From Kitasatospora sp. MBT63 (GTDB lineage: Bacteria > Actinomycetota > Actinomycetes > Streptomycetales > Streptomycetaceae), in contig NZ_JAIZ01000779.1 in the NCBI RefSeq assembly GCF_000710465.2, forward strand, positions 762-42,007: a stretch of DNA of 41,246 bases. Reading direction: 5' to 3'. Shown piece by piece: positions 1 through 41,246 of the stretch (the first letter of the stretch is position 1; the number at the start of each line of letters is the position of its first letter). The notes beneath the pieces were generated by a model. The model was not told the DNA's origin and did no database searches. It saw only the letters and a list, made by a program, of their open reading frames with translations. A program made the position numbers and the translations under genes.

Positions 1-1407
1 GCCTCCGCCGCCCACCTCAAGGGCACCGCCAACGAGTGGGTGGCCCGCGACGCGATGGCCGAGTACGGCCGCACCGGGCAGATCGCCGCGCTGCGCGCCG
101 CGCTCACCGCGGACCTCGGCCCGCTGCTGGACACCACCAAGGCGGTCTTCGGCGAGTACTCCGCCCCCTGGGTCAAGGTCGTCGGCTGGGCCAACTTCTA
201 CGGCGTCTGCGCGCAGTTCGGCGTCTGCACCGCCCAGATCGAGGCCAGGCTCTTCCCGTACACCTACAAGTACGACAACGGCGCGCTCGAGGTGCACACC
301 GCCCTCGACAAGGCCACCGTCGACCAGATGTACTACGCCAGCAAGCAGGTGAAGACGCAGTTCTTCCGGGTGCTCGGCACCGACGTGCCGCTCACCGGCG
401 ACGTCAACTCCACCCTGCACATCCACCTCTACGCCTCGCGCGCGGACTACGAGGTCTACCACCCGCTGCTGACCGGGATGGCCACCAACAACGGCGGCAT
501 CTACATCGAGAACGGCGCCACCTTCTACACCTACCAGCGCCGGGTGCCGCAGGACTCCACCCTGACCCTGGAGGAGCTGTTCCGGCACGAGTACACCCAC
601 TACCTGAACGGCCGCTGGGCCACCCCCGGCACCTTCGGTGAGCCGCGCTGGTACGACAACGACCTCACCACCGCGATGGACGAGGGCACCGCCGAGTTCT
701 TCGACGGCTCCACCCGCGACCAGGGCGTCCTGGTCCGCAGGTCGCTGGTGGCCAAGCTCGCCCAGGACGAGGCCGCCGGCATCCCGCGGATGAGCATCAA
801 CGAGCTGATCCACGCCCGCTACACCGACACCCCGGCGTTCCACTTCTACAACTACGCCGGAACCTTCTTCGAGTTCCTGTGGCTCCAACACCCCTCGCAG
901 CTGCGCGAGATGTACGGCTACCTGCGGGCCGACAACCCGGCCGGCTTCGACGCCTGGCGCACCCGGGTCGGCTCCGACCGCGCGCTGCAGGGCCAGTACA
1001 GCGCCTTCCTGGACACGCAGATCGCCCAGTTGTCCACCCTGTACGTCCCCAGTACCTCCTTCACCCCCAACGGGTACCTGAAGTTCGCCTACCCGGCCGA
1101 GGTGCAGTCCGCCATCGCCGCGGCCACCTCCAACACGCCGTCCTGCAAGGACAACGGTGACTGGGACAACAAGCCGATGCGGTTCGTCTGCACCGGCCGG
1201 ATCACCGCCAACCTCTCCGACTCCACCAGCCCCGACGCGGTCTTCAAGGACATGTCCTCCACCGTCGACTACTTCATCCTGCAGCGCACCAAGGGCGTCG
1301 CGAACAACCTCGACGACATGAACTGCTCCTTCGGCAAGGTCGACGTGTGGACCGGCGGCAAGGCCGGCACCGCCGACTACACCTGCGAGGGCCCGCTCCG
1401 CAGGTGA
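1..1407 (+). CDS. M9 (microbial collagenase-type) metallopeptidase, 5' end outside window
   Basis: The reading frame is open from base 1, so the N-terminus and any signal peptide lie outside the window; 468 codons remain. The zinc site is visible as HEYTHYLNGRW (bases about 586-618), an HExxH motif in the form typical of M9 collagenases. It is followed about 25 residues later by DEGTAEFFDG, which supplies the expected third ligand/glutamate. The upstream part (VKVVGWANFYGVC, LHIHLYASRADYEVY) fits the collagenase activator/peptidase core. The protein ends about 240 residues after the zinc site in a small Cys-containing domain and shows no PKD or collagen-binding repeats. The family is normally secreted and cleaves collagen or gelatin-like proteins. 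A 16-bp hairpin follows the stop. The M9 assignment is firm; the substrate is inferred. Confidence 0.85.
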   Translation, partial: ASAAHLKGTANEWVARDAMAEYGRTGQIAALRAALTADLGPLLDTTKAVFGEYSAPWVKVVGWANFYGVCAQFGVCTAQIEARLFPYTYKYDNGALEVHTALDKATVDQMYYASKQVKTQFFRVLGTDVPLTGDVNSTLHIHLYASRADYEVYHPLLTGMATNNGGIYIENGATFYTYQRRVPQDSTLTLEELFRHEYTHYLNGRWATPGTFGEPRWYDNDLTTAMDEGTAEFFDGSTRDQGVLVRRSLVAKLAQDEAAGIPRMSINELIHARYTDTPAFHFYNYAGTFFEFLWLQHPSQLREMYGYLRADNPAGFDAWRTRVGSDRALQGQYSAFLDTQIAQLSTLYVPSTSFTPNGYLKFAYPAEVQSAIAAATSNTPSCKDNGDWDNKPMRFVCTGRITANLSDSTSPDAVFKDMSSTVDYFILQRTKGVANNLDDMNCSFGKVDVWTGGKAGTADYTCEGPLRR

Positions 1408-1413
1408 CAGACC

Positions 1414-1463
1414 CCCGGTCGGGCGCGGCGGGGAACCGTAACAGCGGGCCGCGCCCGGCCGGG
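1414..1463 (+). terminator. Hairpin terminator after the M9 peptidase
   Basis: A 16-bp stem (1414-1429 with 1448-1463, one G-T pair) closes an 18-nt loop and begins 7 bases after the stop codon. It has no T-run, which is usual for streptomycete terminators. Confidence 0.6.
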
Positions 1464-1571
1464 TCCCACCCCGCTCCCCGCAACTCCCGTACGGGCCGGA
1501 CGTCCTGACCGCTTCCGCGCCCGGCCCGTACGGGCCCACCGCCCACCCGCCCCGGAAGGCAGCCAGCACCC

Positions 1572-3371
1572 GTGACCGAGACGCTCAGCTGGGACGGCAG
1601 CGCGCCGCCCTCCGACCGCACCGAGACCAGCCGGCCGGTCGACACCGGACTCGCCGTACCTGGCCTGAAGGTCAGGGCCACCGCCGTCGGCGCCACCGGG
1701 GTGACCGTACGCACCACCGCCCGCGGCCCGGGCGTGGTGCTGATCGAGGCCACCGCCACCGGCCCCGACGACCGGCTGCCCACCCGGCTGCGGGTGGAGT
1801 GGCGGCTCCCGTGCACCGGGGCGAGCGCCTACTGGACCCCCGACACCGGCCACCGCTGGCTGCCGCCGTCCTGGAACCGGCCGCGCGAGGCCTCACTGCC
1901 CAAGGGCGCGCCCGTCGGCAGCCTGGTCGGCGCCGGCGACCGGGCGCTGTGCACCTTCGCCGTCGGCGAACCGGTGCTGCCGGTCTCGATCGGCGAGGGT
2001 GCGGTCGAGGAGACCGGCGAGTTCAGCTTCTGGACCGAGCACCAGGGCACCGAGCTGCGGCTGCTGCTCGACCTGAGCGGCCGCCACTTCGCCGACACCG
2101 TCCGCGCCGCAGCCGCCTGGTGGGCCGCCGAACTGCCCACCGCCCCGGTCCCCGACGCCGCCTTCGAACCCGTCTTCTGCACCTGGTACACCCTGCACCT
2201 GGCGATGACCGCGGCCGACGTCGAACGGCTGGCGGCGCTCGCCGCACCGCTCGGCTTCCGCTCGCTGATCGTCGACGACGGCTGGCAGACCGACGAGGAC
2301 AGCCGCTCGTACGCCACCACCGGCGACTGGCGGCCCGCCCCGGCCGGTTTCCCCGACTTCGCCGGCCACGTCCGCCGGGTCCGCGCCCTCGGGCTCAACT
2401 ACCTGCTCTGGCACGCGCTGCCGTTCGCCGGCGAACGCAGCGCCGCCGCCGGTACGCTGGCCGCCCACTCGCTGGCCCACCTGGCGAAACTGCAGACCCA
2501 CGTGCTCGACCCGCGCAGCGCCACCGTCCGGGCGCACCAGGTGGAACGGCTGGCCGCCGCCGTGGAGCAGCACGGGGTGGACGGCCTCAAGATCGACTTC
2601 ATCGACACCTTCGCCCGGGCCGAGGCCGCCACCGGCTCACCCGAGGCCGACTGCGACACCGTCGCCGAAGGCGTGCACCGCCTGCTCACCGACCTGGACA
2701 CCCGGCTGCGCGCCACCCGGCCCGAGGTCCTGGTCGAGCACCGGCAGGACTACACCGGACCCGGCCTGTGGCCGTTCGCCACCATGGTCCGGGCCACCGA
2801 CTGCCCGCACAACGCCACCGAGAACCGCACCCGCACCGCCGACCTGCGGCTCACGGCCGGCCCGCTCGCCGTCCACGCCGACCCGCTCACCTGGCACCCG
2901 GACGAGAGCCCCGAGCAGATCGCCGTCCTGTTCCAGTCGGTGCTCTTCGCCACCCCGCAGGTCTCGGTCGACCTCGCCGCCCAGCGGCCGGAGCAGCTGG
3001 CCGTGGTGCGGTTCTGGCTCTCCGTCATGCGCGAGCACACCGGCGTACTGCAGCGCGGCGAACTGCGCCCGCACCGGCCCGAGCTCGGCTACCCGCTGAT
3101 CGAGGCGCGGCACGACGGCACCCTGGCGTTCGGCCGGTACGCACCGCTGCCCGCCGTCGTGACGGGGGAGTGGCACACCCTGCTGCTGGCCAACGCCGAC
3201 CCGGACCCGCAGGTGCGGCTGGTCCTCGACGGCCCGCCGGGGCCGCTGACGCTGCAGGTCAGGGACTGCACGGGGGCCGTACTGAGCGAGGAGGCGCGGA
3301 CGCCGGACGGACCGGAGCTGGTGGTCCGGGTGCCGACCGGCGGTCTGCTGACGGTCCGTCGCGGCCGGTAG
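1572..3371 (+). CDS. GH36-type alpha-galactosidase (melibiase)
   Basis: This 599-residue glycoside hydrolase probably removes terminal alpha-galactose from oligosaccharides. The central TIM barrel shows LIVDDGWQ (about residues 233-240), the active-site strand DGLKIDFID with probable nucleophile Asp342, and RATDCP with probable acid/base Asp410. The order and spacing follow clan GH-D. An N-terminal beta-sandwich (about 1-190) and a short C-terminal beta domain (about 510-599) flank the barrel. There is no signal peptide, so cytoplasmic action on imported sugars is likely. The GTG start is chosen for the GGAAGG ribosome site about 14 bases upstream. At 599 residues it is shorter than the roughly 700-residue GH36 enzymes. 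No transporter or sugar regulator adjoins it. A GH27/GH31-like specificity cannot be excluded. Confidence 0.82.
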   Translation: MTETLSWDGSAPPSDRTETSRPVDTGLAVPGLKVRATAVGATGVTVRTTARGPGVVLIEATATGPDDRLPTRLRVEWRLPCTGASAYWTPDTGHRWLPPSWNRPREASLPKGAPVGSLVGAGDRALCTFAVGEPVLPVSIGEGAVEETGEFSFWTEHQGTELRLLLDLSGRHFADTVRAAAAWWAAELPTAPVPDAAFEPVFCTWYTLHLAMTAADVERLAALAAPLGFRSLIVDDGWQTDEDSRSYATTGDWRPAPAGFPDFAGHVRRVRALGLNYLLWHALPFAGERSAAAGTLAAHSLAHLAKLQTHVLDPRSATVRAHQVERLAAAVEQHGVDGLKIDFIDTFARAEAATGSPEADCDTVAEGVHRLLTDLDTRLRATRPEVLVEHRQDYTGPGLWPFATMVRATDCPHNATENRTRTADLRLTAGPLAVHADPLTWHPDESPEQIAVLFQSVLFATPQVSVDLAAQRPEQLAVVRFWLSVMREHTGVLQRGELRPHRPELGYPLIEARHDGTLAFGRYAPLPAVVTGEWHTLLLANADPDPQVRLVLDGPPGPLTLQVRDCTGAVLSEEARTPDGPELVVRVPTGGLLTVRRGR

Positions 3372-3401
3372 CGGGGCCTCCCGGCGGACCGAGCCCCGCC
3401 C

Positions 3402-3443
3402 GGTGGGCCCTGTCCCGGCGGCGCGGCCGGGACAGGGCCCACC
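3402..3443. terminator. Bidirectional terminator between convergent genes
   Basis: A perfect 18-bp inverted repeat (3402-3419 with 3426-3443) with a 6-nt loop lies between the 3' ends of the galactosidase and the roadblock operon. It can serve both strands. A smaller GCGGGGC/GCCCCGC repeat (3371-3377/3393-3399) precedes it. Confidence 0.7.
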
Positions 3444-3448
3444 CGTCG

Positions 3449-3823
3449 TCAGACCTCCAGGTCGGCCTCGATCCGCTTCAGCTGGTGGCGGGCCATCGCC
3501 AGGTTGGCCCGGCCCTTGTCCAGCGCCAGGTACAGGAACAGGCCCTTGCCGGAGCGGCTGGTCAGTGGCCTGATCAGGTGGTACTGGCTGCTGAGCGAGA
3601 TCAGGATGTCCTCGATGGCCTCCTTGAGATTGAGCATCTCGATCGCCCGGACCTTCGCCCGCACCACGTCCGTATTGCCGGCCGCGGCGACGTTCAGGTC
3701 CAGATCGGGCGAGCCGCCGATGGTGCCCAGCGCCATACCGCTGTTGTAGTCGACCAGTGCGACACCGATAGTGCCGTCGATCGAGTTCATGATGTCCTTG
3801 AGAGCGGCGTCGGTGCTTGCCAT
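3449..3823 (-). CDS. Roadblock/LC7 domain protein (paralogue A)
   Basis: This 124-residue protein is essentially a single roadblock/LC7 domain. The GVALVDYNSGMALG strand pair is near the N-terminus, a central AGNTDVVRAK helix follows, and it ends in SSQYHLIRPLT, GLFLYLALD and RANLAMARHQLKRIE. Roadblock proteins dimerise and typically modulate small Ras-like GTPases of the MglA/CvnD type. ATG at 3823 is preceded by GGAAAGAGGA. It is the last gene of a four-gene minus-strand operon that contains no GTPase. It is roughly three-quarters identical by eye to the roadblock protein at 14855-15229, so the two are recent duplicates. The domain is certain; the partner is unknown. Confidence 0.9.
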   Translation of the reverse strand: MASTDAALKDIMNSIDGTIGVALVDYNSGMALGTIGGSPDLDLNVAAAGNTDVVRAKVRAIEMLNLKEAIEDILISLSSQYHLIRPLTSRSGKGLFLYLALDKGRANLAMARHQLKRIEADLEV

Positions 3824-3893
3824 GGTGTCCTCTTTCCTTGGATTTCTTCCGGTGGTGTGGTTGGTGCAGTGGTCCGGGGCCGGGCGGGCCGGG

Positions 3894-4346
3894 TCAGTCG
3901 CGCTCGTGGCGCTCCAGGGCCGCGTCGGTGATCGCCGCGATCCGCCCGCCCGCCCGGCGGGCCTCCAGGTGCAGCCGGCCGATGTTGGCGTCCGGCCCGG
4001 CGAGCAGGGTCAGCACCACGAAGGCGCCGGCCGCGTAGGTCGCCGTGTAGCCGGAGTCCCCCCTGGTCAGCAGCTCGCGGAAGCCGCCCTGACCGGTCGC
4101 CTCGGCGAGCCGGGCGCCGATCCCGAGTGCGGCCGCGGTCAGCGCGGCGACCCCGGAGGGCTCCAGGTCGGTGGTGTCGTGGGCGACCACCAGACCGTCG
4201 ATGGTCGCCACCAGGGAGCCGGTCAGGTGCGGGACCCTGGCCCGCAGCCCGCGTAGCTCGGTGAGCACCTCGGGCTCGGCCAGCACTTCGGGGTCGATCA
4301 GGATGGGAGGCCGGCGGCCGGTGAACTGTCGCAAGGTGCGCTTCAT
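3894..4346 (-). CDS. Divergent roadblock/LC7-like protein
   Basis: This 150-residue protein has a roadblock-like fold: GSLVATIDGLVVAHD (about residues 42-56), then VAALTAAALGIGARLAEATG, SGYTATYAAGAFVVLTLLA and NIGRLHLEARRAGGRIA. It has an N-terminal extension of about 40 residues (KRTLRQFTGRRPP...) that the other roadblock proteins here lack. ATG at 4346 lies 37 bases downstream of the preceding gene's stop, without a strong Shine-Dalgarno, so it is probably co-transcribed. It differs enough from its neighbours to suggest a distinct position in a heteromeric roadblock complex. That role is an inference; no GTPase is present in the operon. Confidence 0.75.
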   Translation of the reverse strand: MKRTLRQFTGRRPPILIDPEVLAEPEVLTELRGLRARVPHLTGSLVATIDGLVVAHDTTDLEPSGVAALTAAALGIGARLAEATGQGGFRELLTRGDSGYTATYAAGAFVVLTLLAGPDANIGRLHLEARRAGGRIAAITDAALERHERD

Positions 4347-4383
4347 GACTCGGTCGGGCGGACGGAACGGACGGGTGGAACAC

Positions 4384-5376
4384 TCACAGTCGGGCCTCCA
4401 GGCCGGCTCGGATCCTGAGCAGCAGGGCGACGTGCGGATCTGACGGGTCGTAGGGCAGAGCGGTGGCGACCGCCGGGTGGACGGCCACCGGTGCGGCGGC
4501 GGGTACGGCTACGGCCACCGGGACCGGTACGGCCACCGCGACCGGTACGGCCTGTGGTGCGGCGTGCCGCGGCCGGGTGGGGAGCAGCACCTGCGGGGGG
4601 CCGACGGGCACGGCCGGGCGCATCGCCGTCCGCGGCGGTGGAACCGTCGGGATCGGTGGGATCGCCGGGATCGGCGGCGCGGTGGACTCGATCAGCCCGC
4701 CGGCCGCCAGGTGCCGGATGTCCAGCACCGTGCCGAAGGCCGAACGGCCCAGCAGCAGCGCGATGTCGGCCGGGGTCCGGTGGCCGTCGGCGGCGTCCAG
4801 GACGGCCCGGCGGCGGCGGGAGCAGGCGGTGGGAACGGCACCCGGGCGGCGGCGCACGGCGGCGGCGTCCAGCTGCGGGCACGGCCAGACCCGGTCCAGC
4901 AGGGCCCGGCGGCGGCCGACGGCGGCCCGCAGCTCCCGTACGGACATCGGCCGGGCCAGCGTGAACTCGGGCCGGGCGGCGGCCGAGAAGCGGATCTCGC
5001 CGCCGTCCTGGGCGAGCGCGAAGAAGGCGGCGTCCAGCACGGCGGTCAGCTGGCACAGCTGGAGCTCGCTGCGGCTCACCCGGCCCGAGCGGACCAGCTG
5101 TTCGGCCATCGGCAGGCCGGTGGCGAGGTGGCCGGCCCACTCGGCGGCGGAGAGCCGGCCGCAGCCGGTGAGCAGCGCCTCGACGCTCGCGGCGGCCGGG
5201 CTCTCGGCGTGCACCACGTATCCGTCCACCAGGTGGAGGGTTCCGGCGGCGCCGGCCATGGTGCCGTCGGCGCGCTGGGCCGCGAGGTCGGTCAGGGCGG
5301 TTTCGAAGACCGTGGCGGGGGAGCAGCCGGAGCGGCGCCGGCGGGGCAGGCGCTGGGCGGCCAGCGTCGCGGGCAT
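4384..5376 (-). CDS. PATAN/DUF4388-like protein with winged-helix-like segment and Ala/Val/Pro tail
   Basis: This 330-residue protein has three parts. Residues about 22-150 resemble the PATAN (DUF4388) fold, with AGTLHLVDGYVVHAESP (43-60) as the diagnostic strand-turn-strand and a helical insert afterwards. Residues about 187-231 form a small winged-helix-like segment (LDAADGHRTPADIALLLGRS). Residues about 232-310 are low-complexity Pro/Ala/Val with repeated VAVAVP blocks, ending in a short helix. The ATG at 5376 overlaps the upstream stop codon (TGATG), which fixes the start and implies translational coupling. In other bacteria PATAN proteins accompany roadblock/GTPase or response-regulator systems, which fits the neighbours here. 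Function is unknown; automatic pipelines may call it a transcriptional regulator. Confidence 0.65.
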   Translation of the reverse strand: MPATLAAQRLPRRRRSGCSPATVFETALTDLAAQRADGTMAGAAGTLHLVDGYVVHAESPAAASVEALLTGCGRLSAAEWAGHLATGLPMAEQLVRSGRVSRSELQLCQLTAVLDAAFFALAQDGGEIRFSAAARPEFTLARPMSVRELRAAVGRRRALLDRVWPCPQLDAAAVRRRPGAVPTACSRRRRAVLDAADGHRTPADIALLLGRSAFGTVLDIRHLAAGGLIESTAPPIPAIPPIPTVPPPRTAMRPAVPVGPPQVLLPTRPRHAAPQAVPVAVAVPVPVAVAVPAAAPVAVHPAVATALPYDPSDPHVALLLRIRAGLEARL

Positions 5377-5765
5377 CAGTCGAGCACCAACTGTTCGGCG
5401 ATGGCGGCCAGTCTGAGTCTGGACATCGCCAGGTTGGCGCGGTCGCGGTCGAGCCGCAGGTACAGGATGAGGTTGCTGTCGAAGTCGGTGTCGAGGAAGC
5501 GCACCAGGTGGTAGGTGCCGGCCGAGCTGAGGATGACGTCCTCGGCCGGGGCGGTGCCGGAGGCGGGGTCGGCGAAGGAGGCGCTCTGGGTCACCGCTCT
5601 GGCCAGTTCGGTCGCGTCGGCGGCGCCGACCTCGTGGTCACCGCCCGGGCCCTCCCCGGCGGTGCCCAGCGCGAGCCCGCTGGTCCAGTCGACCAGGCTG
5701 ACGCCGAGCGCACCCGGCACAGCCATGGCCTCGGTAAGGCAGTCATCGATCCCCGGCACCGACAC
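5376..5765 (-). CDS. Roadblock/LC7 domain protein, first gene of the operon
   Basis: This 129-residue roadblock protein starts at GTG 5765, placed by a perfect AGGAGG (5771-5776) five bases upstream. The frame stays open further upstream, but that stretch is not protein-like. Visible features are the N-terminal helix, GVSLVDWTSGLALG, a central ATELARAVTQSASF helix, AGTYHLVRFLDTDFDSNLILYLRLD and RANLAMSRLRLAAIAEQLVLD. The C-terminal block matches the other roadblock proteins, but the middle is divergent and carries an acidic GEGPGGDHE insertion. Its stop overlaps the next gene's start. The family regulates Ras-like GTPases or forms scaffolds. Together with the following three genes it makes a roadblock set lacking its own GTPase and histidine kinase, unlike Streptomyces conservons. 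Confidence 0.85.
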   Translation of the reverse strand: MSVPGIDDCLTEAMAVPGALGVSLVDWTSGLALGTAGEGPGGDHEVGAADATELARAVTQSASFADPASGTAPAEDVILSSAGTYHLVRFLDTDFDSNLILYLRLDRDRANLAMSRLRLAAIAEQLVLD

Positions 5766-6069
5766 GCACCCCTCCTGCGCACCCGTGGGGGGTGCGCGCC
5801 CGGCACCGCGCTCACTGGCGGTAACCTGTTCGGAGCGCAACGCTAACCCCCAACGTTCGAGCGCGGGCCGGAATCCGTCATATTCGTCTGGCATATGCCC
5901 GAATCTGTTAGGGTCACCGGCCGTTTCTGTGCGGAGGACCGGCCGGTCCCCGCCCGGCCCCGCGGGGTGTCCGGCGGCCCGTGCCGTCGGCGAACCCGTA
6001 GGGCGGGGGCGGCAGTTGGGATCCTGGTAGGCTCCGGGCGGTGGCCGAAACCGCGGGCCGCGCCGGGCG
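5766..6069. other. Intergenic region upstream of the roadblock operon
   Basis: These 304 bases hold the presumed promoter of the minus-strand roadblock operon and the 3' flank of the monooxygenase gene. The middle is noticeably AT-richer than its surroundings (about 5870-5915). It contains the 10-bp palindrome GGCATATGCC (5890-5899) flanked by ATTCG and CGAAT. I see no convincing -35/-10 pair and no conserved ORF. Confidence 0.4.
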
Positions 6070-7572
6070 CTACAGTGCGGCGAGGTACGCCCGTACGGTG
6101 TCGTGCGCGCCGGGGCCGGCCGGGACGGTGAGGGCCACGTGGTTGTCCGGCCGCACCAGTACCAGCGCGTCACCCTCGATCCCGTACGCCCGGCGGACGT
6201 GGCTGTCCGGGTCCGCCGCGCTCCCGGGGCCGGCCGCCAGCGCGAGCGGACGGACGTGCGGGGCGAGCCCGGTGAGGGCCGGGCGGCTGTCCGGGCCGAA
6301 GCCGAGCAGGGTGAAGTGGCTGCCGGCGAAGGTCTCGAAGAGCCGCGTCGGGGTGCCGTCCGGCGCGGTGTACGGCGCGTCGGGGGCCCGGTCGCCGGCC
6401 CGCAGCGGGCCGCCCAGCAGGTCCTCGGCGAGTGAGCTGTCGCGGTACCCGATGGTCAGACCGCTGGTGTCGGTGAGCCGGCCGGCCTCCACCCCGACGC
6501 CGGGGGTCCGCACGCCCTCGGCCACCGCGGCCATGCCCGCACTGCTGACGCCCAGCGTCCAGGCCGCGACCGGCAGCCGCTCCTCCTGGTAGGTGTCCAG
6601 CAGGCCGGGGCCGGCCAGGCCGGTCAGCACGTGGCCGAGCTTCCAGCCCAGGTTCCAGGCGTCCTGGATGCCGGTGTTCATGCCCAGGCCGCCCGCGATC
6701 GGGTGGACGTGGGCGCTGTCCCCGGCGAGCAGCACCCGGCCGACCCGGTAGCGGTCCACCATCCGGACGTTGACCCGCCAGGTGGTCAGCCAGGTCGCCC
6801 GGGACAGCCGGATGTCGCGGCGGCCGGTGCGCTGCTCGACCAGCCGCTGGAAGCTCTCCAGCGAGGGCGGCAGCGGGGCGCCGTCGGCGTCGACCTCGGG
6901 TGTGGCCTGCAGCTGCCAGACGGACTCGCCCGGGAACGGGCAGAGCATCAGCGCGCCCTCCGGGCCGAACCACTGGTGCCAGGCGTCGGGCTCCAGGCCC
7001 GCCACCTCGACGTCGCCGACCACCAGCGCGAACTCCGGGTCGCTGGTGCCCTCGAGCGGGATGCCGAGCTGCTTGCGCACCGTGCTGCGGCCGCCGTCGC
7101 AGCCCACCAGGTGGTCGGCGGTGAGGGTGCGGCCGTCGGCGAGCAGGACCCGCACCCCGTCCGGGCCCTGCTCGAACCGGTCGAGGCGGCTGTCGAGTTC
7201 GACCTGTCCGCCCAGCTCGGCGAGCAGCTCGCGCAGGGCGCCCTCGACCTTCCACTGCGGCAGGAACAGGCCTGTCGGGTAGGGCGTGCCGGGCGTCGGC
7301 CGGGCGTCCGCGTAGGGGTCGGTGTCGGCGATGAACTCGCCGCCGAAGTACTTGCGGAACGGCAGATGGGTCCGGCCCCCGGCGGTCAGCCGGTCGAGGA
7401 TCCCGAGGTCGGCCAGGGCCTCCTGGCTGCGCGCGTTGAGGGTCTTGCCGCGGGAGCCGGTGGCGAAGGCCGCCGCCTGCTCGAGCACCCGGACCCGGAC
7501 GCCCTGCCGGGCCAGGCAGCAGGCCAGGGTCAGCCCGGTCGGTCCCGCTCCCACGATCCCCACGGTCTTCAT
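6070..7572 (-). CDS. FAD-dependent aromatic hydroxylase-type monooxygenase
   Basis: This 500-residue class A flavoprotein monooxygenase belongs to the PheA/TfdB/tetracycline-hydroxylase-like group. The start is ATG 7572 (MKTVGIVGAGPTGLTLA), with an AGGGAGA ribosome site. The frame extends further upstream, but the GxGxxG FAD motif should lie at the N-terminus. GCDGGRSTVRK is the DG motif, and GRVLLAGDSAHVHPIAGGLGMNTGIQDA (as separate short motifs LLAGDSAH and GGLGMNTG) is the GD motif binding FAD ribityl. The C-terminal 120 residues resemble the thioredoxin-like domain of phenol hydroxylases. It would use NAD(P)H and O2 to hydroxylate an aromatic or polyketide substrate. It is divergent from a TetR gene, the usual arrangement for a substrate-inducible detoxifying enzyme. 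Substrate unknown. Confidence 0.88.
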   Translation of the reverse strand: MKTVGIVGAGPTGLTLACCLARQGVRVRVLEQAAAFATGSRGKTLNARSQEALADLGILDRLTAGGRTHLPFRKYFGGEFIADTDPYADARPTPGTPYPTGLFLPQWKVEGALRELLAELGGQVELDSRLDRFEQGPDGVRVLLADGRTLTADHLVGCDGGRSTVRKQLGIPLEGTSDPEFALVVGDVEVAGLEPDAWHQWFGPEGALMLCPFPGESVWQLQATPEVDADGAPLPPSLESFQRLVEQRTGRRDIRLSRATWLTTWRVNVRMVDRYRVGRVLLAGDSAHVHPIAGGLGMNTGIQDAWNLGWKLGHVLTGLAGPGLLDTYQEERLPVAAWTLGVSSAGMAAVAEGVRTPGVGVEAGRLTDTSGLTIGYRDSSLAEDLLGGPLRAGDRAPDAPYTAPDGTPTRLFETFAGSHFTLLGFGPDSRPALTGLAPHVRPLALAAGPGSAADPDSHVRRAYGIEGDALVLVRPDNHVALTVPAGPGAHDTVRAYLAAL

Positions 7573-7669
7573 CGGAGTCTCCCTCTCGTCGGTCGTGCCG
7601 TGTTCCTCCGCATCTCCAGAGAACCGCAACCGAGGAAGAAATGCAACTGAGTAACAAAAGTATCCGAGT

Positions 7670-7675
7670 TATGCT
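7670..7675 (+). promoter_or_regulatory. Probable -10 element for a leaderless tetR; shared divergent promoter region
   Basis: TATGCT ends 6 bases before the ATG at 7682, and no Shine-Dalgarno lies between, so the tetR transcript probably starts at its own start codon. The whole 7640-7680 segment is unusually AT-rich and is the only place for divergent promoters and the TetR operator. Two related half-sites, TGAGTAA (7648-7654) and CGAGTTA (7665-7671), lie 17 bases apart. No long perfect palindrome is visible. Confidence 0.45.
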
Positions 7676-7681
7676 TGGTCC

Positions 7682-8323
7682 ATGACCGATGAGCCGGAGG
7701 GACTGCGAGCCCTCAAGAAGCAGCGCACCCGGCAGGCGATCGCCGACACGGCGATCGGACTGTTCCTGAGGAACGGCTTCGACCGGGTGTCGGTGGCGGA
7801 GATCGCCGCCGCCGCAGAGGTCTCCAAGCCGACGCTGTTCCGCTACTTCCCCACCAAGGAGGAGCTGGTCCTGCACCGGATGGCCGACCACCTCGGCGAA
7901 GCCGCCCGGGTGGTGCGCGAGCGGCCGGCCCCGCTCACCCCGCTGGCCGCGCTGGAGCGCCACCAGCTGGAGCGGCTGGCCGCGCACGACCCGGTCACCG
8001 GCCTGTGCGAGGAGCCCGAGGTGCTCGCCTTCATGCGGCTGGTCTACGACACCCCGAGCCTGTCCTCGCACCTGCTGGACTACATCGGGCACGACATCGA
8101 CGCGCTGGCAGCCGCGCTCGCCGAGGCGCTGCCGGGTGCGGGCGCACTGGCGCCGCGGCTGGTGGCGGTGCAGTTCATCGGTGTACGGCAGGAGCTGGCG
8201 AGGCTCAACTGGCAGCGCCTGGACGGCGGCACCCCGGTCGAGCAGGCGCACCGGCTGGCGGTGGCCGAGACCGTCGAGGCGGTCGCCCTGCTGCGGGGCG
8301 GCGCGGGCGGCCGCGGGTTCTGA
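7682..8323 (+). CDS. TetR-family transcriptional regulator
   Basis: This 213-residue protein has a standard TetR N-terminal HTH: RTRQAIADTAIGLFLRNGFDRVSVAEIAAAAEVSKPTLFRYF in short blocks, with VSVAEIAAAAEVSKPTLFRYF as the helix-turn-helix (about residues 36-57). The C-terminal ligand-binding part (about 70-205) is helical. It is divergently transcribed from the FAD monooxygenase with 109 bases between start codons. By the well-known pattern it probably represses the monooxygenase and itself until a small-molecule substrate binds. It appears leaderless. The family assignment is secure and the regulatory target is inferred from position. Confidence 0.9.
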   Translation: MTDEPEGLRALKKQRTRQAIADTAIGLFLRNGFDRVSVAEIAAAAEVSKPTLFRYFPTKEELVLHRMADHLGEAARVVRERPAPLTPLAALERHQLERLAAHDPVTGLCEEPEVLAFMRLVYDTPSLSSHLLDYIGHDIDALAAALAEALPGAGALAPRLVAVQFIGVRQELARLNWQRLDGGTPVEQAHRLAVAETVEAVALLRGGAGGRGF

Positions 8324-8338
8324 GCGGGTCTGCCGCGC

Positions 8339-8365
8339 GCATGCCGAAGCGCGGGCATGCCGAAG
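8339..8365 (+). repeat. Short direct repeat GCATGCCGAAG x2
   Basis: An 11-base unit occurs at 8339-8349 and 8355-8365 (period 16), between the tetR stop and the terminator hairpin. No function is apparent. Confidence 0.6.
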
Positions 8366-8395
8366 AGGGGTGCCGGGGGTCTCCCGGCACCCCTC
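8365..8395. terminator. Bidirectional terminator between tetR and the M6 peptidase
   Basis: A perfect 13-bp stem (8365-8377 with 8383-8395) with a 5-nt loop lies between convergent 3' ends. Confidence 0.7.
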
Positions 8396-8424
8396 CCCGG
8401 GGTGGTGCGTCCGACCGGCCCGGA

Positions 8425-10803
8425 TCAGGCGGCCGGGCCGACCTTGACGGTGGTCAGCTTGCCGCCCTGGGTCTCGCGGACGACCTCGATCTTCGTGTTG
8501 GTGTTCGGCACCTTCACGCCCAGCTGCGGTGCGGCCGGGTTGTAGTAGTCACCGGTGCGGTCGTTGAAGGCCGGCACGGCGGGCTTGGCCGGGAACTTGG
8601 TCACCGCGCTGACGTTGTGCAGCTGGAACGCGGTGGTCGGCTTCAGTGAGAAGGGCGCGTCGTAGCTCTGCATCCGGCCGTTGACCGCGGTGCCGCCGTT
8701 GAAGTAGTTCACCTCCGGGTGCGCGTCGACCGGCAGGATCAGGCCGCCGCCGAGGTGGTCCTTGGTGTTGTTGTCCTCGTAGGCGGTGTCCCACAGCCAG
8801 ACCAGGACGCCCTCCTGGTACGGGTAGGTGTCGATGATGTTGGCCTTGCCCCAGATCCCGGAGTACCCGAAGTTGTACGGGCCGGTCTTCAGGTAGGCGC
8901 CGTAGCCGACGTAGCGGCGGTTCTCCACCAGGTAGGCGCGCGGGTGGTCCTTGACCGCGTCCTTGCCCTTGATGACCGAGAAGCCGGTCAGCGTCCAGCC
9001 CTGGCCGCCGCTCTCGGCGCCGTCCTCGACCAGTCGCACGCCGTCGGCGGTGACGGTGACCGCGTCGATCAGGGCGCCGCGGCCGTGGGTGTTGCCGTCC
9101 GAGGTGACGTGGAAGCGGACCTGGACCTGCTGGCCGAGGTAGGCGTCCAGCGGGATGTGCAGCTTGGTCCAGGCGTTGGAGGTACCGGTCAGGCCCGGGG
9201 TCAGCGCGGTGGTGTTGCCGATCGGCGCGCCGTCGACGGTGCCGTGCAGCGAGGTCCAGGTCTTGCCGCCGTCGGTGGATGCGTCGACCGACAGGAAGTC
9301 GTAGTCCTGCTCGACGTCGTACCAGGCGGAGGCGTCCAGGGCCGCGGAGGCACTGCGGCCGCGCAGGTCGACCGTGCGGCTCAGCGAGGCGTCCATGTTG
9401 TCGCCGGTGTCGCTCCACCACTGGGCCGCGCCCTCGGCCGGGACGGCCAGGCTGGTGGTGGTCTGCGACGGCGGCAGGTGCACCAGCACAGCCTGGGCCT
9501 GGTCGGTGTTGTAGCCGCTGACCCCCAGGGCGTGGCTGGAGCGGGTGGCGGCCTGCGCCTCGTCGTAGTTGAGCCAGCCGAGTTGCAGCTTGCTCCAGGC
9601 GTCGAGGTCACCGGGGAACTCGCCGGTGGTGTTCTTGCCCTTGCCAAGGTAGGAGGCGGAGGACATCAGCGACCAGAAGTTGACGGCGTTGTCGCCGCCG
9701 TTGGTCGGGTAGAGGTCCGGCAGGCCCAGGTTGTGGCCGTACTCGTGGGAGAACAGGCCGACGCCGCTGTTCTCGCCCGCCTGTACGTAGTCGTAGACGT
9801 ACAGGCCGGTGTCGCCGACCGGCGCGCCGCCGATCCGGTTGCCCTCGGGGCCGGTCTGCCCGGTCGGGTCGGGCAGGTCCCAACTGCGGTGCGCCCACAG
9901 CGCGTCGGCGCCCTGCGCGCCGCCGCCCCAGGTCTCGTCGACGCCGGCGTGCACCACGATCACATTGTCGAGGTAGCCGTCCGGCTCGTTGAAGTCGCCG
10001 TCCTTGTCGTGGTCGTAGCGGTCCTGGACGTCGTACTGGGCCAGCTCGGCCTTGACGTCGGCGGGGGTGCGGCCCTTGGCGATCTCGCCGTCGTACCAGG
10101 CCTTGGTGGCGTCCCTGATGAACTCCTGCGCCTGGGTCCAGGCGCCGCTGCCCTGCGGGCCCTTGTTGCTGCCGTAGCGGGCCTCGTTGTACGGGACGGT
10201 GACCCAGTCGCTGACCGTGCCCTCGATGTCGTACCGGCCCGAGGACTGGGTGCGGTAGTAGTTGCGGACCGAGTTGGCGCCGGGGGAGTCGTCGAAGAAC
10301 ATCTGCTGGTAGAAGTCGCGACCGAAGTCGTTCTTCCAGAAGGTGTGGGTGTCGTCCTTGCCCGGCTGCGGGATGGCGTTGTGCTGCGGGCCGGGGGTGC
10401 CGCCGTAGCGCGGCTGGCCGTTGTAGAGAGTCGAGTTGTCGACCTCGTTGCCGAACTGGGCGAGGATCACGAAGACCTTGTCCTTGCGCTGCTGCGCGAG
10501 CTGGACGTAGTCGTTGCCGATCTTCACCTGGGCGGGCGTGGTGCCCGCCGAACTCCTGGCCACGGCACCGCTGTTGACCTGTTCGAGGGCGAGGCCGCGG
10601 AGCGCCTGGCGCTTGCGCTCCTGCGGTGACAGGTCCTGCTGCGGGCCCTCCTGGCCGTCGGCGGCCTGGGTGCCCGCGGAGGCCGGCTGGCCGGCCACGG
10701 TGACGGGTGCGGCGGGGCGGGCGTAGGCGGGGGTCGCCAGCATGGTCGCGGCTATCGCGCCGGTGCTGAGGGCGGCAGCGAGGGCCGCGGGGATTCTGCG
10801 CAA
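8425..10803 (-). CDS. Secreted M6 (immune inhibitor A-like) metallopeptidase
   Basis: With the preferred TTG start at 10803 the protein has 792 residues. GGAAAGGA lies 8 bases upstream of that TTG and the next residues are MRRIPAALAAALSTGAIAA, a clean signal peptide ending in AYA. An in-frame GTG at 10857 (810 residues) has no ribosome site and would extend the signal peptide. The M6 zinc site HEYGHNLGLPD is at about residues 353-363, the HExxHxxGxxD form. Acidic Asp/Asn-rich loops around residues 265-280 (DHDKDGDFNEPDG) look like calcium ligands. The C-terminal half contains a MAM/jelly-roll-like VEDGAESGGQGW segment. The family digests host or environmental proteins extracellularly. It is convergent with tetR. 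Confidence 0.87.
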   Translation of the reverse strand: MRRIPAALAAALSTGAIAATMLATPAYARPAAPVTVAGQPASAGTQAADGQEGPQQDLSPQERKRQALRGLALEQVNSGAVARSSAGTTPAQVKIGNDYVQLAQQRKDKVFVILAQFGNEVDNSTLYNGQPRYGGTPGPQHNAIPQPGKDDTHTFWKNDFGRDFYQQMFFDDSPGANSVRNYYRTQSSGRYDIEGTVSDWVTVPYNEARYGSNKGPQGSGAWTQAQEFIRDATKAWYDGEIAKGRTPADVKAELAQYDVQDRYDHDKDGDFNEPDGYLDNVIVVHAGVDETWGGGAQGADALWAHRSWDLPDPTGQTGPEGNRIGGAPVGDTGLYVYDYVQAGENSGVGLFSHEYGHNLGLPDLYPTNGGDNAVNFWSLMSSASYLGKGKNTTGEFPGDLDAWSKLQLGWLNYDEAQAATRSSHALGVSGYNTDQAQAVLVHLPPSQTTTSLAVPAEGAAQWWSDTGDNMDASLSRTVDLRGRSASAALDASAWYDVEQDYDFLSVDASTDGGKTWTSLHGTVDGAPIGNTTALTPGLTGTSNAWTKLHIPLDAYLGQQVQVRFHVTSDGNTHGRGALIDAVTVTADGVRLVEDGAESGGQGWTLTGFSVIKGKDAVKDHPRAYLVENRRYVGYGAYLKTGPYNFGYSGIWGKANIIDTYPYQEGVLVWLWDTAYEDNNTKDHLGGGLILPVDAHPEVNYFNGGTAVNGRMQSYDAPFSLKPTTAFQLHNVSAVTKFPAKPAVPAFNDRTGDYYNPAAPQLGVKVPNTNTKIEVVRETQGGKLTTVKVGPAA

Positions 10804-10845
10804 CTGACCGGTCCTTTCCGGACGGGGGTGGTCGGGTGAGCGGGC

Positions 10846-10851
10846 GTAATA
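10846..10851 (-). promoter_or_regulatory. Possible -10 element of the M6 peptidase gene
   Basis: On the minus strand TATTAC lies at 10851-10846, in a short AT-rich patch. Transcription starting about 7 bases downstream would begin after the GTG at 10857 and before the TTG at 10803, which favours the TTG start. No clear -35 is visible. Confidence 0.35.
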
Positions 10852-10926
10852 TTTCACATGTCATCGGTCACATGGAAGGGTTGTGACTGCCGTCACCCGG
10901 GGTGTGCGATCCGCGACGGTCCGCGG

Positions 10927-13020
10927 TCAGGCCAGCGCGGTGCGCAGGAAGTCCAGCTCCAGGGCCGCGAGTTGCTCCATCACCCCACCCGCCGTCAGGT
11001 GGCTGACGCCCGGCAGCGTGAGCAGGCTGTGCGGGCGTCCGGCCCGCACCAGAGCCTCGGACAGCAGCAGGCTGTGCGCTGGGTGCACGTTGTCGTCCGC
11101 CAGGCCGTGGATCAGCAGCAGCGGTCGGGACAGCGCCGCGGCGTCCTCGATCAGGCAGTCGGCGAGGTAGCCCTCCGGGTTGTCCTGCGGCAGGCCCAGG
11201 TAGCGCTCGGTGTACGCGGTGTCGTACAGCCGGAAGTCGGTCGGCGGGGCCCCGGCACTGGCGGCGTGGAAGACGTCGGGGCGGCGCAGCACGGCCAGCG
11301 CCGCGAAGTAGCCGCCGTACGACCAGCCGCGCACCCCGACCCGCCCGAGGTCGAGGTCCGGGTGGCGCTCGCCGAGCGCCGCCAGCGCCGCGACCTGGTC
11401 CTCGATCGCGACCGCGGAGAACCGCCGGAAGATCGCCCGGGCGAACTCCGGTGACACGAACGGCGTGCCGCGGTTGTCGGTGGTGACCACCGCGAAGCCC
11501 TGGTCGGCCCACCACTGCCGCTGCTGCCAGCGGCGCGGCTCGTTGGCCACCGCCTGCGCCCCCGGACCGCCGTAGACGTCCAGCAGGACGGGCAGCCGTT
11601 GCCCGGCGACGTGGGCGCGGGGGTACACCACCGCGGTGGGCAGGCCGCGTTCGGTGACCCGGGCGAGCTGGGGGACGACCCGGTACGGCAGCGGCTCGGC
11701 GTGGTCGGTCAGCGGGATCTCCGCGCCGCGGAAGCGGATCCGGCGGTGGATGCCGTCCGGGGTGGCGGAGGTGAGCAGCAGGCTCTCGCCGCCCGCCGTC
11801 GCGGAGTGCACACCGGGACCGTCGGTGAGCCGTTCGGCGCCGCCGCCGTCCGGGTCGATCAGGTAGACGTGCTGGTCGGCCGGCTGGTCCTCGCCCGCCT
11901 CGACCAGCAGCCGGCCGCCCAGCCGGCCGACCACCCGGCGGATCTGGAGGTGCCTGGGGCCGAGCGGCTTGCCGTCCAGGGCGAGCGAGCGGGCCGTGCC
12001 GTCCGGGGTGTCGGCGGCGGTCAGCAGCCGGCCGCCGTCCAGCCGGGCCGGGGTGCCGGGCAGGTCGTCGACCCAGAACGCGTCGGTGGTGCGGGAGAGT
12101 TCCGTGGTCGTGCCGGTCACCGGGTCCGCGCCGAGCAGCAGCACCCGCTGCTGCAGCCGGTCGGCGACGGTGAGCAGGATCTCGCCGTCGCCCTCCCAGC
12201 CGGCCGCGGTGACGTACGGGAAGGTGTCGGCGTCCCAGCGCAGCCGGACCCGGTGGCCGTCCAGGGTGAGCACCCAGAGCTGGACGTCCGCGTTGGGGCC
12301 GCCCGCCTGCGGGTAGGCGAACGACTCCGGTGCCAGGTCGGGGTGCGCCGGATCGGCGAAATGGCGTGCGGGCAGGGCGGATTCGTCCACCCGGGCGGCC
12401 AGGACGGCGCCGCCGTCCGGGCGCCACCAGTGGCCGCGGGTGCGGCCGAGCTCCTCGGCGGCGGCGAACTCGGCGACGCCCCAGACGGCGCCGTCCGCCG
12501 GGCTGAGCGGGCCGCCCGGGTGCAGGGCGGGCGCCGGGGTGAGGTGCAGGGCGCCGTCGCTGACGTAGGCGACGCGCCGGCCGGTGGCGTCCGGACGCGG
12601 GTCGAAGGCCGGTCCCGCGGTGGGGAGTTCGACGGTGACGCGGTCCGTGGTCGAGGTGCTGAACAGCCGGCCGTCCAGGGTGAAGACGGCCGTCGACAGG
12701 TCGGCGGTGGCGGCGAAGGAGCCGATGCCGGGCGCCCACAGCCGCAGCCGCTCGCGCAGCCGCCGTTCCAGGGCGGGCAGGTCGGCCAGGTCTCCGGTGC
12801 GCTGCGGGACCAGCGCCACCGGGTCGGCGACCAGCTGTTCGCGGCGGGTCGTCAGGTCGAGCAGCCACAGCCGCTCGACCGGGTCCTGCGGTCCGGTGGA
12901 GCGCAGGAACAGCAGCCGGGTGCCGTCCGAGGAGAAGACGGCCGCGCGCGGGGAACCATGGGTGAAGCGGCCGGTGCGGGCGCTCAGGGCGAGGAAGGGG
13001 TCGGTGTGGGTCACGGGCAC
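10927..13020 (-). CDS. S9 family prolyl oligopeptidase / dipeptidyl-peptidase IV-like serine peptidase
   Basis: This protein is about 697 residues long, the usual size of bacterial DPP IV-like S9 enzymes. The N-terminal half (about 1-450) is the beta-propeller, with repeated short strand motifs such as RRVAYVSDGALHL. The C-terminal alpha/beta hydrolase domain begins near LPVLLDVYGGPGAQ. The triad is visible: Ser567 in GWSYGGY, Asp642 in GLADDNVHP, and His674 in GVSHL. There is no signal peptide, so it is probably cytoplasmic and trims Pro-containing peptides. GTG 13020 or GTG 13014 could be the start, since both lack a strong ribosome site. The frame is open further upstream only as antisense to the aminotransferase. 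It is divergent from that aminotransferase across a Crp-like palindrome. Confidence 0.87.
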   Translation of the reverse strand: MPVTHTDPFLALSARTGRFTHGSPRAAVFSSDGTRLLFLRSTGPQDPVERLWLLDLTTRREQLVADPVALVPQRTGDLADLPALERRLRERLRLWAPGIGSFAATADLSTAVFTLDGRLFSTSTTDRVTVELPTAGPAFDPRPDATGRRVAYVSDGALHLTPAPALHPGGPLSPADGAVWGVAEFAAAEELGRTRGHWWRPDGGAVLAARVDESALPARHFADPAHPDLAPESFAYPQAGGPNADVQLWVLTLDGHRVRLRWDADTFPYVTAAGWEGDGEILLTVADRLQQRVLLLGADPVTGTTTELSRTTDAFWVDDLPGTPARLDGGRLLTAADTPDGTARSLALDGKPLGPRHLQIRRVVGRLGGRLLVEAGEDQPADQHVYLIDPDGGGAERLTDGPGVHSATAGGESLLLTSATPDGIHRRIRFRGAEIPLTDHAEPLPYRVVPQLARVTERGLPTAVVYPRAHVAGQRLPVLLDVYGGPGAQAVANEPRRWQQRQWWADQGFAVVTTDNRGTPFVSPEFARAIFRRFSAVAIEDQVAALAALGERHPDLDLGRVGVRGWSYGGYFAALAVLRRPDVFHAASAGAPPTDFRLYDTAYTERYLGLPQDNPEGYLADCLIEDAAALSRPLLLIHGLADDNVHPAHSLLLSEALVRAGRPHSLLTLPGVSHLTAGGVMEQLAALELDFLRTALA

Positions 13021-13062
13021 CGATGCTTGCCCCGGGGCGGGCCGCTCGGCTAGAACTATGCA

Positions 13063-13078
13063 GTGTGAAATGTCACAC
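13063..13078. promoter_or_regulatory. Palindromic operator, Crp-like (GTGTGA-N4-TCACAC)
   Basis: GTGTGAAATGTCACAC has perfect 6-bp arms. It also fits the Streptomyces Crp pattern as I recall it, GTG-N6-GNCAC. It lies between the divergent peptidase and aminotransferase genes, 30 bases upstream of ATG 13108 and 43 upstream of GTG 13020, where a factor could act on both promoters. Confidence 0.5.
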
Positions 13079-13107
13079 ATCAATAGCGCCCCGATGATGG
13101 AGCCTCG

Positions 13108-14301
13108 ATGACCCTGCCCCCGGTGACATCCCCGGCACCGACACCGCCCCCCGCACCCCTGCCCGGCACCCAGGCCCTGTTCACCCTCGACCCCTCGGTC
13201 GCCCACCTCAACCACGGCTCGTACGGGGCTGTGCCGATGCCGGTCCAACGCGCCCAGGCCAGGCTGCGGGCCGAACAGGAACAGGACCCGGACGCCTTCT
13301 TCGCCGACCTCCCGGACCGGATCGCCCGCGCCCGCGCCCGGATCGCCGCCTCGCTCGGCGCCGAGCCCGACCGGATCGCGCTGCTCACCAACGTCACCGA
13401 AGGCGTCGCGGTGGTCCTGGACTCGCTCCCGCTGGCGGACGGCGACGAGATCCTGGTGACCGACCACGGCTACGGGGTCGTCAACGACGCCGTCCGCCGC
13501 CGGGCCGCCGAGTGCGGCGCCCGGGTCCGCACCGTACGGCTGTCGCTGCACACCCCCGACGCCGAGGCCGTGCAGGCGCAGGTGCTCGCCGCGGTGGGGG
13601 AGCGCACCCGAGTCGCCGTCCTGGACCTGGTCACCTCGCCGACCGCCCGGGAGATCGCCGCCCGCCCGCTGCTGGCCGAACTCGCCGCCCGCGGTGTGAT
13701 CACCGTGGTGGACGCCGCCCACGCCCCCGGAATGCTGCCGGTCCAGCTCGGCGCCGGGGCCGGCGGAGCCGACTTCTGGATCGGCAACCTGCACAAATGG
13801 GCCTTCGCCCCGCGGGCCACCGCCGTCCTCGCGGTCGGCGGCGCCTGGCGCCGCCGGATCAGGCCGCTCACCGTCTCCTGGGAGCACGACCGGGGCTTCC
13901 CGGGCCGGGTCGAGTGGCGCGGCACCTGCGACTACACGCCCTGGCTGGCCGCCCCGACCGGCTTCGCCCTGCTCGAACAGCTCGGCGCGGACCGTGTCCG
14001 CGCCCACAACGAGGCACTCGCCGACCACGGCGCCCGGCTGCTCGCCGACCACGCCGGGCTGCGCCCGCTCGCCGCCATGCCGGGCCTGGCCATGCGCGCA
14101 CTGCGGCTGCCGCCCGGCACCGCCGAGAGCGAGCACGCCGCGAAGGCGCTGATGGTCGTGGTCGCCCGCCGGCTGCACACCAGGATCGCGGTCCGTCCGT
14201 GGCCGGGCGGCGGGGTCCTGCGGATCAGTGCCCAGCTGTACAACCGGCCCCAGGAGTACCTGGAGCTGGCCACCGGCCTGAAGGAACTGATCGCCCGCTA
14301 G
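13108..14301 (+). CDS. Class V aminotransferase (isopenicillin-N-epimerase/cysteine-desulfurase-like PLP enzyme)
   Basis: This is a 397-residue fold-type I PLP enzyme. HLNHGSYGAVP (about residues 33-43) is the N-terminal substrate loop typical of isopenicillin N epimerase-like proteins. TNVTEGV binds the PLP phosphate, VVDAAHAPGML holds the Asp/His pair contacting the cofactor, and Lys230 in GNLHKWAFAPR is the Schiff-base lysine. The N-terminus is Pro-rich. Members of this group act as epimerases, C-S lyases or desulfurases. The absence of the conserved cysteine loop argues against a cysteine desulfurase. It is divergent from the S9 peptidase, and its 3' end overlaps the convergent arsR-type gene by 77 bases. 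The substrate is not predictable. Confidence 0.85.
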   Translation: MTLPPVTSPAPTPPPAPLPGTQALFTLDPSVAHLNHGSYGAVPMPVQRAQARLRAEQEQDPDAFFADLPDRIARARARIAASLGAEPDRIALLTNVTEGVAVVLDSLPLADGDEILVTDHGYGVVNDAVRRRAAECGARVRTVRLSLHTPDAEAVQAQVLAAVGERTRVAVLDLVTSPTAREIAARPLLAELAARGVITVVDAAHAPGMLPVQLGAGAGGADFWIGNLHKWAFAPRATAVLAVGGAWRRRIRPLTVSWEHDRGFPGRVEWRGTCDYTPWLAAPTGFALLEQLGADRVRAHNEALADHGARLLADHAGLRPLAAMPGLAMRALRLPPGTAESEHAAKALMVVVARRLHTRIAVRPWPGGGVLRISAQLYNRPQEYLELATGLKELIAR

Positions 14302-14797
14302 GCACGGTCGGACCCGGCACGGTCGGACCCGGCACGGGCGGACCCGGCACGGGCGGACCCGGCACGGGCGTGCCGCGGACGCCCGGTGTCCGGTCGCGGG
14401 CCGGCGACGGCACGGCGGTCGAGGTGGTGGCGGGTCCGGAGGCGGGGTCCGGGCGGCTCCGGGCGGACCGGTCGGCCGCGCGGAGTTCGGCCAGCAGGGC
14501 GCCCTGGTCGGTGAGGAGTTCGGTGAGGATCCGGCGGGCGGCCCGGAGCAGGTCGGCGACGTCGGCGCCGGCCAGTGCGTAGATCACCGTCGAGCCCTCG
14601 CGGGTGGCCGTCACCAGGCGGGCGCGGCGGAGCTGGGCGAGTTGCTGGGAGAGGCTGGAGGGTTCGACGTCCAGCTCGGCGAGCAGGTCGCGGACGGGCG
14701 TGGGGCCGGCCTGCAGCAGTTCGAGCACCCGGATCCGGACCGGGTGGCCGAGTATCCGGAACAGTTCGGCCTTGGCCTGGTGCAGCGGCAGAGGCAC
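14225..14797 (-). CDS. ArsR-family regulator with repeat-encoded Pro-rich tail
   Basis: This 190-residue protein starts at GTG 14797 with a GGAGGGGGGAGC ribosome site. Residues about 5-95 are a winged helix: ELFRILGHPVRIRVLELL, VRDLLAELDVEPSSLSQQLAQL and the wing LVTATREGSTVIYAL. No Cys or His metal-site pattern is present, so metal sensing is unlikely. Residues about 105-190 are disordered. Within them a PVPG-type pentapeptide repeat is encoded by 15-bp tandem repeats, and the last 26 codons lie antisense within the aminotransferase gene. Both the tail and the overlap suggest that an older stop was lost and the frame ran on. The core is a sound call; the target is unknown. Confidence 0.75.
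   Translation of the reverse strand: MPLPLHQAKAELFRILGHPVRIRVLELLQAGPTPVRDLLAELDVEPSSLSQQLAQLRRARLVTATREGSTVIYALAGADVADLLRAARRILTELLTDQGALLAELRAADRSARSRPDPASGPATTSTAVPSPARDRTPGVRGTPVPGPPVPGPPVPGPTVPGPTVPSGRSVPSGRWPAPGTPGAGCTAGH
14301..14370. repeat. 15-bp tandem repeat, about 4.7 copies
   Basis: The unit GGCACGGTCGGACCC occurs exactly at 14301 and 14316. Copies with one change (T to G) follow at 14331 and 14346, then a partial copy from 14361. It starts at the last base of the aminotransferase stop codon and lies inside the ArsR tail, so copy-number changes add or remove five residues without a frameshift. Confidence 0.85.
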
Positions 14798-14854
14798 CCC
14801 GCTCCCCCCTCCGCGCGTCGCTCCCTCGGCCGGTCACTGGTCCCACCCGCGGGG

Positions 14855-15229
14855 TCAGACCTCCAGCTGGGCCTCGATGCGCTTCAGCTGGTGCCGGGCC
14901 ATCGCGAGGTTGGCGCGCGAGCGGCTGAGCGCCAGGTAGAGGAAGAGCCCGCGGCCGGTCTGCGTGGTGAGCGGCCGGATCAGGTGGTACTGGCTGCTCA
15001 GGCTGATCAGCATGTCCTCGATCTCGTTGTCGTGCAGGTTGAGCATCTCCATGGTGCGCATCTTCGCGCGGACCACGTCGGTGTTGCCGGCGGCGGCGAC
15101 GTTGAGGTCGAGCTCGGTGTTGTCGCCGAGCGTGCCCATCGCCATGCCGCTGCTGTAGTCGACCAGCGCGACGCCGATCGCGCCCTCGATGGTCATGGCG
15201 TCCTTCAGCGCGGTCTCCAGAGTCGCCAT
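14855..15229 (-). CDS. Roadblock/LC7 domain protein (paralogue B)
   Basis: This 124-residue single-domain roadblock protein is nearly co-linear with the one at 3449-3823. GVALVDYSSGMAMG, LDLNVAAAGNTDVVRAK, SSQYHLIRPLT and RANLAMARHQLKRIEAQLEV are shared. Differences cluster in the first 12 residues and near residue 68 (HDNEIED). ATG 15229 has an AGGAGG five bases upstream, one of the strongest ribosome sites in the window. A minus-strand TACAGT (15287-15282) could be its -10. It is monocistronic, between a lipoprotein gene and the arsR-type gene. As a solo roadblock protein it could form homodimers or exchange with the operon proteins; that is inferred. Confidence 0.9.
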   Translation of the reverse strand: MATLETALKDAMTIEGAIGVALVDYSSGMAMGTLGDNTELDLNVAAAGNTDVVRAKMRTMEMLNLHDNEIEDMLISLSSQYHLIRPLTTQTGRGLFLYLALSRSRANLAMARHQLKRIEAQLEV

Positions 15230-15418
15230 CGCAGCCTCCTGCAGGTCATTCCCGCGCCGCGGTGGCGAGGTGAATGCTCCGACTGTAGGAAGCGCACCGC
15301 CGACCCCGGCCGGATGATCGGAACTGGCCCGCTGCGGTCACATCCTGACCGTCCGATGGTCGTCAGTGACGGTATGCAGACTTTTGCAACTCGGGATCTG
15401 AATGATCGGGCACCGACC

Positions 15419-16369
15419 TCACCCCTGCGCCACCAGCTGCGCGGCCAGCCGCAGCGAGTCCTCCTGCTGGCTCCTGGCGGCGCGCAGCAGCTCCTCGTGA
15501 CCGTCCATCAGGGAGCGCTGGTACGCGGACTCGACGGCGAACCAGATCCCCACCAGATTGGTCCGGCGCTTGCACCCGACATCCGCGACCGCCGCCGCCA
15601 GCCCGGCCGGCGAGGCGAACGCCCCCTGGTCCAGCCCCAGTTCGGCCTGCGGGCTGACCGGGTTGCGGGCGTGGTAGCCGTGTTCGGCCATGCAGGAGGT
15701 CCACTGCTCGGTGGCCTTGACCACCCGGCTGTCCTGCCGGGAGCGGTCGTACCCCTCGGCGTCCATGTCCTGCACCTTCATCGGGTCGACGGAGGCCGCG
15801 GTCGGCGCCCACAGCCGCAGGTACGCCTCCCGCCGGCAGCCGCCGATCGGCACCTTGACGCCGTTGACCTCGCCGTCACCGGCGCCGGAGCGCTCCGCCT
15901 CCTCCTGGCTGCGCGGCATGGTCTTGGCGTCGGCCCGGCCGGTGCCGCCCAGCACCAGCGTCTCCGCCGGGTCCATCGAGGGCATCGGCGGCTTCTGCGG
16001 CCGGTCCTCCTCGTGCGTGCTGTAGCCGGAGGCGGCCGCGGCCGCCTCGTCGTACAGCCCGTAGCGGCGGGCGTTCTCGGCCTCGGCGGGCGGCGCCTCG
16101 GGCAGGTCGGGCACCCGGAAGCGGAAGCCGTACCGGCTCATGCACTGGTCGGTGAGGATCCGCTGGGCGCTGTCCAGCCGGTGCAGCTGCTCGGCGTCAG
16201 GGATGTAGTCCTGGAGCGGCAGCCGCAGCGCGCTCGCGTCCGCGGGCGTCGGCACGGCGGTCACCGCCGGCTCCGCCGCCGACCCGCTGCCACAGGCCGT
16301 CAGCAGGACGGCGGCGGCGGCGAGCACCACGGGCAGGGAGGTCCGGGTGGTCTGCGGCCGGCTCGGCAC
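15419..16369 (-). CDS. Secreted lipoprotein of unknown function
   Basis: This 316-residue protein starts at GTG 16369 behind GGAGAGA. The next residues are VPSRPQTTRTSLPVVLAAA with lipobox LLTAC (Cys about residue 25), a clear SPII signal, so it should be anchored outside the membrane. The mature part is Ala/Glu-rich with scattered paired cysteines (CMSRYGF, GGCRREAYLR, WTSCMAEHGY, DVGCKRR) that may form disulfides. The WxxCMxxxGY pattern recurs in streptomycete lipoproteins I cannot name. An extended frame upstream encodes no signal and is rejected. Its gene precedes the roadblock paralogue by 189 bases on the same strand. No enzymatic motif is seen. Confidence 0.75.
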   Translation of the reverse strand: MPSRPQTTRTSLPVVLAAAAVLLTACGSGSAAEPAVTAVPTPADASALRLPLQDYIPDAEQLHRLDSAQRILTDQCMSRYGFRFRVPDLPEAPPAEAENARRYGLYDEAAAAASGYSTHEEDRPQKPPMPSMDPAETLVLGGTGRADAKTMPRSQEEAERSGAGDGEVNGVKVPIGGCRREAYLRLWAPTAASVDPMKVQDMDAEGYDRSRQDSRVVKATEQWTSCMAEHGYHARNPVSPQAELGLDQGAFASPAGLAAAVADVGCKRRTNLVGIWFAVESAYQRSLMDGHEELLRAARSQQEDSLRLAAQLVAQG

Positions 16370-16472
16370 ATTCTCTCCAGGGGGACGTCGGGTTCGGCAA
16401 CGGCGGGGGACGGGATGTGCCGCCCGGCGCGGGCCGGGCGGCATCGGCGGTACGGGGTCGGCGGTACGGAGG

Positions 16473-16877
16473 TCAGCCCGTGTAGTACGCGGACGAGACC
16501 TGGCGCCGGAAGGTGCTGGAGGCGTTGGACATCACGCCCGGGCTCACCCAGCCGTGCCGGCCACCCCGGTTGGCGTCGGTGTAGACGTGCCAGGTGTAGC
16601 TGTCGTTGTTCCAGTAGGACTCGTTGCGGTCGTTCGGGTTCCCGCCGTACACCGGCCAGCTGAGGTAGCCGAAGTTGTCCTTCGAGGTGTAGAGGTCGAG
16701 CACCATCGCCGTGGTGTCAGGTCCGCTGTACAGCGAGAACTCGCCGTTGTCCGTCGTGCCGTTCAGCTCGGTGGCGGTGGCCGTGGCGGCGCCGGTCAGG
16801 CCGAGCACGGCGGCGGTGGCGAGGGCGAGGAGGGCCGTGATCAGGCGGTGCGGGAGCCGGTGGCGGTTGGCCAGCAT
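16473..16877 (-). CDS. Small secreted protein, I36 inhibitor / beta-gamma-crystallin-like
   Basis: This 134-residue protein starts at ATG 16877 (GAGAGG 8 bases upstream). Residues 1-37 form a Sec signal peptide (RLPHRLITALLALATAAVLGL, cut after ATA or ATATA). The mature part of about 95 residues is aromatic and Gly/Asn-rich: GEFSLYSGPD, FGYLSWPVYGG, NDRNESYWNND, HVYTDANRGGRHGWV. This resembles the crystallin-like fold of the Streptomyces metallopeptidase-inhibitor family I36, though the usual disulfide cysteines are missing. The neighbourhood encodes several metallopeptidases, which makes an inhibitor role attractive, but a cell-surface or calcium-binding role is equally possible. The secretion call is strong; the family call is moderate. 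Confidence 0.65.
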   Translation of the reverse strand: MLANRHRLPHRLITALLALATAAVLGLTGAATATATELNGTTDNGEFSLYSGPDTTAMVLDLYTSKDNFGYLSWPVYGGNPNDRNESYWNNDSYTWHVYTDANRGGRHGWVSPGVMSNASSTFRRQVSSAYYTG

Positions 16878-17122
16878 GCGGCTTGCCTCTCTGGGAGTGG
16901 TCGGGGAGTAGGCGGTGCGTGAGTCCTGTGCCTGGAACCTCGTACCGGGACAGTGGACCAGCCCTGTGACTCGCTGCACAGGCTCGATTGCGCCACGTTG
17001 CCGAACGGCTGGCCGATTTCGTGTCGACAAACCGCTAAAAACGCAGCAAGGCCCGCCATGCTCCCGGAGCGTGGAAAAACGGTGCTATCGATGTCAGTCC
17101 CGGCGGGTAATCTCAGGCTGAG
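16878..17122. other. Intergenic promoter region between the secreted protein and helY
   Basis: These 245 bases separate two divergent units. A locally AT-rich stretch (about 17020-17100) stands out against the GC background and must carry the minus-strand promoter of the secreted protein. No conserved ORF is seen here. The helY-side promoter and palindrome are listed separately. Confidence 0.4.
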
Positions 17123-17124
17123 AT
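17108..17124 (+). promoter_or_regulatory. helY-side promoter -10 with overlapping palindrome
   Basis: TAATCT (17108-17113) is a good -10, placing a transcript start near 17120. The perfect palindrome ATCTCA-GGC-TGAGAT (17110-17124) overlaps the -10 and the following ATG at 17123, a position suited to a repressor. Confidence 0.45.
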
Positions 17125-17260
17125 GCTCGATCACCACACCACCCACCACACCAGCTGCGCCCCGACGGCCTCCCAAGCCCCGGCCCCGCAGCCGCAGGCG
17201 TCGCCGTCTGCGCGCCCGTCCCGCCCCTCGGGGCCGTCCGCCCGCGGGAAGAAGAGGTGA
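17123..17260 (+). CDS. Probable 45-residue leaderless small ORF upstream of helY
   Basis: ATG 17123 opens a 45-codon frame ending TGA 17258-17260, five bases before the helY start. Nearly every third position is G or C, well above the base composition, which argues for coding. The peptide begins MLDHHTTHHTSCAP, then becomes Pro/Ala/Ser-rich and ends basic (ARGKKR). No Shine-Dalgarno precedes it, but the -10 at 17108 would start the transcript within about three bases of the ATG, so leaderless translation is plausible. Its stop lies inside the helY ribosome site GAGGTGA, so translation of the two may be coupled. It could be a leader peptide or a small protein; I do not recognise it. Confidence 0.45.
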   Translation: MLDHHTTHHTSCAPTASQAPAPQPQASPSARPSRPSGPSARGKKR

Positions 17261-17265
17261 CGCCG

Positions 17266-20130
17266 ATGAACAGCGCCATGCCGGGCCGCAGCGACCAGCT
17301 CGGTGACCAGGAGCAGCTCAGCCCCGCCGAGGCCTACCAGGCCGCCCGGCGCCGGGCCGAGGTGCAGGCGACCGCCCTCCACGGCTTCCAGGAGCTGTAC
17401 GACTTCCCGCTCGACCCCTTCCAGCTGGAGGCCTGCGAGGCCGTCGAGGCCGGCCAGGGCGTCCTGGTGGCGGCCCCCACCGGCTCCGGCAAGACCATCG
17501 TGGGCGAGTTCGCCGTCCACCTGGCGCTGGCCGGCGGCCGCAAGTGCTTCTACACCACCCCCATCAAGGCCCTGTCGAACCAGAAGTTCGGCGACCTGGT
17601 CAAGCGCTACGGCGCCGACAAGGTCGGCCTGCTCACCGGCGACAACTCGGTCAACGGCGACGCCCCCGTGGTGGTGATGACCACCGAGGTGCTGCGCAAC
17701 ATGCTCTACGCGGGCTCGCGCGCCCTCGACGGCCTCGGCTACGTGGTGATGGACGAGGTCCACTACCTCGCCGACCGCTTCCGCGGCGCGGTCTGGGAAG
17801 AGGTGATCATCCACCTCCCGGAGTCCGTCACCCTGGTCTCGCTCTCCGCCACCGTCTCCAACGCCGAGGAGTTCGGCGACTGGCTCGACACCGTGCGCGG
17901 CGGCACCAAGGTGATCGTCTCCGAGCACCGCCCGGTCCCGCTCTGGCAGCACGTGATGGCCGGCAACCGGATGTACGACCTGTTCGCCAGCCCCGACCGC
18001 GACGGCCGCCCCAAGGACGCCCCGCGCAACCCGGCCAAGGCGGTCAACCCCGAACTGGTCCGGCTCGCCCGCTCCGAGCAGGACCGCGGCGGCCGCGACC
18101 GGTTCGCCAAGGGCCGCGGCCGCTCCATGCCCACCGGCCGCCCCACCCGGATCTGGACCCCCGGCCGGGTCGACGTGATCGAACGCCTCGACGCCGAGGG
18201 CCTGCTCCCCGCCATCACCTTCATCTTCAGCCGGGCCGGCTGCGAGGCCGCCGTCCAGCAGTGCCTCACCTCGGGCCTTCGGCTCAACCGGGAGGCCGAC
18301 CGGGCCGTGGTCCGGGAGATCGTCGAGCAGCGCTGCGCCGACATCCCCGACGAGGACCTGCACGTGCTCGGCTACTTCGAGTGGCTGGACGGCCTGGAGC
18401 GCGGCATCGCCGCCCACCACGCCGGCATGCTGCCGAGGTTCAAGGAAGTGGTCGAGGAGCTCTTCGTGAAGGGCCTGGTCAAGGCGGTCTTCGCGACCGA
18501 GACCCTCGCCCTCGGCATCAACATGCCCGCCCGCTCGGTGGTCATGGAGAAGCTGGTCAAGTGGAACGGCGAGACCCACGCCGACGTCACCCCCGGCGAG
18601 TACACCCAGCTCACCGGCCGGGCCGGCCGCCGCGGCATCGACGTCGAGGGCCACGCCGTGGTGCTCTGGCAGCGCGGCCTCGACCCGGAGGCCCTGGCCG
18701 GGCTGGCGGGCACCCGCACCTACCCGCTGCGCTCCTCGTTCCGCCCGTCCTACAACATGGCCGTCAACCTGGTCGGCCAGTTCGGCCGGCACCGCTCCCG
18801 GGAACTGCTGGAGACCTCCTTCGCGCAGTTCCAGGCCGACCGCTCGGTGGTCGGCATCGCCCGCCAGGTCCAGCGCAACGAAGAGGGCCTGGACGGGTAC
18901 CGCGAGTCGATGACCTGCCACCTCGGCGACTTCGACGAGTACATGGCGCTGCGGCACGCCCTGCGCGAGCGGGAGAACGAACTCGCCCGCGAGGGCAGCA
19001 GCCAGCGCCGGGCCGCCGCGATCCAGTCCATCGAGCAGCTCAAGCCGGGCGACGTGATCCACGTGCCGACCGGCAAGTTCGCCGGCCTCGCCCTGGTCCT
19101 CGACCCCGGCCTGCCGCCGGTCAGCCGCTCACCGCGGACCAGCCGCCACCCCGACTACCAGGACGGGCCCCGCCCGGTGGTGCTCACCGCCGAACGGCAG
19201 GTCAAGCGGCTCGCGATGATCGACTTCCCGCACCCGGTCCAGGCGCTGGAGCGGGTCAAGATCCCCAAGTCCTTCAACCCGCGCAGCCCGCAGTCCCGCC
19301 GCGACCTCGCCTCCGCCCTGCGGACCAAGGCCGGCCACCTGGAGCCCGAGCGGTACCGCAAGGGCCGCGCCGCCGCCGCCGACGACGAGGTCATCGCCCG
19401 GCTGCGCGGCGAACTGCGGCAGCACCCCTGCCACGGCTGCGACGAACGCGAGGACCACGCCCGCTGGGCCGAGCGCTACCACCGCCTGCACCGCGACACC
19501 GAACTGCTGGAACGCCGGATGCGCTCGCGCACCCACACCATCGCCCGCACCTTCGACCGCGTCTGCGGCCTGCTCACCGACCTCGGCTACCTCAGCGCGG
19601 ACACCGTCACCGACGACGGCAAGCGGCTCGGCCGGCTCTACGGCGAACTCGACCTGCTCGCCTCCGAGTGCATCCGCGAAGGCGTCTGGTCGGGCCTCGC
19701 CGCCGCCGAACTCGCCGCCTGCGCCTCCGCCCTGGTCTACGAGGCCCGGCAGTCCGACGACGCCACCGCCCCCCGGGTCCCCGAGGGCGGCGCCAAGGAG
19801 GCGCTCGGCCAGATGGTCCGGATCTGGGGCCACCTCGACGCCCTGGAGGAGCAGCACCGGATCTCCACCGCCGAGGGCGTCGGCCAGCGCGAACCCGACC
19901 TCGGCTTCGCCTGGGCCGCCTACCGCTGGGCGCTCGGCCACAACCTGGACTCCGTCCTGCGCGACGCCGACATGCCGGCCGGCGACTTCGTCCGCTGGAC
20001 CAAGCAACTGATCGACGTCCTGGGCCAGATCCAGGACGCGGCAGGCGACGACACCGACCTGCGGAGCACCGCCCGCAAGGCGGTCGACGCCCTCCGCCGC
20101 GGCATCATCGCCTACTCCTCGGTCGGCTGA
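17266..20130 (+). CDS. helY: Ski2-like DEAD/DEAH-box RNA helicase HelY
   Basis: This 954-residue superfamily 2 helicase of the Ski2/Mtr4 type is probably an RNA helicase acting in RNA turnover. Motif I is APTGSGKT (about residues 70-77), Ia is YTTPIKALSNQK, motif II is DEVHYLADRFRG, motif III is SLSATVSN, motif V is ATETLALGINMPARSVV, and motif VI is QLTGRAGRRGID. A winged helix and the Ski2 helical C-terminal domain (about 700-950) follow. ATG 17266 is preferred because GAGGTGA sits five bases upstream; an in-frame GTG at 17257 is the alternative. It faces a 5'-3' exonuclease gene across a long terminator hairpin. The pairing of helY with such an exonuclease recurs in actinobacteria. Confidence 0.95.
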   Translation: MNSAMPGRSDQLGDQEQLSPAEAYQAARRRAEVQATALHGFQELYDFPLDPFQLEACEAVEAGQGVLVAAPTGSGKTIVGEFAVHLALAGGRKCFYTTPIKALSNQKFGDLVKRYGADKVGLLTGDNSVNGDAPVVVMTTEVLRNMLYAGSRALDGLGYVVMDEVHYLADRFRGAVWEEVIIHLPESVTLVSLSATVSNAEEFGDWLDTVRGGTKVIVSEHRPVPLWQHVMAGNRMYDLFASPDRDGRPKDAPRNPAKAVNPELVRLARSEQDRGGRDRFAKGRGRSMPTGRPTRIWTPGRVDVIERLDAEGLLPAITFIFSRAGCEAAVQQCLTSGLRLNREADRAVVREIVEQRCADIPDEDLHVLGYFEWLDGLERGIAAHHAGMLPRFKEVVEELFVKGLVKAVFATETLALGINMPARSVVMEKLVKWNGETHADVTPGEYTQLTGRAGRRGIDVEGHAVVLWQRGLDPEALAGLAGTRTYPLRSSFRPSYNMAVNLVGQFGRHRSRELLETSFAQFQADRSVVGIARQVQRNEEGLDGYRESMTCHLGDFDEYMALRHALRERENELAREGSSQRRAAAIQSIEQLKPGDVIHVPTGKFAGLALVLDPGLPPVSRSPRTSRHPDYQDGPRPVVLTAERQVKRLAMIDFPHPVQALERVKIPKSFNPRSPQSRRDLASALRTKAGHLEPERYRKGRAAAADDEVIARLRGELRQHPCHGCDEREDHARWAERYHRLHRDTELLERRMRSRTHTIARTFDRVCGLLTDLGYLSADTVTDDGKRLGRLYGELDLLASECIREGVWSGLAAAELAACASALVYEARQSDDATAPRVPEGGAKEALGQMVRIWGHLDALEEQHRISTAEGVGQREPDLGFAWAAYRWALGHNLDSVLRDADMPAGDFVRWTKQLIDVLGQIQDAAGDDTDLRSTARKAVDALRRGIIAYSSVG

Positions 20131-20147
20131 CCCCAGGGGCAACCGTT

Positions 20148-20226
20148 CAGGGGCGCGGGGAACTGCGCGAAGTCGGGAGGGCACTCGTTGAACCCTTCCG
20201 CTCTCGCGCAGTTCCCCGCGCCCCTG
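20148..20226. terminator. Long inverted repeat (23-bp stem), convergent terminator
   Basis: The arms 20148-20170 and 20204-20226 are perfectly complementary over 23 bp around a 33-nt loop. The core GGGGCGCGGGGAACTGCGCG is a sequence seen repeatedly between genes in streptomycete genomes. TCTTTT follows on the plus strand, suiting termination of helY, and the exonuclease gene ends 38 bases beyond. Confidence 0.8.
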
Positions 20227-20264
20227 TCTTTTGGCCGGCCCAGCGTGCAAGGGGCGCGCCTGAT

Positions 20265-21200
20265 CTACGCCTCGGCGGGCGGCAGGGCCAGTGCGGCGAG
20301 CACGCGTTCCAGCGAACTCCCCAGGTTCCAGCGGGTGGAGAGGTCCTCGAGGGTCATCGGGTCGAGCGGTTCGGCCGGCAGGGCCGGGTCGTAGGCGGGG
20401 AGCGGGCAGTCGGTGGCGACCCGGACCACGGTGGGGGCGACGTCGAGGTAGCCCGATCCGTCCAGGAGGTTCTTGCGCCGGGCCGGGGTCAGCTTGGAGT
20501 CGGGGTCGAGTGCGGCTGCCCGGATCCCGCCCAGATCGCCGTACATGTGCAGCAGTTGGGCGGCGGTCTTCTCGCCGATGCCCTTGACCCCCGGCAGCCC
20601 GTCGCTGGCGTCCCCGCGCAGGGCCGCCAGGTCGGCGTAGGAGGCGCCGTCGACGCCGTACTTCTCCCGCAGCAGCCGGTCGTCGGTGACCTGCAGCTGC
20701 CCGACCCCCTTCACGGGGTAGAGCACGGTGACCCGCCGCGCGTCGTCGACCAGCTGGAACAGGTCCCGGTCGCCGGTGACGATCTGGACCGGCCCGGCGG
20801 CCCGCGCGGTGAGCGTGCCGATCACGTCGTCCGCCTCGTAGCCGGGCGAGCCGACCCGGGCGATGCCGAGCGCGTCCAGGACCTGTTCGATGACCGGGAC
20901 CTGGGGGGAGAGGGTGTCCGGGATCTCCTCCTCGCCGTCCTCGGCGGGCTCGGCGGCGAGCCGGTGGGTCTTGTACGAGGGGATCAGGTCGACCCGCCAC
21001 TGCGGGCGCCAGTCGGCGTCCATGCAGGCGACCAGCTGGTCGGGCCGGTGGTCCTGGACCAGGCGGGCGATGAAGTCGAGCAGGCCGCGGACGGCGTTCA
21101 CCGGCTGCCCGTCGGGTGACTTCATGGACTCCGGCACGCCGAAGTAGGCGCGGAAGTAGAGGCTGGCGGTGTCGAGCAGCATCAGGCGGGGTGCGGTCAC
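20265..21200 (-). CDS. 5'-3' exonuclease (FEN/Pol I N-terminal type)
   Basis: This protein is about 311 residues long and homologous to the 5'-nuclease domain of DNA polymerase I. Acidic metal ligands are visible: LLDTASLYFRAY with Asp near the N-terminus, CMDADWRPQWR, GYEADDVIGTL, VTGDRDLFQLV, and the H3TH segment GDASDGLPGVKGIGEKTAAQLL. It would remove flaps and RNA primers in lagging-strand synthesis or repair. The polymerase domain is absent, as in stand-alone actinobacterial homologues. GTG 21200 is the likeliest start, with GTG 21221 and ATG 21182 as alternatives, because ribosome sites are poor at all three. The frame is convergent with helY. Confidence 0.9.
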   Translation of the reverse strand: MTAPRLMLLDTASLYFRAYFGVPESMKSPDGQPVNAVRGLLDFIARLVQDHRPDQLVACMDADWRPQWRVDLIPSYKTHRLAAEPAEDGEEEIPDTLSPQVPVIEQVLDALGIARVGSPGYEADDVIGTLTARAAGPVQIVTGDRDLFQLVDDARRVTVLYPVKGVGQLQVTDDRLLREKYGVDGASYADLAALRGDASDGLPGVKGIGEKTAAQLLHMYGDLGGIRAAALDPDSKLTPARRKNLLDGSGYLDVAPTVVRVATDCPLPAYDPALPAEPLDPMTLEDLSTRWNLGSSLERVLAALALPPAEA

Positions 21201-21257
21201 CCTCAGATCATGCCGCACCACGCTGACGTTCCGTCGGTCCGGCGGACCACGCGTCGG

Positions 21258-22331
21258 TCAGTGCTCGTGCGGTCCGGCGCGGTGGACGGGGCCGTGGGCG
21301 TCGGCGCAGTGTTCCCACGGTTCGGTGCCCGGGCCGGTGATCTGCAGCAGCCCCTGGGCGTCGTCCTCGCCGACGTGGTCGACCTGGAGGGTGCTGTGGC
21401 TGATCCGGTACTCCTCGCGCAGCCGCCGCTGCAGCGTGCGGCGGACGGCGTGGCAGTCGCCGCCGGGGGTGACCAGGATGTGTGCGGACAGGGCGGGCTG
21501 CCCGGAGGTGATCTCCCAGATGTGCAGGTCGTGGATCTCCTCGACCATGGGGGAGGCGACCATCCGGTCGGCGACCACGTCGGGGTCGATGCCGGCGGGG
21601 GCGGCCTCCAGGAAGATCCGTCCGGAGTCCCGGACCAGGCCGACGCCGGCCCTGAGCATCAGTGCCACCACGATCAGCGAGGCGATGGCGTCGGCCTGCT
21701 CGAATCCGGTGGTGAGCACGATGGCGCCGGCCACCGCGGTGGCGATGAAGGCGTACAGGTCGGTCAGTACGTGCTGGAAGGCGCCCTCGACGTTGAGCGA
21801 GCTGCGGTTGGCCTTGGACATGCACCAGGTCGCGGCGATGTTGACGACGATCCCGACCAGCGCGGTGACCAGCACCAGCGCGCCCTCCACCGCGGGCGGG
21901 TGGATCAGGCGCTGGACGGCCTCGTAGCCGAGCCAGGCGGACAGCACCAGCAGCGTGACGCCGTTGGCCTGGGCGGAGAGGATCTCGGCCCGCTTGAGCC
22001 CGTAGGTGTAGCCGCCGCGGGCGGGCCGGGCGGCGAGCCGCATGGCGACCAGGGCCAGCACAATGGAGGCCGCGTCGGTGAGCATGTGGGCGGCGTCGGA
22101 GATCAGGGCCAGCGACTGGGCGGCGAAGCCGACCACCACCTCGCCGGCCATGAAGACCACGATCAGCGCGAGTGCGCTGAGCAGCCAGCGGCGGTCGGCG
22201 TCGGCGGCCACCGCGTGCGAGTGCCCGCCGTGCCCGCCGTGGTCGTGCGCGCTGTGGCCGTGCCCGCTGTGGTCCGAACCGCCCGGGTCGTGCGTCTGGT
22301 GGTCGTGTCCCTGGTGGTCGTGGCCGCCCAT
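21258..22331 (-). CDS. Cation diffusion facilitator (zinc-type exporter)
   Basis: This 357-residue CDF transporter exports divalent metal, most likely Zn2+, in exchange for protons. ATG 22331 has GAGAGGA upstream. The first 45 residues are an extreme His/Asp/Gly-rich metal-binding tail (HDHQGHDH, HGHSAHDHGGHGGHSH). Six membrane helices follow. Helix 2 carries SDAAHMLTDA and helix 5 carries FQHVLTDLYAF, which together form the HD-HD transport site of zinc CDFs. The cytoplasmic ferredoxin-like domain (about residues 255-335) shows HDLHIWEITSGQPALSAHILV, and a second His-containing tail ends in PHEH. No Zur-type operator is recognised in the 199 bases upstream. Confidence 0.92.
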   Translation of the reverse strand: MGGHDHQGHDHQTHDPGGSDHSGHGHSAHDHGGHGGHSHAVAADADRRWLLSALALIVVFMAGEVVVGFAAQSLALISDAAHMLTDAASIVLALVAMRLAARPARGGYTYGLKRAEILSAQANGVTLLVLSAWLGYEAVQRLIHPPAVEGALVLVTALVGIVVNIAATWCMSKANRSSLNVEGAFQHVLTDLYAFIATAVAGAIVLTTGFEQADAIASLIVVALMLRAGVGLVRDSGRIFLEAAPAGIDPDVVADRMVASPMVEEIHDLHIWEITSGQPALSAHILVTPGGDCHAVRRTLQRRLREEYRISHSTLQVDHVGEDDAQGLLQITGPGTEPWEHCADAHGPVHRAGPHEH

Positions 22332-22530
22332 CGAGATCCTCTCCCGCACGCTCCGGTCGCCGGGCGCAACTGCCCGTCCACGAAGTGAACCCCAGATCGG
22401 AGGAAGATCCAAAGCCTGCACTGGTGACCGTTGTCGTTCCCGCCGGACGGGCTACCGCGGGGCCGCCGAGCGGCCGAGTGGCGGCCCGTCCGCGCGGCGG
22501 GCGGGGCGGCGGCCGGGGCGGTCCCGGCGG

Positions 22531-23283
22531 TCAGCCGACCGGCTGCAGTTCGGGGGCACGGGCGGCCGCGGCGGCACCCACCAGCGCCTGCATCACCCGC
22601 AGGTCCTCGCCCTGCTCGGGGTGCCACTGCACGCCGAGCACGAAGGCGCCGCCGGCGGTGTCCTCCACCGCCTCGACGGTGCCGTCCTCGGCCCGGGCGC
22701 AGACCGTCAGCCCTTCGCCGAGCCGGTCCACCGCCTGGTGGTGCGAGGTCGGCACCACCACGCTCTCCGTCCCGAGCACCCCGCCCAGCCCGGTGCCCGC
22801 GAGCGCGCGGACGGCGTGCCGCCCGTAGCTGCCCTCGCCGCCCGCGTGGCCCTCGTGGTGGACCACATCGGGCAGGTGCTGGATCAGCGAGCCGCCCCGG
22901 ACCACGTTCAGCAGCTGCATCCCCCGGCAGATCCCCAGCACCGGGACGCCGCCGGCCAGCGCGGCGCGCAGCAGCGCTGCCTCCCAGGCGTCCCGCTCGG
23001 GTGCGTCGGCCTCGGTCCGGGGGTGGGCGGGCTCGTGGTAGAGGAGCGGGTCGACGTCCTCGCCGCCGGCGATCACCAGGCCGTCCAGCCGGGCCAGCGC
23101 GGCGGGCGCGTGTTCGGGGGCGTCCGGCGGGAGCAGGACGGCGACGCCGCCGGAGTCCCGGACCAGGGCCGGGTAGCGCTCGGGCAGCATGACCGCGAGC
23201 CGGCGGTCGAAGCGGCCCCAGGCGGCCGTGGTGCGGTAGGTGCTGATGCCGATGACGGGCCGTTGGGCGATGCCGTGGGTCAT
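22531..23283 (-). CDS. Gamma-glutamyl-gamma-aminobutyrate hydrolase-type class I glutamine amidotransferase
   Basis: This 250-residue peptidase C26 family protein resembles PuuD. The oxyanion strand VIAGGEDVDPLLY precedes the nucleophile elbow GICRGMQLLN (Cys about residue 121), and VQWHPEQGEDL supplies the His-Glu pair (about residues 223-225). PTSHHQAVD is the conserved substrate loop. The family hydrolyses gamma-glutamyl-GABA to glutamate and GABA in putrescine degradation. Other puu genes such as gamma-glutamylpolyamine synthetase are not adjacent, so the exact substrate is inferred. ATG 23283 places GIAQRPVIGISTYR at the N-terminus as expected. The ribosome site is weak. It lies upstream of, and co-oriented with, the zinc exporter. 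Confidence 0.87.
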   Translation of the reverse strand: MTHGIAQRPVIGISTYRTTAAWGRFDRRLAVMLPERYPALVRDSGGVAVLLPPDAPEHAPAALARLDGLVIAGGEDVDPLLYHEPAHPRTEADAPERDAWEAALLRAALAGGVPVLGICRGMQLLNVVRGGSLIQHLPDVVHHEGHAGGEGSYGRHAVRALAGTGLGGVLGTESVVVPTSHHQAVDRLGEGLTVCARAEDGTVEAVEDTAGGAFVLGVQWHPEQGEDLRVMQALVGAAAAARAPELQPVG

Positions 23284-23422
23284 GCCGGGAATTCTGCCGT
23301 CTCGTGGGGCGCGATGCGGCCGCTGGGGCGATCCGGGTGAGCGGTGTGTCTTTCTCATCCGAATCTCATCGGGGGAGCGCCAATCTCAGCTCCCGCTGAT
23401 TCCGTGCTTATCCGCGGGCCCT

Positions 23423-23428
23423 TAGATT
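23423..23428 (+). promoter_or_regulatory. -10 element of a probable leaderless DUF2510 gene
   Basis: TAGATT ends 7 bases before GTG 23436 with no Shine-Dalgarno between, so the transcript probably begins at the start codon. Confidence 0.5.
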
Positions 23429-23435
23429 CTCTGGG

Positions 23436-24467
23436 GTGAGCGAGCAGATTCCCGCCGGGTGGTACCCGGACCCGAAGGACCCGACCGGCGACCCGCGGCC
23501 CGAGCGCTGGTGGGACGGCCATGGATGGACCGCCGAGACCCGGCCCGGCACGGTCGCCGACGCAACCGGGAGTGACGACGGGCGGGTGCTCGAAGGCCAG
23601 GTGCTGGGTGCCGACCCGACGGTCCGCTTCCCCGAGCTGCCGCCGGCCGACGCGGCCCCGCGCAAGCCCAGGACCGGCCCCGGCAAGGCGGTCCTGCTGG
23701 CCACCTCGGTGGCCGCGCTGATCGGCCTGGCGGTGGGTTCCGGGGTGACCTACCTGGTGATGGACGGCCGCTCCGGCCACAGCAGCGCCGTGGACCGGCC
23801 GGGCCAGCGCCCGGGTTCGGACAGCATGCGCGGCCCGGGCGGCGGCGGCCCCGGCGGTAAGGGCGGCAACGGCCCGGGCGGCCAGAACGGCCAGGGCAAG
23901 GGCGGCCAGGGCAACGGCCAGGGCGGCCGCGGCGGCAACGGTGGCCCGGGCGGCGGCGGACCGGCCGTCGACGCGGTCAACCGGATCAGCCTGCCGGTAC
24001 CCGACGGCTGGGACGGCGGCACCACCGACAAGGGCTACGCCGCGCTCACCATCGGCTCGTACACCTGCGCCGACGGCAAGAGCGACTGCTCCCTCGGCGG
24101 GGCGGTCACCGGCAAGGTCGACGGCACCGACGCCAAGCAGGCGGCGCTCGCGGACATCGCGGCGGCGGCCAAGGAGTCCTACAACGACGTCAAGTCGCAC
24201 GAGGAGCTGAAGTCGGAGCCGGTCACGGTGGCCGGGCACAGCGGCTACCTGGTCCGCTGGAAGGTCGACGCGGCGCAGGGCAACGACGGCTACGTCGAGA
24301 CCGTGGTCTTCCCGACCGCGGACGGCAAGCAGCTGGCCACCGTCCACCTGGGCTTCGACATCGACCCCAAGGCGCCCGACGTGAAGGTGATGGACACCAT
24401 CGTCGCCGGGATCACCACGTACGACGGCCCCGCCCTCGGCGGCGCCCCGGGCGGCACCCGCACCTGA
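23436..24467 (+). CDS. DUF2510 single-pass membrane protein with Gly-rich linker
   Basis: This 343-residue protein has four parts. A DUF2510 motif (AGWYPDP...RWWDGHGWT, about residues 7-33) is followed by a hydrophilic linker and one transmembrane helix (VLLATSVAALIGLAVGSGVT, about 86-107). A Gly/Asn/Gln-rich spacer (about 130-177) and an extracellular domain (about 180-335) complete it, and two cysteines (YTCADGKSDC) probably form a disulfide. The topology would be N-terminus inside, C-terminus outside. The outer domain resembles substrate-free lipoprotein-type modules but I cannot name it. DUF2510 is common in actinobacterial membrane proteins and its role is unknown. The gene is followed by a strong convergent hairpin. 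Confidence 0.8.
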   Translation: MSEQIPAGWYPDPKDPTGDPRPERWWDGHGWTAETRPGTVADATGSDDGRVLEGQVLGADPTVRFPELPPADAAPRKPRTGPGKAVLLATSVAALIGLAVGSGVTYLVMDGRSGHSSAVDRPGQRPGSDSMRGPGGGGPGGKGGNGPGGQNGQGKGGQGNGQGGRGGNGGPGGGGPAVDAVNRISLPVPDGWDGGTTDKGYAALTIGSYTCADGKSDCSLGGAVTGKVDGTDAKQAALADIAAAAKESYNDVKSHEELKSEPVTVAGHSGYLVRWKVDAAQGNDGYVETVVFPTADGKQLATVHLGFDIDPKAPDVKVMDTIVAGITTYDGPALGGAPGGTRT

Positions 24468-24482
24468 GCGGGCCCACCCTGC

Positions 24483-24517
24483 CGACGGTCCCCGGTGCCC
24501 GGCGCCGGGGACCGTCG
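24483..24517. terminator. Bidirectional terminator
   Basis: A 13-bp perfect stem (24483-24495 with 24505-24517) lies between convergent stops at 24467 and 24527. Confidence 0.7.
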
Positions 24518-24526
24518 CGCGTGGGG

Positions 24527-24949
24527 TCAGCGGCCGGTGACGCGGCCGTTGACGTCGCCCTGGACGTAGCCGGCCTGGATCACCGGCTCGTTGTATACCC
24601 CACGGCCGGTGATGCTGTTGTGCACCGAGCCGGGCGCCGGCGCCGGCTCCTGGTGCGGCGCGAGCTCGTCGAGCAGTGCCCGCAGCTGGGCGGCGGCCTC
24701 CGGGTCGGCCGCGAGGGCGCGGCGCAGCCGGGCCTCCCACTCCGCCTCGGCGCCGACGGCCGCGGCCGCCTGGTCATCGGCGCACAGCAGCTCGCGGCGG
24801 ACCTCCTCCAGCTCCTCGCCGACCGCCTCGCTGCGCCGCCCGAACAGCGACGCGAACCGCCCGCGCGCCTCCGTCCACAGCTCGGTCACCATCAACCCGA
24901 CCAGCGTGCTCGCCCCTGACGTGGCCAGTGCGACGATCTCCGCCTCCAT
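24527..24949 (-). CDS. Small protein with C-terminal RHIM-like/BASS-type amyloid signalling motif
   Basis: This 140-residue protein has a hydrophobic N-terminus (IVALATSGASTLVGLMVTELW, about residues 5-25, written here without its flanks) followed by an acidic helical, coiled-coil-prone region (about 26-100). A Pro/Ala hinge precedes the C-terminal block at about residues 107-136. There NSITG, VIQAG (123-127) and GDVNG are spaced as in the bacterial amyloid signalling motifs related to animal RHIM and fungal PP motifs, with Gln125 and glycines at the expected positions. In actinobacteria such motifs cap small effectors or NLR-like receptors and are thought to template assembly. No receptor gene lies in the window. 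ATG 24949 is used; the ribosome site is poor. Confidence 0.65.
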   Translation of the reverse strand: MEAEIVALATSGASTLVGLMVTELWTEARGRFASLFGRRSEAVGEELEEVRRELLCADDQAAAAVGAEAEWEARLRRALAADPEAAAQLRALLDELAPHQEPAPAPGSVHNSITGRGVYNEPVIQAGYVQGDVNGRVTGR

Positions 24950-25010
24950 GGCGGCCCCCTCTCGGTGTCACCGTCCGACTGACCGTCAGCCTAGACCGGA
25001 CCGGTGACGG

Positions 25011-26225
25011 TCAGAGGTACGTTTTCCCCTCGCCCCGGTAGGTGGGCACGGTGTCGACCACCCGGTCGCCCTCGATCAGGTGCAACTCGGCGAAGCGCTC
25101 GCACAGTTCGCCGGCCTTGGCGTGCCGGAACCAGACCCGGTCGCCGATCAGCAGGTCGTCGGCGGCCGGGCCGAGCAGCGGGGTCTGCACCTCGCCCGCG
25201 CCCTCCTGCGGGTCGTAGCGCAGCCCGGCGGGCAGGTACGGCTCCGGCGAGCGGTCCGGCCCGGCCGCGCCGGACGCGGGGTACCCGCCGCCGAGCACGG
25301 TGACCACCCCGACCCCCGGCCGCCGGACCACCGGCTGGGCGAACAGGGCGGCCGGACGGCCGTGGAACGAGCGGTAGTTGTCGAACAGCCGGGGCACGTA
25401 CAGGCCGGACCCGGCGGCGACCTCGGTCACCGCGCGCTCGGCCACCGTGCTCTCCACGCTGCCGGTGCCGCCGCCGTTCACGAACTCCAGGTCCGCGACC
25501 TCGCGCAGCCGCCGCACCACCGCGGCCCGCCGGACGGCCAGTTCGGTACGGGCCTTCGCCTGCATCAGCTGTACGGCCCGCGAGCGCAGCGGCCGGCCGG
25601 CCACCCGGTCGCCGACGCCGGCGATGTGGCCCTCGTACGCCATCAGGCCGACCACCCTGAACCCCGGTCGGTTGTGCACCAGTTCGGCGAACGCGCCGAG
25701 CTCCTCGGGGGTCCGCAGCGGTGCCCGCCGGGCGCCGACCCGGACCCGGCCGCCGAGCAGGTGGAGCGAGGTGTCCAGCTCCAGGCAGACCCGGACGGTC
25801 TCGGTGCCCTCGCGGGCCCGGTCCACCAGGTCCAGCTGGGCCGGGTCGTCGATCAGGACGGTGACGGCGGCGGCCAGTTTGGGGTCGGCGGTCAGCTCGG
25901 CGTAGCCGGAGCGGTCGGCGGACGGGTAGGCCAGCAGGACGTCGTCGAAGCCGGAGCGGGCCAGCCAGAGCGACTCGGCCAGGGTGAAGCTCATGATCCC
26001 GGCGAACCCGTCCATCCCCAGCACCCGTTCCAGCAGTGCCCGGCAGCGCACCGACTTGCTGGCCACCCGGACCGGCTTGCCGGCGGCCCGCCGGACCAGG
26101 TCGGCGGCGTTGGCGTCGAACGCGTCCAGGTCGACCACGGCCAGTGGCGCGTCGAGGTGCGCGGTGGCCCGGTCGTAGCGGGCCCGGTCGGCGGCGGTAC
26201 CCGGGGCGGGGCGGAGGTTGGCCAT
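25011..26225 (-). CDS. PLP-dependent amino acid deaminase/aldolase (D-threonine aldolase/alanine racemase fold)
   Basis: This 404-residue fold-type III PLP enzyme begins at ATG 26225. APLAVVDLDAFDANAADLV opens the barrel and the PLP lysine is in PVRVASKSVRC (about residue 58). LELDTSLHLLGGRVRVG, VVGLMAYEGHIAG and FVNGGGTGSVEST form the phosphate and substrate pocket. The C-terminal beta domain carries LIGDRVWFRHAKAGELCERF, whose His and Cys fit the divalent-metal site of D-threonine aldolases. It would cleave or deaminate D-beta-hydroxy amino acids. The start codon lacks a strong ribosome site. The promoter probably lies in the shared region with the divergent SseB gene near 26290. Confidence 0.85.
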   Translation of the reverse strand: MANLRPAPGTAADRARYDRATAHLDAPLAVVDLDAFDANAADLVRRAAGKPVRVASKSVRCRALLERVLGMDGFAGIMSFTLAESLWLARSGFDDVLLAYPSADRSGYAELTADPKLAAAVTVLIDDPAQLDLVDRAREGTETVRVCLELDTSLHLLGGRVRVGARRAPLRTPEELGAFAELVHNRPGFRVVGLMAYEGHIAGVGDRVAGRPLRSRAVQLMQAKARTELAVRRAAVVRRLREVADLEFVNGGGTGSVESTVAERAVTEVAAGSGLYVPRLFDNYRSFHGRPAALFAQPVVRRPGVGVVTVLGGGYPASGAAGPDRSPEPYLPAGLRYDPQEGAGEVQTPLLGPAADDLLIGDRVWFRHAKAGELCERFAELHLIEGDRVVDTVPTYRGEGKTYL

Positions 26226-26293
26226 GGCCGCAGACTGCCACACGGCGCTACCGCTGGGTAGGGTCCCGTCCCGGATATCGCGGCCGGGTGGCA

Positions 26294-26299
26294 TACCCT
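26294..26299 (+). promoter_or_regulatory. -10 element of a probable leaderless sseB-like gene
   Basis: TACCCT ends 6 bases before GTG 26306 and no ribosome site intervenes, so a leaderless transcript is likely. The overlapping minus-strand TATGCC (26295-26290) could serve the divergent aldolase gene. Confidence 0.45.
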
Positions 26300-26305
26300 C
26301 ACGGG

Positions 26306-27049
26306 GTGGAGCGCAAGAACATTCCGAACCCCGGGTTCGCGGACGACGACGGCACCGCCGACCCCCGCCTCGCCGCGGCCCTGGCGGCCTGGGCCGAGGA
26401 TCGCGCGGCGGAGGGCGAGCTGCTGGACGCCCTGACCGCGAGCCGGCTGATGGTGCCGATCGTGGCGCTGCTCGGTGAGGTGGAGACCGGCCCCGACGGC
26501 CTGCGGCACGAGAAGACCAGCGACATGGCCGTCCCGGTGGTCGAGGCGGCGGACGGCCGCCGGGCGCTGCCGGCCTTCACCTCGCTGGCGAGCATGGCCC
26601 GCTGGCGCGCCGACGCCCGGCCGGCGCCGGTGGCCGCCCCGCAGGCTGCCATGGTGGCGTACTCCGAGCGGGCCGACACCCTGCTGCTCGACCCGGCCGG
26701 GCCGGTCCCGTTCCAGCTGACCGGCGCCCGGCTGCGCGCGGTGGCGGAGAACCGGCACTACCTGCCGCCGGTCGCCGATCCGCAGGTGCGCGAGGCGGTG
26801 CGCGGGGTGCTCGCGGCCGAACCGGCCGTCGTGGCCGGCCATCTGCTGCCCGGCGAGGGAGTGGACGGCACGGTGGCGGTGACCCTGGCGGAGGGGACTG
26901 CCGAGGCGGAGGTCCGGGAGACGGTCGAGCGGCTGGCCCGGGCGCTGACCGGGGACCCGGTGCTCCGGGTCAGGCTGGACCGCGGTCTGCAGCTGGCACT
27001 GGTGCCGGCCACCACCGCGCTGCCCGCCGACGCCCTCCACCGCCGCTGA
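26306..27049 (+). CDS. SseB family protein
   Basis: This 247-residue protein starts at GTG 26306 (VERKNIPNPGFADDDG). An SseB N-terminal domain spans about residues 15-130: LAAALAAWAEDRAAEGELLDALTASRLMVPIVAL and PAFTSLASMARWRADARPAP are its hallmark strands. The C-terminal half (about 150-247) looks like a second, weaker alpha/beta module. The name comes from a type III secretion protein, but actinobacterial members are cytoplasmic and uncharacterised. The gene sits next to the translation cluster in the usual actinomycete order. The function is not known and nothing in the sequence suggests an enzyme. Confidence 0.85.
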   Translation: MERKNIPNPGFADDDGTADPRLAAALAAWAEDRAAEGELLDALTASRLMVPIVALLGEVETGPDGLRHEKTSDMAVPVVEAADGRRALPAFTSLASMARWRADARPAPVAAPQAAMVAYSERADTLLLDPAGPVPFQLTGARLRAVAENRHYLPPVADPQVREAVRGVLAAEPAVVAGHLLPGEGVDGTVAVTLAEGTAEAEVRETVERLARALTGDPVLRVRLDRGLQLALVPATTALPADALHRR

Positions 27050-27092
27050 CCCGGCGCCCGCGGGCGCGGTCCGGTGTCCACCGGCGCCTGAC

Positions 27093-27132
27093 ACGCCGAT
27101 GCCCCCGGAGCGGACTCCGGGGGCATCGGCGT
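27093..27132. terminator. Bidirectional terminator (18-bp stem)
   Basis: Perfect 18-bp arms (27093-27110 and 27115-27132) with a CGGA loop lie between convergent stops of the SseB and DUF1844 genes. Confidence 0.8.
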
Positions 27133-27148
27133 ACGGGAGCGGCGGCGC

Positions 27149-27520
27149 TCAGGAGTAGACGGGCCCGGTGAACTTCTCGCCGGGGCCGGCGCCGGGGGCG
27201 TCCGGGACCAGCGAGGCCTCGCGGAAGGCCAGCTGGAGCGAGCGCAGGCCGTCCCGCAGCGGGGCGGCGTGGAAGTTGCTGATCTCCGGCGCACCGGCGG
27301 TGACCAGGCCGGCCAGTGCGGTGATCAGCTTGCGGGCCTCGTCCAGGTCCTTGTCCTTCTCGCCGCCCTCGGCGAGTCCGCACTTCACGGCGGCGGCGCT
27401 CATCAGGTGGACCGCCACGGTGGTGATCACCTCGACGGCCGGCACCTCCGCGATGTCGCGGGTCAGGTCGTCGAAGCCGATCGCCTGGTCGTCGTCGTGC
27501 TCGTGCGGCTGGCTGGTCAA
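27149..27520 (-). CDS. DUF1844 domain protein
   Basis: This 123-residue protein starts at TTG 27520, placed by GGAGTGAG about 7 bases upstream and by the sequence TSQPHEHDDDQAIGFDDLTRDIAEVPAVEV. The central DUF1844 core (about residues 25-85) shows VITTVAVHLMSAAAVKCGL and DEARKLITALAGLVTAG. It is small, helical and acidic, with no membrane segment. It is encoded divergently from infC in actinomycetes generally, which suggests a housekeeping role, but none is established. A minus-strand TACGCT just upstream of the ribosome site is a possible -10. Confidence 0.85.
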   Translation of the reverse strand: MTSQPHEHDDDQAIGFDDLTRDIAEVPAVEVITTVAVHLMSAAAVKCGLAEGGEKDKDLDEARKLITALAGLVTAGAPEISNFHAAPLRDGLRSLQLAFREASLVPDAPGAGPGEKFTGPVYS

Positions 27521-27639
27521 GGTGGGCTCACTCCGTCGTGCCGGGTTGGGTACACAGCGAGCGTACCCAGCCGGTGCGCCGCCGCAGGTGGGCGGTGGGG
27601 CCCGGCGGGGCCGGAATACCGGTGGCCGGGGAAAGGCTG

Positions 27640-27645
27640 TATGCT
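27640..27645 (+). promoter_or_regulatory. -10 element for the infC-rpmI-rplT operon
   Basis: TATGCT in an otherwise GC-rich region predicts transcription from about 27652. The -35 is not convincing. Confidence 0.45.
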
Positions 27646-27690
27646 TCGAGACTGACCGGCCAGGTTCCCGCATGGGTTCGTGGCCAGCAA

Positions 27691-27872
27691 GTGGAGGCTC
27701 CACCCCGGAGGTCCGTCAGGGCCGCCGAGCCAGTCTCCCACCCGCTTCGTCCTCACGGTCGACGGGTACGGTCCGCGACAGGCGCCCGTCAGGGCCGCAG
27801 GTCGCCAGCGGCGCCCTCATCCGGCGCCCAGGATTGTGTGGAGCCCCGCGTGCAACCGTGCGGGGCTTTTTT
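27691..27872 (+). promoter_or_regulatory. Candidate transcription attenuator in the infC leader
   Basis: A textbook intrinsic terminator (8-bp stem 27842-27849 with 27860-27867, six T at 27867-27872) lies inside the leader. GGCTCCAC at 27696-27703 is perfectly complementary to GTGGAGCC at 27838-27845, which contains the first half of the terminator's 5' arm. The two pairings are mutually exclusive, giving an antiterminator. A third element, the palindrome GTGGAGGCTCCAC (27691-27703), could hide the antiterminator strand. Confidence 0.65.
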
Positions 27873-27991
27873 CGTGCTTGCGGTGCTGTTCGCAGCGCAG
27901 CATGAATGAAGCCCCGCCCAGTGGTCGAAGCCACTACGTGCGACCGCCGTCCGACGGCCGCATCGAAAAAAGGTGCAACCGAGGAGGCCCC

Positions 27992-28711
27992 ATCAGCACC
28001 GAGCCCCGCATCAACGACCGGATCCGCGTCCCCGAGGTGCGACTCGTCGGTCCCAGCGGCGAGCAGGTCGGCATCGTCCCGCTCGCGAAGGCGCTGGAGC
28101 TTGCCCAGGAGTACGACCTCGACCTGGTCGAGGTTGCCGCCACCGCGCGGCCGCCGGTCTGCAAGCTCATGGACTACGGCAAGTTCAAGTACGAGTCGGC
28201 CATGAAGGCCCGTGAGGCGCGCAAGAACCAGGCGCACACGGTCATCAAGGAGATGAAGCTCCGGCCGAAGATCGACCCGCACGACTACGACACCAAGAAG
28301 GGTCACGTCGTCCGGTTCCTCAAGCAGGGCGACAAGGTCAAGATCACGATCATGTTCCGCGGTCGTGAGCAGTCCCGCCCCGAGCTGGGCTTCCGACTGC
28401 TGCAGCGGCTCGCGGACGACGTCCAGGACCTGGGCTTCGTCGAGTCCTCGGCGAAGCAGGACGGCCGAAACATGATCATGGTTCTCGGCCCGCACAAGAA
28501 GAAGACCGAGGCCATGGCCGAGGCCCGTGCGATCGCGGACGCCCGCAAGGCCGAGCGCCAGGGCCGGACCCCCGGTTCGGCCGCCGACGACACCGAGGAC
28601 ATCGAGGCCGACGAGGCCCTCGACCAGGCCGAGGACGTCGAGGGCGACGAGACCGCGGAGGCCCCGGCCGCCGAGGTCGAGCAGCCGGCCGAGACCGCGC
28701 AGGACGCCTGA
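27992..28711 (+). CDS. infC: Translation initiation factor IF-3, ATC start
   Basis: This 239-residue IF-3 prevents premature 50S joining and checks initiator-tRNA pairing on the 30S subunit. GAGGAGG (27981-27987) sits four bases before ATC 27992, and the next codons read [19 protein letters not shown], the normal N-terminus. No ATG/GTG/TTG fits, so translation uses the rare ATC start, consistent with the autoregulated non-standard starts of infC elsewhere. The N-domain (about 10-80) carries [25 protein letters not shown], the linker is lysine-rich, and the C-domain (about 90-175) ends at [11 protein letters not shown]. An extra acidic Glu/Ala/Asp tail (about 190-239) is typical of actinomycetes. 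Confidence 0.95.
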
Positions 28712-28752
28712 GCCCCAGGGCTCACGGCTCGTCCGAGCGACCGGCCACCAGG

Positions 28753-28774
28753 CACCGGGGCATCCGCCCCGGTG
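28753..28774 (+). ncRNA. Hairpin in the infC-rpmI spacer (9-bp stem)
   Basis: CACCGGGGC (28753-28761) pairs with GCCCCGGTG (28766-28774) around an ATCC loop in the 171-nt infC-rpmI spacer. It is either a partial terminator or a processing site. Confidence 0.5.
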
Positions 28775-28829
28775 ACCGACGAACCGCCCTCCTGACCCGA
28801 CACCTGGGTGGGGAGGGGCCTGTGCCCGG

Positions 28830-28853
28830 GGCCCGCACAGCAGTGTGCGGGCC
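28830..28853 (+). promoter_or_regulatory. Leader hairpin before rpmI, possible L20 control element
   Basis: A 10-bp perfect stem (28830-28839 with 28844-28853) with a GCAG loop ends about 14 bases before the rpmI ribosome site. L20 represses its own operon through an rRNA-like leader in other bacteria, so this structure is a candidate. The identity of the actual binding site is not shown by the sequence. Confidence 0.45.
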
Positions 28854-28882
28854 GAGGGCGGACGATGAGGAGAGACGGCGAC

Positions 28883-29077
28883 ATGCCGAAGCAAAAGACG
28901 CACAGCGGCGCCAGCAAGCGCTTCAAGATCAGCGGCTCCGGGAAGGTGCTGCGCGAGCGTGCCGGCCGTCGCCACCTGCTGGAGCACAAGCCCTCGACGC
29001 TGACCCGCAAGCTGGCCGGCACCGTCGAGCTGGCCCCGGCCGACGCCAAGAAGATCAAGAAGCTTCTGGGCAAGTGA
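28883..29077 (+). CDS. rpmI: 50S ribosomal protein L35
   Basis: This is the 64-residue L35 of the large subunit. [20 protein letters not shown] at the start and the basic core [14 protein letters not shown] and LTRKLAG are diagnostic, and the length is typical. ATG 28883 is preceded by GAGGAGA. It lies between infC and rplT in the usual order, 171 bases from infC and 103 from rplT. Confidence 0.97.
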
Positions 29078-29180
29078 TCGCTCGCCCGCGGCACCGCCGC
29101 GGGACCGGCTGATCCTTCCCGACCCAATCGAATGACGGACCGCGTGAAGCAGTCCGCGGTCCAAACCTAGGAGTAATCAA

Positions 29181-29570
29181 GTGGCACGCGTCAAGCGGGC
29201 AGTGAACGCCCACAAGAAGCGCCGGGTCATCCTCGAGCGGGCCAGCGGTTACCGCGGCCAGCGGTCGCGCCTGTACCGCAAGGCCAAGGAGCAGGTCACC
29301 CACTCGCTCGTCTACAACTTCAACGACCGCAAGAAGCGCAAGGGCGACTTCCGCCAGCTCTGGATCCAGCGCATCAACGCTGCGGCCCGTGCCAACGGCA
29401 TCACCTACAACCGCTTCGTGCAGGGCCTGAAGGCCGCCGGCGTCGAGATCGACCGCAAGATGCTGGCCGAGCTGGCCGTGCACGACGCCGGTGCGTTCGC
29501 CGTGCTCGTCGAGGTCGCCCAGAAGGCGCTGCCGGCCGACGTGAACGCGCCGAAGGTCGCCGCTGCCTGA
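29181..29570 (+). CDS. rplT: 50S ribosomal protein L20
   Basis: This 129-residue L20 binds 23S rRNA early in 50S assembly and, in other bacteria, represses its own operon. The motifs [53 protein letters not shown] and [21 protein letters not shown] are all in place. GTG 29181 follows TAGGAG by seven bases. The C-terminus extends about 10 residues beyond the usual end ([13 protein letters not shown]). A strong hairpin follows. Confidence 0.97.
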
Positions 29571-29597
29571 TCCCGAGCGGATCACAGCTGAGCTGTC

Positions 29598-29629
29598 CGG
29601 ACCCGCAGGCCCCAGGGCCTGCGGGTCCG
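29598..29629 (+). terminator. Terminator of the infC-rpmI-rplT operon
   Basis: A 14-bp perfect stem (29598-29611 with 29616-29629) with a CCAG loop begins 27 bases after the rplT stop. The tail ATTCGTT is only mildly T-rich. Confidence 0.75.
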
Positions 29630-29689
29630 ATTCGTTGGCGCGGCCCCCCGGCCTCCCGGAGCCACCGGCCCTACCCAGAGAACGAGAGC

Positions 29690-30556
29690 ATGCAGAGCAC
29701 CGACACCCCCCTGCTCACCTCCCTGCGCTCCCCGCGGGTGGCCGCCGCCCGCCGGCTCGCCAAGCGCAACCAGCGCAGCAAGGAGCGCCGTTTCCTGGCC
29801 GAGGGCCCGCAGGCCGTCCGGGAGGCGGTGGCGTTCGGGCGGCTGCCGGGCTCGGCCGAGCACGCCGTGGTGGAGATCTACCTCACCGTGGACGCCGCCG
29901 AGCGCCACGCGGAGATCGTCGAGGCGGCGCTGGCCGCCGGACTGCCGGTGCTCACCGCGACCGACGAGGTGATCGCCGAGATCTGCGACACCGTGACCCC
30001 GCAGGGCATCGTCGCGCTCTGCCGCTTCATCGACACGCCCTTCGAGCAGGTGCTGGCCGCCCGCCCGCAGCTGGTCGCCGTGCTCGCGCACGTCCGTGAC
30101 CCCGGCAACGCCGGCACCGTGCTGCGCACCGCCGACGCGGCCGGCGCGGACGCCGTGATCCTCACCGACGCCTCGGTCGACCTGTACAACCCGAAGGCCG
30201 TCCGGGCCTCCGTCGGCAGCCTGTTCCACCTGCCGTTCGCCACCGGTGTGCCGATCGAGGAGGCCGTCGCCCGGCTGCGCGAGGCCGGCGTGCGGGTGCT
30301 GGCCGCGGACGGCGCGGGGGAGCGGGACCTGGACCAGGAGCTCGACGAGGGCACCCTGGGCGCGCCCGGCGCCTGGGTCTTCGGCAACGAGGCCTGGGGC
30401 CTGCCGGAGGAGACCCGCGCACTGGCCGACGAGGTGGTGCGCGTACCCATCCACGGACACGCCGAGAGCCTCAACCTCGCCACGGCCGCCGCCGTCTGCC
30501 TCTACGCCTCGGCCCGGGCGCAGCGCTCGCCCGGAGGCTGTCGCGTACGGGGGTAG
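29690..30556 (+). CDS. SpoU/TrmH-family RNA 2'-O-methyltransferase
   Basis: This 288-residue SPOUT methyltransferase has an N-terminal L30-like substrate-binding domain (about residues 5-95, RSKERRFLAEGPQAVREAV) and a C-terminal trefoil-knot domain. Motif 1 is RDPGNAGTVLRTADAAG, motif 2 is WVFGNEAWGLPEET and motif 3 is VRVPIHGHAESLNLATAAAVCLY. It transfers a methyl group from S-adenosylmethionine to a ribose 2'-OH, probably in 23S rRNA given its translation neighbours. Thiostrepton-type resistance methylases belong to the same superfamily, but this conserved position indicates a housekeeping member. ATG 29690 has only a weak ribosome site. Confidence 0.9.
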   Translation: MQSTDTPLLTSLRSPRVAAARRLAKRNQRSKERRFLAEGPQAVREAVAFGRLPGSAEHAVVEIYLTVDAAERHAEIVEAALAAGLPVLTATDEVIAEICDTVTPQGIVALCRFIDTPFEQVLAARPQLVAVLAHVRDPGNAGTVLRTADAAGADAVILTDASVDLYNPKAVRASVGSLFHLPFATGVPIEEAVARLREAGVRVLAADGAGERDLDQELDEGTLGAPGAWVFGNEAWGLPEETRALADEVVRVPIHGHAESLNLATAAAVCLYASARAQRSPGGCRVRG

Positions 30557-30562
30557 GGGCGC

Positions 30563-30568
30563 TAGGGT
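30563..30568 (+). promoter_or_regulatory. Possible -10 element for the histidine kinase
   Basis: TAGGGT lies 43 bases upstream of ATG 30612, which has its own good ribosome site GGGAGGGA. No clear -35 is visible, so the gene may also be read from upstream. Confidence 0.35.
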
Positions 30569-30611
30569 CTGCTCGGGGCGGCAACACGCTGGGTAAGCGG
30601 GAGGGACACCC

Positions 30612-31715
30612 ATGGTGGGCAGCGGTGCACGGCTCGACCCGGACGATCTGCCGGACGGGCTGGTGGTCGCCGACGCCCGCGGCCTGGTGACCGTCTTCAA
30701 CGCCGCCGCCGCCCGGATCACCGGCCGCTCGCAGGCCGCGGCGCTCGGCGCCCCGCTGGAGCAGGCCCTGCCGCTGGAGGACCTCGACGGCCGGCGCTGG
30801 TGGCAGCTGACCGACCCGTACGGCGGTCTCGCGGTCCGCACCGGCCAGCCGGAGCGCAACCTGCTGCTGCCCGGCGGCCGCGAGGTGCTGGCCTGCGCCC
30901 GGTACGTCCGGGACCGCCCCTGCGGGCCGGTGCGGCAGGTGGTGGTGTCGCTGCGCGGCACCGAGGCGCGCCGGCGGACCGAGCGCAGCCACGCCGAACT
31001 GATCGCCACCGTCGCGCACGAGCTGCGCTCCCCGCTGACCAGCGTCAAGGGCTTCACCGCGACGCTGCTGGCCAAGTGGGAGCGGTTCAACGACGGGCAG
31101 AAGCGGGTGATGCTGGAGACCGTCGACGCCGACGCCGACCGGGTCACCCGGCTGATCGCCGAGCTGCTGGACATCTCCCGGATCGACGCCGGGCGCCTGG
31201 AGGTCCGCAAGCAGGTGGTCGACCTGCCGGCCGCGGTCCGCCGGCACGTGGCCGGCAAGATCGCCGCCGGGATCCCGGCGGAGCGCTTCGACATCCGGGT
31301 CGGCGAACCGGCCGGGCCGCTGTGGGCCGACCCGGACAAGGTCGACCAGGTGCTGGCCAACCTGCTGGAAAATGCGGTGCGGCACGGCGAGGGCACTGTC
31401 ACCATCGAGGTGGCGCCCGCCAAGGAAGTGGTCGAGGCGGCCGGCTGGGAGCCCCCGGGCACCCCGCCCCGGGTCCTGGAAGGAACAGCGGTCACCGTGA
31501 GCGACGAAGGCAGCGGCATCCCCGAGGAGTCGATGCCGCGCGTCTTCACCCGCTTCTGGCGCGGCTCCAAGCGCGGCGGCACCGGACTCGGCCTCTACAT
31601 CGTCAAGGGCATCGTCGAGGCCCACGGCGGCACCATCCGGATCAGCCGCGCCCCCGGCGGCGGCGCCCAGTTCCGATTTATCCTGCCCGCCGGAGTGCCG
31701 GACTTCATGCTCTGA
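30612..31715 (+). CDS. Soluble PAS-domain sensor histidine kinase, orphan
   Basis: This 367-residue kinase has no membrane helix. A PAS domain (about residues 10-115: DGLVVADARGLVTVFNAAAARITG) precedes the HisKA domain with phospho-acceptor His136 in ATVAHELRSPLTS. The HATPase domain shows LANLLENAVRHG (N box), VSDEGSGIPEESMPRVF (G1/F) and GGTGLGLYIVKGIVEAHGG (G2). It should sense a cytoplasmic signal and phosphorylate a response regulator, but none is encoded nearby. Its position between the rRNA methyltransferase and pheST is the usual streptomycete arrangement, and the signal is unknown. PAS Cys94 and Cys104 are possible cofactor or redox residues, which is speculative. Confidence 0.9.
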   Translation: MVGSGARLDPDDLPDGLVVADARGLVTVFNAAAARITGRSQAAALGAPLEQALPLEDLDGRRWWQLTDPYGGLAVRTGQPERNLLLPGGREVLACARYVRDRPCGPVRQVVVSLRGTEARRRTERSHAELIATVAHELRSPLTSVKGFTATLLAKWERFNDGQKRVMLETVDADADRVTRLIAELLDISRIDAGRLEVRKQVVDLPAAVRRHVAGKIAAGIPAERFDIRVGEPAGPLWADPDKVDQVLANLLENAVRHGEGTVTIEVAPAKEVVEAAGWEPPGTPPRVLEGTAVTVSDEGSGIPEESMPRVFTRFWRGSKRGGTGLGLYIVKGIVEAHGGTIRISRAPGGGAQFRFILPAGVPDFML

Positions 31716-31797
31716 GAGCCCCTGGAGCGACCGGCCCGGCGGGCTCCGCCGTGCGGGGGCCCCGCGGACCTGCGGCCGGCCCTGCGCGCGCTACGAC

Positions 31798-31803
31798 TAC
31801 ACT
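31798..31803 (+). promoter_or_regulatory. Possible -10 element for pheST
   Basis: TACACT lies about 160 bases upstream of the pheS ATG, in the only AT-richer part of the 248-base spacer. No T-box or other recognised riboswitch is seen in the leader. Confidence 0.35.
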
Positions 31804-31963
31804 CGACCTTTGGCGTTGTGGTACGCCCTGCGCGGCCGAGCCGCGGACACCCCTCCTCCCGTCACCGGGACCGGCTGCCCGCGACCAGGCCACGCCGGGC
31901 GTGACGCAGGGGCGAGCTGTTCCACCAGAACCCTTCACCAGCAGGAGCACGGGAAAGATAGAG

Positions 31964-33085
31964 ATGTCGGCACCCAATAAGTCGTACGACCCGGTAGAGG
32001 TCGAGGCACTCAAGCCCGAGGTGGTGGAGCAGGCCCGGGACGAGGCCGTCGCGGCGTTCGCCGCGGCCGGCAGCCTCGACGAGCTGAAGGCCGCCAAGGT
32101 CGCCCACACCGGCGACCGCTCCCCGCTGTCGCTGGCCAACCGCGAGATCGGCGCGCTGCCGCCGCACGCGAAGGCCGCGGCGGGCAAGCTGATCGGCCAG
32201 GCCCGCGGCGCCGTCAACCAGGCGCTGGCGAAGCGTCAGGCCGAGCTGGAGGCGGAGCGGGACGCCCGCGTGCTGGTCGAGGAGGCGGTCGACGTCACGC
32301 TGCCGTACGACCGCGCCCCGCGCGGCGCCCGGCACCCGCTGACCACCCTGGCCGAGCGGATCGAGGACACCTTCGTGGCCATGGGCTACGAGGTCGCCGA
32401 GGGCCCCGAGGTCGAGGCGGAGTGGCTCAACTTCGACGCCCTCAACCTGGACCAGGACCACCCGGCCCGCTCGATGCAGGACACCTTCTTCGTCCAGGCC
32501 CCGGACGGCACCCCGGACTCCGGCGTCGTGCTGCGCACCCAGACCTCCCCGGTCCAGGCCCGCACCATGCTCGACCGCGAGCCCCCCATCTACGTGGTCT
32601 GCCCCGGCCGGGTCTACCGGACCGACGAGCTGGACGCCACCCACACCCCGGTCTTCCGTCAGGTCGAGGGCCTCGCGGTGGACGAGGGCATCACCTTCGC
32701 CGACCTCAAGGGCACCATCGAGCTGCTGGTGTCCAAGCTGATCGGCGACGGCCTGCAGCTGCGCTGGCGGCCCTCGTACTTCCCGTTCACCGAGCCGAGC
32801 GCCGAGATCGACCTGCAGTGCTTCGTCTGCCGGGGCGAGAGCGTCGGCAACCCGGACCGCCCCTGCCGCACCTGCTCCTCCGAGGGCTGGATCGAGCTCG
32901 GCGGCTGCGGCGTGGTCAACCCGCGGGTGCTGGTCGCCTGCGGCGTCGACCCGAGCCGCTACAGCGGGTTCGCCTTCGGCCTCGGCCTGGAGCGAATCCT
33001 GATGAACCGCCACAACGTCGCCGACATGCGCGACATGGTCGAGGGTGACGTCCGCTTCACCCTCCCGTTCGGGATGGAGATCTGA
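31964..33085 (+). CDS. pheS: Phenylalanyl-tRNA synthetase alpha subunit
   Basis: This 373-residue catalytic subunit of the alpha2-beta2 PheRS attaches phenylalanine to tRNA-Phe. The N-terminal coiled coil (about residues 10-100) is followed by a class II core. [28 protein letters not shown] contains motif 1, [10 protein letters not shown] and [21 protein letters not shown] contain motif 2, and [13 protein letters not shown] is motif 3. Between them, CFVCRG...CRTCSSEGW is a four-cysteine insertion suggesting a small zinc knuckle. ATG 31964 is used; the frame continues open far upstream only as a shadow of the kinase gene. The stop overlaps the pheT start (TGATG), so the subunits are made in step. 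Confidence 0.96.
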
Positions 33086-35598
33086 TGCGCGTCCCGCTTT
33101 CCTGGCTGCGCGAGTACGTCGACCTTCCGGCGGGTGAGACCGGCCGTGACGTCGCGGCCCGCCTGGTCCGGGCCGGTCTGGAGGTCGAGACCGTCGAGCA
33201 GCTCGGCGCCGATCTCAAGGGCCCGCTGGTGGTCGGCGAGGTGCTCTCCATCGAGGAGCTGTCCGGCTTCAAGAAGCCGATCCGGCACTGCTTCGTCAAC
33301 GTGGGTGCCGCCAACGGCACCGGCGAGCCGCAGGAGATCGTCTGCGGTGCGACCAACTTCGCCGTCGGCGACAAGGTGGTCGTGGTGCTGCCGGGCGCGG
33401 TGCTGCCCGGTCCGTTCCCGATCGCCGCGCGGCAGACCTACGGCCACACCTCGGCCGGCATGATCTGCTCCGCCCGCGAGCTCGGGATGGGCGACGACCA
33501 CAACGGCATCATCGTGCTGGAGCCGCACCACGAGCCCGGCACCGACGCGATCGAGCTGCTGCAGCTGGTCGACGAGGTGCTGGACATCGCGGTCACCCCG
33601 GACCGCGGCTACTGCCTCTCCATGCGCGGGGTGGCCCGCGAGGCCGCCGCCGCGTACGGGCTGCCGCTGGCCGACCCGGCGCTGCTGGACGTGCCCCCGG
33701 CCAACTCGTACGGCTACCTGGTGAAGGTCGCCGACCCGGCCGGCTGCGACCGTTTCGTGGCCCGCACCGTGACCGGCGTCGACCCCTCGGCGCAGTCGCC
33801 GATCTGGCTGCAGCGCCGGCTGCAGAAGTCGGGCATCCGCCCGATCTCGCTGACCGTCGACATCACCAACTACGTGATGCTGGAGGTCGGCCAGCCGCTG
33901 CACGCCTACGACCGCAACCGGGTCGACGGCCCGATCCAGGTCCGCCGGGCGGCCGCGGGGGAGACCCTCACCACCCTGGACGGCGTGAAGCGCAAGCTGT
34001 CCACCGAGGACCTGCTGATCTGCGACAACTCCGGGCCGATCGGCCTGGCCGGGGTCATGGGCGGCGCCACCACCGAGATCCTCGAGCCGGTGGTCGACCC
34101 GGAGACCGGCCAGGTCACCGGCTCCACCGACGTGATCATCGAGGCCGCGCACTTCGAGCCGGTCGCGATCGCCCGCTCCGCCAAGCGCCACAAGCTGCCC
34201 TCCGAGGCGTCCAAGCGCTTCGAGCGCGGTGTCGACCCGGAGGCCGCCCGCGCCGCCGCCCAGCGCGCGGTGGACCTGCTGGTGCTGATCGCCGGCGGTA
34301 CCGCGGAGGCCGGGGTCACCGACATCGCCGCCCCGCACCCGCTGCGCACCATCGCCATCGACGCGGACCTGCCGGACCGGGTCGCGGGCACCGGGTACGG
34401 CCGCGAGACCGTCACCCGGCGGCTGCAGGAGATCGGCTGCACCGTGGTGGGCACCGACATCCTGGAGGTCACCCCGCCGACCTGGCGGCCCGACCTGACC
34501 GACCCGTACGACCTCGCCGAGGAGGTCATCCGGCTGGAGGGGTACGACAACGTCCCCGCCCGGATGCCCACCGTCCCGCCGGGCCGCGGCCTGACCGAGG
34601 CGCAGCGGTTCCACCGCCGGGCCGGGGTGGCGCTGGCCGGGGCCGGGTTCGTCGAGGTGAACAACTACCCGTTCGTCGGCGAGGCCGCGCTGGACGCCCT
34701 CGGCCTGGAGCCGGACGACGACCGCCGCCGCACGGTCAAGCTGGTCAACCCGCTCAACGACGAGGAGCCGGGCCTGCGCACCACGCTGCTGCCGGGGCTG
34801 CTCGGCGCGGTGCGGCGCAACCTGGGGCGCGGCAACACCGACCTGGCGGTCTTCGAGACCGGCACGGTGTTCCTGCCCAAGGCGGAGCTCAAGGTGGCCC
34901 CGCGGCTGCCCGTCGACCGCCGTCCGAGCGACGCCGAGCTGGCCGAGCTGGACGCGGCCCTGCCCGACCAGCCGCGGCGGATCGCCGTCGCGCTGGCCGG
35001 TGAGCGGCTGCCGTCCGGCTGGTGGGGCAAGGGCGCGCAGGCGGGCTGGGCGGACGCGGTCGAGGCGGCCCGTACGGTGGCCCGCGCGGCCAACGTCGAG
35101 CTGACCGTCCGCCAGGCCCAGCGGGCCCCGTGGCACCCGGGCCGGTGCGCCGAACTGCTGGTCGGCGACCGGGTGGTGGGCCACGCCGGTGAGCTGCACC
35201 CGCGGGTGACCAAGGCGCTGCACCTGCCGGAGCGCACCGCGGCGATGGAGATCGACGTGGACCTGCTGTTCGCCGGGGGCGGGCAGCGGGTCAGCGGTCC
35301 GGCGGTGTCCTCGTACCCGGTGGCCACCCAGGACGTCGCGCTGATCGTCGACGCGGCCGTCCCGGCGGCCGAGGTCGAGGCGGCGCTGCGGGACGGCGCC
35401 GGTGCCCTGCTGGAGGCGATCCGGCTGTTCGACGTGTTCACCGGCGAGCAGGCGGGCGAGGGCAAGAAGTCGCTGGCGTACTCGCTGCGTTTCCGGGCCG
35501 GCGACCGCACGCTGACCGCGGACGAGGCCTCGGCCGCGCGCGCGAACGCGGTGGCGGTGGCCGGCGAGCGGACCGGCGCGGTGCTGCGCGGGGTCTGA
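33085..35598 (+). CDS. pheT: Phenylalanyl-tRNA synthetase beta subunit
   Basis: This is the 837-residue beta subunit. It contains an N-terminal PheT segment ([14 protein letters not shown]), the EMAP-like OB-fold (about residues 40-155, [23 protein letters not shown]), and the B3/B4 editing domain (about 210-400, [22 protein letters not shown]). B5 (about 425-500) and the catalytic-like domain follow, with the C-terminal FDX-ACB anticodon-binding domain (about 745-837, [38 protein letters not shown]). The beta subunit binds tRNA-Phe and hydrolyses Tyr-tRNA-Phe. ATG 33085 shares its A with the pheS stop. The editing site makes it the natural partner for any unusual Phe-type tRNA in the genome. 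Confidence 0.97.
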
Positions 35599-35618
35599 GC
35601 GCGGCGGTAGGCAGACGC

Positions 35619-35664
35619 GAACGGCCCCGGCCCCGGAGTCCACACTCCGGGGCCGGGGCCGTTC
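35619..35664 (+). terminator. Terminator after pheST (21-bp stem)
   Basis: A perfect 21-bp stem (35619-35639 with 35644-35664) with a CCAC loop begins 21 bases after the pheT stop. Confidence 0.8.
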
Positions 35665-35848
35665 CGCGTCCTCCCCGGGTCCGCGTCTTTTTCGGTGCGG
35701 CCCGGCGTCGCGCCGGTCTTGACGCGGACATTGTCGGCGCAGGTGGGAGGGGGTGCGGGCGTCGCGGGCCGCGGTGGGGCCGGGATTCGGGCCAACTGGT
35801 CGGTGGTGCGCGGGGGTTGCGGCCCGGGGAGCGGAGGCGCTTCAATCA

Positions 35849-35867
35849 GTTAGGAAAGTTTCCTAAC
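35849..35867. promoter_or_regulatory. CsnR-type operator upstream of the chitosanase
   Basis: GTTAGGAAAGTTTCCTAAC is a perfect 9-bp palindrome around a central G, in an otherwise GC-rich region. It closely resembles the AGGAAA-TTTCCT operators of ROK-family CsnR repressors at streptomycete chitosanase genes, as I recall them. It lies 48 bases before the start, about where transcription should begin. Confidence 0.75.
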
Positions 35868-35871
35868 GTGA

Positions 35872-35897
35872 ACTGCGGGTACCCCCATGCCCGCAGT
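35872..35897 (+). ncRNA. Leader hairpin of the chitosanase mRNA
   Basis: ACTGCGGG (35872-35879) pairs perfectly with CCCGCAGT (35890-35897), just downstream of the operator and before the ribosome site. It may stabilise the mRNA. Confidence 0.5.
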
Positions 35898-35915
35898 CGG
35901 CAGACGGAGCGTCAC

Positions 35916-36746
35916 ATGGCACTGCAGCACCGCACCGCCCGTACCGCCCTGGCGATCGTCCTCGCCGCCGTTCCCCTGACCGTCGCCACCGCCGGCGTCG
36001 GACACGCCGAGACCTCGGTGGTCTCGGTGGCGGCCGTGGGCCTGGACGACGCGCACAAGAAGGACATCGCCATGCAACTGGTGTCCAGCGCGGAGAACTC
36101 CTCGCTCGACTGGAAGGCCCAGTACAAGTACATCGAGGACATCGGCGACGGCCGCGGCTACACGGCCGGCATCATCGGCTTCTGCTCCGGCACCGGCGAC
36201 ATGCTCGACCTGGTCGAGCACTACACCGACCTCAAGCCGGGCAACGTCCTCGCCAAGTACCTGCCTGCCCTGCGGAAGGTCAACGGCAGCGAGTCGCACT
36301 CCGGCCTCGGCTCCGCGTTCGAGAAGGACTGGGCGAACGCCGCCAAGGACACCGTGTTCCAGAAGGCGCAGAACGACGAGCGCGACCGGGTCTACTTCAA
36401 CCCGGCCGTCAGCCAGGCCAAGTCCGACGGGCTGCGCGCGCTCGGCCAGTTCATCTACTACGACGCCATCGTCATGCACGGGCCCGGCACCGACTCCGAC
36501 AGCTTCGGCGGCATCCGCAAGGCCGCGATGAAGAAGGCCAAGACCCCCGCCCAGGGCGGCGACGAGACCGCCTACCTCAAGGCGTTCCTCGACGCCCGCA
36601 AGGTGGTCATGAAGAAGGAGGAGGCGCACGCGGACACCAGCCGGGTCGACACCGAGCAGCTGGTATTCCTCAACGCCAAGAACTTCGACCTCAACCCGCC
36701 GCTGAAGTGGAAGGTCTACGGCGACCCGTACAGCATCAACAGCTGA
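35916..36746 (+). CDS. csnA: Secreted GH46 chitosanase
   Basis: This 276-residue endo-chitosanase cleaves chitosan with inversion. ATG 35916 leads into a Sec signal peptide (TALAIVLAAVPLTVATAG) with likely cleavage after GHA at residue 31. The mature enzyme tracks the well-known Streptomyces sp. N174 chitosanase almost residue by residue: LVSSAENSSLDWKAQYKYIE carries the proton donor Glu60, and EDIGDGRGYTAGIIGFCSGTG carries Asp78 (18 residues later, as Glu22/Asp40 in N174). DTSRVDTEQLVFL and NPPLKWKVYGDPYSINS close the fold. A CsnR-type palindrome upstream implies induction by chitosan oligosaccharides; the repressor gene is not in the window. The gene name is by family analogy. Confidence 0.95.
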   Translation: MALQHRTARTALAIVLAAVPLTVATAGVGHAETSVVSVAAVGLDDAHKKDIAMQLVSSAENSSLDWKAQYKYIEDIGDGRGYTAGIIGFCSGTGDMLDLVEHYTDLKPGNVLAKYLPALRKVNGSESHSGLGSAFEKDWANAAKDTVFQKAQNDERDRVYFNPAVSQAKSDGLRALGQFIYYDAIVMHGPGTDSDSFGGIRKAAMKKAKTPAQGGDETAYLKAFLDARKVVMKKEEAHADTSRVDTEQLVFLNAKNFDLNPPLKWKVYGDPYSINS

Positions 36747-36760
36747 CCCCGGACCGGCCG

Positions 36761-36797
36761 GTCCGGCCGGCGCGGGGAACCACCGCGCCGGCCGGGC
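36761..36797. terminator. Terminator after the chitosanase
   Basis: A 13-bp perfect stem (36763-36775 with 36783-36795), extendable by a G-T and a G-C pair, closes a GGAACCA loop 15 bases after the stop. Confidence 0.7.
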
Positions 36798-36814
36798 CGG
36801 TTCCACTTATTCGC

Positions 36815-36843
36815 ACGACAGTACGTCAGGGTGCTGGTAGCTT
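36815..36843 (+). promoter_or_regulatory. Promoter of the 243-residue protein/permuted-tRNA unit
   Basis: ACGACA (36815-36820) and TAGCTT (36838-36843) are separated by 17 bases. Transcription would begin at about GTG 36851, with no ribosome site, so the mRNA is probably leaderless. Confidence 0.5.
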
Positions 36844-36850
36844 CTGCGAC

Positions 36851-37582
36851 GTGGCGAAACTCAACCAGATCATCGCGGTCGAAAAGGGCGTCAAGTCCAA
36901 GTCCTTCCAGGAGCTCACCCAGGCCCATCACGGCCTGCAGAAGCCGGCCCTGCTGGCCGGCATCTCCCGCACCTACCAGCCCAAGGACGAGGAGGGCGAG
37001 CAGCTGCCGCCCGAGTCGACCCGGGTCCAGGTGAAGGCCGAGGACATCCTGCGCGCCACCGCCACCTCGCTCACCCGGCTGTTCGACGTGACCGCCACCA
37101 AGGACTGGGCCAACCAGGAGGCCCGCGCCGACGTGGTGGTGGACGGCCGGCCGCTGCTCAAGGACGTGCCGGTGACCTACCTGCTCTTCCTGGAGAAGCA
37201 GCTCACCGACCTCTACACCTTCGTCCGCAAGCTGCCGGTGCTGGACGCCTCGGAGGCCTGGAGCCCCGACCCGTCCACCGACGCCTGGAAGACCGACGCG
37301 GTCCGCACCATCCGCACCAAGAAGGTGCCGCGCAACCACGTCAAGGCCGAGGCGACCGAGAAGCACCCCGCCCAGGTCGAGGTGTACTACGAGGACATCC
37401 CGGTCGGGTACTGGACCACCGTCAAGTTCTCCGGCGCGCTCCCGGCCCGGCGGGTCAACGAGCTGGTCGAGCGGGTCGAGAAGCTGCAGCAGGCCGTGCA
37501 GTTCGCCCGCGAGGAGGCCAACGGCGCCGAGATCACCGACCGGCGGACCGGCGACGCCGTCTTCGGCTACCTGTTCGGGTAG
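36851..37582 (+). CDS. Uncharacterised conserved protein upstream of permuted tRNA-like RNAs
   Basis: This 243-residue protein starts at GTG 36851, seven bases after a TAGCTT -10, probably leaderless. It begins VAKLNQIIAVEKGVKSKSFQ and is highly charged, without cysteines, signal peptide or membrane segment. The central block TRLFDVTATKDWANQEARAD and VPVTYLLFLEKQLTDLYTFV looks like the conserved core, and a C-terminal helix (RVNELVERVEKLQQAVQFAREEAN) is coiled-coil-prone. I believe it matches a family catalogued as DUF7873, found in actinobacteria and some phages, but cannot verify the number. It shares no motif with RtcB, Ro60/TROVE or known nucleases. The stop is directly followed by the tRNA-like RNA region on the same strand with no terminator between, so it is probably functionally tied to those RNAs. 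Confidence 0.75.
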   Translation: MAKLNQIIAVEKGVKSKSFQELTQAHHGLQKPALLAGISRTYQPKDEEGEQLPPESTRVQVKAEDILRATATSLTRLFDVTATKDWANQEARADVVVDGRPLLKDVPVTYLLFLEKQLTDLYTFVRKLPVLDASEAWSPDPSTDAWKTDAVRTIRTKKVPRNHVKAEATEKHPAQVEVYYEDIPVGYWTTVKFSGALPARRVNELVERVEKLQQAVQFAREEANGAEITDRRTGDAVFGYLFG

Positions 37583-37593
37583 CCTTCTGATCG

Positions 37594-37632
37594 CCCCTCG
37601 TGCGAGCGAAGGGGTGCGCTGGCAACAGCGCA
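37594..37632 (+). ncRNA. Two stacked hairpins at the 5' side of the RNA region
   Basis: A CCCCT/AGGGG stem (37594-37598 with 37610-37614) abuts a perfect 7-bp stem TGCGCTG/CAGCGCA (37615-37621 with 37626-37632) capped by a GCAA (GNRA) tetraloop. They begin 11 bases after the upstream stop codon and could mark a processing or protein-binding site. Confidence 0.6.
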
Positions 37633-37660
37633 AGCTGACACTGATGTTGAAGCTGACGAC

Positions 37661-37741
37661 GGGGTAACGGTGGAGGTTCGAGTCCTCCCCCCGGCACCAC
37701 GTGCCGGGGTGGCCCAAAGGGTAGAGGCAGCCCCCTGAAAT
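37661..37741 (+). tRNA. Circularly permuted tRNA-Phe(GAA)-like RNA
   Basis: In genomic order the elements are: anticodon-stem 3' strand GGGGT (37661-37665), a 6-nt variable loop, T-arm GGAGG-TTCGAGT-CCTCC (37672-37688), acceptor 3' strand CCCCGGC (37689-37695), A, and encoded CCA (37697-37699). After CGT come acceptor 5' strand GCCGGGG (37703-37709), TG, a D-arm (37712-37728, 3-bp stem, loop with GGG-TA), A, anticodon-stem 5' strand GCCCC (37730-37734) and loop CTGAAAT (37735-37741). The acceptor pairs over 7/7 bp and the anticodon stem over 5/5 (one G-T). Re-ordering gives a 75-nt tRNA plus CCA with T33 and anticodon GAA. A normal-order gene is impossible here. A Y-RNA-like tRNA mimic is the alternative. 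Confidence 0.65.
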
Positions 37742-37806
37742 TCAGACTCTCGCTCCAGTCTCAGTATTCGCCGCCGCGCGCCGGATCGACCGAGTGCGGA
37801 CCAAAG

Positions 37807-37881
37807 GGTCGGATGCGGGTTCAAGTCCCGCCTGTGCCTCTCGTGGCACGGTAGTTCAAAGGCAGAACACGACACTGTCAA
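37807..37881 (+). tRNA. Circularly permuted tRNA-Asp(GTC)-like RNA
   Basis: The order is GGTCG (37807-37811, anticodon-stem 3' side, 4 of 5 pairs), a 3-nt variable loop, T-arm GCGGG-TTCAAGT-CCCGC (37815-37831) and acceptor 3' strand CTGTGCC (37832-37838). After the loop TCTCGT come acceptor 5' strand GGCACGG (37845-37851, 7/7 pairs with one G-T), TA, a perfect 4-bp D-arm GTTC-AAAGGCA-GAAC (37854-37868), A, CGACA and loop CTGTCAA (37875-37881) with anticodon GTC. No CCA is encoded. The flanks pair as TGCGGA (37795-37800) with TCCGCA (37887-37892), extended by GAG/CTC, making a terminal helix that brings the ends of the permuted precursor together. The odd discriminator T, short variable loop and A-G mismatch leave room for a non-coding tRNA mimic. 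Confidence 0.6.
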
Positions 37882-37933
37882 AATGATCCGCAGCTCTTAA
37901 ACGTGCCGGCGCGAGCAAGTGGGTGGCACCTCA

Positions 37934-37967
37934 GGGGCCCGGGAGCCGGATACCGCTCTCGGGTCCC
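37934..37967 (+). terminator. Terminator after the tRNA-like region
   Basis: A 13-bp stem (37934-37946 with 37955-37967, two G-T pairs in the plus-strand RNA) closes an 8-nt loop. On the minus strand those pairs become mismatches, so it suits the plus-strand transcript better. Confidence 0.6.
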
Positions 37968-37992
37968 GTCACCGTGTCCGGCCCCTCGGGCG

Positions 37993-38793
37993 TCACCGGC
38001 CGCCGCGCCTGCCCAGCCAGTCGGCCCAGGTGGTCGTCCCGCGCCGCCCGTACGGCGCGGTCATCGTGTACGCCGCCCGCATCAGCGGTGCCGGCGCGTA
38101 CAGGCCGATCACCTTCCGGGGCCGCCCGCGCGCCCACTGCCACTGGTCCACCAGGGTCCCCAGGGTCAGCACCTCGGGCCCGGCGAAGTCCTCGCGCCGC
38201 CCGCCCGGCCCGTCGGCCAGGCACTCGGCCACGTACCCGGCGAAGTCCGCCGGGTCCACCGGCTGCACCGGCACCCGGGTCGGCAGCGGCAGCACCGGCA
38301 GCCGGGCCGCCTTCCCGAGCATCCGGTCCAGCAGCCAGTGGAACTGCGTCGCCCGCAGGATCGAGAACGGCACCCCCGACTCCCGGACCAGTTCCTCGGC
38401 GGTGAGCTTCAACCGCAGGTACGGCCCGCGCGGCCGGTCCACCCCCACGATCGAGATGTACGCGAAGTGGTCCACCCCCGAGCGGGCCGCCGCCTCCAGC
38501 AGCAGCCGGGTGCCGTCCACGTCCACCTCGAGCGGACTGCGCCACAGGTCCGCCGGGCGCAGGTAGCCGCGCCGCGCGGCCGGCGAGCAGGTCGCCGCGT
38601 GCACCACGGCGGACACCCCGGCGACCGCCTGGGCCACCCCCGCGCCGGTGGCCAGGTCCCCGCGCACCCAGTCGACCTCGCCCCCGCTCCCCGGCGACCT
38701 CGCGAGCACCCGCACCCGGTACGCCGGGCGCAGCCGCTCCACCAGCTCCCGCCCCAGATGCCCCGTCCCGCCCGTGACCAGCACGATCGCCAT
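37993..38793 (-). CDS. NmrA/SDR-a type NAD(P)-binding reductase
   Basis: This 266-residue atypical short-chain dehydrogenase starts at ATG 38793, with GGAGGTGG eight bases upstream. The Rossmann motif is VLVTGGTGHLGRELVERL at residues 4-22. AVVHAATCSP, VDVDGTRLLLEAAARSGVDHFAYISIVGVD and PYLRLKLTAEELVRESGVPFSILR follow the NmrA/extended SDR pattern, with the catalytic Tyr of YxxxK replaced by YLRLK. Such proteins bind NAD(P)H as reductases, epimerases or redox sensors. The short C-terminal region argues against a sugar-nucleotide epimerase. It is convergent with the tRNA-like region. The substrate is unknown. Confidence 0.85.
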   Translation of the reverse strand: MAIVLVTGGTGHLGRELVERLRPAYRVRVLARSPGSGGEVDWVRGDLATGAGVAQAVAGVSAVVHAATCSPAARRGYLRPADLWRSPLEVDVDGTRLLLEAAARSGVDHFAYISIVGVDRPRGPYLRLKLTAEELVRESGVPFSILRATQFHWLLDRMLGKAARLPVLPLPTRVPVQPVDPADFAGYVAECLADGPGGRREDFAGPEVLTLGTLVDQWQWARGRPRKVIGLYAPAPLMRAAYTMTAPYGRRGTTTWADWLGRRGGR

Positions 38794-38870
38794 CGCCGCC
38801 ACCTCCAGCCGGTGATCCAGGCCCACCTACGAGCCTCCCACCGCCCACCGGCCGGGTCGACCCGGGGACA

Positions 38871-38914
38871 CGCCGCCGCCCCCGGCCTCCGTGGGGAGGA
38901 CGGGGGCGGCGGCG
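38871..38914 (-). terminator. Terminator after 3-hydroxybutyryl-CoA dehydrogenase
   Basis: A long imperfect hairpin lies 8 bases beyond the stop at 38922: 5 bp (38886-38890 with 38895-38899), then one G-A mismatch, then 14 bp out to 38871 and 38914. The loop is GTGG. Confidence 0.7.
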
Positions 38915-38921
38915 GGGCGGA

Positions 38922-39791
38922 TCAGGCGGAGGCGGTGTAGTCGTAGAAGCCGCGGCCGGACTTGCGGCCCAGCAGACCGGCGTCGACCATCCGGGAGAGC
39001 AGCGGGGGAGCGGCGTACAGCGGCTCCTTGTACTCCTCGTACATCGACTCGGCGATCGAGACGATGGTGTCCAGGCCGATCAGGTCGCACAGCCGCAGCG
39101 GGCCCATCGGGTGGGCGCAGCCGGCCTCCATGCCCTTGTCGATGTCGGCCGCGGTGGCCACCCCGGTCTCGAACATCCGGACCGCCGACAGCAGGTACGG
39201 CACCAGCAGGGCGTTGACCACGAAACCGGCCCGGTCGCGGGCGCGGATCGGCTCCTTGCCGAGCACGTCGACCGCGAAGGCCTCGATCCGGGCGGTGGTC
39301 TCGGCGGAGGTGGTCAGCGTCGGGATGACCTCGACCAGCTTCTGCACCGGCGCCGGGTTGAAGAAGTGCAGGCCGATGACCTGTTCCGGGCGGGAGGTGG
39401 CGGCGGCCAGCTTCACGATCGGGATGGAGGAGGTGTTGGAGGCCAGGATCGCGTCACGGCGCTCCACCACGTGGTCCAGCGTCTGGAAGATCTGGACCTT
39501 GATGTCCTCACGCTCCGCGACCGCCTCGACCACCAGGTCGCGGTCGGCGAAGTCCGCCAGGTCGGTGGTGAAGGAGAGCCGGGCGAGCGCCTCGTCCCGC
39601 TGCTCCTCCGTCAGCTTGCCGCGCTTGACCGCGGTCTGCAGCGAGTTGGTCAGCCGGGTGCGGCCGAACTCCAGGGCCTCGCCGCTGGCCTCGGAGACCA
39701 GGACGTCGAGGCCGGAGCGGGCGAAGACCTCCGCGATGCCCGACCCCATCAGGCCGCAGCCGATCACTCCGACGCGCGCGATGTCACTCAC
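38922..39791 (-). CDS. 3-hydroxybutyryl-CoA dehydrogenase
   Basis: This 289-residue soluble 3-hydroxyacyl-CoA dehydrogenase oxidises (S)-3-hydroxybutyryl-CoA to acetoacetyl-CoA with NAD(P), or runs in reverse for butyryl-CoA supply. The N-terminal motif VGVIGCGLMGSGIAEVFARSG is the dinucleotide site, and LASNTSSIPIV and IGLHFFNPAPVQKLVEVI contain the catalytic His-Glu region. RDRAGFVVNALLVPYLLSAVRM and AGCAHPMGPLRLCDLIGLD form the C-terminal dimer domain. The length is normal. GTG 39791 has GAAGGG upstream. It is divergent from an SDR gene. In streptomycetes the butyryl-CoA route feeds polyketide precursors and PHB, but no partner gene is adjacent. Confidence 0.93.
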   Translation of the reverse strand: MSDIARVGVIGCGLMGSGIAEVFARSGLDVLVSEASGEALEFGRTRLTNSLQTAVKRGKLTEEQRDEALARLSFTTDLADFADRDLVVEAVAEREDIKVQIFQTLDHVVERRDAILASNTSSIPIVKLAAATSRPEQVIGLHFFNPAPVQKLVEVIPTLTTSAETTARIEAFAVDVLGKEPIRARDRAGFVVNALLVPYLLSAVRMFETGVATAADIDKGMEAGCAHPMGPLRLCDLIGLDTIVSIAESMYEEYKEPLYAAPPLLSRMVDAGLLGRKSGRGFYDYTASA

Positions 39792-40060
39792 TCAGTTGCC
39801 CTTCACATGGTGCCGGGGGTGCCCGGCCGGGTGCTCTGCGGACGGTGCACCGGACGTCGTGGCCCGGAACCCCGCCCGGACGACGGTACTACCCCGCTTA
39901 ACGCCGGTTCACCTCCGGGCGCTCCCGTCCGGCGCCGGCGGCCTCACCGGGCCGTGCCGCGCGGGCTGCGCCGATCGGCTGACGTGCTCCGGGTCACCCG
40001 TGTGCTCCGGCGGCGGGCGGGCGCGCGGGGTGACAATGCGGACGACCGAGGAGGCAGAGG

Positions 40061-40879
40061 ATGGCGACGGGATCACTGACGGGCCAGGTCGCACTGGTCA
40101 CCGGGGCGGGCCGGGGCATCGGGCGGGAGATCGCGGTCGGCCTCGCCGCCGAGGGGATGTCCGTCGGGCTGGTCGGCCGGACCCACGAATCACTGATCGA
40201 CACCCTCAAGGTGTGCGCCCGGCACGGCGCCCGCGGGGTCGCCGTCACCGCCGACGTGACCCGGCCCGGGGCCGTCCGGGAGGCGGTCCGGGCGGTGGAG
40301 CGCGACCTCGGCCCGCTGGACCTGCTGGTCAACAACGCCGGGACGGTGGACCGCCAGGAGGTGCCGCTCTGGGAGACCGACCCCGCCGAGTGGTGGCAGG
40401 TGGTGGAGACCAACCTGCGCGGCCCGTACAACCTGCTGCGCAGCGTGCTGCCCGGGATGGTGGGCCGCGGCCGCGGCCGGGTGGTCAACCTCAACTCGGG
40501 CTTCGCCCTGCGCCCGGACGGCCGCTACACGGCGTACGCCACCTCGAAGGGCGCCCTGCTGCAGCTGTCCGACAACATCGCCGACTCGCTGGCCGCGCAC
40601 GGGGTGGTGGTGCTGGACATCAGCCCGGGGGCGGTGGCCACCGACATGACGGCCGGGATGCCGATGTTCGCGGGCATGAAGGAGTGGGGCTCGATCCCGT
40701 ACATGGTCGCCGTCACGGTGGACGCCGCACGGGGCCGCTTCGACGCGCTGCACGGCCGGTTCATCCACGCGGGCCGGGACAACCTCGAGCAGCTGGTCTC
40801 CCGGGCGGAGGAGATCAGGGCGGCCGACGCCAGGACGCTGCGGCTGCGCCCGTACGGCGAGGGGGACCCGCTCGGCTGA
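40061..40879 (+). CDS. Classical short-chain dehydrogenase/reductase
   Basis: This 272-residue classical SDR has TGAGRGIG at residues 14-21, ADVTRP for the adenine contact, LLVNNAGTVD, active-site Ser in VVNLNSGF, and YATSKG with the Tyr-Lys pair (about residues 159-163). The substrate loop DISPGAVATDM is in place. It should oxidise or reduce an alcohol/ketone with NAD(P). The C-terminal part (about 205-272) is somewhat longer and charged. ATG 40061 follows GAGG. The gene is divergent from 3-hydroxybutyryl-CoA dehydrogenase with 269 bases between, so both could share a promoter region. The substrate is not predictable. Confidence 0.9.
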   Translation: MATGSLTGQVALVTGAGRGIGREIAVGLAAEGMSVGLVGRTHESLIDTLKVCARHGARGVAVTADVTRPGAVREAVRAVERDLGPLDLLVNNAGTVDRQEVPLWETDPAEWWQVVETNLRGPYNLLRSVLPGMVGRGRGRVVNLNSGFALRPDGRYTAYATSKGALLQLSDNIADSLAAHGVVVLDISPGAVATDMTAGMPMFAGMKEWGSIPYMVAVTVDAARGRFDALHGRFIHAGRDNLEQLVSRAEEIRAADARTLRLRPYGEGDPLG

Positions 40880-40911
40880 GCGGTCCCGGGCCGCCCGCCG
40901 GGGTTCACCGG

Positions 40912-41246
40912 TCAGGCGCACAGCTCGCTGGCGGTCACCGCGGTCAGGCCCCGCCCGGCCAGCCCCGCCAGGATCCCGGGCATCGCGTCGGCGGTACCCC
41001 GGTGGCCCAGGTGCAGGGCGACCACCGAGCCGTTGCCGACGGCGTTCACCACCCGCTTCTGCACCGTGTCGCTGCCCGGGTCGGTGTAGTCGCGGGGGTC
41101 GATGTCGAAGGACAGGCAGTGCTCGTAGCCGACCAGCCGGGCCTGGTCGCGGACCGTCCGGCTGGCGTACTGCGCGGCCGACGGCCGGAACCAGCGGCCG
41201 ATCGAGCCGGTCAGCCGCTGCAGCCGGTCGGCGCACTCGGCTATCT
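40912..41246 (-). CDS. Polysaccharide deacetylase (CE4/NodB) C-terminal fragment
   Basis: This gene is cut by the window end, leaving its last 110 codons. The visible part reads WFRPSAAQYASRTV, then LSFDIDPRDYTDPGSDTVQKRV and NGSVVALHLGHRGTADAMPGIL, ending TAVTASELCA. RP in WFRPS, D-x-D in FDIDPRDY and the late HLGH correspond to motifs 3 to 5 of NodB-type deacetylases, which remove N-acetyl groups from chitin, peptidoglycan or xylan with a divalent metal. HLGH replaces the usual LLHD-type motif. The protein's signal peptide and first two motifs lie outside the window. With the chitosanase 4 kb away, chitin-related chemistry is plausible but unproven. Confidence 0.75.
   Translation of the reverse strand, partial: IAECADRLQRLTGSIGRWFRPSAAQYASRTVRDQARLVGYEHCLSFDIDPRDYTDPGSDTVQKRVVNAVGNGSVVALHLGHRGTADAMPGILAGLAGRGLTAVTASELCA

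Follow-up and report, generated by a model that had tools for sequence, protein, structure and literature searches.

The YrlA RNAs (Rfam RF02553), which occur with the protein Ro60/Rsr, are 90-150 nt long and, as set out in PMC8394870, carry a tRNA-like arm that is a substrate of TruB and DusA and can bind PNPase. In a Salmonella study (PMC7790460), the same arm is regarded as a possible competitive inhibitor of an anticodon nuclease. Permuted tRNA genes of type II, broken at position 37/38, occur in algae and archaea, and the two-piece tmRNA likewise obtains its tRNA-like part from a permuted gene and leaves it unligated (both in PMC3978253). GOLLD is a large RNA that accompanies tRNA clusters and is thought to be spread by phages, according to PMC9569102.

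We analysed a stretch of 41,246 bases (the window), in which positions 37594-37966 are predicted from the sequence to encode one structured RNA of ~375 nt that carries two permuted tRNA-like arms. A structured RNA is conserved directly 3' of a gene of the DUF7873 family, and we consider it probable that this RNA is a tRNA mimic bound by DUF7873, and not a tRNA precursor; the best reading is a new, YrlA-like class of tRNA-mimic RNAs that would form a ribonucleoprotein (RNP) with DUF7873. With YrlA it shares the succession of T-arm, loop-closed acceptor and D-arm and the exit of the ends through the anticodon-stem side, as aligned by covariance model, as well as mimicry of the tRNA elbow and acceptor; it differs in having two arms instead of one within its much greater length, in its other flanking stems, and in its linkage to DUF7873 instead of Ro60. 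Its units have the order of algal and archaeal permuted tRNA genes and are broken at the anticodon-loop position, but they have neither a BHB nor a conserved anticodon and belong to a larger RNA with a partner gene. Permuted tmRNA is similar in drawing an unligated tRNA-like part from a permuted gene, whereas the present RNA has two such parts and matches neither ARAGORN nor, at gathering score, Rfam. The size of the RNA, its association with tRNA clusters and its apparent spread by phages recall GOLLD, yet Rfam detects no GOLLD in the window, nor in 12 relatives at gathering score. Indeed, no Rfam family reaches its gathering score over the RNA in the window or in these relatives, in which the tRNA matches fall outside the RNA. 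A search of the open literature yielded no description of a DUF7873-linked RNA, although an earlier mention in Chen 2014 or in the YrlA structure paper is possible.

Architecture of the predicted RNA

Two alignments, of 25 and of 81 streptomycete sequences, are conserved along their full length from the 5' hairpin through the 3' hairpin, which delimits the predicted RNA at 37594..37966; all its parts lie on the plus strand, and the region is probably transcribed. The 5' hairpin (37594..37614) pairs in most of the 81 sequences, with two-sided changes, and is followed by a second hairpin (37615..37632) seen in the same alignment. Domain 1 (37634..37765) is a stem of repeated CUGA/UCAG boxes, in which 37634-37638 pair with 37761-37765 and 37654-37656 with 37742-37744 (alignment numbering shifted by +3 for dropped columns), and it bears unit 1 at 37661..37741. 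This unit consists of a stem (37661-37665/37730-37734), a T-arm (37672-37688, loop TTCGAGT), an acceptor with 7/7 pairs between its 3' strand (37689-37695) and 5' strand (37703-37709), the linker ACCACGT (37696-37702) between them, a D-arm (37710-37728) with the GG present, and the internal-loop strand CTGAAAT (37735-37741). Its restored anticodon stem, GCCCC/GGGGT, forms 5/5 pairs, one of them G-U, and CCA is encoded, both as the earlier note had reported.

Between the arms lies the conserved core motif TCGCTCCA (37750..37757), a relaxed form of which occurs in 69/78 bacterial and 25/57 viral or phage loci, against 5/78 and 5/57 of their shuffles and 7/77 and 6/55 of the upstream stretches. 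Domain 2 (37770..37927) is built of the stems 37770-37775/37922-37927, 37779-37784/37906-37911 and 37792-37800/37888-37896, and bears unit 2 at 37807..37881: a stem (37807-37811/37870-37874), a T-arm (37815-37831, loop TTCAAGT), an acceptor (37832-37838/37845-37851, 7/7 pairs), the linker TCTCGT (37839-37844) and a D-arm (37852-37868) with a D-stem of 4/4 pairs. Only 4/5 pairs form in the restored anticodon stem of unit 2, which has a variable region of 3 nt. A further conserved motif, CTTAAACG, occupies 37896..37903; its relaxed form is found in 30/78 bacterial and 34/57 viral or phage loci and in 0/78 and 2/57 shuffles. The 3' hairpin (37935..37966) exposes GGATAC at its apex (37948-37953), for which the family consensus is GGMUAY. 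This hairpin is present in 75/78 bacterial and 29/57 viral or phage loci, and in none of the shuffles (78 and 57) or upstream stretches (77 and 55). The candidate core motif ATC[AG]A was dropped as uninformative, being matched by 26/78 and 40/57 shuffles.

Strongly conserved blocks separate the two arms, the CUGA/UCAG stem on the side of unit 1 and the longer helical domain on that of unit 2. The stretches taken for anticodon loops are, in the predicted structure, not closed but form internal loops inside further conserved stems (in unit 1 a 4x7 loop, CGAC / CTGAAAT). The two units are arms of one longer predicted RNA and not permuted tRNA genes. By eye, unit 1 is missing or replaced by a plain stem at three loci (L016, L096 and L113) that keep the rest of the RNA.

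A permuted-unit detector, which looks for T-arm, acceptor 3' strand, linker, acceptor 5' strand and D-arm in this order, returned exactly two matches on the two strands of the window, units 1 and 2, and ARAGORN reported no ordinary tRNA there. Loci for comparison were collected through the DUF7873 protein (the best 80 of 516 bacterial, 60 IMG/VR viral and 7 annotated phage records). At least one unit lies within ~560 nt after the gene in 81/81 bacterial loci (the window and the best 80 of 516) and in 55/67 viral or phage loci; two units are found in 52/81 and 28/67, respectively. At a relaxed-detector threshold of 16, 0/444 shuffles and 0/145 upstream stretches scored, and 3/444 shuffles passed at the laxer threshold of 15.5. 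All of the distinct detected units (177/177) have U8 and the GG of the D-loop, features for which the detector awards points. Their T-loops are mostly TTCGA or TTCAA, and the linker that spans the acceptor strands measures 4 to 49 nt. In the DUF7873-linked units this loop mostly starts with N73-C74 and ends in Y-R-N, with C at position -3 in 105/105 distinct bacterial units and Y in 69/72 viral or phage ones.

The acceptor, T, D and core stems carry compensatory changes. In an alignment made blind to pairing, all seven pairs of the unit 2 acceptor are standard in 81/81 streptomycete sequences, and five of the seven show two-sided changes. Such changes affect 20/22 pairs in alignment A3 (the unit 2 domain of bacteria and viruses) and 14/15 in A4 (unit 1), where the covariation score is 0.748 vs 0.183 in shuffles and 0.09-0.18 in slid controls. 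A3 and A4 hold 46 of 73 and 36 of 56 distinct unit references, respectively, hand-picked for spread (L088 was left out of A3 because of its range), and since the detector that supplied their rows demands pairing, the unselected alignment and the held-out matches given below count more. The structural claim of the earlier note therefore holds, because the permuted order and the acceptor pairing are real and covary: it had described two units in which the T-arm and acceptor 3' strand precede the acceptor 5' strand and D-arm, with canonical T-loops and a 7-bp acceptor formed across the permutation point through loops of 6-7 nt ending in CGT, and it had proposed searching relatives for the same order with compensatory changes, which are indeed found behind DUF7873.

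Linkage with DUF7873 and distribution of the pair

The protein of 243 aa encoded upstream of the RNA (36851..37582, plus strand) matches PF25283 with 397.5 bits (E 3.3e-119) against a cut-off of 27, and so belongs to DUF7873. Its open frame begins at 36707, and a 55-sequence alignment has alignable protein only from 36851. The AlphaFold2 model (mean pLDDT 91.8, pTM 0.68) consists of long helices and long strands and has no clearly similar solved fold. A PDB profile search with the protein reached E 0.07 at best, and Foldseek gave no PDB match at E 0.001. The BFVD match A0A514TZW7 (Foldseek E 9.9e-5), a nameless entry, was set aside at a TM of 0.21, and the VIA-align rows were too weak for naming any fold. 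No family was assigned by PHROGs, PADLOC or NCBIfam, and a search of the open literature found no paper naming DUF7873, an uncharacterised family that hereby gains a candidate RNA partner. A gene for a GH46 (chitosanase-type) glycosyl hydrolase, at 35817-36746 of the window, lies directly 5' of the gene-RNA cassette and adjoins it in 6/80 genome loci. On the other side, the next gene (37993-38826) is on the strand opposite to DUF7873 and the RNA, so that the RNA region is not a leader of the following gene.

The nearest named relatives of the window are Kitasatospora and Streptomyces, which points to Streptomycetaceae as its family. We built a covariance model of the unit 2 domain only (R1) from DUF7873 loci, and searched 150 genomes of the family to which the window belongs without regard to the protein. 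The window, itself among the building sequences, scores 130 bits over unit 2; loci outside the building set reach, for example, 117.5 (L091), 103.2 (L099), 97.8 (L144), 91.2 (L145), 64.3 (L149) and 57.9 bits (L146). All full-length matches of at least 58 bits in the 150 genomes (92/92) lie 143-292 nt 3' of DUF7873 on the same strand, and conversely 92 of the 94 DUF7873 copies have the RNA, a nearly one-to-one linkage. The gene occurs in 92/150 genomes, 91 of which have the RNA, and the 58 genomes without DUF7873 have no full-length match of at least 58 bits. Because its training loci all came with DUF7873, the model could miss RNAs that have diverged far and stand apart from the gene. The two copies without a strong match are a divergent one (G130) and a gene fragment beside a degraded RNA (G017, L156 902-1037), the latter counted in support as an apparent co-decay of the pair. 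Three partial matches of 59.9 (G121), 59.3 (G128) and 58.9 bits (G047) were not counted; by coordinates all three adjoin TROVE matches, and two come from genomes that lack DUF7873. Also left out were matches of 49-54 bits which, among those listed, are in some cases full-length and in some cases located in genomes without DUF7873.

Only 6/80 genome loci (the best 80 of 516) share the PheT/GH46/3HCDH neighbourhood of the window within the flanks examined, which means that the gene and its RNA occupy different chromosomal places. The pair is also present in phages of actinobacteria and cyanobacteria, partly inside tRNA arrays, and 20/54 viral or phage loci, vs 0/70 bacterial loci, have at least three tRNA genes no more than 5 kb away in either direction. 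We count in support that the pair appears to be mobile as a unit. Of 396 genomes sampled across the phylum, 7 contain DUF7873, all of the window's family; outside that family it occurs in one Nonomuraea record and in the control genome of Deinobacterium chartae, which encodes both DUF7873 and TROVE. It is further present in 73 phage records, mostly of Vibrio, Gordonia, Rhizobium, Klebsiella and Serratia phages. Among the seven of these that were analysed, the RNA is clear in five (L144, L145, L146, L149 and L150), partial in the Rhizobium phage L148 and doubtful in the Vibrio phage L147. A widespread and unannotated RNA-protein pair would thus be shared by the window's family and by phages of distant hosts.

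Possible roles and alternative readings

Gene linkage and the apparent co-decay together suggest that DUF7873 binds the RNA. The protein would hold the conserved core, namely the CUGA/UCAG stem, UCGCUCCA, CUUAAACG and the GGMUAY hairpin, to form an RNP, while the two elbow-and-acceptor arms, by analogy with the YrlA arm, could be recognized by tRNA-handling proteins such as pseudouridine and dihydrouridine synthases or nucleases. Such an RNP may tether these enzymes or act as a decoy for them. In phages that carry the pair within tRNA arrays it might shield or adjust the tRNA pool in the course of infection, a setting in which a decoy for anticodon nucleases, as considered for YrlA, would have a clear use. 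The occurrence of candidate tRNA mimics in phage tRNA arrays makes the reason for their carriage directly testable.

The earlier note had offered YrlA-like mimics that stay unprocessed as its second reading, and in this it came close, the arm order being the same. Gene linkage, however, designates DUF7873 and not Ro60 as the partner. A Y RNA of Ro60 type acting in trans, bound by the Ro60 of the genome and with DUF7873 as an accessory, is an unlikely alternative. It draws on the arm order, with ends at the anticodon side of a T-acceptor-D module as in YrlA, and on Rfam matches to YrlA of E 8.8e-6 (34.9 bits) for unit 2 and E 0.13 (20.5 bits) for unit 1, below the gathering score of 69; the Ro60-linked YrlA-like RNAs of the same genome, at 41.1 and 35.0 bits, fail this score too, which makes it a weak test. 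A search for Ro60 suggested by the earlier note did reveal a TROVE gene, on another contig and therefore not adjoining the RNA. DUF7873 and TROVE occur together in 62/150 genomes, slightly above chance (Fisher p 0.017, relatedness ignored), and a few kb at most separate Ro60 from the cassette in G037 and, by coordinates, in the viral records G540 and G542. Yet 30 of the 92 genomes with DUF7873 have no TROVE match, nor do 19/22 cassette-bearing viral or phage records, 7/7 annotated phages included (the IMG/VR records may be fragments).

In addition, the Ro60 gene of the window's genome is already preceded by two tandem YrlA-like RNAs with the common flanks GTGCGCAGG and ATGCCCCTGCCG. The first of these, the 5' flank, has an 8/9 match in the window RNA, and the 3' flank only 8/12; neither occurs exactly in any of the 81 bacterial DUF7873-linked RNAs. 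The acceptor loops of the two Ro60-linked units found by the detector are short (TTCG and TTCGG), unlike the N73-C74...Y-R-N loops of the DUF7873-linked ones. With TROVE in only 3/22 viral or phage cassette records and RtcB in 0/22, we favour a mimic that resembles Y RNAs and has, by linkage, another partner, so that permuted tRNA mimicry would not be bound to Ro60 by gene linkage. The genome's own TROVE gene is at L143 892-2796 (minus strand), with the YrlA-like RNAs at 2778-2895 and 2995-3104, the detector-found one being closed by TTCG. In G037 (L151 1478-1560, 4951-6020), Ro60 and a permuted unit of its own precede DUF7873 with the latter's two units by ~1.7 kb, so that the two systems stand side by side, and in the viral record G540 (93923-94159; L103 7178-7260), which has the cassette and Ro60, a further permuted unit is located by coordinates just 5' of the Ro60 frame.

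During the maturation of permuted tmRNA the acceptor loop is excised. By analogy, RNase P and 3' processing might open both acceptor loops of the present RNA and so yield an RNA of three base-paired pieces with two genuine tRNA-like CCA ends that could be charged or bound by EF-Tu, though we regard this as rather improbable. The linker starts with N73-C74 in 156/177 distinct units, as such processing would suggest, and NCCA is encoded in 27/79 unit 1 sequences (16/46 bacterial, 11/33 viral or phage) and in 19/98 unit 2 sequences; the latter are all viral or phage (19/39), however, against 0/59 in bacteria. Similarly, U at position -1 is frequent in viral unit 2 sequences (32/39) but is found in only 38/105 bacterial and 15/33 viral unit 1 sequences. 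If true, this reading would amount to a double-headed split tRNA device that phages and Streptomyces carry together with a dedicated protein, DUF7873.

The constant position of the RNA, with every strong R1 match 3' of DUF7873 and on the same strand, and its strong terminal hairpin could also be accounted for by a cis-acting element of the 3' UTR that controls the DUF7873 mRNA, the tRNA-like arms then serving as sites for an RNase or a tRNA enzyme. We hold this to be distinctly unlikely. We know of no 3' UTR control element as long or as complex, which we count against it, and the conserved domain of phage Keelan (L146) begins ~635 nt after DUF7873 with an annotated tRNA-Thr gene in between, an arrangement that suggests a separate RNA.

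The main proposal of the earlier note, in which a nuclease and a ligase process permuted genes into linear tRNA-Phe(GAA) and tRNA-Asp(GTC), is very hard to maintain and we give it hardly any credence. Its starting point is sound, in that ARAGORN accepts the joined units of the window as exactly these tRNAs, which explains the first reading; unit 1 encodes CCA, and among the joins, which cover only units passing the stricter detector, GAA is read in 10/14 bacterial unit 1 sequences. A cognate anticodon is nevertheless not conserved. The remaining unit 1 joins and the unit 2 joins of relatives are called as Glu, Gln, His, Ser, Leu, Lys, Val, Pyl(CTA), Stop(TTA), SeC(TCA) and others, complements of stop codons thus being among them; the bacterial unit 2 joins (31 called of 32) give Glu, Gln, His, Phe, Leu, Pyl, Lys, Ser, Val and Asp as well as loops that cannot be read, and Stop and SeC are both represented among the 24 viral or phage joins. 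The purine at 37 noted in the window does not extend to most of its relatives, where unit 1 has U at this position in 65/81 streptomycete rows; the commonest loop strand, GAUCAAUC (32/81 rows), would read CAA and has U at 37. Judged by eye from the predicted structure, the junction is an internal loop between conserved stems and not a BHB, as opposed to the anticodon loop formerly described.

The genome, moreover, has 67 tRNA-family matches, and ordinary Glu(TTC), Asp(GTC) and Phe(GAA) genes neighbour each other in it; some relatives, finally, do without unit 1. The RtcB ligase that the earlier note suggested looking for is encoded by one gene on another contig, which we do not take as evidence of splicing; RtcB is encoded in none of the 22 cassette-bearing viral or phage records. 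A permuted tRNA-like order in bacteria thus does not necessarily indicate permuted tRNA genes.

Remnants of tandem tRNA genes, in which the junction of two neighbours mimics a permuted unit, are the least credible explanation and are refuted by the covariation of the acceptor strands across the linker, the outer stems and motifs being conserved as well and held-out R1 matches behind DUF7873 reaching 91-118 bits, even though tandem tRNA-Asn genes elsewhere draw R1 matches of 49-53 bits (among the matches listed), which makes such imitation real. An Rfam tRNA match below the cut-off (20.9 bits, E 0.13) that combines the 5' half of unit 1 with the 3' half of unit 2 around a 65-nt insert was rejected because its acceptor pairs badly, each unit having its own acceptor with 7/7 pairs. 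The close tandem tRNA-Asn genes at L152, L153 and L154, with their 49-53 bits, represent a source of false positives for permuted-tRNA scans.
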